A stretch of 64,000 nucleotides of DNA from Rhizobium sp. RU36D (GTDB taxonomy: Bacteria; Pseudomonadota; Alphaproteobacteria; Rhizobiales; Rhizobiaceae). The notes beneath the pieces are model-generated. The model worked only from the letters and a program-made list of their open reading frames with translations, did no database searches and was not told where the DNA came from. The position numbers were made by a program, and so were the translations under genes. Shown piece by piece: positions 1 to 64,000 of the stretch (within the stretch, counting starts at the first letter, position 1; the number at the start of each line of letters is the position of its first letter). The DNA lies in assembly GCF_900176345.1 (NCBI RefSeq), contig NZ_FWXU01000030.1:1-64000 (forward strand), written 5' to 3'.

Positions 1-100
1 CCCTTTCGTGTCCGAGATCGTCGCCAAACGCTCGAACACAAGTAGAATCAACACCGTGCGCCATGTCCACCAAATTTAAACCGGACAGCAGTGCCTTCGA

Positions 101-205
101 GCCGGGATCCAGCCACGGCGCGTCTGCGCCGTGAAAGAAGCCTTTCGCGATCAAGGACTTGATCGCACTGGATCCCGGCTCGGAGGCCGGGATGACGGGA
201 ATTTG
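101..205 (+). repeat. Rhizobial intergenic palindromic repeat, family A copy 1
   Basis: A GC-rich, palindrome-rich block of about 105 bases. It holds the outer inverted pair GCCGGGATCC and GGATCCCGGC, an inner pair around 114-132 (CACGGCG and CGCCGTG), and a near-palindrome GCGATCAAGGACTTGATCGC at 147-166. The same block, in the opposite orientation, is at 5731-5842. The rest of the first 247 bases holds no gene I can support. Confidence 0.75.
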
Positions 206-247
206 GAGTTGCCCGCAGGGACAGCACCTTTGTCAGCAGCCTTGCCG

Positions 248-1144
248 TCAGTCCGTGAGTTTTTCCAGGCGTTCGAAGCACGCGTCCAGCGCCCGCTTCA
301 GCTCTTCACGCACGACTTCCGTTTCTTCCAGGATCTGGCGCGCCTTGAGGAAATCCAGCACGCGATAACGGTTGACCGGCGGCCGCAGGAAGATGTCGGG
401 TGCGCCAAGTTGCAGCTTCAGCGCAATGTTGGACTGCATCATTAGTTGTGACGCGCCGAACAGGCTGTCGATGCGCTTGGGGATCGCTCCCTCCTCGCCT
501 TCCGGTGCGCCCACCACATCGACACCGATGATCACATCGGCGGAACCGCGCAGGGTTTCGTAGGGCACGGGGTTGAAGATGCCGCCATCCACCGTCAGGC
601 GGCCGTTCAGCCGGACCGGCATGAAGAGCGCGGGGATGGCAGCCGAGGCTGCCAGCGCCTCGATCAGGTTGCCGCTGTCGCAGAGAATTTCCCGCTGGCC
701 GAAATAGTCTGTTGCGAACACCTTCAGTGGGATCTGCAACTCGCCAAAATCATCGGGAATGCCATCCGGCAGGAAGGCCTTGAGGATGCGCTCCAGGTTG
801 AACTGGCCCAAGCGAAATCCGCCGACGGAATCACGCATGCTGGTGGGGCCGAGCGCCCAGAGCCGGTTGGCTATGGTGACCCGCTTGCCGATCGTCTCCA
901 GCGTATGCTCGCGGATCTCCCTACCGCTGAGGCCTGCCGCCATGCCGGCGCCCATGATCGCGCCGATTGACGAGCCTGATATGGCGACCGGCCGGATGCC
1001 GAGTTCGTCCAGGGTCTCGATGACATGGATATGGGCGAGGCCTCGCGCGCCGCCCGCGCCAAGCGCAAGCGCAACGGTCGGACCTTGGGTCACCGGAAGC
1101 CGCGAGGCGGCAGCGGCGGTCTCCAACTCGGCGGGCTCAGCCAT
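248..1144 (-). CDS. Patatin-like phospholipase family protein (RssA-type)
   Basis: Predicted cytoplasmic serine lipid acyl hydrolase of the patatin fold, of unknown substrate, 298 residues. The oxyanion-hole motif GAGGARG is near residue 30, the nucleophile elbow GSSIG places the catalytic Ser near residue 59, and the dyad Asp is in DGG near residue 187. It resembles the short bacterial RssA group and has no signal peptide. The ATG at 1144 is preferred over a TTG one codon upstream because GGAGG lies five bases before the ATG and only two before the TTG. It is the last gene of a minus-strand unit with the pseudouridine synthase and rsmD, starting about 20 bases after rsmD stops. The family call is firm; the physiological role is unknown. 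Confidence 0.9.
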   Translation of the reverse strand: MAEPAELETAAAASRLPVTQGPTVALALGAGGARGLAHIHVIETLDELGIRPVAISGSSIGAIMGAGMAAGLSGREIREHTLETIGKRVTIANRLWALGPTSMRDSVGGFRLGQFNLERILKAFLPDGIPDDFGELQIPLKVFATDYFGQREILCDSGNLIEALAASAAIPALFMPVRLNGRLTVDGGIFNPVPYETLRGSADVIIGVDVVGAPEGEEGAIPKRIDSLFGASQLMMQSNIALKLQLGAPDIFLRPPVNRYRVLDFLKARQILEETEVVREELKRALDACFERLEKLTD

Positions 1145-1165
1145 CAATGCCTCCAGATATCCGTA

Positions 1166-1723
1166 TCAGGGTTTGTATTCGAAGAAATGAATGCGGGTGT
1201 CGCCGAAGGTCCGGTCCTCGATGAAGCGGAAGCACGGATCGAGCGCCGGCGCCACATCCGCGCGTTCTTCGAGGATGATGAGCGCGCCCGGCACGATCCA
1301 GCCGCCCTCATGGGCGGAGACGAGGGCCTTTTCTCCCAGCCCCTTGCCATAGGGCGGATCGGCGAAGACGAGGTGGAACGGCTCGACATTGCCATGGCCG
1401 CCAAGCGACGTGGCATCGCGCCTGAGGATGCGGGCGCGGCCATGCAGGCCCAGGGCATCGATGTTTTCCCACAGCAGGCTGCGGCCTTCGACACTGTTTT
1501 CGACAAACAGCGCGGAGCGGCAGCCACGCGACAGCGCCTCCATGCCGACAGCGCCCGTGCCCGCGAAAAGATCGAGGACCCGGGTGCCATCCAGCACGTC
1601 GGGATGGGCATGGCTCAGGATATTGAACAGGCTTTCGCGCGTCCGGTCGATGGTCGGCCGGATCGCGTTGCTCTTGGGCGTGGCCAGAACGCGGCCACGA
1701 AACTCACCGCCGACGATCCGCAC
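1166..1723 (-). CDS. rsmD: 16S rRNA (guanine(966)-N(2))-methyltransferase RsmD
   Basis: Uses SAM to methylate N2 of G966 in 16S rRNA during 30S subunit assembly. The 185 residues match family length. The N-terminus MRIVGGEFRGR, then RPTIDRTRESLFNIL, the SAM-binding LDLFAGTGAVGMEA and the catalytic DPPYG motif (around residue 121) are all in the expected order. The start is a GTG lying inside the 3' end of the upstream pseudouridine synthase gene (20-base overlap), which suggests translational coupling. An RNA pseudouridine synthase followed by RsmD is a common rhizobial arrangement, so both genes probably serve ribosome maturation. Confidence 0.95.
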   Translation of the reverse strand: MRIVGGEFRGRVLATPKSNAIRPTIDRTRESLFNILSHAHPDVLDGTRVLDLFAGTGAVGMEALSRGCRSALFVENSVEGRSLLWENIDALGLHGRARILRRDATSLGGHGNVEPFHLVFADPPYGKGLGEKALVSAHEGGWIVPGALIILEERADVAPALDPCFRFIEDRTFGDTRIHFFEYKP

Positions 1724-3638
1724 CGCGTGTCATGCCTCCCGGTCTGCCGGAACCACCGCGCGGGCCGTTCCCATCCGGTCTGTCGCCACGGGGCTTGCCG
1801 CCAGCGGGTTTTCCGCCGGAAGGCTTGCCGCCGAAGGATTTGCCGGCGGGCTTGTCGCCATAGGAGCGCTCGCCTGCCGATTTCGAGCCAAAGGATTTGC
1901 CGCCAGAGGGCTTTCCCCCATAGGGCTTTTCACCACGGGGCTTGTCACCGAACGGCTTTGGCCCACGGGGTTTGTCACCGAAGGAGCGCTCGCCGCGTGG
2001 CTTGTCGCCAAATGCACGATCCCCACGAGGCTTGTCGCCAAAGGCGCGTTCCGATCTCGGACCATCGGCACGCGCGGGCCTGTCACCGCGTGACGCTCCC
2101 TCGCCCCTTTGCGGACGATCACCGCGCGGCGCGCCCTCGCCCCTTGGCGGACGATCGCCGAAGCCGCGCTTGCCGCCGCGGTCATTGTCACGGGCGCTGC
2201 GGTCCGGACCCTCGGCGCGGATCCACTCGCCTTCCTCGTCGCGCATGCGGCTGACCATCACGCGCGGGCCGGCATCGGGCCGCTCGGCTCCGGGGCCGCC
2301 GCGGCGATCCTGGTCCAGCCTGCCCTTGGACTTCAAGGCAACACCGTCCTTGTCGCGGCCATAGCGCTTGGTCTGCGGCGCGCCTTCCGGACGCGGACGC
2401 GGCGTGCGCTTCTGTCCGCCCTCGGCATCCTTGGCGCCGGCCTGCTTCTCGGCAACCGGACGGGCACCCGGCGCCATCCAGACATTGGCCGTGCGAGACT
2501 GGCCTAAAGGGGCCTTGCGCTTCGGACGATCCTCTTCGGTCCGTTCGAACTTGTCGCCGCGCTTGAAAGCGGGTTTCGCCCCACGCTCGCCGCTGTCGCG
2601 ACGCGTATCCAGGCGGCCCAGGGCGCGTTCGCGCTTGTCTTCCGGCTTGTCGCGCTTGCCCCAGGCCGGCTTTTCCGCCGCCTTGGGCGCGCTCGGCTTC
2701 TCAGCCTCGCCATCTTCCGTAACGGTTGCGCCATAGATCGGCGCATCGAAATTGGCCTTGGCTTCTTCGATCAGGCGCGGACCGAGCTGGTCGCGCAACA
2801 TGCGGCCGCGCACCTCGACCACCTTGCCCTCGGGAAGATCGCCGAGCTGGAACGGACCATAGGAAATACGGATCAGGCGGTTGACCTCAAGGCCCAGCGC
2901 GCCGAGTACGTTCTTGATCTCGCGGTTCTTGCCTTCGCGCAAGCCCATGGTGATCCAGACATTGTGACCCTGGCTGCGGTCCAGCGTGGCGTCGATGGAG
3001 CCATAGAGCACGCCATCGACGGCGATGCCGTCCTTCAGCTTGTCCAATGCTGCCTGATCCACCTCGCCATGGGCGCGCACGCGGTAGCGTCGCAGCCAGC
3101 CGGTGGTCGGCAGTTCGAGAACGCGCGACAGGCCACCATCATTGGTCAGAAGCAGCAAGCCCTCGGTGTTGATGTCGAGGCGGCCGATCGACATGACGCG
3201 CGGCAGCTCTTCCGGCAGGTTGTCGAAGACGGTGGGACGGCCTTCCGGATCGGCATTGGTGGTCACCAGGCCGGCCGGCTTGTGATAGAGCCAGAGCCTG
3301 GTGCGCTCGATGCCGCGGATCGGCACGCCGTCCACCTCGATCTTGTCGGCGAGCGTGGCGTTCACGACCGGCGTGTCGAGCACCTTGCCGTTCAGGGCAA
3401 CGCGGCCCTCAAGGATCATGCGCTCGATATCGCGGCGCGAGGCCACGCCGGCGCGGGCCATGATCTTGGAGATCCGCTCGGGCTTGGCGCCGTCTGTCGA
3501 TTCGGCAGCCGTGATAGCGCGGCCCTTGGCCGGCTTGGGCGCCGCCGTGGCTGCTGGTTTAGCGAACTTGCGCGCGGGCTTACCATCGCGCTCGGGTGGC
3601 TTGCCGCCGGGACGCCGGGGCTTGTCTTTGGATGTCAT
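1704..3638 (-). CDS. RluB/RsuA-family pseudouridine synthase with long basic repeat tail
   Basis: Isomerises uridine to pseudouridine in rRNA, most likely 23S (RluB-like); the exact target cannot be read from the sequence. Of 644 residues, about 1-50 are a basic Lys/Pro/Ala leader, 53-100 an S4 RNA-binding domain, and 110-290 the catalytic domain with GRLDINTEGLLLLTNDG holding the catalytic Asp near residue 155. From about 300 to the end the protein is low-complexity, rich in Arg, Gly, Lys, Asp and Pro, with many GDKPRG and GGKP units. A plain RluB has about 250-300 residues, so more than half of this protein is probably disordered, RNA-binding-like tail. First gene of the unit with rsmD, divergent from tadA. 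Confidence 0.9.
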   Translation of the reverse strand: MTSKDKPRRPGGKPPERDGKPARKFAKPAATAAPKPAKGRAITAAESTDGAKPERISKIMARAGVASRRDIERMILEGRVALNGKVLDTPVVNATLADKIEVDGVPIRGIERTRLWLYHKPAGLVTTNADPEGRPTVFDNLPEELPRVMSIGRLDINTEGLLLLTNDGGLSRVLELPTTGWLRRYRVRAHGEVDQAALDKLKDGIAVDGVLYGSIDATLDRSQGHNVWITMGLREGKNREIKNVLGALGLEVNRLIRISYGPFQLGDLPEGKVVEVRGRMLRDQLGPRLIEEAKANFDAPIYGATVTEDGEAEKPSAPKAAEKPAWGKRDKPEDKRERALGRLDTRRDSGERGAKPAFKRGDKFERTEEDRPKRKAPLGQSRTANVWMAPGARPVAEKQAGAKDAEGGQKRTPRPRPEGAPQTKRYGRDKDGVALKSKGRLDQDRRGGPGAERPDAGPRVMVSRMRDEEGEWIRAEGPDRSARDNDRGGKRGFGDRPPRGEGAPRGDRPQRGEGASRGDRPARADGPRSERAFGDKPRGDRAFGDKPRGERSFGDKPRGPKPFGDKPRGEKPYGGKPSGGKSFGSKSAGERSYGDKPAGKSFGGKPSGGKPAGGKPRGDRPDGNGPRGGSGRPGGMTRGADRRR

Positions 3639-3707
3639 TTGATATTTGCCTTGCTTTGCCGTGTCCTATCAGGTCGAGACGCCGGGGTTAAGAGGGAAAA
3701 TTAGCGG

Positions 3708-4163
3708 ATGGCGGAGACAAATCGCTTCATGGCGGCCGCATTGGCCGAGGCGCGCGACGCCGGGGCCCGTGGCGAGGTGCCAATCGGGGCGGTCGTGGTG
3801 CTGGATGGCGCAATTGTTGGACGCGGCGGCAACCGCACGCGGGAGAAGAACGACGTGACCGCCCATGCCGAAATCGAGGCGATCCGGGCTGCCGCCTCAT
3901 CGCTCGGACAGGAGCGGCTTGTCGGCGCCGACCTCTATGTGACGCTGGAACCCTGCACCATGTGCGCCGCGGCCATTTCCTTCGCCCGCATCCGCCGGCT
4001 CTATTATGGCGCTGACGACCCCAAGGGCGGCGGGGTGGACCATGGCGCCCGCTTCTACAGCCAGCCGACTTGCCATCACCAGCCCGACGTCTATTCCGGT
4101 ATTGCCGAGACCGAGGCCGCCGATCTGCTCAAGACCTTCTTTCAGCAGAAGCGCGAGGTCTAA
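3708..4163 (+). CDS. tadA: tRNA-specific adenosine deaminase TadA
   Basis: Deaminates A34 to inosine in tRNA-Arg(ACG), needed to read CGN codons; essential in most bacteria. The 151 residues carry the zinc site of the cytidine/deoxycytidylate deaminase fold: HAE at residues 53-55 (His ligand and catalytic Glu) and PCTMC at 82-86 (two Cys ligands). The Met start is preceded by a purine-rich GAGGGAAAA. It diverges from the pseudouridine synthase gene, so RNA-modifying genes face each other here. It ends five bases before the convergent diguanylate cyclase gene. Confidence 0.95.
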   Translation: MAETNRFMAAALAEARDAGARGEVPIGAVVVLDGAIVGRGGNRTREKNDVTAHAEIEAIRAAASSLGQERLVGADLYVTLEPCTMCAAAISFARIRRLYYGADDPKGGGVDHGARFYSQPTCHHQPDVYSGIAETEAADLLKTFFQQKREV

Positions 4164-4168
4164 AGGCT

Positions 4169-4975
4169 CTATTCGGAGCGGTATCGCAGGTCCGGTGCAC
4201 CTTCCACGGCGATGCGATTGCGTCCGTCGTTCTTGGCGCGGTAGAGATTGGCATCGGCGATGCGAAACAGGTCCGTTGCATCGAAGGGGGAGCGGCGCAG
4301 GGCAATGCCGATGCTGACGCTGAGCGGCACGGCCAGCCCCTGATGGGTGAGGCCCGCCTCAAACACCGCCAGCCGCAATTTCTCCGCAATATCGAGGGCA
4401 CTGACGCTATCGGCACCGGGCAGCACGATGGCGAATTCTTCTCCGCCGATGCGGCCCCAGATGCCGCGGTTGCCCAGGCAGACGGCCATGGCGCGGCCGA
4501 TCAGCCGCAGGGCCTCGTCACCCACGAGATGGCCAAAGCGGTCGTTGACGCGCTTGAAGTGATCGGCATCGACCAGCAGCAGGGCACAGGTGCCGCTCTC
4601 CGCGTGGCTGTGCTGAGCCAGCACGCCAAGCAGGGCCTCGCGGTTCAGCCCGCCGGTCAACGCATCGGTGCGCGCCCTTTCGCTCAGCGCGGTGTGCAGG
4701 TCGGCCAGTTCCCGATGCGCCCGGTCGAGCGCCCTATGCGTGGAGGCCAGTTCATCGCGGGCACGGGCGATCTGCTCCTGCTGGTGAAACTGCCAGGTCG
4801 AGGCCGGACCGGCGATGACCAGGGGGCAGAGAACGCTCATCCAGAAACCGGGGCCATCGGGATGACCACCGAGGATGGGTACCAGCAGCAGCACGATCGA
4901 GACTGAAATGACGACTGATGCAACGGTGGCGATGAGTGACTTGATGGCGGTTTTTCGACTGATACTTGACATCAT
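4169..4975 (-). CDS. Membrane-anchored GGDEF diguanylate cyclase
   Basis: Predicted to make cyclic-di-GMP from two GTP. Of 268 residues, 10-35 and 43-60 are hydrophobic, giving a two-helix membrane anchor. Residues 65-100 look like a coiled-coil linker (QIARARDELAST and following). The GGDEF domain fills the rest, with DALTGGLNR at 104-112 and the active-site loop GGEEF at 177-181, a functional variant of GGDEF. The residues before GGEEF (RGIW) do not fit the RxxD inhibitory I-site, so product feedback through that site seems absent. There is no recognisable sensory domain. It stands alone and convergent with tadA. Confidence 0.9.
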   Translation of the reverse strand: MMSSISRKTAIKSLIATVASVVISVSIVLLLVPILGGHPDGPGFWMSVLCPLVIAGPASTWQFHQQEQIARARDELASTHRALDRAHRELADLHTALSERARTDALTGGLNREALLGVLAQHSHAESGTCALLLVDADHFKRVNDRFGHLVGDEALRLIGRAMAVCLGNRGIWGRIGGEEFAIVLPGADSVSALDIAEKLRLAVFEAGLTHQGLAVPLSVSIGIALRRSPFDATDLFRIADANLYRAKNDGRNRIAVEGAPDLRYRSE

Positions 4976-5066
4976 GGAACGCTATTTGAGCCGAAGGTAT
5001 CGCGACCTGACGACAGCAAGGTCTACCGCGGCTCATTCGGAAAAAACTTAGGGGGGACAATAAGGG

Positions 5067-5546
5067 TCAGCCCGCGGCGAACGCCTTCAGGGCTTCGCCC
5101 GTCATGCGATACCGGATCCACTCGGTCTGGGGTTCGGCGCCGATGGCGTCATAGACCCGAATGGCCGGCTCGTTCCAATCGAGCACGCTCCATTCGAAAC
5201 GGCCGCAGCCCTCTTCCACGGCAATGCGGGCGAGATGGCGCAGGAGCAGCTTTCCGGCTCCCGATCCGCGATGGGCGGGATCGACATAGAGGTCTTCGAG
5301 ATATAGGCCCTTACGGCCCTGCCAGGTCGAATAATTGTAGAACCAGATAGCGAAGCCGGCGGCATCGCCGTCATGCTCCAGGATCACCGCGCGGGTCACG
5401 GAGCCTTCGCCAAAGATCGACCGGGTCAGGCTTTCAACCGTCGCCTCGACCTCATGGCCAGCCTTTTCAAAGATCGCGAGGTCGGTGATGAAACGGAGGA
5501 TGGTGCCGGCATCATCGGGCCGGGCATCGCGAATGGTAAAGGTCAT
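5067..5546 (-). CDS. GNAT N-acetyltransferase, SSAT-like
   Basis: Acetyl-CoA-dependent N-acetyltransferase of about 159 residues. Motif A reads LEDLYVDPAHRGSGAGKLLL, with the acetyl-CoA pyrophosphate loop RGSGAG. FYNYSTW, LEDLYV and LDWNEPA resemble the spermidine/diamine acetyltransferase (SAT1/SAT2) branch, so a polyamine or similar amine is a reasonable but unproven substrate. I chose the ATG at 5546 because AAGG lies six bases upstream; a TTG seven codons earlier has no such site. Monocistronic, with no informative neighbour. Confidence 0.85.
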   Translation of the reverse strand: MTFTIRDARPDDAGTILRFITDLAIFEKAGHEVEATVESLTRSIFGEGSVTRAVILEHDGDAAGFAIWFYNYSTWQGRKGLYLEDLYVDPAHRGSGAGKLLLRHLARIAVEEGCGRFEWSVLDWNEPAIRVYDAIGAEPQTEWIRYRMTGEALKAFAAG

Positions 5547-5647
5547 GGCATGCCTTGAGACGAGCAAATTATGCCGGAACCGATACCGCTTTCACGCGCT
5601 GGAGGGAAGTGGCTGCCATAGGCTTGACCGCCGTCTCCAAAGACAAA

Positions 5648-5669
5648 GGCCGCGCCTAGCGGCACGGCC
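5648..5669 (-). terminator. Hairpin, near-copy of the one at 5888-5910
   Basis: GGCCGCGCC and GGCACGGCC form a nine-base stem with one mismatch around a four-base loop. Read on the minus strand it is followed by TTTGTCTTT, terminator-like. Almost the same hairpin recurs at 5888-5910, on the other side of the family A repeat. Confidence 0.4.
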
Positions 5670-5730
5670 CATATTGCTGACAAACCCGTCGCCGGGCCGG
5701 TTAGTACCTCCACAGCCGCAAAGTGAACCG

Positions 5731-5842
5731 TCATGCCGGCCCCCGAGCCGGCATCTAGCGCGATCAAGTCCTTGATCGCAAAAGACTATTCTCACGGCAC
5801 AGACGCGCCGTGGCTGGATGCCGGATCAAGTCCGGCATGACG
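5731..5842 (-). repeat. Rhizobial intergenic palindromic repeat, family A copy 2
   Basis: The reverse complement of this block matches 101-205 along most of its length: the CCAGCCACGGCGCGTCTG core, the GCGATCAAGGACTTGATCGC palindrome, and outer arms that differ mainly in the distal bases. Outer arms ATGCCGG and CCGGCAT bound the element. It fills most of the 370-base gap between the acetyltransferase and the lipoprotein gene. Confidence 0.75.
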
Positions 5843-5887
5843 AGAGAATGCGGTGCTCGAGGTGAGTAAAACTTGGTCTGCAGAATT

Positions 5888-5910
5888 AGGCCGCGCCTTG
5901 CGGCACGGCC
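5888..5910 (-). terminator. Hairpin downstream of the lipoprotein gene
   Basis: AGGCCGCGCC, loop TTGC, GGCACGGCC. It starts ten bases past the lipoprotein stop codon, so it may act as the terminator of the ileS-lipoprotein unit, though the T-run is weak. Confidence 0.45.
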
Positions 5911-5919
5911 TTTGTTTGA

Positions 5920-6543
5920 TCAGAATATCTTCCACCAGTCATTGCCCTGCTTGGCGGCGGCGGCTTCCTTCTTGCGCCGCTTTTCCTTCTGGGCTTCCGG
6001 CTCGCCGAGATCGTCCAGATTGCCTGTCGTGCTCTGGCGATATTCGCTCGGCGGATCGGTCAGGAAGCGGCGCTGGTCGAGATAGGCACCCTGCTGGATC
6101 TTGCGGGCCTCGCGGAAGGCTTCCCACTTCTGGCTTTCCGTCATCGTGCCCGAGGTGCCGTAACCGGCCAGCAGCGGCGAGCGATAGCCAGGATTGTTCT
6201 GGTTGGCCTCGGCTTCTGCCACGAGGCGCTGGCGCGTTTCCTCAGGCGATTCCAGCCACTGGCCGTTTTCCTTGCTCGCTACGGACTGCTGCGGCTGGAC
6301 AAGGGTGTTGCGTGCCTGTTCGGGCGGCAGGACGAGCGCCGGGCGGGGATTGTATTTGGCGCCCTTGTTCTTGTTCGGATCCTGGCCAATGGCCACGGCC
6401 GAACCAAGGTCGTCTGCAAGCTGCTCCATGGCCGTCTTGTCGGTACCGTAAGTCGGTCCGCCAACGCAGCCACTGAGACCAAGGCATGCCAACAGCAAGC
6501 CCGAAACGCCAGCACCTACCCGAAACGCATCTGCCCGTCTCAT
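5920..6543 (-). CDS. Uncharacterised outer-membrane-type lipoprotein
   Basis: About 207 residues, no catalytic domain recognised. After a basic start (MRRADAFR) comes a hydrophobic stretch ending in the lipobox LSGC near residue 26, so it should be lipidated by the Lgt/Lsp route. The residue after Cys is Val, not Asp, which does not signal inner-membrane retention under the classical rule. The mature part is polar, rich in Gln, Glu and Lys, with a Lys/Arg patch (KEKRRKKE) near the C-terminus. The ATG at 6543 is preferred because GGAAGGG precedes it by five bases; a Met six codons earlier lacks such a site. It follows ileS on the same strand with a 133-base gap, a pairing I recall from other rhizobia but cannot verify. 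Confidence 0.75.
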   Translation of the reverse strand: MRRADAFRVGAGVSGLLLACLGLSGCVGGPTYGTDKTAMEQLADDLGSAVAIGQDPNKNKGAKYNPRPALVLPPEQARNTLVQPQQSVASKENGQWLESPEETRQRLVAEAEANQNNPGYRSPLLAGYGTSGTMTESQKWEAFREARKIQQGAYLDQRRFLTDPPSEYRQSTTGNLDDLGEPEAQKEKRRKKEAAAAKQGNDWWKIF

Positions 6544-6676
6544 GAAATCCCTTCCAGCCATACCGGCATACTCCCTGCCGCACGCTTATACATTTTGCCT
6601 GGAACAAAAATCCGGCCATTTTCAGGCACATTTACCGGATGACCCACGAAAGCGCAAATCATCCGGTAAGTTTTCG

Positions 6677-9652
6677 TTAAATGGTCACACCCAATTCTCG
6701 CAGGGCCTGAGCATCCCGGGCCGAAACCTCGGGATAGTCAGGATCCGAACCCACATCCCTAGTGATCTTCCAGGAGCGGGCGCACTTGGTACCTTCAGCC
6801 AATTTCGGCTCCACCGCGACCTTGGTGCCATCATCAAGGCGGAAGGCTTCTGCCGGACCATCACCCGACACGACCTGGATGTCCGAGGTGATGCAGATCT
6901 CGGCGAAATCCAGGCCATCAAGGGCGGCCATCAGCGCCGGGTCGGCGACATGCACGACCGGAGCGGCCTCCAGCGAGGAGCCGATCCGCTTCTCCTTGCG
7001 CTCGATTTCCAAGGCACCGGTGACGGCACGGCGGACCGTGCGGACCGCCTTCCACTTCTCGGCCACGGTCTCGTTTGACCATTCCGCCGGAACGTTCGGG
7101 AACTGCTCCAGGTGGACCGAGGTGGCCTTGGGGTCGCGTGACAGCCAGGCCTCTTCCGTGGTGAAGGGCATCATTGGCGCAAACCACAGGACCAGGCAGT
7201 CGAACAGCTTGCGGATGACGAACAGGGCCGAACGGCGCTTCTGGCTCGACGGAGCGTCGCAATAGAGCGTGTCCTTGCGGATGTCGAAATAGAAGGCCGA
7301 CAGCTCGACATTGGCGAAATCCGACAAGGCGCGGACGATGCGCTTGAAGTCGAATTCGTCATAGGCCTTGCGGACCAGTTGGTCGAGTTCGGCCAGACGA
7401 TGCAGCATCAGCTTTTCCAGCTCCGGCAGATCGGCATAGGCAATCTCGTCGCCATGGTCATGGGCGAGCGTGCCGAGCATCCAGCGGATGGTGTTGCGGA
7501 TCTTGCGGTAGGCGTCGATATTGGTCTGGATGATCGTCTTACCGAGGCGCTGGTCCTCGGCATAGTCGGTCGACATGACCCAGAGGCGCAGGATATCGGC
7601 GCCCGATTCCTTCATCACATCCTGCGGCGTCACGGTGTTGCCGAGGGATTTCGACATCTTGCGGCCGTCTTCCGCCATGGTGAAACCATGGGTGATGACG
7701 GCGTTATAGGGCGCGCGGCCACGGGTGGCGCAGCTTTCGAGCAGCGACGAGTGGAACCAGCCGCGATGCTGGTCGGAACCCTCAAGATAGACATCGGCCG
7801 GCCACTTCAGGTCAGGGCGATCTTCCAGCGTGAAGGTGTGCGTGCTGCCCGAGTCGAACCAGACGTCGAGGATGTCGGTGACCATCTGCCACTTGTCGCC
7901 GTCATGCTCATTGCCGAGGAAACGCTCTTTGGCACCTTCGGCGAACCATGCATCCGCCCCTTCCTTTTCGAAGGCTTCGAGGATGCGGGCATTGACCTTC
8001 TCGTCCTTCAGCACATTGCCCTCGGCATCGGCAAAGACGCAGATCGGCACGCCCCAGGCGCGCTGGCGCGAGAGAACCCAATCCGGGCGCTGCTCGATCA
8101 TGGCGCGCAGGCGGTTCTGGCCGCCAGCGGGGACGAAACGGGTCTGGTCGATGGCCGAGAGCGCGCGGCTACGCAGCGTGGTGCCGTCATCCAGGGTCTT
8201 GTCCATATAGACGAACCACTGCGGCGTGTTGCGGAAGATGACCGGCTTCTTGGAGCGCCAGGAATGCGGATATTCGTGCTTGATACGGCCGCGGGCGAAG
8301 AGGTTGTTGGCCTTGATCAGCGCGTCCATGACACGCTTGTTGGCATCGCCCTTCTTGCCGTTGTCGTCGAGCACACGCGCGGCACCACCCTCGGACGAGG
8401 GGCCGAAACCGGGGGCGTCTTCGGTGTAGAAGCCGGCATCATCAACCGGGAACGGGATTTTCGCCTCGATGCCGCGAGCTTCAAGCGTACGGACATTGGC
8501 CATCCAGGCCTCGAAGTCTTCGCGACCGTGGGACGGGGCGGTGTGGACGAAGCCAGTACCGGCATCGTCGGTGACGTGGTCGCCATCGAGCAGGGGGACA
8601 TCGAAGGTGTAGCCGAGGTCGGCGAGTGGGTGGGCGCAGGTGATGGCTGCGAGTTCAGTGCCGGTCACGTCACGGACGAGCTTGAAGGTCACCTTGGCCT
8701 TGGTCGCGGCATCTTCGGCAAGGCGCTTGGCGAAGATAAGCTTTTCGCCTGGCTGCGGGCCGAAGTCGTTGACGGCTTCGGTGACTTCATAGAGACCGTA
8801 CTCGATCTTCGACGAATAGGAGATCGCGCGGTTGCCCGGGATGGTCCAGGGCGTGGTGGTCCAGATGACGACGGAGGCGCGTTCTTTTGGTCCAAGAAGA
8901 GATGCAGCCAAACGCTCGGCAAACGCGACATCCGACAATCCCTCCGCCTCAGACTTACTCGGTCTCTCAACCTTCACAACCGGGAACTTCACCCAGATCG
9001 TGTCGCTCTCGACCTCGTGATATTCCACTTCGGCTTCCGCCAGCGCGGTGCGCTCCACCACGCTCCACATGATCGGCTTGGAGCCGCGATAGAGCTGGCC
9101 TGATATGGCGATCTTCAGCAGCTCGCCGGCGATGCGGGCTTCCGAATGATAGGCCATGGTGGTGTAAGGATTGTCGAAATCGCCTTCGATGCCGAGACGG
9201 CGGAACTCTTCCGACTGGATGTTGATCCAGCCCTGAGCGAAGTCGCGGCATTCGCGACGGAATTCGTTGACCGGGACCTCGTTCTTGTCCTTGCCCTTCT
9301 CGCGATATTTTTCCTCGATCTTCCACTCGATCGGCAGGCCGTGGCAGTCCCAGCCGGGCACATAATTGGAGTCATAGCCGCGCATCTGGAACGAGCGGGT
9401 GATGACGTCCTTCAGCACCTTGTTCAGCGCATGGCCGATATGGATGTTGCCGTTGGCATAGGGCGGGCCGTCATGCAGCACGAATTTTTCGCGGCCGGCG
9501 GCCGAGGCGCGGAGCTGCTTGTAGAGGCCCATCTGCTTCCACTTCGCCGCCATTTCCGGCTCCTTCTGCGGCAGGCCTGCGCGCATCGGGAATTCGGTCT
9601 CGGGAAGATAGAGGGTCTTGGAATAGTCGAACTTTTCAGGGGTATCGGTCAT
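6677..9652 (-). CDS. ileS: Isoleucine--tRNA ligase
   Basis: Charges tRNA-Ile with isoleucine and edits mischarged valine. The 991-residue class Ia synthetase shows HIGH at 71-74 and KMSKS at 665-669, with [17 protein letters not shown] in the expected N-terminal context. The CP1 editing region includes [11 protein letters not shown] and the anticodon-binding domain follows KMSKS. The C-terminus ends without the cysteine-rich zinc-binding tail found in E. coli IleS. No T-box leader is visible upstream, as expected for this phylum. Confidence 0.98.
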
Positions 9653-9956
9653 GGATCAGCCATCGGATGGGGCGACCGCAGCGGTCGCGGACTTATGTCT
9701 TGAAGTGGCGGCAGACGGGCGTGGATTTTAAAACCCAACGCCAAAAACCCGGACCTTCCCGCAGCTTCTCAAGCCACCGGGAGGGCCGGGCCAATAATTC
9801 GAATGATCCGAGCCGCCGAAAAATACGTCATAGCGCCGCGTTCTTTAGGGGTTTTTTGCTTGGAAAGGAAGGGGCAAGATGGGTGAGATGGACAGACACA
9901 GAGGAGATGCGTAAAATCCGTGCTCTTCAGGCAATCGGGCATAGAACGGACGTGGC
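9653..9956. other. Gap between ileS and the ParD/ParE-like pair
   Basis: A 304-base stretch with the divergent start regions of ileS and the toxin-antitoxin operon. It holds purine-rich sequence near 9860-9910, but I see no clear hairpin, operator or conserved small gene. A reading frame at 9667-9960 has no ribosome binding site and no recognisable product. Confidence 0.5.
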
Positions 9957-10241
9957 ATGACGCACAAGGCGCATATCCAGATAGACCTTGATGCCAAGCT
10001 GGCTGACGACTTCGCGGCAGCCGTCACCTCTGCGCAGACCTCGCAGACCGAGGTCCTGCAAGCGATGGTTCAGGATTATGTGGAGCGGCAGAAGGTCGAT
10101 GCCGACTATCGCAGCTTCCTGGAGGCCAAGGTCTCGCGCGGCCGCAGCGATGCGGCGGCAGGCGACGTCGTCTCCATTGAAGATGCCGAGCAGATCTTTG
10201 CAGCCCGTCGGAAACAGGCCATCAAGGCCAGCGGGGCATGA
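9957..10241 (+). CDS. ParD/RHH-type antitoxin
   Basis: A 94-residue protein with a ribbon-helix-helix-like N-terminus (AHIQIDLDAKLADDFAAAV) and a charged C-terminal half that would wrap the toxin. Its stop overlaps the start of the next gene in ATGA, the usual layout for antitoxin-first operons. By family it should neutralise the downstream ParE-like toxin and repress their shared promoter. The family assignment rests on size, fold pattern and partner, not on a signature motif. Confidence 0.8.
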   Translation: MTHKAHIQIDLDAKLADDFAAAVTSAQTSQTEVLQAMVQDYVERQKVDADYRSFLEAKVSRGRSDAAAGDVVSIEDAEQIFAARRKQAIKASGA

Positions 10242-10525
10242 TCGTCCGATGGACGCGGCAGGCCATCAATGACCGTGCGTTGATCTTCGACTACCTGGCT
10301 CCAAAAAATCCATCCGCTGCCCTGGCAATCGATCGCAGCTTCGAGCACTCGGCCACCCAGCTTAAGCAGTTTCCGCATTCCGGCAGGATCGGCCTGGTCG
10401 CGGGCACGCGCGAACTCCTGCCGCATCCGAGCTATCGGCTGGTCTATGAGATAGAAGACGGACAGGTCACCATCCTCGCCATCGTCCACACATCGCGACT
10501 ATGGCCGCCTGCTGAGGATGAGTAG
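10238..10525 (+). CDS. ParE/RelE-superfamily toxin
   Basis: A 95-residue toxin of the RelE/ParE fold: N-terminal VRWTRQAINDRALIFDYLA, the central FPHSGRIGLVAGTRELL that marks ParE-type members, and the terminal strands YRLVYEIEDGQVTILAIVHTSRLWP. ParE proteins block DNA gyrase, other members cleave ribosome-bound mRNA; the sequence favours the ParE side. It appears full length and overlaps the antitoxin by four bases. It ends two bases before the convergent BrnA-like gene. Confidence 0.85.
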   Translation: MIVRWTRQAINDRALIFDYLAPKNPSAALAIDRSFEHSATQLKQFPHSGRIGLVAGTRELLPHPSYRLVYEIEDGQVTILAIVHTSRLWPPAEDE

Positions 10526-10527
10526 CG

Positions 10528-10764
10528 TCAATCGCTATTAGCTTTGACGAAGGTCCGCAGCGCGTCGTTGATGCGGTCCTGCCAGCCGGGGCCGTCCTTC
10601 TGGAAATGCTCCAGCACCGTGCTATCGATCTTCAGCGACACCATCTCCTTGACCTCGGGCGGTGCGCGCCGCTCGACGGCGGGTGATGCCTGTTTCTTGG
10701 CAGGCTTAAACAGGGCTTCGGCGGCTTCCATGGGATTTACGGGGCGGCGCGGCGGGCTGGCCAT
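10528..10764 (-). CDS. Orphan BrnA-like antitoxin-family protein
   Basis: A 78-residue basic protein. The C-terminal half (VSLKIDSTVLEHFQKDGPGWQDRINDALRTFV) matches the ribbon-helix-helix pattern of BrnA antitoxins, which usually read LRLD..VLEWFR..G.GYQTRINA.LR. The first 40 residues are Pro/Ala/Lys-rich. BrnA normally follows its ribonuclease toxin BrnT; no BrnT-like frame lies on either side here, so it is an orphan, possibly a stand-alone DNA-binding regulator. It is tail-to-tail with the ParE-like gene. An AGGA lies ten bases before the start. Confidence 0.7.
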   Translation of the reverse strand: MASPPRRPVNPMEAAEALFKPAKKQASPAVERRAPPEVKEMVSLKIDSTVLEHFQKDGPGWQDRINDALRTFVKANSD

Positions 10765-10816
10765 GAGCGTGTTTTCCTGATGCGTTTCGGGTCAGTCGGC
10801 GTCAATCATGCGCCTC

Positions 10817-11797
10817 TCAAAAGGCGATCTTCTGGTCCAGGTCACCGATCGGCGACACGCCCTGCAACAGGGCACGCGCCTCCTCCTCGTCGCGCTTCAT
10901 CTGCACGACAAGGGCGTCCAGCCCGTCGAACTTCAGTTCGTCGCGCAGGTGGCCGAAGAAGGAGACCGAGCAGATCTCGCCATAGAGATCGCCGGAGAAA
11001 TCGAAGACGAATGTTTCCAGCAGGGCCGCGCCATTCTCGGTGACGGTCGGGCGGTAGCCGAAGCTTGCCACACCATCGCGCAGGCTGCCATCGGCGCGGC
11101 GCAGGCGCACGGCGTAGATGCCGGGCTTCAGCTCGGCTTCCGGCGCGAGCGCCATGTTGGCTGTGGGATAACCAAGCGTGCGGCCGAGTTGTTTGCCCTT
11201 GATCACCTCCGCCTCGACCGTGAAGCGATAGCCTAGCAGTCCGGCGGCTTCCACCACGGCGCCCTGCGAGAGCAGCCCGCGGATGCGGCTGGACGAGACC
11301 ACTTCGGCGCCTTCATCTCGGAAGGCATCGACCAGGGTTACGCCGAAACCGCGCGCCTTTCCGGCCTGCATCAGGAAAGCCGGGCCGCCTTCCCTGCCCT
11401 TGCCGAAATGAAAGTCGAAACCGGTCACCACTTCGCTGGCACCCAGCCAGTCGATCAGGATCGACTCGATGAATTCCTGCGCCGAGCGACCGGCAAAATC
11501 GCGATCGAAGGGATATTCGATGACGGACTGAAAGCCCATGGCCTGCAGCAGCCGGGCGCGCATGGGCGCGGGCGTCAGGCGGAAGACGGGCTTTTGCGGA
11601 TTGAACACGGTGCGCGGATGCGGCTCAAAGGTCAGCACCAGGGCCGGCACGCCACGCGCCTCGGCCAGCTCCAGCGCCCGGTTCAGCACCGACTGGTGAC
11701 CGCGATGCACGCCGTCGAAATTGCCAATGGCGATGACGCCGCCCCGGAGATTGTCCGGCAGCGGATTCTTCTTTTCGTTGCGATGGAAAACGGTCAT
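10817..11797 (-). CDS. ribF: Bifunctional riboflavin kinase/FAD synthetase
   Basis: Converts riboflavin to FMN and then FAD. In 326 residues the N-terminal FAD synthetase (nucleotidyltransferase) domain carries AIGNFDGVHRGH near residues 26-37 and a later SSSRIRGLL version of the second nucleotide motif; the C-terminal flavokinase domain carries GRTLGYPTANM with the PTAN signature near residue 213. GGAG sits seven bases before the ATG. Transcribed away from the composite repeat that separates it from the HAD gene. Confidence 0.96.
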   Translation of the reverse strand: MTVFHRNEKKNPLPDNLRGGVIAIGNFDGVHRGHQSVLNRALELAEARGVPALVLTFEPHPRTVFNPQKPVFRLTPAPMRARLLQAMGFQSVIEYPFDRDFAGRSAQEFIESILIDWLGASEVVTGFDFHFGKGREGGPAFLMQAGKARGFGVTLVDAFRDEGAEVVSSSRIRGLLSQGAVVEAAGLLGYRFTVEAEVIKGKQLGRTLGYPTANMALAPEAELKPGIYAVRLRRADGSLRDGVASFGYRPTVTENGAALLETFVFDFSGDLYGEICSVSFFGHLRDELKFDGLDALVVQMKRDEEEARALLQGVSPIGDLDQKIAF

Positions 11798-11849
11798 GCG
11801 GTGTCTCCACGGAACGAACTGGGAAGCGACAAGCGGCGCTGGGCGGCGT

Positions 11850-12025
11850 GGATACCCCCCTCTGGTCTGCCGACCATCTCCCCCTCAAGGGGGGAGATCG
11901 ATATGCCGCGCTCTCCGACATTCACAAGAAAACTCAGAAGATCGCTACTGGCGCATGACGTCGATGGCTCAAGCCGATCTCCCCCCTTGAGGGGGAGATG
12001 GTCGGCAGACCAGAGGGGGGTATCC
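11850..12025 (+). repeat. Composite palindromic repeat, family B copy 1 (176 bp)
   Basis: Two inverted arms of about 51 bases bound a 75-base middle. The left arm (11850-11900) begins GGATACCCCCCTCTGG and continues through a hairpin-forming CCCCTCAAGGGGGGAGATCG; the right arm (11975-12025) is nearly its exact reverse complement, ending CAGAGGGGGGTATCC. A longer relative is at 38412-38695. No coding capacity. It occupies the ribF-HAD gap. Confidence 0.8.
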
Positions 12026-12089
12026 AGATCGCTGGACAGGCATTCTTTACGTGCCGAACCGACTTGCCGCATGTTCATCATCCAGCACC

Positions 12090-12941
12090 TCACCCCAACC
12101 GGGGCATCCAGAATTTCGGCGCGGCACCCTCGCGTTTCAGCCAGGCATGCAGGATCGCCTCGTCGGGCTTGCCGTTGACGGTGTATTCGCCGGCATGGAT
12201 GCCGCCGGAGATGTAGAGCAGATCAAGGCCGGCATCGATAGCGCCGCGGACATCCGTCGGCATGCCGTCGCCGATGGCCAGCACGCGGGTCTTGTCGACC
12301 GGGCCGCCGCGCACTTCGGCTGCCGCGGCAAGGCCAGCGACATAGATTGGCGCATGGGGCTTACCGGCGATACGTGTCTCGCCGCCCAGTTGCTCATAAT
12401 AGGCGGCGACGGCACCGGCACAGGGAATCATCCGGTGGCCGCGCTCGACGATCAGGTCCGGATTGGCGCAGATCAGCGGGACCGAACGCCTCTGGAACGC
12501 CACGAGCATGTCGTGGTAATCCTCCGGCATCTCCGTCTCGTCATCGAAAAACCCGGTGCAGACGATGGCATCCGCCTCGCCTGCCGCAACCGTCTGCACG
12601 TCGATACCATCCAGCAGCGACAGATCGCGGTCCGGGCCAAGGAAGAAGATCTTGCGCGGGCCTTCCGCGATCAGGGCGCGTGTGACATCGCCCGAGGTGA
12701 CGATCCGGTCGTAGGAGCTGTCGGCTACGCCGATGGCGCGCAGCTGGACGATGACGCCCGGCGACGGACGGGGCGAATTGGTGATGAACACCACGGTTGA
12801 GCCTGCCGCACGGGCCGCCGTCAGCGCCTCCGATGCCTGCGGAAAGGCATCGATGCCGTTGTGCATCACCCCCCAGACGTCGCAAAGGATCACGTCATAG
12901 GACTTGCTGACATCGGTCAGATGGGCAATGCGTTCGGCCAT
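12090..12941 (-). CDS. HAD-superfamily class IIA hydrolase (TIGR01459-like)
   Basis: A 283-residue phosphatase of the NagD-like class IIA HAD group. Motif I is CDVWGVMHNG (DxWGVxHNG) near residue 17, motif II is FITNSPRP, motif III/IV includes GKPHAPIY and AIGDGMPTDVRGA. The substrate is unknown; relatives act on small sugar or nucleotide phosphates. The ATG at 12941 is preferred over one 28 codons upstream because AGGA precedes it by seven bases and the earlier part is not conserved-looking. It lies between ribF and the chromate transporter, all on the minus strand but separated by a repeat. Confidence 0.88.
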   Translation of the reverse strand: MAERIAHLTDVSKSYDVILCDVWGVMHNGIDAFPQASEALTAARAAGSTVVFITNSPRPSPGVIVQLRAIGVADSSYDRIVTSGDVTRALIAEGPRKIFFLGPDRDLSLLDGIDVQTVAAGEADAIVCTGFFDDETEMPEDYHDMLVAFQRRSVPLICANPDLIVERGHRMIPCAGAVAAYYEQLGGETRIAGKPHAPIYVAGLAAAAEVRGGPVDKTRVLAIGDGMPTDVRGAIDAGLDLLYISGGIHAGEYTVNGKPDEAILHAWLKREGAAPKFWMPRLG

Positions 12942-13040
12942 GTGCTGTTCCTGCCTTGGGTCTGTCATCGGTGACATGGCAAAGGAACACCGCGAAGGCA
13001 AGGTGTTTCCATCGCAGGGCGGCATTTTGCGCCGCGCGGC

Positions 13041-14369
13041 TCACACCAGCCGCGCCATGAACAGCATCATGCCGGTTGCGGCGGAAAGCGCAAGCAGCTT
13101 CTCCACGCCGAGCCTGAAGCGGAACAGCAGGACGGCGGCGACAATGAAAATCGCGAGCGAGAGGAGGTCGATGCTGGCCCAATCAGGCCAGGAGATGTCA
13201 AGGCCGGGGAGCGGGCTTACCGTCTCCACGCGTTTGAAAAGCACATGCAGGCCAAACCAGAGCGTGAGGTTGAAGATGACTCCGACGACGGCGGCGGTGA
13301 TGGCCGAGAGGGCGGCCGAGAGCCAGCGATTGCCCCGCAGCCGCTCGATATAGGGCGCACCGGCAAAGATCCAGATGAAGCTCGGAACGAAGGTTGCCCA
13401 GGCTGTCAGTAATCCCCCGAGGAGACCGGCGACAACCGGATCAAGCCCGCCGGCATCGCGGTAGGCTGCCATGAAACCGACAAAGGAAAGGACCAGCACC
13501 AGCGGCCCGGGCGTGGTTTCGGCCAGCGCCAGTCCGTCCAGCATCTCGCCCGGCTGCAGCCATTGATACTGCTCGACGACGACCTGGGCAACATAGGCCA
13601 GCACCGCATAGGCGCCGCCGAAGGTGACCAGCGCCATCTTGGAGAAGAAGGCAAAGGGAGCGGCCAAGCCTTCCGGGCTGCCCAATGCCATGAGGATGAG
13701 CAAGGGGGCCTGCCAGACCAGGATCCAAAACACCAGTGCTGCCACGGAGCGCAGAAGATTGACCCTCGGTGCTGGCGCATCGGTGTCCGCATTGGCCGTG
13801 GGCGCGTCGCCCTTAAGCCTGATCATGGCAAGCCCGGCAAGACCGGCGCTGAGCACCACGAGGGGAAACGGCAGCGACAGGAAGAAGAGGGCAACGAAGG
13901 CAAGCAGCGCGATGATGCGGTGGAAGCGGGTCTTGAGGGCGCGGCTGGCAAGCCTGATGACGGCCTGCACGACGATGGCCAAAACGCCGGCCTTCAAACC
14001 GAAAAACAGGCCGGTCAGCCAATCCGTCTGCTGAAACAGGGCATAGGCAGCCGAGAGGCCAAGGATGACTAGCAGACCCGGCAAGACAAAGAGCAGGCCG
14101 GCAATGATGCCGCCCCGCACGCCAAACATCAGCCAGCCTATATAGGTGGCGAGTTGCTGTGCCTCGGGACCGGGCAGCAGCATGCAATAGTTCAGCGCGT
14201 GCAGGAACCGGTCATCGCGGATCCAGCGCTTTTCATCGACGCAGATGCGGTGCATCAGCGAAATCTGCGCCGCCGGCCCGCCGAAGCTCAGAACACCGAT
14301 GCGGGCAAAGGCGGAGAAGAACTCTCCGAAGCTCGGCTGTGGATGGGCGATTTCATGCGCTGGCGTCAC
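13041..14369 (-). CDS. chrA: Chromate transporter, long-chain ChrA
   Basis: A 442-residue inner-membrane protein of the CHR family with two homologous halves, each starting in a CHR signature: FARIGVLSFGGPAAQISLM near residue 20 and FSKMALVTFGGAYAVLAYV near residue 240. About ten to twelve hydrophobic segments are visible. Long-chain members export chromate, probably by proton antiport; a role in sulfate-like anion handling cannot be excluded. The GTG at 14369 is used because GGGAG precedes it by six bases. It runs in the same direction as soxR with a 51-base gap. A SoxR link is possible but not shown. Confidence 0.93.
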   Translation of the reverse strand: MTPAHEIAHPQPSFGEFFSAFARIGVLSFGGPAAQISLMHRICVDEKRWIRDDRFLHALNYCMLLPGPEAQQLATYIGWLMFGVRGGIIAGLLFVLPGLLVILGLSAAYALFQQTDWLTGLFFGLKAGVLAIVVQAVIRLASRALKTRFHRIIALLAFVALFFLSLPFPLVVLSAGLAGLAMIRLKGDAPTANADTDAPAPRVNLLRSVAALVFWILVWQAPLLILMALGSPEGLAAPFAFFSKMALVTFGGAYAVLAYVAQVVVEQYQWLQPGEMLDGLALAETTPGPLVLVLSFVGFMAAYRDAGGLDPVVAGLLGGLLTAWATFVPSFIWIFAGAPYIERLRGNRWLSAALSAITAAVVGVIFNLTLWFGLHVLFKRVETVSPLPGLDISWPDWASIDLLSLAIFIVAAVLLFRFRLGVEKLLALSAATGMMLFMARLV

Positions 14370-14420
14370 CGGCTGCTCCCTGGCTGCGGTCGATAGGCAG
14401 ATAGAAAGCCCGCGTCATAA

Positions 14421-14873
14421 TCAAGGCAAAAGCCTTGCCCCGGCGCCTGATTTGCCCAGCTGATCCTCGGGATTGCGCAGGGGACAGCTGTCCAGCGACA
14501 GGCAACCGCAGCCGATGCAGCTGTCGAGCTGGTCGCGCAGCGCCTGCATCGAGGCAATGCGCGCGTCGAGATCCTCGCGCCAGGAGGCGGAAAGCCGGCG
14601 CCAATCGGCGCTGGTCGGCGGCCGGTCCGCCGGCAGGTTCGACAGAGCCTCGGCGATGCGGCCAAGCGGCAGGCCGAGCCGCTGGGCGGTCTTGATCAGC
14701 GCCACCCGCCGCAGCACGCCGCGCGGGTAGCGCCGTTGGTTTCCAGAACTGCGCCAGCTCTGGATCAGCCCTTCCCGCTCGTAGAAATGCAGCGCGGAGA
14801 CCGCCACTCCGGCGCGCTCCGCAACTTCGCCGACGGTGAGCGACGGCGGCAGCTTTCGGCGATCGTCAGCCAC
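14421..14873 (-). CDS. soxR: Redox-sensitive transcriptional activator SoxR
   Basis: MerR-family dimer with a [2Fe-2S] cluster that activates its target when oxidised by redox-cycling compounds or superoxide. With the GTG start at 14873 (AAGGAG seven bases upstream) the protein has 150 residues. The winged helix is [26 protein letters not shown] (12-37), then a dimer helix, then the cluster motif [12 protein letters not shown] with Cys at 119, 122, 124 and 130, the same numbers as in E. coli SoxR. A SoxR box lies upstream between this gene and the divergent monooxygenase-like gene, its probable target. No soxS is present, as usual outside enterics. Confidence 0.97.
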
Positions 14874-14884
14874 GCAAAATCTCC

Positions 14885-14915
14885 TTGACCTCAAGTTTTG
14901 TTGAGGTTCTACCTT
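14885..14915 (+). promoter_or_regulatory. SoxR-dependent promoter with SoxR box
   Basis: CCTCAAGTTTTGTTGAGG at 14889-14906 matches the enteric SoxR box (CCTCAAGTTAACTTGAGG) at 15 of 18 positions. It lies in the spacer between TTGACC (14885-14890) and TACCTT (14910-14915). That spacer is 19 bases, the over-long spacing that MerR-family activators untwist. The promoter points rightward to the monooxygenase-fold gene at 14955; soxR starts just to the left and may be autoregulated. Confidence 0.88.
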
Positions 14916-14954
14916 GGCCAGCGTCCATGGGCAATCAGCAAAAAGGAAGATGTC

Positions 14955-15335
14955 ATGAGCGCGACAGTTCTAGAATTCGGCGGCAGCGCCTCCGATACAT
15001 TGGCTAAAACCAAAGACAAAAGCGTAATCCGGGTAGACCTGTTCGATTGCCCTGCCGAGCACGCCCAGGCCTTCGAAGACCAGCTCTCGATCATCCATGG
15101 CTATTTCGACACGCTTGAGGGTTGCCTCTACAATCGCGTCGCGGCTCGGGCCGGCGAAAGTGAAGATATGGTTAAATTCGTCACGATGGTCGAATGGCGC
15201 GACCGCCAGGCGCTTGCGGAGGCTAAGACGGCTGTTAGCACCTTCTACGCGCAGACCGGATTCAACGCGTCGGAATTCATGGCGAGCCGCGGCATCAAAG
15301 GCGATTTCGGGACCTATCTACCTATGGGCGACTGA
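14955..15335 (+). CDS. SoxR-controlled ABM-like (antibiotic biosynthesis monooxygenase) domain protein
   Basis: A 126-residue protein with a dimeric alpha-beta barrel-like pattern: [21 protein letters not shown], then a mid section ending [19 protein letters not shown]. Such ABM-fold proteins oxidise small aromatic or quinone-like compounds without metal or cofactor. SoxR regulons outside enterics often include small monooxygenases that deal with redox-active molecules, and this gene sits directly behind the SoxR promoter, so that role is inferred. The ATG at 14955 is used, with AGGAAGA before it; the longer frame would start inside the promoter. Confidence 0.75.
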
Positions 15336-15453
15336 GAGCTTGCCAACGGTTCCAGCCACCCAGTTGAGCAGCAAGGCACCCTCGCCTGACACGTTCCCTG
15401 GTCGAACCGTCATATCGCTGCCGCAAAAGGCGGCGATATTTTTTAGGCTCGCG

Positions 15454-15482
15454 CTTGACTCCCCAGGCCACCACTCCTAAAT
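15454..15482 (+). promoter_or_regulatory. Probable groESL promoter
   Basis: CTTGAC (15454-15459) and CTAAAT (15477-15482) with a 17-base spacer give a sigma-70-like or RpoH-like promoter. Transcription would begin just before or inside the CIRCE element, which suits HrcA repression. Confidence 0.6.
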
Positions 15483-15490
15483 CCAGGCCG

Positions 15491-15517
15491 CTAGCACTCC
15501 CGAAGAGCGAGTGCTAA
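15491..15517 (+). promoter_or_regulatory. CIRCE operator (HrcA-binding site) of groESL
   Basis: CTAGCACTC, a nine-base spacer, then GAGTGCTAA. This is the canonical 9-9-9 inverted repeat with one change (C for T in the first position). It lies 60 bases before groES. HrcA binding here represses groESL until heat shock; hrcA itself is not in the window. Confidence 0.95.
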
Positions 15518-15576
15518 CAGTTTCCATGCGGAGCCTCTCCAGGTCCGCGAATGTCATTTGATCGAGGGATTAGACA

Positions 15577-15873
15577 ATGGCAAGCACCAATTTCCGTCCG
15601 CTTCATGACCGCGTTGTAGTCAAGCGCGTTGAGTCCGAAGAAAAGACCAAGGGCGGCATCATCATTCCGGACACCGCGAAGGAAAAGCCTGCTGAAGGCG
15701 AAGTTATCGCTGTTGGCCCCGGCGCCCGTGACGAAAGCGGCAAGCAGGTTGCCCTCGACGTCAAGGTTGGCGACCGCGTTCTGTTCGGCAAGTGGTCGGG
15801 CACCGAAGTCAAGCTCGATGGCGTGGATCTCCTGATCATGAAGGAATCCGACATCATGGGCATCATCGGCTGA
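15577..15873 (+). CDS. groES: Co-chaperonin GroES
   Basis: The 98-residue lid subunit forms a heptamer that caps GroEL. The N-terminus reads [28 protein letters not shown], including the mobile loop ([14 protein letters not shown]) that contacts Gro[12 protein letters not shown] follows. The protein is full length. It is first in the groES-groEL operon, 64 bases before groEL, with the CIRCE site and promoter upstream. Confidence 0.99.
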
Positions 15874-15919
15874 TTGGCCGGTTCACCCTTTCCCACTCAA
15901 CAATTCACCAATGGGCTAA

Positions 15920-17575
<1,656 letters not shown>

Positions 17576-17604
17576 TCATCCGGTCATCAGACCAGTGAGT
17601 TTAA

Positions 17605-17628
17605 GGGCGGCCTTGTGCCGCCCTTTTT
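17605..17628 (+). terminator. Rho-independent terminator of groESL
   Basis: GGGCGGC, loop CTTGT, GCCGCCC, then TTTTT, 30 bases after the groEL stop. Confidence 0.93.
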
Positions 17629-17639
17629 CGTATGCGCGA

Positions 17640-18422
17640 GACGCGCCGGCTTTGCCGAGGTGTACACGTCTGGCGCGCTGCACTGCACAATCATGATGAC
17701 GTGGTTCGACGCGTTTGTAAATTAGCTATCCCTAACTTTATCGCGCTGAAACGCAACCATCGGTAACATCTATATATTCATGCATATTGTCTAATGCACT
17801 GCAGCCCGACACATATGTCGCGAAGAAGTACCGAACTATCGTGGTGCGATTTCCAAAATTATCTTCCCATCTCTTTAAACTTAAAATCAGTAGTCCATTA
17901 TTTTAAACATAAACAACTTGGCTTCTTACTTCGGCTTTTTGAACCCTCAAAATTAATGTTTCTCTCTTTCACGAACTTCCGTGCATTTTGCATTGCAATG
18001 AGATCAGCTCACCAACAGCCCCTGATGCAGGGCCCGGAAAACATGAACCGTCCCAGAAAAATACATTGCCGAACCGGAAAAAAAATTTATAACGCCTGTC
18101 ACGTGTCGCTTCGTTGCTGGGTGACTGGAGGCATAACGGCACGCAAAACACGTTTCCAAGTGACATTCAGGCCTTATTGAGGGCAACAAGATTGTAACCT
18201 ATGCGCGAAATCTGGTGCATGCCTTTGCGCGCGGAGTTACCTAGGCCGCCTGAAATTGGTCCAATTGTATTGTCTAGCTGAGCGGGTAGCGCCGCGGAAT
18301 TGAGATAGAGAGCGAAGGGCGGCAACACCTGAGATCCTGATCAATTGCGAGGCGGTATCACCAAACAATGATAAAGATAGAACAGAAATTCCGGCTGAAA
18401 TTTACTGGCCTCGGGGAACACA
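17640..18422. other. AT-rich intergenic region without a recognisable gene
   Basis: About 780 bases between the groEL terminator and the PAS-like gene. Base composition drops sharply around 17700-18000; for example 17881-17940 has only 17 G or C in 60 by my count, against well over half elsewhere. A 128-codon frame at 17794-18180 exists, but it has no plausible ribosome site and a low-complexity Phe/Leu/Ser product unlike its neighbours, so I do not call it a gene. The part from 18180 to 18422 returns to normal composition and probably holds the promoter of the next gene. Confidence 0.6.
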
Positions 18423-18869
18423 TTGTTTAAGATCGCCAGAGCGGATGCGTCCGCACCCTTTTATCTCGACCTAGGCGATGCCGAGGGTGTCGATATGCAG
18501 ATGCTGTCGCAGCTCTGCATTTCGGAGAACTGGATCGGTGACCTGTCCAATGGCGTGATCCGCCTTGGAGAGCGGGCCGCCGCGCTGCATGGACTTGATA
18601 ACAGCGAATGCGGCCTGCTCAGCATGATGCGCTGCTACGACCCGCATGATCGCGCCCAGATCCTTGAGCTGTTCGAGCAAGCGGCCACCTCGTCCTGCTC
18701 CTTCTGCTTTTCCACCACGATCGTCAGCCGGACTGCGCAACGCCAGCCGGTATTCTGCATTGGCGAGTCCAACGGACTTGAGCAGCGCCATTCGGGCAGC
18801 ATGGTCGGTATATTCGTGTTTCCACGCTTCCAGTTGGCCACCGGCTCCCATCTCGGCGCGCAGAACTGA
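18423..18869 (+). CDS. PAS-like single-domain protein
   Basis: A 148-residue protein resembling a lone PAS sensory fold: ISENWIGDLSNGVIRLGERAA (first strands), HGLDNSECGLLSMMRCYDPHDRAQILELFEQAA (helical belt) and QPVFCIGESNGLEQRH through MVGIFVFPRF (last strands). No output domain, no membrane segment. I recall similar stand-alone PAS proteins in rhizobia but cannot name a function. The start is a TTG with GGGGA about five bases upstream; a later Met at LGDAEGVDMQM is the alternative. It is followed by DoxX on the same strand 197 bases later. Confidence 0.65.
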   Translation: MFKIARADASAPFYLDLGDAEGVDMQMLSQLCISENWIGDLSNGVIRLGERAAALHGLDNSECGLLSMMRCYDPHDRAQILELFEQAATSSCSFCFSTTIVSRTAQRQPVFCIGESNGLEQRHSGSMVGIFVFPRFQLATGSHLGAQN

Positions 18870-19066
18870 CACGGCGCGCCAGCGGTCTTCCCCGTAAATC
18901 CTCAGCAGCAGGTGAGCGCATCGCATGCGACTTTCCCACTGTCTTCATTTTTCGAACGATTTGTAAAAGATCGTCTATCTATTCAGAACGACAGAAAAGA
19001 GGCATCTAGGCGGGGAGATTTCCACACAGGATCGCAAACGATCCCCACCCCATTCAGGAGCCTTCG

Positions 19067-19510
19067 ATGTCCTCGACCAACAATGCCATTATTCTGGTGG
19101 CCCGCATTCTTCTCTCCTTCATGTTCATCATGTCCGGCTTTGACAAGCTGGTAAATCCGGCTGGCACGGCCGGCATGATCGCCGGCGCCGGCTTGCCGGC
19201 GGCCGATCTGCTGGCCTATGCGGCTGGCCTGTTTGAACTCGTCACCGGCCTTGCCGTCCTCGTCGGCTTCCAGACCAAGATCGCCGGCTGGCTGCTTGCC
19301 GTATTCTGTGTCTTCACCGGCATCGTGTTCCACGGCTCGGCCATCAATGTTCCGGACTTCCCGGCTGCTGCCAATGGCTGGCTGACCGTCCTGAACCAGA
19401 TCATGATGATGAAGAACATCACGCTGGCCGGCGCCTATATCCTGCTCGCCACCTTTGGCCCCGGCGCCTACTCCCTGGACGCCCGCCGCGGCGCCTATGC
19501 AGCAGCCTAA
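19067..19510 (+). CDS. DoxX family inner-membrane protein
   Basis: A 147-residue protein with four hydrophobic segments, starting AIILVARILLSFMFIMSGFDKLVNPAGTA, the DoxX N-terminal pattern (R-LL---FI-SG--K---P). DoxX/YqjF-type proteins are membrane subunits linked to thiosulfate-quinone or redox stress pathways, but most bacterial members have no proven role. AGGAG precedes the ATG at the right distance. Monocistronic, ended by a bidirectional terminator. Confidence 0.88.
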   Translation: MSSTNNAIILVARILLSFMFIMSGFDKLVNPAGTAGMIAGAGLPAADLLAYAAGLFELVTGLAVLVGFQTKIAGWLLAVFCVFTGIVFHGSAINVPDFPAAANGWLTVLNQIMMMKNITLAGAYILLATFGPGAYSLDARRGAYAAA

Positions 19511-19542
19511 TCCAAGACCCGTCCCTGCCCCATCGGGGTAAA

Positions 19543-19583
19543 GAAAACCCGCCGCACCTTAAATCGGGCGCGGCGGGTTTTCC
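19543..19583. terminator. Bidirectional terminator between doxX and the methyltransferase gene
   Basis: AAAACCCGCCGC and GCGGCGGGTTTT form a 12-base stem around a 14-base loop. A-run on one side and T-run on the other serve both convergent genes. Confidence 0.88.
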
Positions 19584-19600
19584 GTTTGAGATCAGCGATA

Positions 19601-20209
19601 TCAGCGACGGCGCGCGAGCCAGACCGTTGCCCCGCCGCAATCCGGATCGTCGGCCAGATGGTCCACCAGGTCGAAACCGCTGGCTGCCAAAAGGTCTTGG
19701 TATTCCTGCGGATCGAGACTGGCGTGATAAAGCGGCTCGAACTCGAATTCTCCCACCACCACGCCGGCGGTCGGGCCTGAGGTGAACATCAACATGGCAT
19801 CCTTGGCTGCGTGAGCTGCAAAGCGTGGAAACATATCCCGCTGGTCTTCAGGCGTCAGATGGAAAAAGCTGTGCCAGGCCAAGATGCCGTGAAAGCGTCG
19901 GCCAAAAGCCACTTCCCGCATGTCGCCGACGCGCCAGTCATAGCCAGGAAAGCGATCCCGGCACAAGGCGGTCAAGCTGGGGGCACTGTCGATCCCGGTC
20001 AGCCGATAACGACCGTCTATCAGGTAGGCGGCCATAGGCTCGCCAGCGCCGCAACCAAGATCGAGCACGGTCCCGTCCCGTGGCAGTCCTGCCGTGAACC
20101 GGTCAAGCCATGTTTTTTCGAACAATTGCCGACCGCGGATGCGGTCAAAGGCCGTGGCATGCCGCTCGTACAGCCCCCGGATCGCATCGGCCCCGCTCAT
20201 ATCGGTCAC
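19601..20209 (-). CDS. Class I SAM-dependent methyltransferase
   Basis: A 202-residue methyltransferase with motif [12 protein letters not shown] near residue 50, the acidic end of strand 2 in [10 protein letters not shown], and motif IV-like [16 protein letters not shown]. The substrate is unknown; it looks like a small-molecule enzyme of the UbiE/Methyltransf_25 kind. The GTG start overlaps the hisG stop (GTGA), so it is probably translated from the his message; a Met three codons later is possible. Its link to histidine synthesis is positional only. Confidence 0.85.
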
Positions 20210-20901
20210 AAGGCCGAGCGGATGGCTTCAATAATCTTCTCGACCAGCGGATTGCCTTCATGCTCCGGCTTGCGGGCCCGCACGAGGCAGGCTTCGGAGC
20301 GCAGGATCACGCCATCGGACAGGATCTTCAGGTGGTTTGCCCTGAGCGTGGAACCGGTGGAGGTGATATCGACGATGATATCCGCCTGGCCAGCGGCCGG
20401 CGCGCCTTCCGTGGCGCCCAGGCTTTCGACGATGCGATAAAGCTGGATGCCGTGTTGGCGCGAGAAGAACTGCTGGGTCAGCCGCCAGTATTTGGTGGCG
20501 ATGGCGAGGCGCCGGCCATGGCGGGCGCGGAAATCGGCAGCGACGTCGCCGAGGTCTTCCATGCTATCGACATCGAGCCAGATTTCCGGCACGGCGACGA
20601 CGACATCCGCATGGCCGAAGCCGAGCCGCGCGCAGATCTCCACCCGCTTGTCAGCCTCCGCAAGCCCCTCACGGATCAGGTCTTCGCCCGTGACACCGAA
20701 ATCGACATTGCCGATGCCGATCTCGCGGGAGATTTCCGAGGCCGACAAGAAAGCGATTTCAATGCCCTCCATCCCCTCGACGCGGCCACGATAGGACCGG
20801 TCGTTGCCGACGGCGACGATCTTCATGCCGGCCTTTTCGAAGATGGCCTGGCAATCGTCCTTCATCCGGCCCTTGGAGGGCAATCCGATGGTGATGGTCA
20901 T
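20206..20901 (-). CDS. hisG: ATP phosphoribosyltransferase catalytic subunit, short form
   Basis: First step of histidine synthesis, joining ATP and PRPP. With the ATG at 20901 it has 231 residues, the short HisG that lacks the regulatory C-terminal domain and needs HisZ. Visible are the N-terminus [16 protein letters not shown], the GVTGEDLI region and the PRPP loop [16 protein letters not shown]. The start overlaps the hisZ stop in ATGA, which argues for coupled translation and a fixed subunit ratio, and rules out the longer frame. Confidence 0.96.
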
Positions 20902-22034
20902 GCGCCCTGCCCTCCGGATGGCTGCCGCGCCGCCTCGATGCGATCCAGCCACAGCGAGAAGCCGACCGCCGGGATATGGCTTTCGGCGCCGAGCAGCGTC
21001 AGCAGCCGGTCAAAGCGCCCACCGCCTGCTAGCACCGAGCGTGGCCCTACTTCCGAGATCTCGAAGACGAGCCCGGTGTAATAATCGAGTGGACGGCCGA
21101 AGGCGGCGCGATAGGTGATGCGGTCCAGATCGAGCCCGATATTGGCAAGGGCCGCAACCCGCTCGTCAAACCGCGACACGGCCGCGCCGAGCTTGAGGCC
21201 CGCCGCATCGGCGAAGCCCGCCAGCGCAGCAGATGCCTCCGACAGCGGCAGTTCCAGCGACAGGAACTCGCGTAGCAGCAGCAGTGCCGCGCCATCGAGC
21301 CGCGTCTCGGCCAGTGTCAGCTTTTCCTTCAGCCGGGTGGCGATCTCCACCGGCGAGCGGCTGGCATTGGTGGAATAGCCAGTCGCTTCCATGATGGCGT
21401 CGATGCGGGCAATCAGCGCCACCTCGGTGCCATGGGAGACGAGATCGACGATCTCGGGATCGAGGCCCGGTACAGGATTGGGGCTCGCCAAGCGTTTCAG
21501 CAGGTGCTCGATCTGCTCGCTGTTGCCGAAGGCCTGGATCAGCCGCTTCTGCCAGCCCGCCGGCAGGCCAAGCGCCTTCACAACGGCCTCGAACACGCCC
21601 TGGTCGCCAAGCGTGACGGTCAACATGCGGCCGGGCAACAGGCGCGTCAGCACGCCATGGGCATCACCGATGGCACGCGCGTCGGCCCCGGCAATGCCGG
21701 TATCACCGAGATCCTCGATGCCAGCCTGGTAAAACTCGTTGGCGCCCTCGCGGCGTTGCCGGAAGACCTCGCCGAGATAGGCATAGCGCTTAGGCGTTCC
21801 GGTCGTCGTCTCGATATGCCTGATGCAGACGGGAATTGTGAATTCCGGGCGCAGGCACAGGCTCTCGCCCGTCTCGCTTTCGGTGAGAAAGATGCGGCGG
21901 CGCAGGTCTTCGCCGGCCATGTCGAGGAACGGCTCGGCCGGCTGGATGACCGGCGTATCGACGCGGGTGGTCTTGCGCGCCGCAAACTCCTCCAGCACAT
22001 CGCCGGCAAAATCGGGCATGTTGATCAGCGGCAT
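20898..22034 (-). CDS. hisZ: ATP phosphoribosyltransferase regulatory subunit HisZ
   Basis: A 378-residue catalytically silent relative of histidyl-tRNA synthetase that assembles with short HisG into the active, histidine-inhibited complex. It keeps the class II synthetase core ([16 protein letters not shown] as motif 2-like; YYTGLVFEI and [11 protein letters not shown] as motif 3 region) but ends without an anticodon-binding domain. It follows hisS on the same strand, separated by a 225-base gap filled by a palindromic repeat, and overlaps hisG. Confidence 0.94.
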
Positions 22035-22063
22035 GGGGTGGGTCCTGGGATTGTGCGCGATCG

Positions 22064-22199
22064 CCCCTCATCCGCCTGCCGGCACCTTCTCCCCGCAAGC
22101 GGGGAGAAGGGATATGCCGCCCGCCCGTGACCAGCAGCAGGCGTTGCGGATTCCACGTCCCCTCTCCCCGCTTGCGGGGAGAGGGTTAGGGTGAGGGGC
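22064..22199. repeat. Rhizobial palindromic repeat, family C
   Basis: An imperfect inverted repeat: GCCCCTCATCCGCCTGCCGG with a hairpin CTTCTCCCCGCAAGCGGGGAGAAG on the left, and a matching hairpin CTCTCCCCGCTTGCGGGGAGAG plus GGTTAGGGTGAGGGGC on the right. This type is very common between genes in rhizobia. It fills the hisS-hisZ gap and may act as a weak attenuator or RNA-stability element. Confidence 0.8.
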
Positions 22200-22259
22200 A
22201 ATCTTACCTCAGACGTTGTCATTCGGATTACCGATCTGATAAAGATCATATGCCACCGA

Positions 22260-23855
22260 TCAGTCTCCCCGCGCCCGGCGACGGTCTTCCGCCTGGGCGG
22301 CCAGGATTTCCTTGACCTTGGCGACCAATTCGCCCTCGGCCACGACATCCTGCGCCACACGGGCTTCGCGCCATTCGGTATTATCCGTGATCTCGCCGGC
22401 GAGGCGCTTGCCCTCGATCAGGTCCTTGATCTGCACCACGCCTTGAGCGCGCTCGTCGCCGCCCTGGATGATGGCGATGGGCGAGCCGCGGCGGTCGGCA
22501 TATTTCAGCTGGTTGCCGAACTTCTTCCAGTTGCCCTGGTACATCTCCGCGCGGATGCCGGCATTGCGCAGATCCTGGGTGAAGCGCTGGTAGCGGCCCA
22601 TGGCTTCGACATCGCCATCCATGACGGTGACGAGAACGGGTGCCAGCATCTCGTCGGCACCGAGCTTGCCGAGGTTCTTCAGCGCCGTCATCAGGCGGGA
22701 GACGCCGATGGAGAAGCCCGTGGCCGGCACCGGCTGGCCCATGAAGCGCGAGACGAGGCCATCATACCGCCCGCCGCCGCCGACCGAACCGAACACGACC
22801 TTTTCGCCCTTTTCATTGGTGACGTCGAAGGTGAGTTCGGCTTCGTAGACCGGGCCGGTGTAGTATTCGAGGCCTCGGACGACGGAGGGGTCGATAAAAA
22901 TGCGTCCATCGTCATATCCGGCGGCAACAACGAGCCCCCAGATCGTTTCAAGCTCTTTAATCCCTTCCATCTCAGGATAATGGAAATTCATAAAGTATAG
23001 GTACGTTTCTACTTTATGCTTGATCCACTGCGCGTCCGATATCTCTCTACCTTCAACATGTGCCAGCTGAACCTCGGCCCCGACTCTTTGCGAAGATGCT
23101 CGATCAGCATTCAAAAATGCATCAATCGCTTCAATCTGCTCGGCAGTGAGCCCTGCCCCTTTCGTAAAGTCACCCGACTCGTCTTTGCGACCCGCACCGA
23201 GCAAAAGCTTGACCCCTTCCGGACCAAACTTATCGAGCTTGTCGATAGCCCGCAGCACATTGAGCCGCCGCCCGGCATTCTCCTCGCCGCCAAGCCCGAT
23301 GGCTTCCATCACGCCATCCAGAACCTTGCGATTATTCACCCGGATCACATAATCGCCGCGCTTTATGCCCAGGGCTTCCAGCACGTCGGCCATCATCATG
23401 CACATCTCGGCATCGGCCTGCACGCCGGGGGCGCCGACCGAGTCCGCGTCGAACTGCATGAACTGGCGGAAGCGGCCGGGACCCGGCTTCTCGTTGCGGA
23501 AGACATAGCCGGCGCGATAGGTGCGGTAGGGCAGCTGGATCTCGTTGAAATTTTCCGCGACGTGACGAGCGAGCGGCGCTGTCAGGTCGTAGCGCAGGCT
23601 CATCCACTGGTCGTCGTCATCCTGCAGCGAGAACACGCCCTCGTTCGGCCGGTCGCTATCCGGCAGGAACTTGCCGAGTGCATCGGTATATTCGAACAGC
23701 GGCGTCTCGATCGGGTCGAAACCATAGCGCTCATAGACCGCGCGGATCTTCTCGACCATCTCATTGGTGGCGTGGATATCGGCGGCCGTGCGATCACCGA
23801 AGCCGCGCGGCAGGCGGGCTCTGAGTTTCTGCGGCTTCTTGGACTTCTCGCTCAT
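22260..23855 (-). CDS. hisS: Histidine--tRNA ligase, with atypical internal segment
   Basis: Charges tRNA-His. With the ATG at 23855 (MSEKSKKPQ) it has 531 residues. Motif 2 is [20 protein letters not shown], the HisA signature is [14 protein letters not shown], motif 3 is [12 protein letters not shown], and the anticodon-binding domain is C-terminal (VLVTVMDGD to the end). Other rhizobial HisS proteins I recall are about 500 residues. The extra length lies around residues 205-322, where the DNA (22890-23240) is AT-richer than its flanks (49 percent G+C over 22921-23160 by my count) and the protein reads [18 protein letters not shown], unfamiliar for this family. Catalytic motifs are intact, so it is probably functional. 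Confidence 0.93.
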
Positions 23856-24008
23856 GATCGGCACCGGATTTCTTGTCAATTTCAAGTGCCGGTGTCTTAG
23901 AGGATCAAGGTTTTGGCGGCAAGGGCGAAGGCGAAGACGCAAGGCACCGTCTCTGGAAAACAGGGAGGCGAGATGGTATATTCCGCGCCACAACCAGGGG
24001 CCACACCG

Positions 24009-24242
24009 ATGAACAAGCGCGTCACGCTCGAGATGCCGGAAGAAATGCATCGCCTGGTGCTGCAATATGCCGAGGAATCCGGGACGGATCCCAATGCCTA
24101 TATGCTTGATATCATCGAAGAACGATTGGAAGACGCCTATTTTCTGAGACGAGCTCAGGAGGTGCTTGAAGCACGCGCGCGCGGCGAAAGCCGGACCTAT
24201 ACCTGGGAGGAGATGGAGCGCGAACTTGGCCTGGACGATTGA
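24009..24242 (+). CDS. RelB/RHH-type antitoxin
   Basis: A 77-residue antitoxin whose first half is a ribbon-helix-helix ([39 protein letters not shown]) and whose acidic second half ([14 protein letters not shown]) is typical of RelB proteins that cap a RelE toxin. AGGGG lies before the ATG at 24009, which is preferred over a start 32 codons upstream. The stop overlaps the downstream toxin by 17 bases. It appears intact although its toxin is not. Confidence 0.85.
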
Positions 24243-24495
24243 GTTCGACGACAAGGCTATAAAACAGCTTAAAAAGCTTGGCGATACAGAGTCGCGGCGC
24301 ATCCGGAATTTCCTTCACACGCGCATCAAGCCCCTCGATTACGCACGCCAACACGGTCGCCCTCTGCGGGGACAGGAATTCAACCATCTCTGGCGTTACC
24401 AGGTGGGCGACTACAGGATCATCTGTGATATCCAGGACCAGAAACTTGTCGTGCTGGTCATTTAGATCGGCCATCGCATCACGGTTTACCGGTAA
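24226..24495 (+). pseudogene. RelE-type toxin truncated by an in-frame amber codon
   Basis: From a TTG start (GGAG seven bases upstream) the frame reads [20 protein letters not shown] and later LWRYQVGDYRIICDIQD, clear RelE features. It stops at TAG (24463-24465) after VVLVI. The next codons, still in frame, read IGHRITVYR and then TAA at 24493-24495, which is the conserved RelE ending (IGHRREVYR in relatives). That tail holds residues needed for mRNA cleavage. One base change from GAG or AAG to TAG explains it. The translated product would be 79 residues and probably inactive, unless the amber codon is suppressed or is a sequencing error. Confidence 0.85.
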
Positions 24496-24498
24496 TCC

Positions 24499-25254
24499 AT
24501 GATCCTTGAAGCCCTGAACTATGCCGCCACATGGCCACTGACGTCAGCGGCGAACCGGCCGCATATCCGCTATTCCGTCAATCTCTGGTCCCGCGCCGGG
24601 CGATGCGCCGCCGCCTGGCGGGAGCATGAAGAGATGAGCCGGCGGGCGATGCTTGCGGCGATGGCGGGTCTCCAGCAAAAACGCACCGCCGTGGTGCTGG
24701 GCTCGGGCCTGCTGCGCGACGTGCCAATCCTGGAGCTGACACTGCAATTCGATACGGTCGTTCTGGTCGATCTGGTGCATCTGGCCAGTGTGCGGACATG
24801 GCTTGCAATAAAGGGCCTGCGCAATGTCAGGCTGATCGAGCGGGATCTTTCGGGGCTCAGCGACATCGCGGAAGGCCGCGATCCCGATCCGCTCGGCTTC
24901 CTGCGCCAGGTGCCCTATCTCGATCTCGTCATCTCGGCCAATCTCCTGTCGCAGATCGGGCGGGGGGCAAAGCGGCGGATCGATGAGATGCCGCAGGGCG
25001 CCATGCCCGATGATGCCCTGCCCCGGCTGATGCAGGCCCATCTGGACGGCTTGGCAAACCTGCCCGCCAAGGCCTGCCTGGTCACCGATATCGCCTTCTC
25101 GGTGGTGGATCGAACGGGCCACGTTCATGAGACCGTGGACCTCATGCATGACGTAACACCGCCGCAGGCATCCTCAAGCTGGCAATGGCCCGTCGCGCCG
25201 CTCGGCGAGGAAAGCCGCGACTATCAGATCATCCACCAGGTCATTGCGGCATAG
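24499..25254 (+). CDS. Uncharacterised Rossmann-like (methyltransferase-like) protein
   Basis: A 251-residue protein of no family I can name. AVVLGSGLLRDVPILEL near residues 64-80 resembles a SAM-binding glycine loop, followed by FDTVVLVDLVHL with the acidic residue expected at the end of strand 2 and YLDLVISANLLSQI as a motif IV-like strand. A Trp/Arg-rich N-terminus (HIRYSVNLWSRAGRC) precedes it. It starts four bases after the end of the broken RelE frame. A methyltransferase fold is likely; activity is not established. Confidence 0.7.
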   Translation: MILEALNYAATWPLTSAANRPHIRYSVNLWSRAGRCAAAWREHEEMSRRAMLAAMAGLQQKRTAVVLGSGLLRDVPILELTLQFDTVVLVDLVHLASVRTWLAIKGLRNVRLIERDLSGLSDIAEGRDPDPLGFLRQVPYLDLVISANLLSQIGRGAKRRIDEMPQGAMPDDALPRLMQAHLDGLANLPAKACLVTDIAFSVVDRTGHVHETVDLMHDVTPPQASSSWQWPVAPLGEESRDYQIIHQVIAA

Positions 25255-25296
25255 GCCAAGCCTTGCTTGCGCCAAAATTCTGACTACTTTGGAGCC

Positions 25297-25674
25297 ATGC
25301 GCTCAGTGATCCGCCTGATGCTTGTCCTTGCCGCCCTGGCCTATGGCGCGATGCCATTCACCGGGATGGCCGGTCCCATGGCGGCCACCGGGCCAGCCCA
25401 GGCCGCCGCGACACAGGCCGATACCGGACATGATGGCCACGAAGCACATGCGGCTTCCGCCCCGCAGATGCATCATGAACCGGCACCCGACGGCGATTGC
25501 CCGCATCCCGGCAAGACCATGGCTTCAGGCCATTGTGCCGCCTGCCTGACGCTGCCTGCCGATATTCTGATCGCGGAGTCCGGACCACCGGCCCGTTCTA
25601 CGCTTACGCCTCGACTTATGGCGACTTTGACCTCGCGCGCCGCGCCGCCGCTTGATCCCCCTCCCCGCGTCTGA
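25297..25674 (+). CDS. Secreted His/Met-rich small protein (possible metal handling)
   Basis: About 125 residues: a hydrophobic N-terminal segment (IRLMLVLAALAYGAMPF) that may be a signal peptide or anchor, then GHDGHEAHAASAPQMHHE, then CPHPGK and HCAACLTLP. The cluster of His, Met and four-Cys-like spacing suggests binding of copper or another soft metal. It precedes a DUF305 protein, a family repeatedly linked to copper. The start is uncertain: GGAG is only two bases before this ATG, so an upstream TTG at 25267 remains possible. Confidence 0.55.
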   Translation: MRSVIRLMLVLAALAYGAMPFTGMAGPMAATGPAQAAATQADTGHDGHEAHAASAPQMHHEPAPDGDCPHPGKTMASGHCAACLTLPADILIAESGPPARSTLTPRLMATLTSRAAPPLDPPPRV

Positions 25675-25769
25675 TCCTCGCAACGATTCCACTTCATTCA
25701 ACCCGCACAGGCCACCGGCCTGAAGGCATCACGTTGTTCTGAACAATCAGACCAAAGGGAAACAAGACA

Positions 25770-26144
25770 ATGATCAAGACGATCTTCACCGTATCCGCAC
25801 TTCTGCTGGCCACCACGGCAATTGCTCAGGATCATCAAGGCCATGGCAATCATGGCGGCATGACCGCCGCTGAACCCAAGGGGGACCAGGAGCCTTCCAG
25901 CAAGGCCTTTGCCGAGGCCAATGCCAAGATGCATAGGGATATGGATATCGAGCTTAGCGGCAATTCCGATGTCGATTTCGTGCGTGGCATGATCCCGCAC
26001 CACCAGGGGGCGATCGACATGGCCCGCATCCAGTTGCAATACGGCAAGAACCCTGAAATCCGGAAGCTGGCCGAAGAGGTGATCAAGGCGCAGGAAGCCG
26101 AGATCGCCATGATGAAGGCCTGGCTTGAGAAAAACGGCCAGTGA
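25770..26144 (+). CDS. DUF305 family periplasmic protein (CopM-like)
   Basis: A 124-residue secreted protein. The signal peptide MIKTIFTVSALLLATTAIAQ ends near residue 20, followed by HQGHGNHGGM. The DUF305 signature VDFVRGMIPHHQGAIDMA is near residues 72-89, with paired His and Met able to bind copper as in CopM of cyanobacteria. AAAGGGAAACAAG precedes the ATG. With the His/Met-rich protein upstream it forms a plausible two-gene copper-related unit; neither a CopA ATPase nor a CueR regulator is nearby. Confidence 0.85.
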   Translation: MIKTIFTVSALLLATTAIAQDHQGHGNHGGMTAAEPKGDQEPSSKAFAEANAKMHRDMDIELSGNSDVDFVRGMIPHHQGAIDMARIQLQYGKNPEIRKLAEEVIKAQEAEIAMMKAWLEKNGQ

Positions 26145-26219
26145 GTTCAATACCTGAGCGCCATTGAGGCGACTATCGGGGCGGCATCGTGTCATCGCGA
26201 TGCCGCCTGCGTCACACCC

Positions 26220-27125
26220 TTATGATGGTTGCGATGGCGTGGATTTCTCGCGCGCCAGCCGCTCCATGGCGATCGCAGCCTTGCTCGGATGGCGCTCCTT
26301 GTGGCGCAGCACGGAAAACGGCCGCGATGGCAGGGCTATGTTGGCGCGCACCAGCTGCCCCTCGTGCAACAGGGTTTCCGCAGCACTTTCCGAAACAGCC
26401 GCTGCGCAGCCGCCGGCGCGCACCGCCGACAGCACCGCTTCGTTGGATGGCAGTTCCAGCACGATTTTCAGGGCCTGCGGATCGATACTATGCGTGACCA
26501 GCGCTGCCTCGAACGCGGCGCGGGTGCCAGAGCCTGCTTCCCGCATGATCCAGCCCGTGGCCGTCACAAGGTCGGCCGGCGGCACCGGTTTTCCTGCCGC
26601 CCAGGAGTGATCCGGCGAGACAACCACGACGATGGCATCCCGGGCGATTTCCGAAACCGACAGGGCCGGCTCATCGATTGGCCCCTCGATAAACCCGATA
26701 TCGGCCAGCCCCTCCATAACCGCCTTGGCCACCGTGGTGGTGTTGCCGATGGTGAGCTTCAGGTCGATGCCCGGATATTGCGCATGGAAGGCCATCAGCA
26801 CAGGGGGCAGCCAATAGGAGGCAACAGTCTGGCTGGCATGGACGGAGAGCGCACCGCGCGTGAGCCCACCCATTTCCGCCAGCATCAGTTCCGCTGCGCG
26901 AACGCGCGCCAGCACGGCCTTAGCCTCCGGCAGGAAGGCGCGGCCCTCCGGCGTCAACTCGATCCGGCGGCCGATGCGGTGGAAGAGTTCCACCTGGTAG
27001 AAAGCTTCGAGATTTCGGATCGCCGCACTGACGGCGGACGGCGTGAGCGCGATGGCGTCGGCGGCACGGGTCAGGTGCTCGCGCTCCGCCACGGCAACAA
27101 AAATCTGCAATTGCTCGAAGGTCAA
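26220..27125 (-). CDS. LysR-type regulator divergent from the YeiH-type exporter
   Basis: A 301-residue LysR protein: winged helix LQIFVAVAEREHLTRAADAIALTPSAVSAAIRNLE at the N-terminus, effector domain after residue 90. The sequence is close in style to CysB/YeiE-like members that control sulfur compounds. The start is TTG, since the next in-frame Met is deep in the helix; no strong ribosome site is visible. It faces the exporter gene across about 116 bases, the classic layout for a LysR regulator and its target. Confidence 0.88.
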   Translation of the reverse strand: MTFEQLQIFVAVAEREHLTRAADAIALTPSAVSAAIRNLEAFYQVELFHRIGRRIELTPEGRAFLPEAKAVLARVRAAELMLAEMGGLTRGALSVHASQTVASYWLPPVLMAFHAQYPGIDLKLTIGNTTTVAKAVMEGLADIGFIEGPIDEPALSVSEIARDAIVVVVSPDHSWAAGKPVPPADLVTATGWIMREAGSGTRAAFEAALVTHSIDPQALKIVLELPSNEAVLSAVRAGGCAAAVSESAAETLLHEGQLVRANIALPSRPFSVLRHKERHPSKAAIAMERLAREKSTPSQPS

Positions 27126-27241
27126 GGAATGGCTTTCGCATTTCGTTCGGATTTGGCGAACGAAACATACTTTATTATGCGATGGAAGACGATATTCGCC
27201 CGTGCGATTTTTGAGGCATCAAATAATTTGGATGCCCTGAC

Positions 27242-28258
27242 ATGCCCGCCACCCCAACCTCGTCACGCCTGTTGCGCCTGCTGCCCGGCCTTGGCCTCAG
27301 CTTTGGCGTCACGCTGCTGGCCGTGGCGGTCGAACAGGTGGAACAGGCGTTTTTGGGCGGCGGCTGGCTTGGCAGCCTCGTGTTGGCCATCATCATCGGT
27401 GCAGGCATCCGCTCCAGCGTCCGGCTGGGGCCAGCACTCCTTCCCGGCATCGATTTTTCCGCCCGCACGCTGCTGGAAGTCGCAGTCGTGCTTCTTGGCG
27501 CATCGATCAGCGTTGCGGCCATCCGCGAGGCTGGCGCCACCCTGGTGATCGGCATCGCCGCCATCGTCGCGACCTCGCTTGGCTTCAGCTATCTCATCTG
27601 CAGGGCGCTCGGCCTGTCCGCCCGGCTTGCGACCCTGGTTGCCTGCGGCAATTCGATCTGCGGCAACTCCGCGATCGCTGCAACGGCGCCAGTCATCGGC
27701 GCGAATGCCGACGAGATTGCCTCCTCGATCGCCTTTACCGCCATTCTCGGCGTCGGCGCGGTGCTGCTGATGCCGCTGCTGCCGGAACTGCTGGGGTTGA
27801 GCGCCCTGCAATATGGCGCGTTTGCCGGCTTGACCGTCTATGCCGTGCCGCAGGTGCTGGCGGCCACGGCGCCGGCCGGCCTCGTCAGCATGCAGACCGG
27901 CACGCTGGTCAAACTGGTCCGGGTGATGATGCTGGGGCCGGTGATCTTTTCGCTCGGTCTGGCCAAGGGTGCCGGCTGCCGCAAGATATCTCTGCACCAG
28001 TTGGTGCCGTGGTTCATTGTCGGTTTCGCGCTGATGATGGCTCTGCGCTCGGCCAATCTCATTCCCGGTGCTGCATTGGAGCCGATTGCCGCCGCATCGC
28101 ACTGGCTGACCATTATTGCCATGGCGGCACTGGGCCTCTCTGTCGATATCCGCCAGGCGGCGCGTGCCGGCGGTCGGGTGATCGCATCGGCCGTTCTGTC
28201 GCTCGCCATGCTCTGTCTCATCAGCCTGGCGCTGGTGCAGGTCGTCCATCTCGGTTGA
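27242..28258 (+). CDS. YeiH/UPF0324 family membrane protein, putative sulfate exporter
   Basis: A 338-residue inner-membrane protein with about ten hydrophobic segments. It contains VACGNSICGNSAIAATAPVI near residues 132-151, the conserved cysteine-glycine loop of the UPF0324/YeiH group, and VYAVPQVLAATAPAG later. Family members are annotated as sulfate or sulfonate-linked exporters, and YeiE-type LysR regulators often sit beside them, as here. Substrate is inferred only. Confidence 0.88.
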   Translation: MPATPTSSRLLRLLPGLGLSFGVTLLAVAVEQVEQAFLGGGWLGSLVLAIIIGAGIRSSVRLGPALLPGIDFSARTLLEVAVVLLGASISVAAIREAGATLVIGIAAIVATSLGFSYLICRALGLSARLATLVACGNSICGNSAIAATAPVIGANADEIASSIAFTAILGVGAVLLMPLLPELLGLSALQYGAFAGLTVYAVPQVLAATAPAGLVSMQTGTLVKLVRVMMLGPVIFSLGLAKGAGCRKISLHQLVPWFIVGFALMMALRSANLIPGAALEPIAAASHWLTIIAMAALGLSVDIRQAARAGGRVIASAVLSLAMLCLISLALVQVVHLG

Positions 28259-28318
28259 ACCGCCCTTGCATCGCCACAGGCCGGCGCTAAACTCCGCCGC
28301 ATCCAACAGACGGACGGC

Positions 28319-29032
28319 ATGCGCATGACCCAATCGCCCCTTTCGATCATCGGCTTCGATGCCGACGACACGCTTTGGCAAAACGAGCAGTTCTACCGGC
28401 TGACGGAAGAGCATTTTCGCAGCCTGCTGGCGGACTATGCCGAAGGCGCCGATATCTCCAAACGGCTGCTGGAGGCGGAAAAACGGAACCTCGCGCATTA
28501 CGGCTTCGGCATCAAAGGCTTCACCTTGTCGATGATCGAGACGGCGCTGGAGATCACCGAGGGGCGGGTGCCGAGCAAGGTCATTGGCGAAATCCTCGCC
28601 ATCGGCCGCGATCTCCTCAGCCATCCCGTGGAATGCCTGCCGCATGCGCGACAGACGCTGGAGGCGCTGGCGGGACATTATTTCCTTGTGCTGATCACCA
28701 AGGGCGATCTTTTCGACCAGGAGCGCAAGCTCGCCCAATCAGGCCTTGGCGATTATTTCGATGCGGTCGAGATCGTGTCCGACAAGAGCGCCACCACCTA
28801 TCGCCGCATCTTCGGCAAGCATGCCGAGGGGCCGGAGCGGGCGATGATGATCGGCAATTCGCTGAAATCCGACATCGTGCCGGCGCTGGCCGTCGGCGCC
28901 TGGGGTGTCTTCGTGCCGCATGAACTCACCTGGATCTTCGAGCATGTGGAAAAGCCGGTCGAGGTGCCGCGTTTTCGCGAGATCGCGGATCTCGGTGGCC
29001 TGCTTCCGCTGATCGAGACGCTGGAGCAATAG
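28319..29032 (+). CDS. HAD family hydrolase
   Basis: A 237-residue phosphatase of the HAD superfamily: motif I GFDADDTLW (DxDxT) near residue 13, motif II VLITKGD near residue 125, Lys in KSATTYRRIF (motif III) and motif IV MIGNSLKSDIVPAL. The cap lies between motifs I and II. Substrate unknown; related proteins are annotated as phosphoglycolate- or pyrimidine-phosphatase-like. It ends seven bases before the Tag-like gene, so the two are probably cotranscribed. The start could also be the Met two codons later. Confidence 0.87.
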   Translation: MRMTQSPLSIIGFDADDTLWQNEQFYRLTEEHFRSLLADYAEGADISKRLLEAEKRNLAHYGFGIKGFTLSMIETALEITEGRVPSKVIGEILAIGRDLLSHPVECLPHARQTLEALAGHYFLVLITKGDLFDQERKLAQSGLGDYFDAVEIVSDKSATTYRRIFGKHAEGPERAMMIGNSLKSDIVPALAVGAWGVFVPHELTWIFEHVEKPVEVPRFREIADLGGLLPLIETLEQ

Positions 29033-29039
29033 GGACGAC

Positions 29040-29705
29040 ATGCGCACGTTCGATGAGATCTTTGAGCTCGCCGTGGCGCGCAAGGGGCACGACGCGCTGG
29101 AGGCGGAACTGCAGTTTCCCAAGCCTCGCGACGAGATCGCCGCGACGCCTGACGACCGGTTCCTGTCGCTGATGACCAAATGCATCTTCCAGTCCGGCTT
29201 CAACTGGAAGGTCGTGGAGGCGATGTGGCCGGGGTTCGAGGCCGCCTTCGACGGGTTCGATATCAGCCGCTGCGCCATGCTGCATGACGAGGATTTCGAG
29301 CGGCTGGTCTCCGACACCCGCATTGTCCGCCATGGGCCGAAAATCCGGGCCGTCCAGGAAAACGCGGCCTTCCTCTCCAGCATTATCGAGGAACACGGCA
29401 GTGCCGGCGCCTTCTTTGCGGGCTGGCCTGTGGAGAATTACATCGGCCTGCTCGACCTCCTGCAGAAGAAGGGCTCGCGGCTCGGCGGTAATACCGGTCA
29501 GTATTTCCTGCGTTTTGCCGGCCTCGAAAGCTTCATCCTCTCGGGCAGCGTGGTGAACCGGCTGATCGCCGAGGGCGTGGTGGCAAAGGCCCCCACATCC
29601 GCCAACGACAAGGCCGCGGTGCAGGCGGCATTCAATGCTTGGCGGGCACAATCGGGGCGCTCGCTCACGGAAATCAGCCGGGTGCTGGCGATGAGCATTG
29701 ATTGA
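29040..29705 (+). CDS. DNA-3-methyladenine glycosylase I-like (HhH) protein
   Basis: A 221-residue helical protein related to Tag: FLSLMTKCIFQSGFNWKVVEAMWPGFEAAFDGFD near residues 40-75 matches the FQAGLSW..I...RE.FR.AF.GFD block of Tag, with IVRHGPKIRAVQENA matching IIRHRGKI..TINNA. It lacks the N-terminal and C-terminal zinc ligands (WH near the start, CxC near the end) seen in the true Tag at 31043-31675, so it is a divergent paralogue whose base specificity is unknown. Probable operon with the HAD gene. Confidence 0.8.
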   Translation: MRTFDEIFELAVARKGHDALEAELQFPKPRDEIAATPDDRFLSLMTKCIFQSGFNWKVVEAMWPGFEAAFDGFDISRCAMLHDEDFERLVSDTRIVRHGPKIRAVQENAAFLSSIIEEHGSAGAFFAGWPVENYIGLLDLLQKKGSRLGGNTGQYFLRFAGLESFILSGSVVNRLIAEGVVAKAPTSANDKAAVQAAFNAWRAQSGRSLTEISRVLAMSID

Positions 29706-29888
29706 GGGACCCAGCGACCTCCTAGTCGAATCCGTGCGCCACAATGGAATTGGCTGAACTGGAGGAAAGGGACTGGACCGCTCACTTGGTTTGTTTTTCC
29801 TGCCTATCGGCTCAAAAACTGCCTTCTTGCTGCAGTCTTGCGTTGTTCTATTCTGCTTGGGCAATAACGGACATGATGGGAAGGCAGA

Positions 29889-30377
29889 ATGAAATCAACG
29901 CTCATCGCCATGGTGGCTTCTTTGGTTCTTGCGGGCGCGGCATTTGCGCAAGAAAAAGTAGTCGGGGTGGAAAACCCGGACCAGTTGTTTACCAGCACAG
30001 ATCCGGTGCTACACCACAACAAGCAGGTGACCTATAAAATCATCACCGTGTTGCTGGAGGCCAATCAGTGGGATCAGGCAGACAAATATCTCACGGAACG
30101 GTATATCCAGCATAATCCCAATGCCGCTTCTGGCCGCCAAGGCGTGGTGGATTATTTCACCAAGGTGTTGAAGGTTAAGCCCTCACCCATCCCTGAAAAG
30201 ATGAAAACCGAGATTGTCTCGGTGGTCGCCGAGGGTGACATTGTCACAGTAGCCTTCCCGCGTGAGGTGACAGATCCAAAAGATCCCTCCAAGACCTACA
30301 CCACCACATGGTTTGACAGTTGGCGTTTCAAGGACGGCAAGGCTGACGAGCATTGGGATTCGGCATTAAAGCCTTAA
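29889..30377 (+). CDS. Secreted NTF2/SnoaL-like protein
   Basis: A 162-residue protein: signal peptide MKSTLIAMVASLVLAGAAFAQ cleaved near residue 21, then an NTF2-like cone fold pattern (KIITVLLEANQWDQADKYLTERYIQHNPNAASGRQGVVDYF). The YIQHNP segment is frequent in SnoaL-like proteins. Such secreted members have no agreed function. GGAAGG precedes the ATG. It stands alone. Confidence 0.82.
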   Translation: MKSTLIAMVASLVLAGAAFAQEKVVGVENPDQLFTSTDPVLHHNKQVTYKIITVLLEANQWDQADKYLTERYIQHNPNAASGRQGVVDYFTKVLKVKPSPIPEKMKTEIVSVVAEGDIVTVAFPREVTDPKDPSKTYTTTWFDSWRFKDGKADEHWDSALKP

Positions 30378-30438
30378 GAGTACCACGGCGCACTGCACTC
30401 TTTCGCCTTTGCGACGGATGACTTGCGTTGGCGTTACG

Positions 30439-30513
30439 TCGGCCTGACAAACCCAGCCCTCAGCCCCTCCACCTCGCCCCGGCACATGCATCCCTCGAGA
30501 TGGTCATTGACGC
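30439..30513 (-). pseudogene. Remnant of a second tag gene (3' end only)
   Basis: Bases 30441-30511 match the 3' end of the intact tag gene (31050-31120) at 64 of 71 positions by my alignment. In the minus frame it still reads VNDHLEGCMCRGEVEGLRAG and then FVRP, close to the intact C-terminus. Sequence upstream of this (towards 30550) no longer resembles tag. A perfect 12-base inverted repeat (TGCATCCCTCGA at 30487-30498 and TCGAGGGATGCA at 30516-30527) covers the breakpoint, suggesting an inverted duplication event there. Confidence 0.85.
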
Positions 30514-30548
30514 GTTCGAGGGATGCACGAAATCATCGTGGCCCATGA

Positions 30549-30914
30549 TCACGGCGACAAAAGCCTGGCGACGGGAAAGGGCATTGCGATCCCAAGAAAT
30601 ATTGCTGCGATACTCACCGACACTGTAACAACTTTAGGACCCCGAGCCGGAAAAGCGAGGGCTACAACGGTGTTGATGATGACCAGCAGAAGCAATTCGT
30701 CCAATATAATCAAAGGACTTGATTGCGAAAAATACGTAATTCCAAAAGTGAGCTCAAGATAGGAGGCGCATTCCTGTCCGTCAGCATAGTTCTCACCTTG
30801 GCTGAAAAAATAGCCACAGCCATTCGCCATCATCAGTATGGCATAGGTGCAGTTCGTCATAAAAAAGATGAGGGCCTTTGTTGCTGGGTGCACACTATGT
30901 CCTCTGTCGCTCAC
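30549..30914 (-). CDS. Possible small membrane protein in a decayed region
   Basis: A 121-codon frame lying between the tag remnant and the intact tag gene. The product has two hydrophobic regions (ALIFFMTNCTYAILMM and PLIILDELLLLVIINTVVAL, then VSVSIAAIFLGIAM) and could be a two- or three-helix membrane protein. Start is GTG at 30914 or ATG at 30857, neither with a good ribosome site. Composition is more AT-rich than the neighbours. It matches nothing I recognise and may be a residue of transferred DNA. Confidence 0.35.
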   Translation of the reverse strand: MSDRGHSVHPATKALIFFMTNCTYAILMMANGCGYFFSQGENYADGQECASYLELTFGITYFSQSSPLIILDELLLLVIINTVVALAFPARGPKVVTVSVSIAAIFLGIAMPFPVARLLSP

Positions 30915-30927
30915 CGTGGTTTTGCCG

Positions 30928-31033
30928 CTACAGCAGGTCGCGTTGACTTGGATTCAAGCGCCCTGCTGTAGACTTTTGTTTTCGCATATCTTTGTCCCAA
31001 AACCGCTGCGCACTTTTGGGAGACATGCGCTAG
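30928..31033. repeat. Rhizobial REP-like palindromic element
   Basis: CTACAGCAGG (30928-30937) and CCTGCTGTAG (30962-30971) form a perfect 10-base inverted repeat, followed by TTTTGTTTT. Next comes an imperfect palindrome in which GTCCCAAAA at about 30990 faces TTTTGGGAGAC at about 31013. I recall similar sequences as a frequent repeat in this family. It lies just downstream of the intact tag gene. Confidence 0.6.
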
Positions 31034-31042
31034 AATTCGTCT

Positions 31043-31675
31043 TCAAGAAGGCCTGACAAACCCTGCCCTCAACCGTTCCACCTCGGCCCGGCACATGCAT
31101 CCCTCGATATGGTCGTTGACCAGGCCCATGGCCTGCATGAAGGCATAGACTGTCGTGGGGCCGACGAAGGTCCAGCCGCGTTTCTTCAAGTCCTTGGAGA
31201 GCCGCACTGAGGTCGGCGAGGTGGGATTGGCCCTCAGCGTGGCATAGTCCATGGTAGCCGGACGCTCGGAGGCTGGCGGTTCGAAGCTCCAGAAATAGCG
31301 GGCGAGCGAGCCGAACTCCGCCTTGAGGTCAACAGCGCGGCGGGCGTTGTTGATGGTCGAGACGATCTTGCCGCGATGGCGGATGATGCCGGCATCGGCC
31401 AGACAGCGAGCAATGTCGTCATCGTCAAACAGCGCGACGCGGGCAAAATCGAAGCCGGCAAAGGCCGCGCGAAAATTCTCGCGCTTGCGCAGGATGGTGA
31501 GCCAGGACAGGCCCGATTGGAACCCTTCCAGGCAGATCTTCTCGAACAGCCTGATATCATCGGTGACAAGCCGGCCCCATTCCTCGTCATGATAGCGCCG
31601 GTAGTCCTCCAGCCCGCCATGCCAGGCGCAGCGCTGCAGTCCGTCATCCCCCGTGATCAGGCCGGTTTTTTCCAT
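31043..31675 (-). CDS. tag: DNA-3-methyladenine glycosylase I
   Basis: Removes 3-methyladenine from alkylated DNA. The 210-residue protein has RCAWHGGLEDYRRYHDEEWG near the start (zinc-ligand Cys and His and the substrate-pocket Trp/Tyr), then EGFQSGLSWLTILRKRENFRAAFAGFD, IIRHRGKIVSTINNARR and the C-terminal zinc motif HIEGCMCR. It is complete, unlike the remnant at 30439-30513 and the divergent paralogue at 29040-29705. Monocistronic. Confidence 0.95.
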   Translation of the reverse strand: MEKTGLITGDDGLQRCAWHGGLEDYRRYHDEEWGRLVTDDIRLFEKICLEGFQSGLSWLTILRKRENFRAAFAGFDFARVALFDDDDIARCLADAGIIRHRGKIVSTINNARRAVDLKAEFGSLARYFWSFEPPASERPATMDYATLRANPTSPTSVRLSKDLKKRGWTFVGPTTVYAFMQAMGLVNDHIEGCMCRAEVERLRAGFVRPS

Positions 31676-31881
31676 GTGGCGTGATTCTCCTATACACCAA
31701 ACCGGCGTTTACCATTTGTTCACCAGTCTTCCAAACCCGGCGCTAACCCTGACAAAAGGTTTATGGGTCAGCGGGCCTTTTAATGAACGGGCATTTACCA
31801 ATTTTCCGCCGCCGTGGTGCCACGATTGCGCCAATCGGGGCCTCACCCCTTCCCTCGGTCAAGATGTAACGAGTTCGTCCG

Positions 31882-32670
31882 ATGTTGAAAAAATCCCTGC
31901 TGTTCGCCGCCGGTCTGTTGCTGGCATTCGACCAATCCGCCCTCGCCAATGATCGCTACCAGAACAGGCCGCCCGTGATGGTCAGCCCCAGCCTCAGCGC
32001 GCCTTGGGTGATTCAGTTGCAAGGGTCGGGCCGCCGCGTCGTGACCTATCCCACACGCCAGATGCCGGCGCCGCGCCAGCAGGCCCAGCCGTATTACCGC
32101 GGGCTTCCCGTGCAAGCCGGCGCCCAGCGCCGCCGGACCTTGCTGGGTGGCGACATGCCCGCCCAGGTACAGCGCGCCTCGGTTCCGCGCGCCGCGCCCA
32201 TGAAGACCCAGATCGACCCGATGTACCTGCCGCAGGTGGTCAACTACGAGACCAAGGAAAAGCCGGGCACGATCGTCATCGATACCAACAATCGCTTCCT
32301 CTATCTGGTCCAGGCCAATGGTACCGCGCGCCGCTATGGCGTGGGCGTCGGCAAGCCGGGCTTCGAATGGGCCGGCACGCACAAGATCACCCGCAAGGCG
32401 GAATGGCCTGACTGGACTCCGCCGCAGGAGATGATCGCCCGCGAGGCCGCCAAGGGGCATTACCTGCCCGCTCGCATGGATGGCGGCCCGGAAAATCCGC
32501 TCGGCGCGCGCGCCATGTATCTCGGCTCCACGCTCTATCGCATCCACGGCACCAACGCGCCCTGGACCATTGGCAACGGCGTCTCGTCCGGCTGCATCCG
32601 CATGCGCAACGAGGATGTGACCGACCTCTACGAGCGGGTTGGCGTCGGCACCAAGGTGATCGTGATCTGA
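31882..32670 (+). CDS. L,D-transpeptidase (YkuD domain), linker-containing
   Basis: Periplasmic peptidoglycan cross-linking or protein-anchoring enzyme, 262 residues. A signal peptide (KKSLLFAAGLLLAFDQSALA) leads into an Arg/Pro/Gln-rich linker (about 50-110), then the YkuD domain: PGTIVIDTNNRFLYLV, YRIHGTN and the catalytic SSGCIRM with Cys near residue 238. A second YkuD gene follows on the same strand, and its catalytic domain is very similar, so they probably arose by duplication. Rhizobiaceae grow from one pole and rely on many L,D-transpeptidases, which fits. Confidence 0.93.
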   Translation: MLKKSLLFAAGLLLAFDQSALANDRYQNRPPVMVSPSLSAPWVIQLQGSGRRVVTYPTRQMPAPRQQAQPYYRGLPVQAGAQRRRTLLGGDMPAQVQRASVPRAAPMKTQIDPMYLPQVVNYETKEKPGTIVIDTNNRFLYLVQANGTARRYGVGVGKPGFEWAGTHKITRKAEWPDWTPPQEMIAREAAKGHYLPARMDGGPENPLGARAMYLGSTLYRIHGTNAPWTIGNGVSSGCIRMRNEDVTDLYERVGVGTKVIVI

Positions 32671-32806
32671 TCATCCCGTGACATGATACGGCAGGCCCAA
32701 CCGGCGAAGTCTCTTCAACTTTGCAGGAGCGTCGGGCTTGCCGCTTGAAACACCCCCAAACTTGGCTAGAATTTTCTCGGGCAATATTTGAGAGGGACCT
32801 TTCCAC

Positions 32807-33499
32807 ATGCGTAAATACCTGAACGCGGCGGTCGCCGTCGTCCTGGGAGCCACCAGCCTGCTGCATCCCGTGAGTGCTTCCGCCTTCAACGGTGCGGCCG
32901 AACTGGGCAACCAGCGCTCATCCGACGTATCGCTCGTCGTGCAGCGGAAGGAGCCCGACGAGAAGTTCAAGCGCCGTGTGGTACGGCTGATCACCAACGA
33001 GGCTCCCGGCACCATCATCATCGATACCAACAACAAGTTCCTCTACTATGTCGAGGGCAAGGATCGTGCGACCCGCTACGGCGTGGGCGTCGGCCGCGAC
33101 GGCTTCGGCTGGTCGGGCGTCGTCAAGATCGGCCGCAAGGCGGAATGGCCGGAATGGCGCCCGCCGGCTGAGATGCGCGCACGCGAAGCCCGCAAGGGCC
33201 ACATCCTGCCGGTCGTGCAGCCCGGCGGCATCGACAACCCGCTCGGCGCGCGCGCCATGTATCTCTACAAGGGCGGCCGTGACACGATCTTCCGCATTCA
33301 CGGCACCAACCAGCCCTGGACGATCGGCCTCAACATGTCCTCCGGCTGCATCCGCATGATGAACAAGGATGTCGAGCACCTCTATCAGCGCGCGGACGTC
33401 GGCACGAAGGTGATCGTCGTTGGCCCCGGCAATCGCCAGGGCGAAGTGAGTTTCGAAGATCGCGGGATCGACTACCTGCGCACGATCTTCGGCGGCTGA
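32807..33499 (+). CDS. L,D-transpeptidase (YkuD domain)
   Basis: A 230-residue relative of the preceding gene. N-terminal signal peptide (YLNAAVAVVLGATSLLHPVSASA), short linker, YkuD domain with GTIIIDTNNKFLYYVEG, FRIHGTN and catalytic SSGCIRM (Cys near 181). It has an extra C-terminal stretch of about 25 residues (GNRQGEVSFEDRGIDYL) missing from its neighbour. A 136-base gap separates the two genes, so it may have its own promoter. Confidence 0.93.
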   Translation: MRKYLNAAVAVVLGATSLLHPVSASAFNGAAELGNQRSSDVSLVVQRKEPDEKFKRRVVRLITNEAPGTIIIDTNNKFLYYVEGKDRATRYGVGVGRDGFGWSGVVKIGRKAEWPEWRPPAEMRAREARKGHILPVVQPGGIDNPLGARAMYLYKGGRDTIFRIHGTNQPWTIGLNMSSGCIRMMNKDVEHLYQRADVGTKVIVVGPGNRQGEVSFEDRGIDYLRTIFGG

Positions 33500-33529
33500 C
33501 CGCGCGGATTGCCCAAAGTCTCACGTCTC

Positions 33530-33558
33530 GAATGCGCGCGCGTAACGGGCGCGCATTC
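33530..33558 (+). terminator. Hairpin after the second L,D-transpeptidase
   Basis: GAATGCGCGC and GCGCGCATTC form a perfect 10-base stem with a nine-base loop, 31 bases after the stop. No T-run follows, so it may be an RNA-stabilising hairpin instead of an intrinsic terminator. Confidence 0.5.
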
Positions 33559-33792
33559 CCGCGATACCGCAATGACGGATGCCGCTTGATGCATTTTTGA
33601 CACTGGCCTGTTTTTTTAAGACAGATACCTCGTGGAACAGCCGGTGTCGTGGCAGTATCCGGCCATAAATTTTGACTTTCGGTAAGGACAAACGGCCATG
33701 ATGGGCTTAGATAGTCCTGCATCGAATCAACACAAAAACCACGCACGGGAATCATTCGCATTTCCGCTGGATCGCAGAGACCGGGACTTTTC

Positions 33793-34473
33793 ATGAACAG
33801 CAAACTGATTTCCCAACTTTCCGCCTGTCTCTTGTCGGGCGCAGCATTCATGGCCGCGTCCAGCGCCAATGCGGAAGACTTCAACATCTCGGTCTATGGC
33901 GGCTACCAGACGGCGCCGCATTCGACCGTGGATGTCACGGGTCCGACCGCGCCGACCTCGTTCACCGCAGGCTGGGACGGCAAGTCGTTCTCCGCACCGC
34001 CTTACTATGGCGTTCGTGGCGTCTGGTGGCTGGAGAATTTCGGCAAGCCCAATCTCGGCGTCTCGATCGATTTCTCCCATGCCAAGGTCTATGCCGACAC
34101 GGATACGCTGAGAAAGACCGGCTGGTCGCATTTCGAGTTTTCTGACGGCCTGAACCTGCTGACCCTGAATGGTCTCTATCGCTTCCCGATCGAAAACACC
34201 CGCTTCACCCCCTATGTGGGCGCCGGTGTCGGCTTGAACATTCCGCATGTCGAAGTGACCCGCGGCGCGTTCAAGACCTTCGAATACCAGGTTGGCGGCG
34301 CGACGCTGCAGGCCCAGGCCGGCGTGGACGTCAAGATCACCGACCGCTGGTCGATGTTCGCCGAATACAAGGGCAACTATTCCTGGGTTGATGTCGATAT
34401 CGACCGCGGCGACAAGCTGAAGACCAACGTCTTGACCAATGCCATCAATGTCGGCGTGACGTTGAAGTTCTAA
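33793..34473 (+). CDS. Outer-membrane beta-barrel protein
   Basis: A 226-residue protein: signal peptide ending ASSANA near residue 27, then alternating amphipathic strands (FNISVYGGYQTAP, YGVRGVWWLENF, FTPYVGAGVGLNIP, WSMFAEYKGNYSWVDV) and a C-terminal Phe (NVGVTLKF), the outer-membrane assembly signal. It fits the eight-stranded OmpA-barrel/OMP_b-brl type with no periplasmic domain. Function unknown. Monocistronic. Confidence 0.85.
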   Translation: MNSKLISQLSACLLSGAAFMAASSANAEDFNISVYGGYQTAPHSTVDVTGPTAPTSFTAGWDGKSFSAPPYYGVRGVWWLENFGKPNLGVSIDFSHAKVYADTDTLRKTGWSHFEFSDGLNLLTLNGLYRFPIENTRFTPYVGAGVGLNIPHVEVTRGAFKTFEYQVGGATLQAQAGVDVKITDRWSMFAEYKGNYSWVDVDIDRGDKLKTNVLTNAINVGVTLKF

Positions 34474-34553
34474 GATTTTGCCCGGGAGCCTCAGGGCGGT
34501 CCCGGCAATAGTTTTCCAGAGTATCGAAAGGCGCGCGGGGCCACTCGGGCGCC

Positions 34554-35018
34554 TTATCTGTATGCGCAACTCACGGTGCCGGCATATTCAGCCGATTTAC
34601 GCTCGGGATCCTTGGCGCCCTGCCCCCATTCGGCCGAAAGGGCGTAACGTCCCTTGAAGCTCGCTGCATTGGCATCGGGCACATCGGCTTCCAGCACCAG
34701 ATCGAAGCGTTCGATCCCGCGCCAGGTTCGGCTGTGGCTGCCGATCGCCATCTGCAGGCGCGCGTCCCCGAACCGGGCCTCCCGCAACATGCCGGAGGAA
34801 AAGGTGACTTTCTTCAGGAGTTCCGGGCCGTTCTCTTCCTTCACCGCCATCACGCCGCGGAGCCGGGTGAGCTTTTCGCCTGATGATGTGCCACGGGCGC
34901 CTTCGATGACCATCCGAAGGGACGCATCGTCGGCCGCGCAGTGAAGCACGGCGGCAGAGGCCTGAAAACCGCATGAGATCGCGACTGTAAAAGCCAGCAT
35001 TATCGCTCTGCATGCCAT
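34554..35018 (-). CDS. Secreted hypothetical protein
   Basis: A 154-residue protein with a signal peptide (MACRAIMLAFTVAISCGFQASA). The mature part has two Cys (VLHCAAD near the start and VSCAYR at the end) that could form a disulfide, and a beta-rich pattern without a known motif. I do not recognise the family. It ends 80 bases from the convergent barrel gene and precedes glcF by 52 bases on the same strand. Confidence 0.7.
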   Translation of the reverse strand: MACRAIMLAFTVAISCGFQASAAVLHCAADDASLRMVIEGARGTSSGEKLTRLRGVMAVKEENGPELLKKVTFSSGMLREARFGDARLQMAIGSHSRTWRGIERFDLVLEADVPDANAASFKGRYALSAEWGQGAKDPERKSAEYAGTVSCAYR

Positions 35019-35070
35019 GGGGCGTCTCCTCGCGCGCCAATCGCGCGAGAAACATCATGCCTCACTAATA

Positions 35071-36375
35071 TTAGATCTTCGCTAATTTCGCCGGGCGTTC
35101 GCCGCCATAGGCCCAGTCGAGCAGTTCGATCGTGTGCAGGATCGGCACCGCTATGCCGGAGCCGATCTGCGTCATGCAGCCGATATTGCCGGTAGCGATC
35201 ACATCAGGCCGTGTCGCTTCGAGATTCTTCACCTTGCGGGCCTTGAGCCTAGCCGAAATCTCCGGCTGCATGATGTTGTAGGTGCCCGCCGATCCGCAGC
35301 AGAGATGACCTTCCGCCGGATCGCGCACGGTGAAGCCGGCATTCTTCAGCAGCAGCTTCGGCTGCATCGTGATCTTCTGGCCATGCTGCATGGAACAGGC
35401 GGAATGGTAGGTCACCGTGAGGTTCTTGCGCTCCTGCGCCGGCAGATCAAGCGTGGCGAGATATTCCGTCACGTCTTTTGCCAAGGTCGAGACACGGGCG
35501 GCCTTTTCTGTGTAGGCGGGGTCGAGCCGCAGCATATGGCCGTAATCCTTGATGGTCGTGCCGCAGCCGGAGGCGGTGATGATGATCGCATCGAGGCCGC
35601 CGGCCTCGATCTCCCGCGTCCAGACATCGACATTGCGGCGGGCGGAGGCCAGCGCCTGCTCTTCCCGGCCCATGTGATGCACCAGCGCGCCGCAGCAGCC
35701 TTCGCCCTGCGGCACCGAGACCTCGACGCCGAGCCGCGTCAGCAGGCGGATGGTGGCGGCATTGATGCCGGGATCGAGCACCGGTTGGGCACAGCCGGTC
35801 AGGATCGCGACACGCCCGCGCCGCGCGGATTGCGGTTCGTGCTTGCCCGGCGCACTGAATTTCGACGGCGCCGGCGTGGCAGCGGGTGCAAGATCCAGCA
35901 TGGCGCCGAACGGCTTCAAGGCCGGAACGCGCTTCATCAGGCCGCTCAGCGGTTTGCCAAGCCGGGCGAGCGACAGCGCCAGCCGGAACCGCTCAGGATA
36001 TGGCAGCACCATGGCCAGGATTTGCCGCGTCAGCCGGTTCATGAACGGCCGCTTGTAGGTCTTCTCGATATGGATGCGGGCGTGGTCGACCAGATGCATG
36101 TAGTCGACGCCGGAGGGGCAGGTGGTCGTGCAGGCGAGGCAGGACAGGCAACGATCGATATGGGTGACGATCTGCTTGTCCGCCGGGCGTCCATTTTCCA
36201 GCATGTCCTTGATCAGATAGATCCGGCCCCTGGGGCTATCGAGCTCGTTGCCAAGGGTGACATAGGTCGGACAGGTCGCAGTGCAGAAGCCGCAATGCAC
36301 GCATTTGCGCAGGATCTGCTCCGCCTCGGCGACGTGGGGATCGGCCAGTTGTTCCAGGGTGAAATTGGTTTGCAT
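35071..36375 (-). CDS. glcF: Glycolate oxidase iron-sulfur subunit GlcF
   Basis: Electron-transfer subunit of membrane-associated glycolate dehydrogenase, which turns glycolate into glyoxylate. The 434 residues carry two [4Fe-4S] ferredoxin motifs, C25-C28-C31-C35 and C76-C79-C82-C86, then two CCG-type domains (GCAQPVLDPG, GEGCCGALVHHMG, then HSACSMQHG and LCCGSAGTYN). It is the last gene of the glc group on the minus strand. The gene immediately upstream is a nuclease-like gene six bases away, not glcE. Confidence 0.96.
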   Translation of the reverse strand: MQTNFTLEQLADPHVAEAEQILRKCVHCGFCTATCPTYVTLGNELDSPRGRIYLIKDMLENGRPADKQIVTHIDRCLSCLACTTTCPSGVDYMHLVDHARIHIEKTYKRPFMNRLTRQILAMVLPYPERFRLALSLARLGKPLSGLMKRVPALKPFGAMLDLAPAATPAPSKFSAPGKHEPQSARRGRVAILTGCAQPVLDPGINAATIRLLTRLGVEVSVPQGEGCCGALVHHMGREEQALASARRNVDVWTREIEAGGLDAIIITASGCGTTIKDYGHMLRLDPAYTEKAARVSTLAKDVTEYLATLDLPAQERKNLTVTYHSACSMQHGQKITMQPKLLLKNAGFTVRDPAEGHLCCGSAGTYNIMQPEISARLKARKVKNLEATRPDVIATGNIGCMTQIGSGIAVPILHTIELLDWAYGGERPAKLAKI

Positions 36376-36381
36376 CCGGGT

Positions 36382-37119
36382 TCAGGCCTCTTCCTGGAAA
36401 CGAAAGGTGATGGAGTAGCTAAACAAGGACAGGCCCGGCACTGCCTTCGCTGCCGAGCGGGTGCGCCGGTCGAATTCGTGTGCCACGATAATGCCGCGCA
36501 GCCGGGCACCCGGCTCTTCGTCCATCAGGTCGCCCATGTAGCCAAGCGTCTGGCCGACAACGCGAGCGTCCGTCTTTCCAGCCTTCAACTCCACCACCAC
36601 AAGATTGCCGGCGGCATCGCGGCACAGAATATCTATGAAGCCGGACAAGACGCCGCGCTCCAAGCCATCATCCACGATGGTCAGGCCCGGCTCCAGCAGC
36701 GCAATGTTCTGTCGCAGTGCCGCTTGCATATCGCGCTCAAGCGACAGGCGTTGTTTATCGCCCGGTTCCTGTTCCGGCAGCATGGGCGCGATGCGGTGAT
36801 CCTCGATCGTCCCCGCGAAGGGGCCGTCCTGGCTCGCCTGTAGAAATCCGACATAACGCACGACGGCGTTTTTATAGGATTGCAGGTTGTTGCGGATATT
36901 GCCGTCAAAAATGAGTTTCGATGGGTTCGGTTTATCAAGCCGCTCATCGGCCGTCGAATAGGTCAGTTCCGAAATCAGAGCTTCATAGCCGCCATTGGCA
37001 ACGATCTCATCGATCGCGCCATAGCTTTGCTCTACTTTGGCAACACGATGAAGCTGCGCCGTTATGGTGTTTTCCTGATAATCGGCATTCTGAAGCCAAG
37101 CCCTGTAATCACTGCGCAT
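36382..37119 (-). CDS. NucS/DUF91-type PD-(D/E)XK nuclease embedded in the glc operon
   Basis: A 245-residue protein. The C-terminal half carries a PD-(D/E)XK core GFIDILCRDAAGNLVVVELKAG with Asp163, Glu177 and Lys179 and a following Gln in VVGQTLGYMGDL, closely matching the NucS/EndoMS catalytic pattern (VDILCRD...VVVEIK...GQ..RYMG). NucS cuts mismatched or branched DNA in archaea and actinobacteria. The N-terminal 95 residues (AWLQNADYQENTITAQL) are helical, unlike NucS, and may bind DNA or partner. It overlaps glcE by 11 bases and precedes glcF by six. The catalytic residues look intact; its task and its reason for being in this operon are unknown. Confidence 0.82.
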   Translation of the reverse strand: MRSDYRAWLQNADYQENTITAQLHRVAKVEQSYGAIDEIVANGGYEALISELTYSTADERLDKPNPSKLIFDGNIRNNLQSYKNAVVRYVGFLQASQDGPFAGTIEDHRIAPMLPEQEPGDKQRLSLERDMQAALRQNIALLEPGLTIVDDGLERGVLSGFIDILCRDAAGNLVVVELKAGKTDARVVGQTLGYMGDLMDEEPGARLRGIIVAHEFDRRTRSAAKAVPGLSLFSYSITFRFQEEA

Positions 37120-38317
37120 TGGAAATTACCATCCGGCCGGGGTTGAAGACGCCGTTCGGATCGAATTTGGCCTTCACCGCCTGCTGCAGCAGGGCGACGG
37201 CCGGTGCCAGAGGTTCGAAGGCCGGCACAGCGCGGCGTAGGCTTTCGGGGGCGCGGACCAGTGTCGCGTGGCCGCCGCCTGTTGCCTTGATGTAGCGGCG
37301 CAGCGTTACATCCTCCGCATCGGCCTCCATGCGCATCCAGACGAGGCCGCCCTGCCAGTCGTAGAAGGCGTCGATGCCCGCTTCCAGCCGGAGCGCCGCC
37401 ACCAGCTTGTGCCCCTCGCTCGGCGCGACCGAAACGCGCCAAAGCGGTCGCACCGTGCCATCGGCATAGGGTTTGACATCCCTGATCTCCCGCCAGAGGG
37501 TGGTCGTCTCGTCGGCATCGAGATGCGCGACGGGGCCTCTGTCGCGCATGGCCGCGGCCAGCTTTTCGGCACGCACGCGAACCGAGGCCTCCAGCCCTTC
37601 AAGCCGCAGCACCGTCGCCGGTCCATCCGGCAGATGGCCTTCAAGGAAGCGGCCACGCACGGATTCCGGCAGATGGGCAGCGCCCGACACCTCGACCGGC
37701 AGGGCCATGGCCGCGGCCATTGCTGCGGCAGCCTCGGCATCATCAAGACCCGAGAGGACGATGGTGGCGGCCGTCTTCGGTCGCGGCAGCACCTTGAAGG
37801 TGATTTCGGTGAGGAATGCGAGCGTGCCGTGGGACCCAGCCAGCACCTTCACCAGGTCAAGGCCGGTGACATTCTTCATCACCCGCCCGCCCGCCTTGAC
37901 GATCTCGCCACGGCCGTTGACGAAGCGCAGGCCGAGCAGATGGTCGCGCGCGGCACCTGAGGTGAAGCGGCGCGGTCCGGAGGCATTGGTCGCGAAGACG
38001 CCGCCGATGGTCGGCTCGCCCTCGGTGCCCATCACAGGGCGATGATCGATCGGCTCGAAGGCCATCATCTGGCCGGTTTCCGCCAGCGCCGCGTCGACAA
38101 CGGCGACCGGCGTGCCCGCCCAGGCGGTCATGACCATTTCCGCCGGGTTATAGGAAGTGATGCCGGAGAGGCCGGTGGAGCTCAGCGTTTCCGAGGCGTC
38201 GACCGGGTTGCCAATCTCGCCACGCGTGTTGCCACCGGAAATTTTCAGCTGTTGGCCACGGGAGGCGAACTCGCGGATGATGTCGGCGGCTTGGGATTCG
38301 GTGGCGGGGGTCAGCAT
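37109..38317 (-). CDS. glcE: Glycolate oxidase FAD-binding subunit GlcE
   Basis: A 402-residue flavoprotein subunit of glycolate dehydrogenase with the FAD_binding_4 fold: LKISGGNTRGEIGN near the start, then TIGGVFATNASGPRRFTSGAARDHLLGL and VKAGGRVMKNVTGLDLVKVLAGSHGTLAFLTE, all typical of GlcE. The last residues read FNPGRMVI. It works with GlcD and GlcF in one complex. It lies downstream of glcD, with a 397-base repeat-filled gap. Confidence 0.95.
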   Translation of the reverse strand: MLTPATESQAADIIREFASRGQQLKISGGNTRGEIGNPVDASETLSSTGLSGITSYNPAEMVMTAWAGTPVAVVDAALAETGQMMAFEPIDHRPVMGTEGEPTIGGVFATNASGPRRFTSGAARDHLLGLRFVNGRGEIVKAGGRVMKNVTGLDLVKVLAGSHGTLAFLTEITFKVLPRPKTAATIVLSGLDDAEAAAAMAAAMALPVEVSGAAHLPESVRGRFLEGHLPDGPATVLRLEGLEASVRVRAEKLAAAMRDRGPVAHLDADETTTLWREIRDVKPYADGTVRPLWRVSVAPSEGHKLVAALRLEAGIDAFYDWQGGLVWMRMEADAEDVTLRRYIKATGGGHATLVRAPESLRRAVPAFEPLAPAVALLQQAVKAKFDPNGVFNPGRMVISNAQ

Positions 38318-38411
38318 GGGGTGGTGCTCCTCGCCCGTGTTTCGGTGAGGGGCGTTGTTGAAGCATTGCTGATCTTCCTGGTGTGGACACCTGCCTCTGC
38401 GTGCACAGCGT

Positions 38412-38695
38412 GGATACCCCCCTCTGGTCTGCCGACCATCTCCCCCTCAAGGGGGGAGATCGGCTGGGCGCACCCGCTCGTTTTCTCGAAACCAGAGACA
38501 AGTGGTGGACGCGTCAAAGCATGAGACCGGACGGAGAGAGGCAACGCCTCGGCAATACGCCAAATATGAAGCGAGCGGCATCGGCTTGCCGATCTCCCTC
38601 CTTGTGGGGGGTGAGGCATGGTCGGCAAAGCCGAGCAATCGATCCAGTGAATCGATTGCAATGCCGAACGCCGGCAGACCGGAGGGGGGTATGCT
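38412..38695 (+). repeat. Composite palindromic repeat, family B copy 2 (284 bp)
   Basis: The left arm (38412-38463) is nearly identical to the left arm of the copy at 11850. On the right, CCGATCTCCCTCCTTGTGGGGGG (near 38589) and GGCAGACCGGAGGGGGGTATGC (ending 38695) are diverged versions of the right arm, separated by about 60 extra bases that include an ATCGATT palindrome. It lies between glcE and glcD and could separate their expression. The flanking 38318-38411 and 38696-38714 hold nothing else I can name. Confidence 0.72.
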
Positions 38696-38714
38696 AGGTG
38701 CCCGCAATAACTCA

Positions 38715-40154
38715 TCACGCCGCCGTCCTCCCCTCCAGCGGAAACACCTTGGACGGGTTCAGTGTCCATTTGGGGTCGAAGGCGGCGCGCACTGCCATTT
38801 GCTGGGCCAGATCAACCTCGGCATATTGATGCCGCATCAGGTCGCGTTTTTCGATGCCGACACCGTGTTCGCCGGTCAGGCAGCCGCCGGCATCGACGCA
38901 GAGCTTGAGGATATCCATGCCGGCGGCTTCGGCGCGGGCGGCGTCCTCGGGGTCGTTGATGTTGTAGAGGATCAGCGGATGCATGTTGCCGTCGCCGGCA
39001 TGGAAGACATTGGCGCAGCGCAGGCCGTAGCGGGCGATGATCTCGGCGGTCTTCTTCAGCACATAGGACAGCTGGCTAAGCGGCACCGTGCCATCCATGC
39101 AGATATAGTCGGCGATGCGGCCCGTCGCGCCGAAGGCGGATTTGCGGCCCTTCCAGATCAGCGCCGCCTCGGTGGCGGACTGGCTTTCGCGCACGGTCTT
39201 CACGCCATGGCGTCGGGCGATCTCGACGATCGAGGCCAGCATGGCCTCCATCTCCGCCTCCGATCCCTCGACCTCGACGATCAGCAGCGCCTCGACATCG
39301 AGCGGATAACCGGCATGTGCGAAGGCCTCGCAGATCTCGATGGCCGGCTTGTCCATGAATTCGATGGCGACGGGCACGATGCCGGCGCCGATGATGTCGG
39401 CCACGCAGGCGCCCGCCTCTTCCGAACTGTCAAAACCGAATAATACGGGCCGCGCACCCTCAGGCTTGGCCAGCAGGCGGACTGTTGCCTCGGTAACCAC
39501 GCCCAATTGGCCTTCCGAGCCGCATACGAGACCGAGCAGATCTAGCCCCTCAGCGTCCAGCGCCTTGCCGCCGATTTCGATGATCGTGCCGTCGACCAGC
39601 ACAAGTTTCACGCCCAGCAGGTTGTTGGTGGTGACGCCGTATTTCAGACAGTGGGCGCCGCCGGAATTCATGCCGATATTGCCGCCAATGGTACAGGCGA
39701 GCTGGGAGCTTGGATCGGGCGCATAGAAAAAGCCATCGGCACCAACAGCATCTGAAATGGACAGGTTCGTCACGCCAGCCTGCACCGTTGCGGTGCGGTT
39801 GGCATAGTCGATGTCGAGAATGCGGGTCATGGCGGAGAGGCCGAGGACCACCGCATCCTCCTGCGGAATGGCGCCGCCTGACAGAGAGGTGCCCGCCCCG
39901 CGCGGCACGACCGGAATGCCGTATTTGTGGCAATATTTGAGGACGGCGGCGACCTGCGCCGTGGTTTCCGGCAGGGCAACCGCCAGGGGCCGGCGGCGAT
40001 AGGCAATGAAGCCATCGGTCTCGAAGGGCACGAGTTCGAACGGTTCATGAACCAACCGCTCCGGCGGCAGAAGCTCTGCCAGATCCTCAACGATCTCGCG
40101 GCGACGCACGAGGATCGCCGCATCCGGCTGCATGAATTCTATCGCGTCTGCCAT
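38715..40154 (-). CDS. glcD: Glycolate oxidase FAD-linked subunit GlcD
   Basis: The catalytic flavoprotein of glycolate dehydrogenase, 479 residues with the ATG at 40154. FAD-binding motifs are VVPRGAGTSLSGGAIP near residue 75 and TIGGNIGMNSGGAHCLKYGVTTNNLLG; the C-terminal FAD-oxidase domain ends CLTGEHGVGIEKRDLM and LNPSKVFP. GGGAGGGG lies four bases before the ATG at 40154, so the longer frame is rejected. It is first in the glc group and divergent from a LysR gene. Confidence 0.96.
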   Translation of the reverse strand: MADAIEFMQPDAAILVRRREIVEDLAELLPPERLVHEPFELVPFETDGFIAYRRRPLAVALPETTAQVAAVLKYCHKYGIPVVPRGAGTSLSGGAIPQEDAVVLGLSAMTRILDIDYANRTATVQAGVTNLSISDAVGADGFFYAPDPSSQLACTIGGNIGMNSGGAHCLKYGVTTNNLLGVKLVLVDGTIIEIGGKALDAEGLDLLGLVCGSEGQLGVVTEATVRLLAKPEGARPVLFGFDSSEEAGACVADIIGAGIVPVAIEFMDKPAIEICEAFAHAGYPLDVEALLIVEVEGSEAEMEAMLASIVEIARRHGVKTVRESQSATEAALIWKGRKSAFGATGRIADYICMDGTVPLSQLSYVLKKTAEIIARYGLRCANVFHAGDGNMHPLILYNINDPEDAARAEAAGMDILKLCVDAGGCLTGEHGVGIEKRDLMRHQYAEVDLAQQMAVRAAFDPKWTLNPSKVFPLEGRTAA

Positions 40155-40264
40155 GATGCCCCTCCCGTCGTTCCGCTCTACCGGAATACACCCAGCCTGC
40201 AATCGCTTCAACTGGTATTAAATGTTTACCACTTTCCCGATGCGATGGCAAATGCTATGGACTT

Positions 40265-41185
40265 ATGACAAAATCGGAAACAATCGGCATGACCAATCTC
40301 GGCGATCTCGAAGTCTTTGTCCGCGTCATCTCGGCGGGCAGCATGTCAACGGCGGCGCGGTCGCTGGGGCTTTCGCCGGCTGTGGTGTCCAAGCGCATCA
40401 AGCGGCTGGAGGAGAGCCTCGGCACGCGCCTGCTGCAAAGAACCACGCGACAGATTTCGCTGACGGAAGCTGGGCAAGGTTATCACGAGCGGGTGCTGGC
40501 CGTCCTGGCCGGACTGGAAGAGGCAGAGGCCTTCGCGTCCGGTCGCTCGTCGGAAGTCAGCGGCACCCTAAAGATCTCCGCGCCGACCTCCTTCGGCCGC
40601 ATGCATATCGCGCCGCATCTCAAGGGCTTCATGGGGGCACATCCGGATCTTGCGGTCCATCTGGTGCTGTCGGACGAGTTTACTGATATTGTCGGCGGTG
40701 GTTATGACCTGGCGATCCGGATTGCGGAATTGACCGATTCCAGCCTCGTTGCCCGGCGGCTCGCCCCGGTGCGCCGTGTGCTCTGCGCATCACCCGACTA
40801 CATCGCTCGCCATGGCCAACCTGACAGCATTGAAGACCTGAAAAACCATGTCTGCCTGCCGGCGCATAATTACGACGCCTGGCGGCTGGAAGGTCCTCAG
40901 GGGCCGCTGACAGTCCGGCCCGATGGCATGCTGATTACCAATTCCAGCGAAGTAATCCGCGAGGCGGTGATCGCGGGGCTCGGGATCGCGCTGCGCTCGA
41001 CCTGGGATATCGGGCCAGAACTGCGCGATGGTCGGCTGGTGCAGGTCTTGCCGCGATACGAGGGATCGAAGAACGTCTCGGTCTCGGCGGTCTATCCTAG
41101 CCGCCAGTTCCTGCCGGCCAAGGTCAGGTTGTTCATCGACTACCTGGCATCGCTTTACGGGCCGGCGCCCTATTGGGATCGATAG
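40265..41185 (+). CDS. LysR-type regulator beside the glc genes
   Basis: A 306-residue LysR protein with the helix-turn-helix LEVFVRVISAGSMSTAARSLGLSPAVVSKRIKRLE, followed by a substrate-binding-like domain (LKISAPTSFGRMHIAPHLKGFM and later ILRSTWDIG-like turn). It lies divergent from glcD with a gap of about 110 bases, so it is the likely regulator of glycolate oxidation. A Met at 40289 is an alternative start. In E. coli the glc regulator is GlcC of the GntR family; a LysR here is a different solution, inferred from position. Confidence 0.87.
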   Translation: MTKSETIGMTNLGDLEVFVRVISAGSMSTAARSLGLSPAVVSKRIKRLEESLGTRLLQRTTRQISLTEAGQGYHERVLAVLAGLEEAEAFASGRSSEVSGTLKISAPTSFGRMHIAPHLKGFMGAHPDLAVHLVLSDEFTDIVGGGYDLAIRIAELTDSSLVARRLAPVRRVLCASPDYIARHGQPDSIEDLKNHVCLPAHNYDAWRLEGPQGPLTVRPDGMLITNSSEVIREAVIAGLGIALRSTWDIGPELRDGRLVQVLPRYEGSKNVSVSAVYPSRQFLPAKVRLFIDYLASLYGPAPYWDR

Positions 41186-41208
41186 GGGCTATGGGGGCTC
41201 AGCGCCAC

Positions 41209-42018
41209 CTAATCCCCCGTCTTGTTGCCCAGATACACCCGCGGCGGGGCGCCGAGCATGCGTTTGAACATGGTGGTGAAGGCGGCAATGCTGTCATAGC
41301 CGAGATCGAGCGCGACAGTGGTGACCGGCTCGCCGGATGCCAGGCGCGGCAGGGCGGCAAACAGGCAGGCCTGCTGGCGCCAGGTGGAGAGGCTGAGGCC
41401 CGTCTCCCGCCGGAAGACGCGGGTGAAGGTGCGCCGGCTCATGGAGAGCTCGCCGGCCCAGCGCTCGATCGGCAGCTCCGCACTTGGCGCGGCCACGAAG
41501 CGCTGGCACAGGGTGGCCAGCCGCTGATCGCTGGGAAATGGCAGAGCCAGCTTGCGTTCCGGCAGTGTTGAGATCACGTCGAGCAGCAGGGGAATGATCA
41601 GTTCCATCCGCCCGGGAACATCATCGGCCGGCTGCGGATCGGCGGAGGCCTCGATCAGCGCACGGGCAAGATCGGTGACGCTGACCGCCGTCACCCGCGA
41701 GGGAAGTTCCGAGCGAGCCCCCGGCGCCACGACGAAGGAAAGCATGGTGACGTCCACCAACATCTCCACGGAATGCTGGACATGCGGCGGTATCCACAAG
41801 GCATGATCGGGCGGCACCATCCACCGCCCCTGCGCCGAGGAGACCATGGCGACGCCATCGCGAGCATAGAGAAGCTGGGCACCCTCATGGGTGTGGACCG
41901 GAATCCGGTGGCCTGCCTGATATCGCTGCGCGCGCGACTCGACCGTGCCACTGACGATCATGCCGGGGCGGTCGTAAACATTGTTGACGACCACGACATT
42001 GCGGACTTTCCCAACCAT
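41209..42018 (-). CDS. AraC-family regulator with cupin sensor
   Basis: A 269-residue regulator. The N-terminal half is a cupin (RIPVHTHEGAQLLYARDGVAMVSSAQGRWMVPPDHALWIPPHVQHSV), the C-terminal half an AraC DNA-binding pair (ERWAGELSMSRRTFTRVFRRETGLSLSTWRQQACL and TVALDLGYDSIAAFTTMFKRMLGAPP). The ATG at 42018 is preferred because the longer frame would run through the intergenic region. It diverges from the Fsr-type exporter, its probable target (compare other AraC regulators that sense a drug and control an adjacent MFS pump). Confidence 0.9.
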   Translation of the reverse strand: MVGKVRNVVVVNNVYDRPGMIVSGTVESRAQRYQAGHRIPVHTHEGAQLLYARDGVAMVSSAQGRWMVPPDHALWIPPHVQHSVEMLVDVTMLSFVVAPGARSELPSRVTAVSVTDLARALIEASADPQPADDVPGRMELIIPLLLDVISTLPERKLALPFPSDQRLATLCQRFVAAPSAELPIERWAGELSMSRRTFTRVFRRETGLSLSTWRQQACLFAALPRLASGEPVTTVALDLGYDSIAAFTTMFKRMLGAPPRVYLGNKTGD

Positions 42019-42116
42019 CGGCTTTGGCCCACTCGCGAAAGAAATGGACCAAAACACGAAAGCGGCAAATTCACAATCGTCATATTTATCGGGGCGTCCA
42101 CCGAGGAGTTGCAGAC

Positions 42117-43334
42117 GTGACCGATAACGCAATGCGCATTGAACCCCAGAAGGCCGAGACAACGGTCTTCGGCATCATCATGGCGATCAGCTTCTGCCAT
42201 ATGCTGAACGACACCATGCAGTCGCTGATCCCGGCACTCTATCCGATGATCAAGGACAGCTATGCGCTTGACTTCACGCAGATCGGACTGCTCGGGCTGG
42301 TGTTCCAGGTCACGGCATCGCTGCTGCAGCCGCTGGTCGGCATCTACACCGACAAGCGGCCCCTGCCCTATTCGCTGGCGGTCGGCATGGCCTGCACGCT
42401 GACCGGCCTGCTGCTGCTCGCCTATGCCCATAGCTACTGGATGCTGCTGGTCGGGGCCGGCACCATCGGCCTGGGCTCTTCGATCTTCCATCCGGAATCC
42501 TCGCGCGTCGCGCGGCTGGCCTCGGGCGGGCGGCATGGCCTGGCACAATCGCTGTTCCAGGTGGGCGGCAATTTCGGCACGGCCATCGGCCCGCTGCTTG
42601 CTGCCTTCATCGTGCTGCCGCGCGGCCAGACGACCGTCGCCTGGTTTTCGGGTATTGCGCTGCTCGGCATGATGATCCTCTGGCGTGTCGGCATCTGGTA
42701 CAGCCAGAACAGGGTTTCGGCGACCAGGCGCGTCAATGCCGGCGCCGTGACGCTGCCGCGCAACCGGGTCATCGCCTCGATCGCGGTGCTGGCCTTGCTT
42801 GTTCTGTCCAAGCATCTCTACATGACCAGCCTGTCCAGCTATTACACCTTCTACATGATCGAGCGCTTTGCCGTGTCCGTGCAGCAGGCGCAGGTGCTGC
42901 TGTTCGTGTTCCTCGGCGCGGTCGCCGTTGGCACTGTCGCGGGCGGGCCGATGTCGGACTGGTTCGGCACCAAGTTCGTGATCTGGTTCTCGATCCTCGG
43001 CGCCCTGCCGTTTACGCTGGCGCTGCCCTATGTCGGCTACGAACTGACCATCGTGCTGACGGTGTTCATCGGCCTGATCCTGGCCTCGGCCTTCTCGGCC
43101 ATCGTGGTGTTCGCGCAGGAACTGGTGCCGGGACGCGTGGGAATGATCGCCGGGCTTTTCTTCGGCTTCGCCTTCGGCGTCGGCGGCATCGGCGCGGCGG
43201 TGCTCGGCGTCGTCGCGGACCACAAGGGCATTACCTATGTCTACAACATCTGCTCCTACCTGCCGCTGCTTGGCCTGCTGACGGTGCTGCTGCCCGACAT
43301 CGGCAAGGGGCGCCGGCACAAGCTGAAGGGTTGA
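42117..43334 (+). CDS. MFS transporter, fosmidomycin-resistance (Fsr) type
   Basis: A 405-residue exporter with twelve hydrophobic segments. It matches the Fsr group in ISFCHMLNDTMQSLIPALYPMIKD near the start and GSSIFHPESSRVARLASGGRHGLAQSLFQVGGN in the middle. Known Fsr proteins export fosmidomycin; the natural substrate is unknown. A GTG at 42117 with GAGGAG eight bases upstream is preferred over the longer frame and over a Met five codons later. Divergent from the AraC regulator. Confidence 0.9.
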   Translation: MTDNAMRIEPQKAETTVFGIIMAISFCHMLNDTMQSLIPALYPMIKDSYALDFTQIGLLGLVFQVTASLLQPLVGIYTDKRPLPYSLAVGMACTLTGLLLLAYAHSYWMLLVGAGTIGLGSSIFHPESSRVARLASGGRHGLAQSLFQVGGNFGTAIGPLLAAFIVLPRGQTTVAWFSGIALLGMMILWRVGIWYSQNRVSATRRVNAGAVTLPRNRVIASIAVLALLVLSKHLYMTSLSSYYTFYMIERFAVSVQQAQVLLFVFLGAVAVGTVAGGPMSDWFGTKFVIWFSILGALPFTLALPYVGYELTIVLTVFIGLILASAFSAIVVFAQELVPGRVGMIAGLFFGFAFGVGGIGAAVLGVVADHKGITYVYNICSYLPLLGLLTVLLPDIGKGRRHKLKG

Positions 43335-43345
43335 CGTCACCAATT

Positions 43346-43370
43346 GCGGCCCGCCCTTACGGCGGGTCGC
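43346..43370. terminator. Hairpin between the convergent MFS and DUF6880-like genes
   Basis: GCGGCCCGCC, loop CTTAC, GGCGGGTCGC: a ten-base stem with one G-T pair, eleven bases past the MFS stop and eleven before the other stop. No T-run, so its strength is uncertain. Confidence 0.5.
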
Positions 43371-43380
43371 ATCGATCGGT

Positions 43381-44790
43381 TCAGCGCAGCTCGGCCGGAA
43401 CGATCGACCAGAAGGAATGTTTCTTGGCGTGGTTCTTTTGCAGGTCGGCCATGAAGGCCTCATGGTTCTTGATACCGGCATCGGCGGGCAGCTTGGGCGC
43501 AAGATTTGACAGCGCGACGATGTATCCCGCGGCATAGACATAGGCATCCGATATGCCGCGTTTCAGGATGTCAGCCACGAGTACGCGGTAGAGAATGGTC
43601 GCCGCAACGGGCTGTGTTTCTTCGAGAGCCTCCGCGGCAGGCAACAGCAGCCCGTAATGGCGTCCCTCCCATTTGGCGGCATGCCGCGCGACATGCTTGG
43701 CCGCCAGATCATGGCGCGGCCAGTCCATGAAGAATTCCAGCGCGCCGTAGATGTCGTCCGACCCCTGGACGACGGCAAGCGCCTTGTCCATCTCGTCGAA
43801 CTCGGCGAAATCGTCCAGCTTGGACAAATACACTTTGAGCACGACCACATCGAGGGTTTCGGTGAACTCGCGCCACCGCAAGTCCTGCGCGTCGCCCCGC
43901 CGCTTCAGGCGCTCCAGGATATCGGCCTCCAGCAGACGGCGCTCGCGCGCCTCGTATTCCGGACCGACGCCAGCCATGATGCCGTGCACTGACAATAGCC
44001 GCATGCCCGGCAGCGGCATGCGGATCCATTCCAGCGCTTCCTGATATCGACCGGCGTCATGGAGCATGCGCGCGGCCACCATCGTGTCACGCCGGTTATC
44101 AGGCTTCGCCTTTTCCAGGGCCAGGAAGCCATCCACATCGCCCTGACTGCGGGCCAGCAGTTGCAGCAGATCGACCGCACCCAGCTTGCCCGGCTCGCGG
44201 GCTGCCGCCTCGGTTAGCAGCGACTTCCAGGCATTGCCACCCTCGGCGGATAACCCCTGGATCAACTGCCGGGGGAAGCCCGTATGCTCGCCATAGCGAT
44301 CGCGCAGCCGGAGCTTTTCGAAGAAGGGCACGAGCTTGACCTGGTCCTCCGGCCCGAGGCCGTGGATCAAGGGCAAGGCCGCGGCTTCGGCATCGTCGAA
44401 CACCTTCCAAAGACGCGCGCTATCGGCAATCAGCCTGGCGGAGATACTGAACCGCAGGCCAAGGAAACGCAGGATACGCTCTGCAGCCCCTGTGGCATCG
44501 ACGGCGGCGAATTCGGAGAGGATGTTGCGTACCAGGCCGGAATATTCGACGGTCAGATCCTTGGCACGCGATGCGGAAATGCGGGTCTTCGACTGCTCGA
44601 TCTGGTCCAGCCGCTTGTCGATGAGGCGTGCCATCTCCTCGCCGCCGCCGCCACCGGCCAGTGCCGTTTGCAGGCGCGCCTTGAGCGCCTTGTTGGCGCC
44701 GGCCTCTTCCAGCAGGATCTCTACCAACTTATCGATGCCAAGGCCAACAAGGCCGTCCTTATCCAGCTTTGCCCGCTTCTGTCTCGCCAT
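43381..44790 (-). CDS. Uncharacterised helical protein (DUF6880-like)
   Basis: A 469-residue, mostly alpha-helical cytoplasmic protein with no catalytic motif I recognise. A Gly-run (GGGGGEE) near residue 47 separates an N-terminal basic helical part from repeated helix pairs that look like TPR/HEAT-type solenoid (for example RRDTMVAARMLHDAGRYQEALEWI). I believe this corresponds to the DUF6880 family annotated in proteobacteria, but that is from memory. Convergent with the MFS gene; a gap of 76 bases separates it from the DUF3422 gene upstream on the same strand. Confidence 0.75.
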   Translation of the reverse strand: MARQKRAKLDKDGLVGLGIDKLVEILLEEAGANKALKARLQTALAGGGGGEEMARLIDKRLDQIEQSKTRISASRAKDLTVEYSGLVRNILSEFAAVDATGAAERILRFLGLRFSISARLIADSARLWKVFDDAEAAALPLIHGLGPEDQVKLVPFFEKLRLRDRYGEHTGFPRQLIQGLSAEGGNAWKSLLTEAAAREPGKLGAVDLLQLLARSQGDVDGFLALEKAKPDNRRDTMVAARMLHDAGRYQEALEWIRMPLPGMRLLSVHGIMAGVGPEYEARERRLLEADILERLKRRGDAQDLRWREFTETLDVVVLKVYLSKLDDFAEFDEMDKALAVVQGSDDIYGALEFFMDWPRHDLAAKHVARHAAKWEGRHYGLLLPAAEALEETQPVAATILYRVLVADILKRGISDAYVYAAGYIVALSNLAPKLPADAGIKNHEAFMADLQKNHAKKHSFWSIVPAELR

Positions 44791-44866
44791 TCGTCGCTGC
44801 CTGCCGCCTCTTATGTGCTGGCTTTATCGACCAGCCGAACCGGCACGGCAAGGATTTTTAGCCGGA

Positions 44867-46138
44867 TCAGTCCGCCTCGCCGTGGCTGCGACGGATGCGA
44901 CGGACCACCCACCAGACACCGAAGACGACGATGGGCACCGAGGCGCCGGTCAGCACAGACGGATCGACAGGCAGGACATCGTGGCTGACGGCCTTGGTGA
45001 GATAGCCGACGAGGCCGACGATGTAGTAGGAGATGGCGGCGACCGAGAGCCCTTCCACGGTCTGCTGCAGGCGCAGTTGCAGCTCGGCACGACGGTTCAT
45101 GGCCGTGAGCAGGTCGGAATTCTGCCGCTCCAGTTCGACATCGATCCAGCTGCGCACCAGGCCGGTGGCGCGGGACAGCTTGCGCGACAGGTTGGCCTGG
45201 CGCTCCTCGATCGATTGGCAGGTGCGCATGGCCGGCGCTAGGCGCCGTTCCAGGAATGCGCCCAGCGTTTCAAAGCCTGGCACAGGCACCTCGTCCAGGG
45301 TGCGGATGCGTTCGCGCACGATGCCGTCATAGGCGCGGCTGGCGCCGAAACGGTAGAGGCTGAGCGCGGCATTGGCCTCAAGCCCGGCGGCGAGTTCGGT
45401 GATTTCCCCCAGCATCTCGTCGGCCTCGTCGCGGGCATGGGCCTTCATGCGCTGGGTTACTGCCGTCAAGCCATCCTCGATGCGCCGTATCTCCGGAGAC
45501 AGGGTCTGGGCGAGCGGAAGGCCCAGCATGGCGAGCGTTCGATAGGTCTCGATGTCGAGAAGCCGCTGCACCAGCGCACCGCGTCCCCCCTCCGACAGCC
45601 CGCGATCAATCAGCAGGATCGGGGTTAGGCCATCGCCATCCTGATGGAAATCCGTCAGCATCTGCGCATGGCCGTTCTTCAGCGCACTGTGGCAGAGGCT
45701 GGCGGGATCGAATTGCGCGATGGCGGCTTCTGTCGCCGTGCCCTCAGGTCGGATCTCCAGGCGGATGCCCGAAATCAGCGGTCCCGGCGCCTTGAAGCCA
45801 TCGCCAAAGGGATGCACAGGAATTTCGCCGCCGAACGTCTCCGGCAGCGGGCCATCCCAGAACCAGGTGGAAAACTCGGTATGCCGCTCCCAGCGCAGGG
45901 TACCCTGCCCCCAGGGCATGGCATGATGGCGGGCGTTGCGATCAGGCGGGGAGACGCCCCGGGCCCGCGACATCTCCGATATGGCCGTGTGATGGACGAT
46001 GGAGCCGCCGTCCATCATGAAGGCCAGTTGGATGATCACCCGCGAGGATTTGACCAGCGCATAGGGCCGGGCGTGGATTTCGCCAAGCGCTGCCGCACGC
46101 TCCGCAGCGACCGGAAAACTGAAACTCCCCTTGCCCAT
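44867..46138 (-). CDS. DUF3422 family protein
   Basis: A 423-residue protein of unknown function found widely in alpha- and betaproteobacteria. It begins with EIHARPYALVKSSRVIIQLAFM, a signature of the family, has a coiled-coil-like centre (IEERQANLSRKLSRATGLVRSWIDVELERQNSDLLTAMNRRAELQLRLQQTVEG) and two C-terminal hydrophobic helices (VAAISYYIVGLVGYL and ASVPIVVFGVWWVV) followed by basic RRIRRSHG, so it should be anchored in the inner membrane with its bulk in the cytoplasm. Divergent from the GntR gene. Confidence 0.88.
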   Translation of the reverse strand: MGKGSFSFPVAAERAAALGEIHARPYALVKSSRVIIQLAFMMDGGSIVHHTAISEMSRARGVSPPDRNARHHAMPWGQGTLRWERHTEFSTWFWDGPLPETFGGEIPVHPFGDGFKAPGPLISGIRLEIRPEGTATEAAIAQFDPASLCHSALKNGHAQMLTDFHQDGDGLTPILLIDRGLSEGGRGALVQRLLDIETYRTLAMLGLPLAQTLSPEIRRIEDGLTAVTQRMKAHARDEADEMLGEITELAAGLEANAALSLYRFGASRAYDGIVRERIRTLDEVPVPGFETLGAFLERRLAPAMRTCQSIEERQANLSRKLSRATGLVRSWIDVELERQNSDLLTAMNRRAELQLRLQQTVEGLSVAAISYYIVGLVGYLTKAVSHDVLPVDPSVLTGASVPIVVFGVWWVVRRIRRSHGEAD

Positions 46139-46292
46139 CGATCAGCCCCCTGTTCGCTGTTTAACAGTTCTAACAAAAGTCAGGCCCGAGCGGCAGGGGC
46201 TGATTGCCGCATTCTTTGCGCTCATGCGCTGGTTCCCAGAACTGGCCAAGAGAATTGACCAGTTGTCGCGGGACTTGCTAAGCTTTGCGCAG

Positions 46293-47111
46293 ATGGAGGC
46301 CCGCGTGGAAGACAGGGAAGACGGCGTTTTCGCCCAGATCAACCATTTCAAGACCTCCGACGAGGTGGTGCGCCAGATCGAATTGCTGATCCTGGAGGGC
46401 GTGTTGCGCGATGGCGACCGGCTGCCGGGCGAACGGGATCTCGCTCAGGAATTCGACGTATCACGGCCGATCCTGCGGGAAGCGCTGAAGGAGCTTGAGG
46501 CCCGCGGTCTCGTGACCAGCCATCATGGCGGCGGCACGTTTGTCGCCGATATCGTCGGCCAGGTCTTCTCCAAGCCGCTGACCGACCTCATTTCCCGCCA
46601 TGCGACGGCGACCCGCGACTACCTGGAATATCGCCGTGAGCTGGAAGGACTGACGGCTGAACTGGCGGCATCGAGAGCCACCGAGGCCGACAAGTCGCTC
46701 TTGGCGCGGATCATCGCGGACATGCGAACCGCCCATGACACGGCCGATGCTGAGGCGGAACTGGCAGCCGATGTCGCCTTTCACAGCGCGGTCGGGGAAG
46801 CGGCCCACAACATCGTGCTGCTGCACACGATGCGCGCTTGTTATCGGCTGTTGTCGGAGGGTATTTTCTTCAACCGCAAGGCCGTTTTCGCCCTGGCCAA
46901 TGCGCGGGAGAGGCTGCTCGAACAGCATGTCGACATCTTCGAGGCGATTAAGGCAGGCGATCCGAACAAGGCCAAGGCCGCGGCGCAGGCTCATATCGAT
47001 TTCGTCATGGAGGCCGTGCGCGACGCGGATCGCGCCGTCGGCTGGAACCGGGTTTCGCGCATGCGGTCGATGCTGCGCGACAAGCCGCAAGGCACCAGCC
47101 GGAAAGGCTGA
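46293..47111 (+). CDS. FadR/GntR-family transcriptional regulator
   Basis: A 272-residue regulator: winged helix (VVRQIELLILEGVLRDGDRLPGERDLAQEFDVSRPILREALKELEARGLV) then an FCD ligand domain (TRDYLEYRRELEGLTAELAASRATEADKSLLARI and FHSAVGEAAHNIVLLHTMRACYRLL). The FCD metal-binding Asp and His are present (ADVAFHSA). It resembles LldR/PdhR-type repressors of acid metabolism. The start at 46293 is a choice: TTGACC near 46255 and CTAAGC near 46278 look like a promoter, which would exclude the longer frame. It lies about 180 bases upstream of the mannosylfructose genes; whether it controls them is open. Confidence 0.85.
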   Translation: MEARVEDREDGVFAQINHFKTSDEVVRQIELLILEGVLRDGDRLPGERDLAQEFDVSRPILREALKELEARGLVTSHHGGGTFVADIVGQVFSKPLTDLISRHATATRDYLEYRRELEGLTAELAASRATEADKSLLARIIADMRTAHDTADAEAELAADVAFHSAVGEAAHNIVLLHTMRACYRLLSEGIFFNRKAVFALANARERLLEQHVDIFEAIKAGDPNKAKAAAQAHIDFVMEAVRDADRAVGWNRVSRMRSMLRDKPQGTSRKG

Positions 47112-47206
47112 GCCACACAACCTTTCGACGTAGGATTCATTGTCGCCGTGGGCCGTCAACGCGCCCGCCGACCAATACGCCTGTATTGGGGCCAACAGTC
47201 ATAAGA

Positions 47207-47232
47207 ATTTTATTCCTTATACGGAACAAAAT
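47207..47232. promoter_or_regulatory. Operator-like inverted repeat upstream of mfpsA
   Basis: ATTTTATTCC, six bases, GGAACAAAAT: ten-base arms with one mismatch, near-palindromic TTCCTTATACGGAA at the centre. It lies about 75 bases before the synthase start. The central pattern resembles sites of IclR-type regulators, but none is encoded nearby. A possible promoter TTGCGA-17-TATGAT follows at 47255-47283, in which case transcription would start almost at the chosen ATG. Confidence 0.6.
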
Positions 47233-47292
47233 ACCGATTTCATCGTTTATTTAGTTGCGATTTTCGGACGTTTTTTCTATGATAGGAATATT

Positions 47293-48630
47293 ATGGCTAT
47301 TATCAATGATTTAAGCATGATGCCTCGCATCGCCTTGGTGTCGACCCACGGCTATGTGGCGGCACAACCCCCGCTAGGCGCGGCCGACACTGGTGGTCAG
47401 GTCGTCTATGTTCTGGAACTTGCCAAGAAGCTCGCTCAGCTCGGCCACCTCGTGGACATCTACACCCGGCGCTTCGAGGACCAGCCCGAAATCGACATCG
47501 TCGACGATCATGTCCGGGTGGTGCGCATTCCCTGCGGCGGTCCGGACTTCATCCCGAAGGAATATCTTCATCGGCACCTGACGGAATGGAGCGAAAAGGC
47601 GCTGCGCTTCATCGGCCGCGAGAACCTCACCTACCAGTTCGTCAACAGCCACTATTGGGATGCAGGCGTGGCCGGCCAGCGGCTTTCGGAAGCCCTGTCC
47701 GTCCCGCATATCCACACGCCCCATTCCCTCGGCATCTGGAAGAAGCGCCAGATGGAGACTGATTATCCCGACCGGAAGGAGCGGTTCGAGAAGGAATTCA
47801 ACTTCAAGGAACGGATCCAGCATGAGCTGATCATCTATCGCAGCTGCCAGCTGGTGGTGGCCACGACGCCGATTCAGCTGGACATGCTGATGGCCGATTA
47901 CGGCCTCAAGGGCAACCGTGTCCACATGATCCCGCCGGGCTATGACGACAACCGTTTCTTTCCCGTCTCGAGCGCGTCACGGGAGATGATCCGTCATCGT
48001 CTCGGTTTTGAAGGCCAGGTCGTGCTGGCGCTTGGACGGCTGGCCACCAACAAGGGCTACGACCTGCTGGTGGACGCCTTCTCCGTTCTGGCGAGCCGGG
48101 TGCCGGATGCGCGGTTGCGGCTGGCGTTGGGCGGCGAAAACCTCGACCAGCAGGAAGCCGCCATCCTTCGGCAGCTTCATGAACAGGTCGAGCAGCTTGG
48201 CCTCAAGGATCGCGTCGACTTTACCGGTTTCGTGGCAGACGAAGACCTGCCGGATTATTACCGGGCGGCCGATCTCTTCGCGCTGTCCAGCCGCTACGAG
48301 CCCTTCGGCATGACGGCAATCGAGGCCATGGCGAGCGGCACGCCGACCGTGATCACCATTCACGGTGGCCTGTTCCGTGCGGTCAGTTATGGCCGCCACG
48401 CGCTATACGGCGATCCCTTCGACAAGGAAGACTTCGGCATCACCATGATGAAGCCGTTCAAGCACCCCAGGCTGAACGACCGGCTATCGCGCATGGGCGC
48501 CCACAAGGCGCGCAGCCTGTTCACCTGGACCGGCATCGCCCAGCAGTTGATCGCCCTGGTCGAAGGGCGTCCGAGCCAGCTGGCACTTGACGACGGCGAA
48601 TGGAGCGAACCATGGAACGACGGGGATTGA
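47293..48630 (+). CDS. mfpsA: Mannosylfructose-phosphate synthase
   Basis: GT4-type glycosyltransferase, 445 residues, related to sucrose-phosphate synthase. By comparison with the Agrobacterium enzyme it should transfer mannose from GDP-mannose to fructose-6-phosphate. Seen here: STHGYVAAQPPLGAADTGGQVVYVLELA near the start, the sucrose-phosphate-synthase-like HTPHSLGIWKKRQME, LGRLATNKGYDLL, and the C-terminal RSLFTWTGIAQQ and EPWNDGD, which I recall as characteristic of MfpsA. The ATG at 47293 has AGGA six bases before; a Met at 47317 or 47320 is an alternative. Overlaps the phosphatase gene. Confidence 0.92.
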   Translation: MAIINDLSMMPRIALVSTHGYVAAQPPLGAADTGGQVVYVLELAKKLAQLGHLVDIYTRRFEDQPEIDIVDDHVRVVRIPCGGPDFIPKEYLHRHLTEWSEKALRFIGRENLTYQFVNSHYWDAGVAGQRLSEALSVPHIHTPHSLGIWKKRQMETDYPDRKERFEKEFNFKERIQHELIIYRSCQLVVATTPIQLDMLMADYGLKGNRVHMIPPGYDDNRFFPVSSASREMIRHRLGFEGQVVLALGRLATNKGYDLLVDAFSVLASRVPDARLRLALGGENLDQQEAAILRQLHEQVEQLGLKDRVDFTGFVADEDLPDYYRAADLFALSSRYEPFGMTAIEAMASGTPTVITIHGGLFRAVSYGRHALYGDPFDKEDFGITMMKPFKHPRLNDRLSRMGAHKARSLFTWTGIAQQLIALVEGRPSQLALDDGEWSEPWNDGD

Positions 48631-49367
48631 CCGGCGTCAGGCTGTTTTCGTCCGATCTCGACGGCACGCTGGCCGGAGATCGCGATGCATCGCGGCGGTT
48701 TGCAGACTGGTGGGACAATCTTCCCCTCAGTGGGCGCCCTCTGCTCGTCTATAACAGCGGCAGGCTGCTGGAAGACATGGCCGAGTTTGTCCCGGCCCAG
48801 GGCCTGCCGGAGCCGGACTATCTGATCGGCGGTGTGGGCACCATGCTGTCGGGCGGAGAGCGAGGCCTTGCGGATCACTTCCAGCAAGTATTGGGATCGA
48901 GCTTCGATCGCAACCGGATTGCCGATACGCTCGGAGCGATCGAAAATGCCGTGCTGCAGCCGGACAAGTATCAGCACTCGCACAAATCGAGCTGGTACCT
49001 GCACGACGCGTCCGAGGAGCAGATCCGCGACATCGAAGAGCGGCTGGCGAGCCAGGGTCTGGGCGTGAAGCTGATCTATTCGAGCCAGCGCGACCTCGAC
49101 GTGCTGCCGCAAGCGGCGGACAAGGGCGAGGCGCTGCGCTGGCTTTGCGAGCGCCTGGGCATCGGGCTGCAGGAGGTTGTCGTGGCCGGTGATACCGGCA
49201 ATGATGCCAGCATGTTCAGCCTGCCGGAGATACGCGGCATCCTGCCGTCAAACGCCCGCGACGAACTCACGCTTCTGGCCAGGCAAAACCCCCGGATCTA
49301 TCGCGCTCACCAGCCGATTGCCGCTGGCGTGGTGGAAGGTCTGATTCACTTCGGCCTCGGCGGATAG
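48612..49367 (+). CDS. mfppB: Mannosylfructose-phosphate phosphatase
   Basis: A 251-residue HAD phosphatase of the sucrose-phosphatase type that would release the free disaccharide mannosylfructose (an osmolyte). HAD motif I is SSDLDGTLAGD near residue 14, motif II is LVYNSGRLLED, the Lys motif is DKGEALRWL and motif IV is VAGDTGNDASMF. The ATG at 48612 has GGAG six bases upstream and lies inside the synthase gene (overlap of 19 bases), so the two are translated together. Confidence 0.92.
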   Translation: MERRGLTGVRLFSSDLDGTLAGDRDASRRFADWWDNLPLSGRPLLVYNSGRLLEDMAEFVPAQGLPEPDYLIGGVGTMLSGGERGLADHFQQVLGSSFDRNRIADTLGAIENAVLQPDKYQHSHKSSWYLHDASEEQIRDIEERLASQGLGVKLIYSSQRDLDVLPQAADKGEALRWLCERLGIGLQEVVVAGDTGNDASMFSLPEIRGILPSNARDELTLLARQNPRIYRAHQPIAAGVVEGLIHFGLGG

Positions 49368-49511
49368 GCCGCCGAAGCGGGTCGCAACACCGCCCTTGAA
49401 CGATCATTTGTGGGATTAATCCGTTTTACCTGAAAAACCGGCTGCCATAGGCGGGGAGATGGCGCGTCGAGCCATTGACAAAGGGCAGCAAAACTCATTT
49501 TTCTAGCAATC

Positions 49512-49525
49512 TGCACAGCTGTGCA
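49512..49525. promoter_or_regulatory. Perfect 14-bp palindrome upstream of the Nudix gene
   Basis: TGCACAGCTGTGCA, followed by AAAATTTA, about 95 bases before the Nudix start. Dyad symmetry suggests an operator, but no known regulator motif fits exactly. Confidence 0.4.
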
Positions 49526-49619
49526 AAATTTAGCCACATGCGAGATCCATCACACGTGGCGCCTGCGACTCATGTTATTTTAGCGAATTATACTTATATT
49601 GGGACCACCAGGAAGGAAC

Positions 49620-50123
49620 GTGACCACCTTGACACTTTTGGATCGGATAGCAGAGGAAATGCAATTGATGCTGCGGCGGCCGTCGCGGCAGCAATATGCT
49701 GCGCTGTGCTATCGTCTGCGCAAGCCTGACAATGATCTGGAAGTCCTGCTTTTAACCAGCCGTGATACGGGCCGTTGGGTGATCCCCAAGGGCTGGCCGA
49801 TGTCCGGCAAGGATTGCTACGAGGTGGCCGAACGCGAAGCCTTCGAGGAAGCCGGCGTCAAGGGCAAGGTGCGCAAGAAGCCTCTGGGGCACTTCACCTA
49901 TCTGAAATCCCTGGATGGCGGGCTGAAGATCCCGTGCCGGGTGCAGGTGCATGCCATGGAAGTGCGCAACGAGGTCAAGGACTTCAAGGAAAAAGGCATG
50001 CGCAAGTCCGAGTGGGTGACCTGCGAAGAGGCCGCCACCCGAGTGAACGAGCCGGAGCTGAAAGCCCTGATCCGCGGCTTCAAGGAGCAAATGCTTCAAG
50101 GGAAGTTCAGCGCAAGCGCCTGA
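49620..50123 (+). CDS. Nudix hydrolase
   Basis: A 167-residue nucleotide-diphosphate-type hydrolase. The Nudix box is G58-x(13)-REAFEEAGV, with RE at 72-73 and EE at 76-77, the metal-binding core. The upstream Glu of the consensus (Gx5Ex7REUxEExGU) is Lys in this copy, a change common in the diphosphoinositol/diadenosine-polyphosphate-type group that reads PKGWP before the box, as here. Substrate unknown. The start is uncertain: GTG at 49620 follows GGAAGG by only three bases, and a TTG three codons later is possible. Confidence 0.88.
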   Translation: MTTLTLLDRIAEEMQLMLRRPSRQQYAALCYRLRKPDNDLEVLLLTSRDTGRWVIPKGWPMSGKDCYEVAEREAFEEAGVKGKVRKKPLGHFTYLKSLDGGLKIPCRVQVHAMEVRNEVKDFKEKGMRKSEWVTCEEAATRVNEPELKALIRGFKEQMLQGKFSASA

Positions 50124-50299
50124 TGCCACCGGGCGTGACGCAATCGTCATCAAAAACGTCTATCTTGGGATTGCGGCCTCGCCCGCATACCGCTAGGCGG
50201 TCTGAACGTCCCTGTACCGCTATTGGCCCATGTAGGAGCTGACCCAAACCGGAACAGAGCGATTGCCGCACTCGTACTGATCCGGATCTGCCGCTGCCG

Positions 50300-51805
50300 A
50301 TGTCGAAGCCCCCCACAAAACTCGTGAAACCGACACTCGACAAGGATCTCGACAAGATCACCCTCGTCGAAGCGGCGACGCATCAGGTGGCGCGGAGCTT
50401 CGTTTCAACGGCCACGGCGCTGCTGTTCCTGGCGACTGCCATGACGCTGGCCGCGGCTTATGCGATCGATCGGCCCGGCACGGGGATGATAGTCGTCGCG
50501 GCGGCCTTTGCCGGCTATATGGCCATGAATATCGGCGCCAACGATGTCACCAACAATGTCGGCGCTGCCGTTGGGGCGCGGGCAATCTCCATGACCACGG
50601 CGCTGGTTATCGCGGCGATCTTCGAGATTGCCGGAGCGATGATTGCAGGTGGCGAGGTTGTCTCGACCATTGCCGACGGCATACTGGATCCGGCGCTGGT
50701 GCCAAATGCCGATGCGCTGTCCTATGCGATGATGGCAGCGCTCTTGTCTGCGGCGCTTTGGGTGAACTTCGCAACCTGGATCGGTGCGCCGGTCTCGACC
50801 ACCCACACCATTGTCGGCGGCGTGCTGGGGGCAGGCGTCGCCGCGGCAGGATTCGGCGCCATCCATTGGCAGTCGATGATCGGGATTACCGCCAGCTGGA
50901 TGCTGTCGCCGCTGCTGGGCGGGGTGGTCGCTGCCGCCCTGCTCGCCTTCCTGAAGGAATTCGTCATCTATCGCGAGGACAAGATTTCGGCGGCAAGGCG
51001 CTGGGTGCCGGTCCTGGTCGGCCTTATGGCAGGCGCGTTTACCAGCTACCTGTTGCTGGTGGGACTTGGCCGCCTGGTCATGCTGTCCTACTCCCTGTGT
51101 CTCGGCATCGGCATCGCGGTTGGTCTGATCACCTGGGCGGCGGCCGTTCCCTTCGTTCGTCACCAGTCCAGAGGGCTCGACAACCGAAACCAGTCGCTGC
51201 GCAAGCTTTTCCAGTTGCCCCTGATCGGCTCGGCGGCGCTGTTGTCCTTTGCCCACGGGGCCAATGATGTCTCCAATGCCATCGGTCCGCTGGCCGCCAT
51301 CGTCAATGCGACCCAGGACAATGTGATTGCGGGGGAGGCGCCCCTGCCCATCTGGATCCTGCTGATCGGCGCCTTCGGGATCTCGGTCGGGCTGCTGCTG
51401 TTCGGCCCTCGCCTGATCCGGCTGGTGGGCGAGCAGATCACCAAGCTCAATCCGATGCGGGCCTTTTGCGTGGCGCTTTCCGCCGCCTTGACAGTCCTTG
51501 CCGCATCCTGGCTCGGGCTTCCCGTCAGCTCCACCCATATTGCCGTCGGAGCCGTCTTCGGGGTCGGCTTCTTCCGCGAATGGTATACCCGCCACTCCAA
51601 GCGGCGCATCGACTATATGCGGATGAAAGCCGATCACTGGGAAATCGAGGAACCGCAGGAACGCAACATGGATGAAGCGCGCCGCCGCTACCTGGTGCGC
51701 CGGTCGCATTTCATGACCATCATCGGAGCCTGGGTGATTACCGTGCCGGCATCGGCGCTGCTATCGGCCGCGGTCTATGCGGTGATGGCCGTGATTTTCA
51801 TGTGA
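50300..51805 (+). CDS. pit: Inorganic phosphate transporter, PiT family
   Basis: Low-affinity metal-phosphate/proton symporter of the inner membrane, 501 residues with about eleven hydrophobic segments. The duplicated PiT signatures are visible: NIGANDVTNNVGAAVGARA near residue 77 and SFAHGANDVSNAIGPLAAI near residue 316, plus GAPVSTTHTIVGGVLG and GLPVSSTHIAVGAVFG. N-terminal residues 1-30 are hydrophilic. No PhoU-like gene is adjacent, and no pho-box was recognised upstream. Followed by rsmE after 24 bases. Confidence 0.95.
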   Translation: MSKPPTKLVKPTLDKDLDKITLVEAATHQVARSFVSTATALLFLATAMTLAAAYAIDRPGTGMIVVAAAFAGYMAMNIGANDVTNNVGAAVGARAISMTTALVIAAIFEIAGAMIAGGEVVSTIADGILDPALVPNADALSYAMMAALLSAALWVNFATWIGAPVSTTHTIVGGVLGAGVAAAGFGAIHWQSMIGITASWMLSPLLGGVVAAALLAFLKEFVIYREDKISAARRWVPVLVGLMAGAFTSYLLLVGLGRLVMLSYSLCLGIGIAVGLITWAAAVPFVRHQSRGLDNRNQSLRKLFQLPLIGSAALLSFAHGANDVSNAIGPLAAIVNATQDNVIAGEAPLPIWILLIGAFGISVGLLLFGPRLIRLVGEQITKLNPMRAFCVALSAALTVLAASWLGLPVSSTHIAVGAVFGVGFFREWYTRHSKRRIDYMRMKADHWEIEEPQERNMDEARRRYLVRRSHFMTIIGAWVITVPASALLSAAVYAVMAVIFM

Positions 51806-51829
51806 CGCGGGACGGACAGGAGGCACGAT

Positions 51830-52567
51830 ATGCGCGCGAACTACAAGATGCAGCGGCTGGTGGTCGATGGCACTCTCGCAGCCGGCGGGACCTGCGAAAC
51901 GACGCCCGACCAGTTCAACTACCTGGCCAATGTGCTGCGGCTGGCGGAGGGCAGCGAGATCCTTGTGTTCAACGGACGTGATGGGGAATGGCGGGCGCGC
52001 CTGACCTTCCCGACGCGCAAACGCATTTTGCTCGAACTCGTTGAGCAGGTCAGGCCGCAGCCGGAGCCCCTCGACTTTCATTTTCTCTTCGCCCCACTCA
52101 AGGTCGGACGGCTCGATTATCTCGTGCAAAAGGCTGTGGAAATGGGCGCCGGCATCCTACAGCCTGTCATGACGCAACATGTCCAGGGCAAGATCACCAG
52201 CCCCGAGCGGTTGCAGGCCAATGCCGTGGAAGCGGCGGAGCAATGCGGCATCCTGGCCATACCCCAGGTCAGGCCCACCGCGCGTCTCCGGGATGTGCTC
52301 GAAATCTGGCCCGCCGAACGCCGACTGATTTTCTGCGACGAGGACAGTTCAACGCAAAACCCGATCCCCGCGCTTTCCGCCATCAAGGAGCGGCGTCTCG
52401 CCGTGCTGGTGGGACCCGAGGGCGGCTTTTCCGAGGAGGAGCGGTTGCTGCTGCGGGGACTGCCTTTCGTGACCCCCATTCCGCTCGGTCCGCACATCCT
52501 GCGGGCAGACACGGCAGCGGTCGCCGCCATGGCGGTTATCCAGGCAACGGTGGGCGACTGGACCTGA
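51830..52567 (+). CDS. rsmE: 16S rRNA (uracil(1498)-N(3))-methyltransferase RsmE
   Basis: Methylates N3 of U1498 in 16S rRNA. The 245-residue SPOUT-type protein has a PUA-like N-terminus ([28 protein letters not shown]), then [26 protein letters not shown] and the knotted SAM-binding segment [17 protein letters not shown] with [19 protein letters not shown] at the end. AGGAGG precedes the ATG. It follows pit by 24 bases and may be cotranscribed. Confidence 0.95.
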
Positions 52568-52722
52568 GCGAAAGGCGACTTACATCGTCATCTGTGCAAA
52601 TGGTTTCGGCTTCCGGTTTTTTGAGTCTGGCTTGAAAGAAATTCACTTGCGCCCCAGCTAAATCCGGTTCAATCACCCTGCCCAGATGCGTCCGGCATCA
52701 CCAGTTAAACAAGGCTTCCCGC

Positions 52723-54096
52723 ATGGCTCGCGACACCACCGACCATACTCCGCTGACCGGTAAAACGGAGCTGATCGATTACCTTGCCGCCGGCTCCAAG
52801 CCGCGCGAAGCGTTCCGCATCGGCACCGAGCACGAGAAGTTCGCCTTCTTCCGGGCCGACAATTCCCCGGTTCCCTATTTCGGGGATGCCAGCATCTCGG
52901 CACTTCTGAAGGGCATGCAGGGCAAGCTTGGCTGGGACCCGATCATGGATGGCGAGAACATCATCGGCCTGGCGGAAGCCCATGGACAGGGCGCCATTTC
53001 GATCGAGCCGGGCGGGCAGTTCGAACTGTCCGGCGCGCCCGTGGAAACGCTGCACGAGACGTGTCGTGAGTCCAACCAGCATCTTGCCACCCTGCGCGAG
53101 GTGGCGGAGCCGATGGGCATCCGGTTCCTCGGCATCGGCGGCAGCCCGAAATGGACGCTGGCAGAGACGCCGCGTATGCCCAAGTCGCGCTATGACATCA
53201 TGACGCGCTACATGCCCAAGGTCGGCTCCAAGGGGCTCGACATGATGTATCGCACCTGCACGATCCAGGTTAACCTGGACTTCTCCTCGGAAGAGGACAT
53301 GCGCCGGAAGATGCGGGTCGGCATGAAACTGCAGCCGCTGGCGACCGCCTTGTTTGCCTCCTCGCCCTTTACCGAGAACAAGCCGAACGGCCTGCTGTCC
53401 TGGCGCGGCGATATCTGGCGCGACACCGACAATGCCCGCGCAGGCGCCCTGCCCTTCACCTTCAATGCCGATTTTGGCTTTGCCGATTATGTCGAATGGG
53501 CACTTGATGTGCCGATGTATTTCGTGGTGCGCGATGGGCGTTATCATGACTGCACCCACATCACCTTCCGCCAGTTCATGAATGGCGGGCTGAAGGGCGA
53601 GATCGCGGCATGGGAGCCAACGCTGGGCGACTGGACCAACCACCTCTCGACCCTGTTCCCCGATGTGCGGCTGAAGCGCTTTCTGGAAATGCGCGGCGCC
53701 GATGGCGGACCGTGGCGTCGCATCTGCGCGCTGCCAGCCTTCTGGGTCGGCCTGCTCTATGATGACAGCGCGCTTGACGCAGCGGACGAACTGACCTCCG
53801 GCTGGAGCCATAGCGACGTGAACGCGCTGAGGGATGCGGTGCCGGCCCAGGGCCTGAAAGCTGCGATCGCCGGCAAGCCGCTTATGGACATGGCGAAGGA
53901 AGTGGTGGCAATTTCGCGGTCCGGCTTAAAGGCGCGCGCACGTCTCAATCGCGAAGGCCAGGACGAGACCATCTTCCTCTCGACGCTGGACGAAGTGCTC
54001 GCGAAGAAGTCGACGCTGGCGGACGATCTGTTGTCGCTCTTCCATGGCAGATGGAACGGATCCGTCGACCCCGTGTTCGACGAGTACCAGTATTGA
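52723..54096 (+). CDS. gshA: Glutamate--cysteine ligase, plant/alphaproteobacterial type
   Basis: First step of glutathione synthesis, ATP-dependent joining of Glu and Cys. The 457-residue GCS2-type enzyme has RIGTEHEKFAFF near residue 28, the glutamate-binding SIEPGGQFELSG, LGIGGSPKW, RTCTIQVNLDFSSEEDM and VDYVEWALDVPMYFVV-like blocks. This form is typical of plants and alphaproteobacteria and differs from enterobacterial GshA. It has its own terminator downstream; gshB is not in the window. Confidence 0.96.
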   Translation: MARDTTDHTPLTGKTELIDYLAAGSKPREAFRIGTEHEKFAFFRADNSPVPYFGDASISALLKGMQGKLGWDPIMDGENIIGLAEAHGQGAISIEPGGQFELSGAPVETLHETCRESNQHLATLREVAEPMGIRFLGIGGSPKWTLAETPRMPKSRYDIMTRYMPKVGSKGLDMMYRTCTIQVNLDFSSEEDMRRKMRVGMKLQPLATALFASSPFTENKPNGLLSWRGDIWRDTDNARAGALPFTFNADFGFADYVEWALDVPMYFVVRDGRYHDCTHITFRQFMNGGLKGEIAAWEPTLGDWTNHLSTLFPDVRLKRFLEMRGADGGPWRRICALPAFWVGLLYDDSALDAADELTSGWSHSDVNALRDAVPAQGLKAAIAGKPLMDMAKEVVAISRSGLKARARLNREGQDETIFLSTLDEVLAKKSTLADDLLSLFHGRWNGSVDPVFDEYQY

Positions 54097-54142
54097 GGCC
54101 TGACAAGGCTCAGCAGCCCGGTTCCAAATAGTTGTGCTCCCT

Positions 54143-54182
54143 TGCAACGCGCCGCTAAAAAGCGGTTTGCGTTGCATTTTTT
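54143..54182 (+). terminator. Rho-independent terminator after gshA
   Basis: TGCAACGC and GCGTTGCA form an eight-base outer stem with an inner CCGC/GCGG stem, followed by six T, 46 bases past the gshA stop. Confidence 0.92.
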
Positions 54183-54232
54183 CGGGCTATAGTGGCTGCA
54201 ACCTGCGTTGCGAGCCACGGGAAGGGATGCCG

Positions 54233-55156
54233 ATGTTGCCACTTTTTGAGATGATGCTGCGCGCGCAGAATGGTGCGGCCATGGATGCCATGGCCAAACA
54301 GTTCAACCTGGCGCAGGAACAGGTGACCCAGGCGATGGCGGCGTTGATGCCGGCCTTCTCATCCGGCCTGAAGCGCACGACGGCCAACCCTTACGACTTT
54401 TCGGCACTGATGGGCGCCATGTCCTCCGGCAACTATGCCAAGTATTTCGAGGACATGACCAAGGCCTTCACGCCACAAGGCATGGCAGACGGCAATCAGG
54501 CGCTGGAACAGTTGTTCGGCTCCAAGGAGGTGTCGCGCGCCGTGGCGGCGCAGGCCGCGCAGATGACCGGCATCGGCCAGGATATCCTGAAGAAGATGCT
54601 GCCTGCCATGGCCGACACGATCATGGGCGGATTGTTCAAGCAGACGACCGGACAGATGCCGGAGGCGGCCAATCCCTTTGCCGGCACGCCCATGGGGCCG
54701 ATGGTGCAGCAATGGCTTGAGAATACGGGCTTCGCACCCAAGCCACGCCCGCAGCAACCGGCGAATATCTTTGACAATCCCTTCACCCAGGCCATGCAGC
54801 AGATGATGACCGGGCAGGCACCGCAGCAGCCGCAGGCGGCGGCGGGCAACCCCTTCCTCGACAATCCCTATGCCAAGGCCTTCCAGGAGATGTTGGCCGG
54901 ATTCGGCGCTGCGGCAACGGCGACCCCTGCCGCACAGCAGCCTGCCCAAGCCGCCAAGCCTGCGCCGGCGGACAAGCCGGAGGCGACCGCTTCATCCGCG
55001 CAGACCGCCTCCCTGATGGAAATGATGAACTCGATGTTCGACAGCGGACTGGAAGTTCAGAAATCCTACCAGAAGAATATGGAAGCTATCCTCGATGGCT
55101 ATCTCAAGTCGGCGCCATCAGCCGCAAGCACCGGAAGTGCTGTGGGCGACAAGTAG
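54233..55156 (+). CDS. Uncharacterised low-complexity protein with NPF/NPY repeats
   Basis: A 307-residue cytoplasmic protein rich in Ala, Gln, Met and Pro. Short similar units recur: NPYDFSALMGAMSSG (near 52), DNPFTQAMQQMMTG (near 183) and DNPYAKAFQEMLAG (near 210), each followed by a spacer, and the C-terminus is helical (LMEMMNSMFDSGLEVQKSYQKNMEAIL), like a phasin-style amphipathic helix. No signal peptide. I do not recognise a named family. The ATG at 54233 is preferred because AAGGG precedes it by six bases. It lies directly after the gshA terminator. Confidence 0.72.
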   Translation: MLPLFEMMLRAQNGAAMDAMAKQFNLAQEQVTQAMAALMPAFSSGLKRTTANPYDFSALMGAMSSGNYAKYFEDMTKAFTPQGMADGNQALEQLFGSKEVSRAVAAQAAQMTGIGQDILKKMLPAMADTIMGGLFKQTTGQMPEAANPFAGTPMGPMVQQWLENTGFAPKPRPQQPANIFDNPFTQAMQQMMTGQAPQQPQAAAGNPFLDNPYAKAFQEMLAGFGAAATATPAAQQPAQAAKPAPADKPEATASSAQTASLMEMMNSMFDSGLEVQKSYQKNMEAILDGYLKSAPSAASTGSAVGDK

Positions 55157-55197
55157 GACGACGCAACGCCCCCTCGCCGCCCTCAATACCGGCACCC

Positions 55198-57681
55198 TCA
55201 AAACTCTTCCCAGCTGTCCTTTTTCTGATTGGACGAGGCCGGCGCTGGTGTCATGGACTGCAGGCCCGATGCCAACTTACCGAGGAGCGCCTTGGCGGGC
55301 GAAGCCACAGGGCGGGCCGTCTGCGAGACCGGCGCTATGCGTGCTGGCCTTGAGGCCGGTGCAGGAGCAGCAGCCTGTCCGCCCGTGAAACTGCGCAAGC
55401 TCGGCCGCTCCGACGGCGGCGCATTCCGAAGGACGGGTGCGCCGGTACTGGCATCAATGGTAAATTGCGAGACGAGGTCGGCCAGATTGCGCGCATCCTG
55501 GGTCAGGCCGCGCATGCCGGCATTGGTCTGGTCGGCGGCACGGGCGTTCTGCTGGGTATTTTCCTCCATGCGCGCCACCGAAGCGCTGATTTCGTTCAGG
55601 CCGACAGACTGCTGGCGGGTGGCGCTGGCGATCGAATGGATGTGATCGTTGATCTCCACCACCTGCCCGGCGATCGAGGATAGCACGGAGCCGGTCTGCT
55701 TGACGAGGTTGACACCGCCGGCGACCTCCTCGCCCGACTTGGTGATCAGCGCCTTGATGTCCTTTGCGGCATTGGCGGATCGTTGGGCCAGTTCGCGCAC
55801 TTCCTGCGCCACCACGGCAAAACCCTTGCCGGCTTCGCCCGCACGGGCCGCCTCGACACCGGCATTCAATGCCAGGAGGTTCGTCTGGAAGGCGATCTCA
55901 TCGATGACGTTGATGATCTTGGAAATTTCGGCAGAGGCGTTTTCGATGCGCTCCATGGCGCCGACTGCGTTGGAAACGATGCCGCCCGAGCGATCGGAAT
56001 CGTTGCGGGCTTCGGCTGCGAGCTTGGAGGCCGTCTGAGCCCTCTGGGAGGAGAGATGCACAGCATCCATGATCTGGCGGATGGCGGTTGAGGTTTCCTC
56101 CAGCGCCGCGGCCTGGTTTTCGGTGCGGCGTGAGAGGTCATCGGTGGCCCGGCCCATTTCCGCGGTCCGCTCGTTGATGCCGCTGACATTGGTGTGCACC
56201 GCCGCCACCGTGCGCGCCAGACGCTCCAGCGAGGCATTGAAATCGAGCCTCAGCCTGTCGAGGCCGCTTTCGAACGGCTTGTGAATGACCGCCGTCAGAT
56301 CGCCGCTGGCGAGACGCTGCAGGCCTTCGCCCAGGATCTGCACGGTTTGGGTGAGGCGCTCCTGTTCTTCCGCACGTTCCAGTTCCCGCGCGCGTCGCTC
56401 GGCATCCCCGGCATTGCGACGGTCGGCCGCTTCACGCTCCAACTGCTGTTTTTCGAGTGCTGCTTCACGGAAGACCGCGACGGAACGGGCCATGTCGCCG
56501 ATCTCGTCCTTGCGGTCCTGGCCCGAGAGGTCGATGTCTACTTTGCCCGCGGCAAGCTCGCTCATCGAGCCGACGATGCGGGATATCGGCTGCGTCAGCG
56601 AGCGCGACAGAAGAATGGCAACGGCCGCGACGATCAAGCTGAGGACCGAGCCGACACCGAAGGAAACCATGGCGGAGTGGAACAGAGCGGCACTCACTTC
56701 CTGCTCGCCGATCAGGGCAACGACGGCCCATCGCACGCCGCCGAACTCCAGCGGCGAGGCCGCTATGTAGCTGGTCATGCCGCGATAGCCTTCCAGGTGG
56801 CCTGTCGCCTCCTGGCCTGCGCCGGTGACGGTCTGCAATAGTGGCGTCTCGATCTTGACCTTCAGCGCATCATCCGTCGGGGTCCGGGCGCTGTCGTTGA
56901 TGATCTCGCCCTTGGAACTCACCAGAACCGTCTCGCCCGTCTCTCCCAGGCCGCGGGTGTTGGAAAAGACGGTGTTGAACCGGTCGTTCGGCAGTTGGTA
57001 GGCGAGCACGCCTGTCGTCCTGTCGCTGAACATGATCGGCGTTGCCACGAAGACGGCCGCGTCGCCGCCCGAGGGAGCATAGGACTCAAATTCGGAGATG
57101 AAGATCTCGCCGCCTTTGGTCGATGCCAGCGCCTTGCTGAAGACCTGCCCCAAGCCGGTCGCCTTATAGGGACCCGATGCCAGGTTCGTTGCGTAGTCGC
57201 GCTCCTTCATGACCGTGTAGACGATGTTGCCATCGGGATCGATGATGAAGATGTCATAGTAGCCGCGCGCCAACAGGTGCTCGCGGAAGAACTCGTTATA
57301 CTGCTTGTGGGTGCGGTCGAAATTGTCCTTCTTCGCCGTATCGAGAAGATATTTCTGTCCATCGGGATTGGGATTGCCGTCGATATAGCGGCCCTGCGCC
57401 TCGGCAACAGGATCGTCTCCGAGGAATTTCCAGGTGCTCTGGAAACCGACCAGCGCCTGCTGCGTCGTCACGTTGCTGGCCGTTGCCGTCAGGTCGAGGC
57501 GAACGGCATCAAGGTAGACGCGCGCCTCGTTGCGCCGGCCATCGGCTGCCGCCTCAAGCCGCTGATAAACCTGGCTATCAAGCGACCGGGCCTCGAACAG
57601 CAGGCTGACGGTCGTCGCCGCGCTGATGGCGACGAAAGCGAACACAGCCGCCGCCAAAGGAAGCTTTTTGGAAATGCGCAT
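55198..57681 (-). CDS. Methyl-accepting chemotaxis protein with double-Cache-type sensor
   Basis: A membrane chemoreceptor of 827 residues. One N-terminal transmembrane helix, a large periplasmic domain of about 300 residues with a Cache-like pattern ([28 protein letters not shown]), a second helix ([20 protein letters not shown]), HAMP, then the signalling domain with [38 protein letters not shown], the most conserved tip. The C-terminus ends DSWEEF, similar to the NWETF pentapeptide that docks CheR and CheB in E. coli. No che genes are nearby, as is usual for orphan rhizobial receptors. The Met at 57681 is used. Confidence 0.95.
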
Positions 57682-57832
57682 GTATCGGACTCCGAACGGC
57701 AAAGAATTGCAGCGACGGTACGATCATCACAAAGGGCGGGCTACCGTGGTCGCCGAACCGCTGCGTCTGGCCACAGTATTTTCACGCTATGATTTAAATG
57801 CCGTTAAGGCTAATATCCTCTTGCGTTTAATC

Positions 57833-57868
57833 AAAAAAGCCCGGCAACAGCATAGGCTGTCACCGGGC
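57833..57868 (-). terminator. Terminator after the DUF1127 gene
   Basis: On the minus strand GCCCGG and CCGGGC flank an ACAGCCTATGCTGT stem-loop, followed by six T. It lies about 70 bases past the DUF1127 stop. Confidence 0.88.
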
Positions 57869-57935
57869 AAAAGGCAGGGCCACTTGGCTTTAGCCCTGCG
57901 GGGATGGGAGGGGTGGAACCTTGTTGCGCCGGTTT

Positions 57936-58226
57936 TTACCAGCGCAAATCCTGTTGTGCCCGATGCCGGGCGGTGCGCGAGAGGCGGGTCGACGGATCTT
58001 CATGCAGCGCCGTGGTGCGCAGGATCCCGTCGACCTCGGAACGGCTCAAGCCGATATCCTTCAGGTGTGCGTCATCCAGATCGCGAAGCCTGTTGATCGC
58101 CCGGCGATTTTTCGCCACGCGCCAAGCAGTCGCCACCGAATTCACCAACACGGTGTAAAGGCGCAGAACTGCCTTCTCCCGGGGCATGGCGAGATCAAGT
58201 TCGATCAACTGCTGTGACGTGCGCAT
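57936..58226 (-). CDS. DUF1127 domain protein
   Basis: A 96-residue basic protein. The DUF1127 core is INRLRDLDDAHLKDIGLSRSEVDGIL near residues 44-69. Short DUF1127 proteins are small, arginine-rich regulators; some affect RNA metabolism and phosphate or carbon metabolism in Agrobacterium. This one has a hydrophobic N-terminal section (KAVLRLYTVLVNSVATAW) and a basic C-terminal tail. It diverges from the LysR gene at 58422 with a 195-base gap, so that regulator may control it. Confidence 0.9.
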   Translation of the reverse strand: MRTSQQLIELDLAMPREKAVLRLYTVLVNSVATAWRVAKNRRAINRLRDLDDAHLKDIGLSRSEVDGILRTTALHEDPSTRLSRTARHRAQQDLRW

Positions 58227-58421
58227 GGCTCAATTCCTTCAATTTGGCACGCAAAAATTGTTCTCCGAACACCTTCGCGCTCGAAGCCTCACAATTTTTA
58301 ACCGGCGCCAAAACCGGGCGCCGCGGGTGTTTGATTTGCATGAACAACATGCCTCCGCCCTATTGATCAGTCCAACGAATGTTTCTAATAGTAATCATCA
58401 AGCAATCTGATGGACTTCGCC

Positions 58422-59375
58422 ATGTCTGCGCCTCTTGATATCGATCAGCTTCAAACCTTCATCGCCATTGTCGACACCGGCAGCTTCACCAAGGCGGCGG
58501 GCCGTGTGTTCAAAACGCAGTCCGCGGTCTCGATGCAGATGCGACGGCTGGAAGAGCGGATCGGCAAGCAGCTCTTCATCAAGGACGGGCGTGGCAACCG
58601 CCTGACCGCCGAGGGTGACAAGCTGCTGAACTACGCGCGGCGCATCATCAGGCTGAATTCGGAGGCGATCGCCGCCTTCGACGACAACAGGCTTGAAGGT
58701 ACGCTCCGGATCGGTACCCCGGACGATTATGCGGACCGCTATATGCCGGAGATCATCGGTCGCTTTGCCAAGACCCATCCGCAGGTAGAGCTCTACATCG
58801 TCTGCGAACCTTCGGTGGATCTGGCCGAGAAGATGGCGAAGGGGGAGCTGGACATTGCGCTCGTGACGCATAACCCGCAGTTGCGGCAGTCCGATGTGGT
58901 CAGAACCGAGCCGCTGTGCTGGGTTGCCTCTGCCAACCATCCACTGAAGGATGATGCTCCGGTGCCGCTGGCCGTGGGCCGGCGGGATTGCAACTGGCGT
59001 CAGCTCGCCTGCTCGGCGCTGGATGCCGATGGCCGGGACTACCAGATCCTGTTTACGAGTTGGTCGTCGACCGTCGTCGCCTCGGCTGTACTGGCCGGCA
59101 TGGCCGTATCGATCCTGCCGGAATCGGCGCTGCGCACGGGCATGCGCGTTCTGACATCAAGCGATGGTTTCCCGCCGCTGCCGCCGGTGCAGATCGGCCT
59201 GATGAAGCGGCCGGGCCTATCGACCTCGCTGATGAATGCGATCACGGACCACATCACCGCCTGCCTGGATAACATCACGCCGGTTGCGGTGGATGACGAT
59301 CTGGACGGGGATGTGAAAACCTTCCCGCGCTACTATCCGCGCCTGCGGGCGGGCCACATGATCCCGGGATGGTGA
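58422..59375 (+). CDS. LysR-type regulator, LrhA/HexA-like
   Basis: A 317-residue LysR protein. The DNA-binding part LDIDQLQTFIAIVDTGSFTKAAGRVFKTQSAVSMQMRRLEE and the effector start GTLRIGTPDDYADRYMPEIIGRFAKTHPQVEL resemble LrhA/HexA, regulators of motility and surface traits in other bacteria. The Met at 58422 is used; a Met four codons upstream is possible. Divergent from DUF1127; the position of a chemoreceptor just beyond fits a motility role but does not prove it. Confidence 0.87.
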   Translation: MSAPLDIDQLQTFIAIVDTGSFTKAAGRVFKTQSAVSMQMRRLEERIGKQLFIKDGRGNRLTAEGDKLLNYARRIIRLNSEAIAAFDDNRLEGTLRIGTPDDYADRYMPEIIGRFAKTHPQVELYIVCEPSVDLAEKMAKGELDIALVTHNPQLRQSDVVRTEPLCWVASANHPLKDDAPVPLAVGRRDCNWRQLACSALDADGRDYQILFTSWSSTVVASAVLAGMAVSILPESALRTGMRVLTSSDGFPPLPPVQIGLMKRPGLSTSLMNAITDHITACLDNITPVAVDDDLDGDVKTFPRYYPRLRAGHMIPGW

Positions 59376-59390
59376 CGGCCCACCGTCATA

Positions 59391-60017
59391 TCATGGGGTG
59401 AACAGCGTCTTCCGGATATTGGTTTTCCACTCTGTAAGAACCCGTTGCGCGGTCTTCTCGTCTTGGATCAGCGCGAAGCGAACGATAGACCCCGACAGAT
59501 AGACAAAGAGCCGCACGCGAGCATCGAGATCGATGCCGGCATCTTTCGGCAGCAGCGGACGGAAGACATCGCAAAGAATGACGCTGAGACGGTCGATATG
59601 GCGTTGATTGAGAGATTGCAGATCAGGGTCTGAGATCGCGGCAAGCCAGATCGGCAGATAGGTCGGCTCGCTGCGATAGAAGTCATAGAACTGATCGACA
59701 GCGGATTGCAGTCTTTGTTCCGCATCGTCGAGCGAGGAGAGATCAAGGAAGTATCGGATCGCGCCGTCTTCCACAATCGCGGTGTGGCGGTCGTGAAGCG
59801 CGCGGATCACGGCGGCCTTCTCGGGAAAGAACTGGTAGAGAGAGCCGATCGGCAGGCCAGCCTTGGCGGCAATGTCGATCATCTTCAGACTGCTGATTCC
59901 CTTCGTGGCGATCAGTTCCGCCGCCGCCGCCAGGATGGCGTCGAGCCGCTGGATGCTCCGCTCCTGCTGTGGCTTTTTTCGAAGCTGTATCCGCTCCGCC
60001 TTCCTCGCCCCGTTCAT
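59391..60017 (-). CDS. TetR-family transcriptional regulator
   Basis: A 208-residue repressor-type protein. The helix-turn-helix is RLDAILAAAAELIATKGISSLKMIDIAAKAGLPIGSLYQFFPEKAAVIRAL near residues 24-75, with a helical ligand domain after that. It is the last gene before katG on the same strand but 191 bases away and convergent with the LysR gene. No effector is evident; no divergent target is adjacent. Confidence 0.87.
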   Translation of the reverse strand: MNGARKAERIQLRKKPQQERSIQRLDAILAAAAELIATKGISSLKMIDIAAKAGLPIGSLYQFFPEKAAVIRALHDRHTAIVEDGAIRYFLDLSSLDDAEQRLQSAVDQFYDFYRSEPTYLPIWLAAISDPDLQSLNQRHIDRLSVILCDVFRPLLPKDAGIDLDARVRLFVYLSGSIVRFALIQDEKTAQRVLTEWKTNIRKTLFTP

Positions 60018-60131
60018 CTCCGCCCCGCCTCCTTTGACCCGGGTATCCGGACTGGGACGGAAGATATAGTCACGCCATCTTCGTGTTGATTGAAAAATTC
60101 AGTCGATTTGTTTCTTTTTGTGACAAATTTA

Positions 60132-60161
60132 CGGGAAGCCGAGCGCAAGCTCGGCTCCCCG
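60132..60161 (-). terminator. Hairpin downstream of katG
   Basis: GGGAAGCCGAGC, loop GCAA, GCTCGGCTCCCC: eleven of twelve stem pairs. It lies about 48 bases past the katG stop; the T-rich tract beyond is weak. Confidence 0.6.
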
Positions 60162-60208
60162 CAACAATAGATTGAGCTGCGGCCGGAAATCCCGGCCGCT
60201 CCCTCACG

Positions 60209-62449
<2,241 letters not shown>

Positions 62450-62493
62450 TTATTGGAGCCGGTCGGCTCGGTGAATTGAAACTGCCATTCGCC

Positions 62494-62531
62494 TACGATA
62501 ATTTCCAATCGTATTTCCTGCTGGTTACGAT
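62494..62531. promoter_or_regulatory. Candidate OxyR operator between katG and oxyR
   Basis: Three phased hexamers: TACGAT (62494-62499), ATCGTA (62508-62513) and TACGAT (62526-62531). The first two form an inverted repeat with an eight-base gap and the last two another with a twelve-base gap. Overlapping dyads in a divergent promoter region of about 150 bases match how OxyR tetramers bind, though the exact consensus is not reproduced. Confidence 0.65.
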
Positions 62532-62545
62532 CGGAAAAACCTATC

Positions 62546-63439
62546 ATGCTTACCATCCGTCAACTCCGGTATTTCGAGGCGCTGGCAGGTACCCTGCATT
62601 TTGGACGTGCGGCGGAACTGGCCCATGTGAGCCAGCCGGCGCTTTCCGCGCAGATCATGGAGATGGAAAAACACCTGGGTGTGACGCTGGTCGAAAGAAC
62701 CCGCAATAACACGCTGCTGACAGACAAGGGGCGAGAGGTGCTGGAGCATGTGCAGGCCGTTCTCGGGGCGCTCGACCGCCTGGAGGAAGCGGCCCGCCGC
62801 AGTACCGGAACACTGGAGGGGTTGATCCGGCTCGGCATCATTCCGACGGTCGCGCCCTATCTCGTTCCACAGATGGTGCCCCATCTCCGACGTACGCATC
62901 CGCTGATCGAGATCGAGTTGAAGGAAGCGGTCACCGACCGGCTGGTGGCGGACCTGCTGGACGGCAAGCTTGACGCCGTGATCGCGGCACTTCCGGTGGA
63001 GATCGACAATCTCGTGGAAAAGAGCCTGTTCACCGATACGTTCTACATGGCCATGGCGGCCAATGACAGCGAGGTGCTGGTCTCGCCCCTGACGGAAACG
63101 GAGGTCGATCCGGATCGATTGCTGCTGCTGGAGGAAGGGCATTGCCTGCGCGAACAGGCGCTGGCGGTCTGCAAGGCGGCGAGCAAGCGCAGCCTGGTAA
63201 ATTTCGGCGCGACCTCCATGACGACGCTTTTGCAGATGGTATCCCATGACATGGGCATGACGCTGATCCCGGAAATGGCGATCGAAACCGAGGCTGCTCG
63301 GACCGCAATCCGCATCGTGCCCTTTGCCGATCCGCCGCCGTCGCGGGAGATCGGCCTGGTCTGGCGTCGCTCCAGCCAGCGCCGCGCCGACATGGAGGCC
63401 TTAGCAGCAGCCATCACGGCCAGCCGCAAGATAGGCTAG
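62546..63439 (+). CDS. oxyR: Hydrogen peroxide sensor-regulator OxyR
   Basis: LysR-type regulator, 297 residues. Helix-turn-helix TIRQLRYFEALAGTLHFGRAAELAHVSQPALSAQIMEMEKHLG, then LLLEEGHCLREQALAVCK, in which Cys200 and Cys209 align with the redox pair C199/C208 of E. coli OxyR. Oxidation by peroxide activates transcription; the divergent katG is the expected target. The ATG follows GGAAAAACCTATC; no strong alternative start is seen. Confidence 0.95.
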   Translation: MLTIRQLRYFEALAGTLHFGRAAELAHVSQPALSAQIMEMEKHLGVTLVERTRNNTLLTDKGREVLEHVQAVLGALDRLEEAARRSTGTLEGLIRLGIIPTVAPYLVPQMVPHLRRTHPLIEIELKEAVTDRLVADLLDGKLDAVIAALPVEIDNLVEKSLFTDTFYMAMAANDSEVLVSPLTETEVDPDRLLLLEEGHCLREQALAVCKAASKRSLVNFGATSMTTLLQMVSHDMGMTLIPEMAIETEAARTAIRIVPFADPPPSREIGLVWRRSSQRRADMEALAAAITASRKIG

Positions 63440-64000
63440 CTTGCCGCACGTCCGTCATGGGCGAGGTCGAAGGTCTGGATGCCGTTTTTCGGCCGGCCCC
63501 TGTTCTTCCACTTGGGGTGATTGAGCGTGTGCATCACGTCGTCATAGCCGGCCTTCCAGTGCTCGGTGACGGACGCGCGGGAAAACTCCGCATCCATGGC
63601 ATGGGTGGCATAGGCGGCCCGGCGATGGATGAGATGCACGATCGTGACGTCATATTCGATGCCGACCGACTTCAGCAGCTTGGCATCCTCGTCATCGGCA
63701 AATTCCGGCGGCAGCTTTTCCAGGAGGCGCTTGGCCGCCCTTCGAAAGATCTGCTTGCGGGCGAAGTCATCGGTGTTCAAGCGCGTCCTGCTGGAATAGC
63801 GGATTTCCTTCACCCGGCTTTCCGCCTCGAAGATGTCCTTCGGCATAGCGCCACGCGCGCTGAAGAGATCGATCTGGAAGATCTCCATGTCGCGATGGCC
63901 GCTATAGGTCGAGAGCACATGCTGCAGCGGGGTATTGGAGACCAGGCCGCCATCCCAATAAGAGCGGCCATCGATCTCAATCGGGGCAAATCCCGGCGGG
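63436..64000 (-). CDS. Patatin-like phospholipase family protein, 5' part beyond the window
   Basis: The frame enters the window from the right at 64000 and stops at 63436. The last 188 codons start with an IDGRSYWDGGLVSNTPLQ block; DGG is the catalytic Asp of patatins, so the nucleophile Ser must lie outside. The rest (TYSGHRDMEIFQIDLFSARG and later SRVKEIRYSSRTR) resembles the patatin plus DUF3734 architecture of rhizobia and other proteobacteria, often linked to granule or lipid turnover. It ends four bases before the convergent oxyR stop in overlap. Only the C-terminal part can be described. Confidence 0.85.
   Translation of the reverse strand, partial: PPGFAPIEIDGRSYWDGGLVSNTPLQHVLSTYSGHRDMEIFQIDLFSARGAMPKDIFEAESRVKEIRYSSRTRLNTDDFARKQIFRRAAKRLLEKLPPEFADDEDAKLLKSVGIEYDVTIVHLIHRRAAYATHAMDAEFSRASVTEHWKAGYDDVMHTLNHPKWKNRGRPKNGIQTFDLAHDGRAAS

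Follow-up and report, generated by a model that had tools for sequence, protein, structure and literature searches.

The DNA analysed here, a stretch of 64,000 nucleotides from Rhizobium sp. RU36D (henceforth the window), carries on its minus strand a glycolate oxidase operon in which a solo nuclease gene, named nuc in this report, lies between glcE and glcF (Table 1). GlcE and GlcF both score above their NCBIfam cut-offs (286.7 versus 284 and 471.9 versus 333 bits respectively); the product of the first gene of the operon scores under its own (538.6 versus 897 bits, and 461.7 versus 567.9 bits for TIGR00387), for which reason we refer to it as GlcD-like. A first-pass annotation had placed an open reading frame here, with an 11-base overlap with glcE and a 6-base gap before glcF, and the gene coordinates confirm all three. 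With full or near-full-length relatives at 21 loci, at 44–64% identity, and with purifying selection in the pairs that could be measured, nuc is more than a chance reading frame. Translation of glcE stops within nuc codons 2–4, an arrangement shared by the Shinella locus L006, and in these two operons the insert itself therefore terminates glcE. At the other end, the last nuc codons are purine-rich; in the window this stretch reads GGAAGAGG, stands 11 bases ahead of glcF and may be the ribosome-binding site of that gene.

Table 1. Features of the nuc locus, in window coordinates
Feature	Position	Strand	Remarks
glcD-like, first gene of the operon	38715..40211	-	TIGR00387 2.1e-138, under the model cut-off
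glcE	37109..38317	-	upstream flank of the nuc insertion; NCBIfam PRK11282 2.1e-85
glcE/nuc 11-base overlap	37109..37119	-	glcE terminates, out of frame, within nuc codons 1-4
nuc	36382..37119	-	245 aa, ATG start, coordinates include the stop; Pfam NucS_C 1.4e-13; 21 related loci
All-helical N-terminal domain, residues 1-98	36826..37119	-	model pLDDT 96; resembles tyrosine-recombinase core-binding domain (VIA-align)
Linker, residues 99-121	36757..36825	-	pLDDT <50; variable in the alignment
NucS_C PD-(D/E)XK nuclease domain, residues 128-221	36457..36738	-	Pfam; Foldseek 5gke 1.6e-8, 2vld 7.1e-8
D163 codon (PD motif)	36631..36633	-	invariant 22/22
E177, L178, K179 codons (ExK motif)	36583..36591	-	E177 and K179 invariant 22/22
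Q190 codon (Q of QxxxY)	36550..36552	-	Q190 invariant 22/22, Y194 also invariant
GGAAGAGG, possible ribosome-binding site for glcF	36387..36394	-	final nuc codons; putative role, read from sequence
glcF	35071..36375	-	downstream flank of the nuc insertion; NCBIfam PRK11274 1.6e-141

Two domains of the nuc protein

The AlphaFold2 model of the nuc protein (mean pLDDT 83) has two confident domains joined by the linker. The C-terminal one gives the sole Pfam match of the protein, to NucS_C (51.4 bits versus a cut-off of 24), and Foldseek matches its fold to EndoMS and NucS. In a phmmer search against solved proteins, EndoMS (5gke) and P. abyssi NucS (2vld) match from residue 127 or 128 onward, and D163, E177, K179 and Q190 align with the D, E, K and Q of both. 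These four residues, named in the first-pass annotation as a NucS-like PD-(D/E)XK core, are present and, together with D150, E154 and Y194, invariant across 22 aligned full-length homologues; the Pfam and fold matches bear the core out. The wider description of the protein as NucS/EndoMS-like does not hold, given its helical N-terminal half and its scores against the whole-protein NCBIfam NucS models, which lie far under cut-off (63.8 versus 216 and 31.0 versus 252 bits) and are matched from residue 121 on only. Nuc is the single NucS_C gene of the genome. Against a viral structure library the model matched general nuclease-like models only, and a PHROGs search with the protein gave nothing useful.

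Thus, nuc is like NucS/EndoMS in its C-terminal domain but lacks the N-terminal DNA-binding domain of NucS (P. abyssi residues 1–114), having the all-helical domain instead. According to PMC5290159, NucS/EndoMS occurs mostly where MutS–MutL is absent, whereas the window genome has mutS and mutL (a weak distinguishing feature); the same paper already records NucS-CT outside full NucS. Proteins annotated as 'Endonuclease NucS domain-containing protein' on proteobacterial plasmids share the C-terminal domain. Most of the matches listed cover the nuclease half only, and the annotated ones read here do not lie in a glc operon; one relative, on a Nitrosospira plasmid, has both domains of nuc and matches at 57.6% across 98% of the query. 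The comparison cautions against giving proteins of this build the name of NucS enzymes of mismatch repair.

Modelled alone, the N-terminal 99 residues are again confidently all-helical (pLDDT 96). Foldseek found nothing for this domain at E ≤ 0.001 (best E 3.4). In VIA-align, a second look at the same candidates, the best row was the core-binding region of the Brujita integrase (5vfz; Z 8.1, 78 aligned, 2.4 Å) and the second that of an integron integrase (2a3v; Z 7.6, 77 aligned, 2.7 Å), the next row falling to Z 3.2; for helical models, VIA-align warns that Z under about 13 may mean merely a common arrangement. We take the recombinase likeness from VIA-align, since Foldseek alone had no significant match and, because such scores may arise by chance in helical models, a tyrosine-recombinase core-binding-like fold is regarded as likely, on a suggestive but weak match. 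The Pfam model Phage_int_SAM_5 reached only 0.11, on one relative of the N-domain (L061). Domains of this type also occur without NucS_C, namely in two proteins. In L060, from a restriction-type cluster of a Sphingomonas plasmid, it opens an AAA+ protein (the plasmid search showed a near-full-length match here that is convincing over the N-domain only); the L061 protein has a RecB-like nuclease and an Abi gene as neighbours.

Distribution of nuc and contents of the glcE–glcF junction

Full-length nuc was found in two of 63 genomes of the genus (the window genome itself and G023), a further three having a match in the nuclease half only, as well as in three of 297 family genomes and one of 385 class genomes, the window genome being included each time. 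The 21 loci come from a scan of GTDB 220 with one genome per species. With each duplicated locus excluded or entered a single time (L057 = L015; L002 and L029 = L008; L058 and L107 = L153; L028 = L142), there were 11 distinct rhizobial copies, every one of them between glcE and glcF: those of the window, Shinella (L006), Rhizobium AC27/96 (L007), Rhizobium CG5 (L008), R. straminoryzae (L009), two Hoeflea (L011, L012), a Rhizobium MAG (L013), Aureimonas (L014), Aquibium (L015) and G101 (L153). Nuc is always the final gene before glcF, with a stop-to-start spacing of −1 to 6 bases. Six of the 11 carriers have no other passenger DNA at the junction; Hoeflea and Aquibium retain a DUF4870 gene together with nuc. 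The first-pass annotation had called the gene an insertion, and the comparison across Rhizobiaceae agrees: most operons examined lack nuc, and the gene recurs at the exact junction in 11 rhizobial genomes. We could accordingly set aside two other descriptions, nuc as a one-off oddity of the window genome (ten more rhizobial genomes share the junction) and nuc as a standard part of rhizobial glc operons (given the genus and family counts).

At the other homologue loci (12 genomes, one plasmid and one viral contig), glcD, glcE and glcF were absent from all 14 within the 5–6 kb at most that was fetched on each side. Three Rhodobacterales (L017, L018, L019) have the order rsmE–nuc–small ORF–gshA, their copies being 66–72% identical to that of the window in the nuclease half and 34–38% in the N-domain. 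Defence- or phage-type neighbours occur at L010, L025 and L059: the L010 relative adjoins a C5 DNA methyltransferase and a resolvase, and the L025 relative lies in a phage-like stretch, adjoining Nmad2. On a viral contig, a 58% relative (L156:5001–5738) is a single ORF between two co-directional tail-module genes, next to DUF6950. A tblastn search of phage records gave no nuc match.

What else occupies the junction was surveyed at two levels. Thirty loci were fetched from the 63 genus genomes, and among the 28 genomes without nuc a gene for a DUF4870 membrane protein stands at glcE–glcF in 27 and 54 bases in the other (G062). For the family, 80 loci, one per genus, were drawn from the 143 of 161 genomes with a glcF match: 34 hold DUF4870, 29 a gap of under 120 bases, seven DUF433, one DUF4870 plus DUF433, one DUF433 plus nuc, and five other content or a long gap, with the glcF start missed by the script in the remaining three, two of which hold a DUF4870-like ORF. 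DUF433/PIN-like pairs thus occur at eight of the 80 loci (L114, L115, L118, L120, L128, L135, L098 and L099, with low third-position GC). At these eight loci, which lack nuc, the gene after DUF433 is a PIN-like ORF, split in L118, with a common initial LLDEGVP-type motif as judged by eye; Pfam DUF5615, run on six of the PIN-like ORFs, was above cut-off in L135 only, under it in three and absent in two. DUF433 proteins have been predicted to act as antitoxins to PIN toxins (PMC2701414). In three of the 11 nuc carriers (L014, L015, L153), DUF433 lies directly upstream of nuc, which stands at the expected place of the PIN-like toxin. Other contents of the junction include a 227-residue nuclease-like ORF (L137:64–747) with a weak HSDR_N_2 match (0.028) and a third-position GC of 0.50 versus 0.94 in glcE, a 156-residue ORF without a Pfam match (L070:63–533) and, in L140, two small lipoprotein-like ORFs on the opposite strand.

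Descent of the gene and of its flanks

The glcE tree has 118 rows and was built quickly, without bootstrap, with internal stops entered as X (L050 has one). Placing the 11 carriers on it takes 11 changes, of which well-supported branches force at least 10; shuffled labels take 10.7 on average, so that the carriers are not clustered at all. Seven of them (L006, L007, L008, L009, L013, L014, L015) have a supported non-carrier sister, with Hoeflea and the window falling in unresolved parts of the tree. In the tree of nuc itself, by contrast, the glc rows group together (four changes versus 8.6 when shuffled, none of 500 shuffles being as low; this tree held both L015 and L057, so that its 12 glc rows represent 11 genomes), and the glc copies broadly track lineage. 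The nuc alignment nonetheless rejects the glcE plus glcF topology of the 11 carriers (AU p 0.0003, for a single fixed glc topology that is partly weak), and between the glc sisters window/L008 and L014/L153 the nuc copies differ by 38% and 44% respectively.

Base composition was compared within the same interval. Third-position GC lies more than 0.1 under that of glcE in 10 of 11 nuc copies (L009 being the one without the drop), seven of eight DUF433 genes and five of five PIN-like toxins tested, versus none of 64 DUF4870 genes. Read in this way, third-position GC separates putative residents of glcE–glcF from putative newcomers, although in nuc a low value can also reflect weak expression. 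Where it could be measured, nuc is under purifying selection: dN is 0.042, dS 0.53 and dN/dS 0.08 for L017–L018, and 0.14, 1.35 and 0.10 for L011–L012, the glcE of the latter pair giving a dN/dS of 0.14.

The closest pair with and without the gene, L008 and L142 (genome G062), is 98, 99 and 96% identical over the first 300 bases of glcF and 88% over the last 100 bases of glcE. This one pair showed no foreign flank or co-conversion stretch, the other pairs being too divergent; therefore, either no long flank came along with nuc or the gene was cleanly lost from G062. The junctions read revealed neither a mobility gene nor terminal repeats nor a duplicated target.

Readings of the inserted gene

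We consider it probable that nuc is a mobile single-gene DNA endonuclease, a promoterless cargo of the glycolate-oxidase operon that has repeatedly entered the glcE–glcF junction. Since this rare gene appears to have entered the same glc joint repeatedly in different rhizobia, it looks more like a travelling passenger than a glycolate-linked repair enzyme. A mobile cargo gene was among the options of the first-pass annotation, and it is the one favoured by the rarity of nuc, the location of all 11 rhizobial copies at one junction, the scatter of carriers on the glcE tree and the low third-position GC, and also by the DUF433/PIN-like pairs at the same junction and by the relatives on a viral contig (L156), in a phage-like stretch (L025) and on a plasmid. 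Mechanistically, the recombinase-like helical domain (residues 1–98) would probably bind DNA and the NucS-type PD-(D/E)XK domain (residues 128–221) would probably cut it. The gene would move among rhizobial genomes and enter glcE–glcF, or replace what is there, the simplest route being recombination within the glcE and glcF sequences that the operons have in common. Once in place it would be read from the glc promoter, and the operon would stay functional, the start of nuc overlapping the end of glcE and its own end possibly providing the ribosome-binding site of glcF; nuc itself would have no part in glycolate metabolism.

A rare gene that returns to one junction of a metabolic operon offers a natural experiment: it can show by what means small genes, selfish or defensive, get into operons that go on working. 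Since close relatives differ in whether this junction carries cargo (G023 and G062 are examples), entry, loss and any homing are directly testable. Small nuclease genes lodged in operons and patchy between relatives, as nuc is, are on record in PMC2701414, namely Uma2 (a solo nuclease), DUF433–PIN, and MNT–HEPN within a lysine operon. A literature search that covered few subscription-journal papers found no prior report of a nuclease between glcE and glcF, nor a printed one of a two-domain nuclease at a recurrent operon junction; NucS_C outside full NucS, operon-inserted toxin modules and solo Uma2 are already known.

As to what the cargo does, our first choice is a solo nuclease of toxin or restriction type that would act on foreign DNA, and our second is self-spread by homing; both are sub-readings of the mobile cargo and neither is mutually exclusive with it. 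That nuc is a solo defence or restriction-like nuclease against phage or plasmid DNA, with the glc position serving just for steady expression, is a credible possibility, though we would not expect it on balance. It is suggested by the defence-type neighbours of the relatives at L010 and L025, by the occurrence of the N-domain in the restriction-type cluster of L060 and beside the nuclease and Abi genes of L061, and by the similarity of the nuclease domain to PADLOC PDC-S02 (3e-14) and PDC-S11 (1.9e-11). The PADLOC matches, however, are to models without a given cut-off and take in the nuclease part only of profiles of 308–358 positions (in PDC-S02, nuc residues 160–242 match positions 221–306 of 308), and within their operons the glc copies are accompanied by neither a methyltransferase nor any other partner. 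Nuc also differs from type II toxin–antitoxin pairs, which have a stable small antitoxin partner: eight of the 11 carriers lack DUF433, the antitoxin family screened, and three have one just upstream.

A free-standing homing endonuclease would recognise and cut the empty glcE–glcF junction, and repair from a nuc-bearing operon would copy the gene there (intronless homing). This account best explains the recurrent site, yet we hold it to be doubtful. Like the seg and mob free-standing homing endonucleases of T4, which are likewise intergenic between conserved genes (PMC2988022), nuc is a solo nuclease ORF at a junction of conserved genes, present and absent among relatives and at one recurring site in scattered lineages. 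The start of glcF is highly conserved, the protein combines an endonuclease core with a predicted recombinase-like DNA-binding domain, more than half of the carriers (six of 11) lack other passenger DNA, and one relative lies within a phage tail operon (L156). Against homing, the junction is not nuclease-specific, since it also receives DUF433/PIN-like pairs as well as the L137 ORF, and a co-conversion stretch is absent from L008 versus L142. Nor do insertion site and N-domain identity track each other: copies outside glc (L010, L016, L025) are 58–62% identical to the window in this domain versus 55–68% for glc copies, and the rsmE/gshA-linked copies, at 34–38%, differ by eye among themselves too. 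These domain identities do not support an N-domain that determines where the gene inserts. The T4 enzymes moreover belong to the GIY-YIG or HNH types (PMC2988022), whereas nuc joins a PD-(D/E)XK nuclease to the recombinase-like domain predicted from its model and sits in bacterial chromosomes, its cutting and homing being putative. Only with comparable hesitation would we propose a new build of homing-type endonuclease, pairing these two domains and targeting glcE–glcF in rhizobia, rsmE–gshA in Rhodobacterales and a phage-like tail-module junction.

Old residence in the operon, by vertical descent from a glcE–DUF4870–nuc–glcF ancestor and loss in most lineages, strikes us as unlikely. The glc copies do cluster on the nuc tree and occupy a single site, and DUF4870 and nuc stand together in Hoeflea and Aquibium; the clustering therefore leaves room for some old residence, with very many losses. 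Losses would, however, be required across nearly all sampled lineages, the low third-position GC of 10 of 11 nuc copies sets them apart from the 64 DUF4870 genes at the same place, and the glc topology is rejected, glc sisters carrying strongly different nuc copies. Together, the glcE-tree scatter, the AU rejection and the low third-position GC thus favour repeated entry into the junction over old residence with mass loss.

A NucS/EndoMS repair enzyme co-expressed with glycolate oxidation to mend peroxide damage, another option of the first-pass annotation, could appeal to the intact catalytic residues and the operon coupling, but is very improbable and was rejected: the NucS N-terminal domain is missing and the whole-protein NucS models stay under cut-off, most glc operons examined lack nuc, its relatives outside rhizobia lie outside glc, and the genome, in which nuc is the only NucS_C gene, has mutS (836 bits) and mutL (582 bits) above cut-off, so that mismatch repair tied to glycolate is unlikely. 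Exceptions are known to the occurrence of NucS mostly without MutS–MutL.

The cargo reading can also be set beside the neighbouring junction of the operon, taken as a control. An interval of more than 250 bases was found at 10 of 63 survey loci for glcD–glcE versus 45 of 76 for glcE–glcF; the latter is more often filled largely because of DUF4870. Both glc junctions take cargo, glcE–glcF more often. The glcD–glcE cargo includes Uma2, DUF559 and PIN genes (L015:2489–3064, L138:1392–2006, L085:1882–2406, L127:1780–2286 and L117:1688–2092). In the window, this interval (38318–38714) is without a clear gene and contains long inverted repeats, one with 42-nt arms that are 79% complementary and one with 21-nt arms at 95%. 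Six-frame translations of this repeat type (PPQGGR, SPLEGEM) recur in the glcD–glcE or glcE–glcF gaps of L030, L032, L048 and L062, and the repeats are probably a rhizobial intergenic repeat element, presumably the one named RIME.
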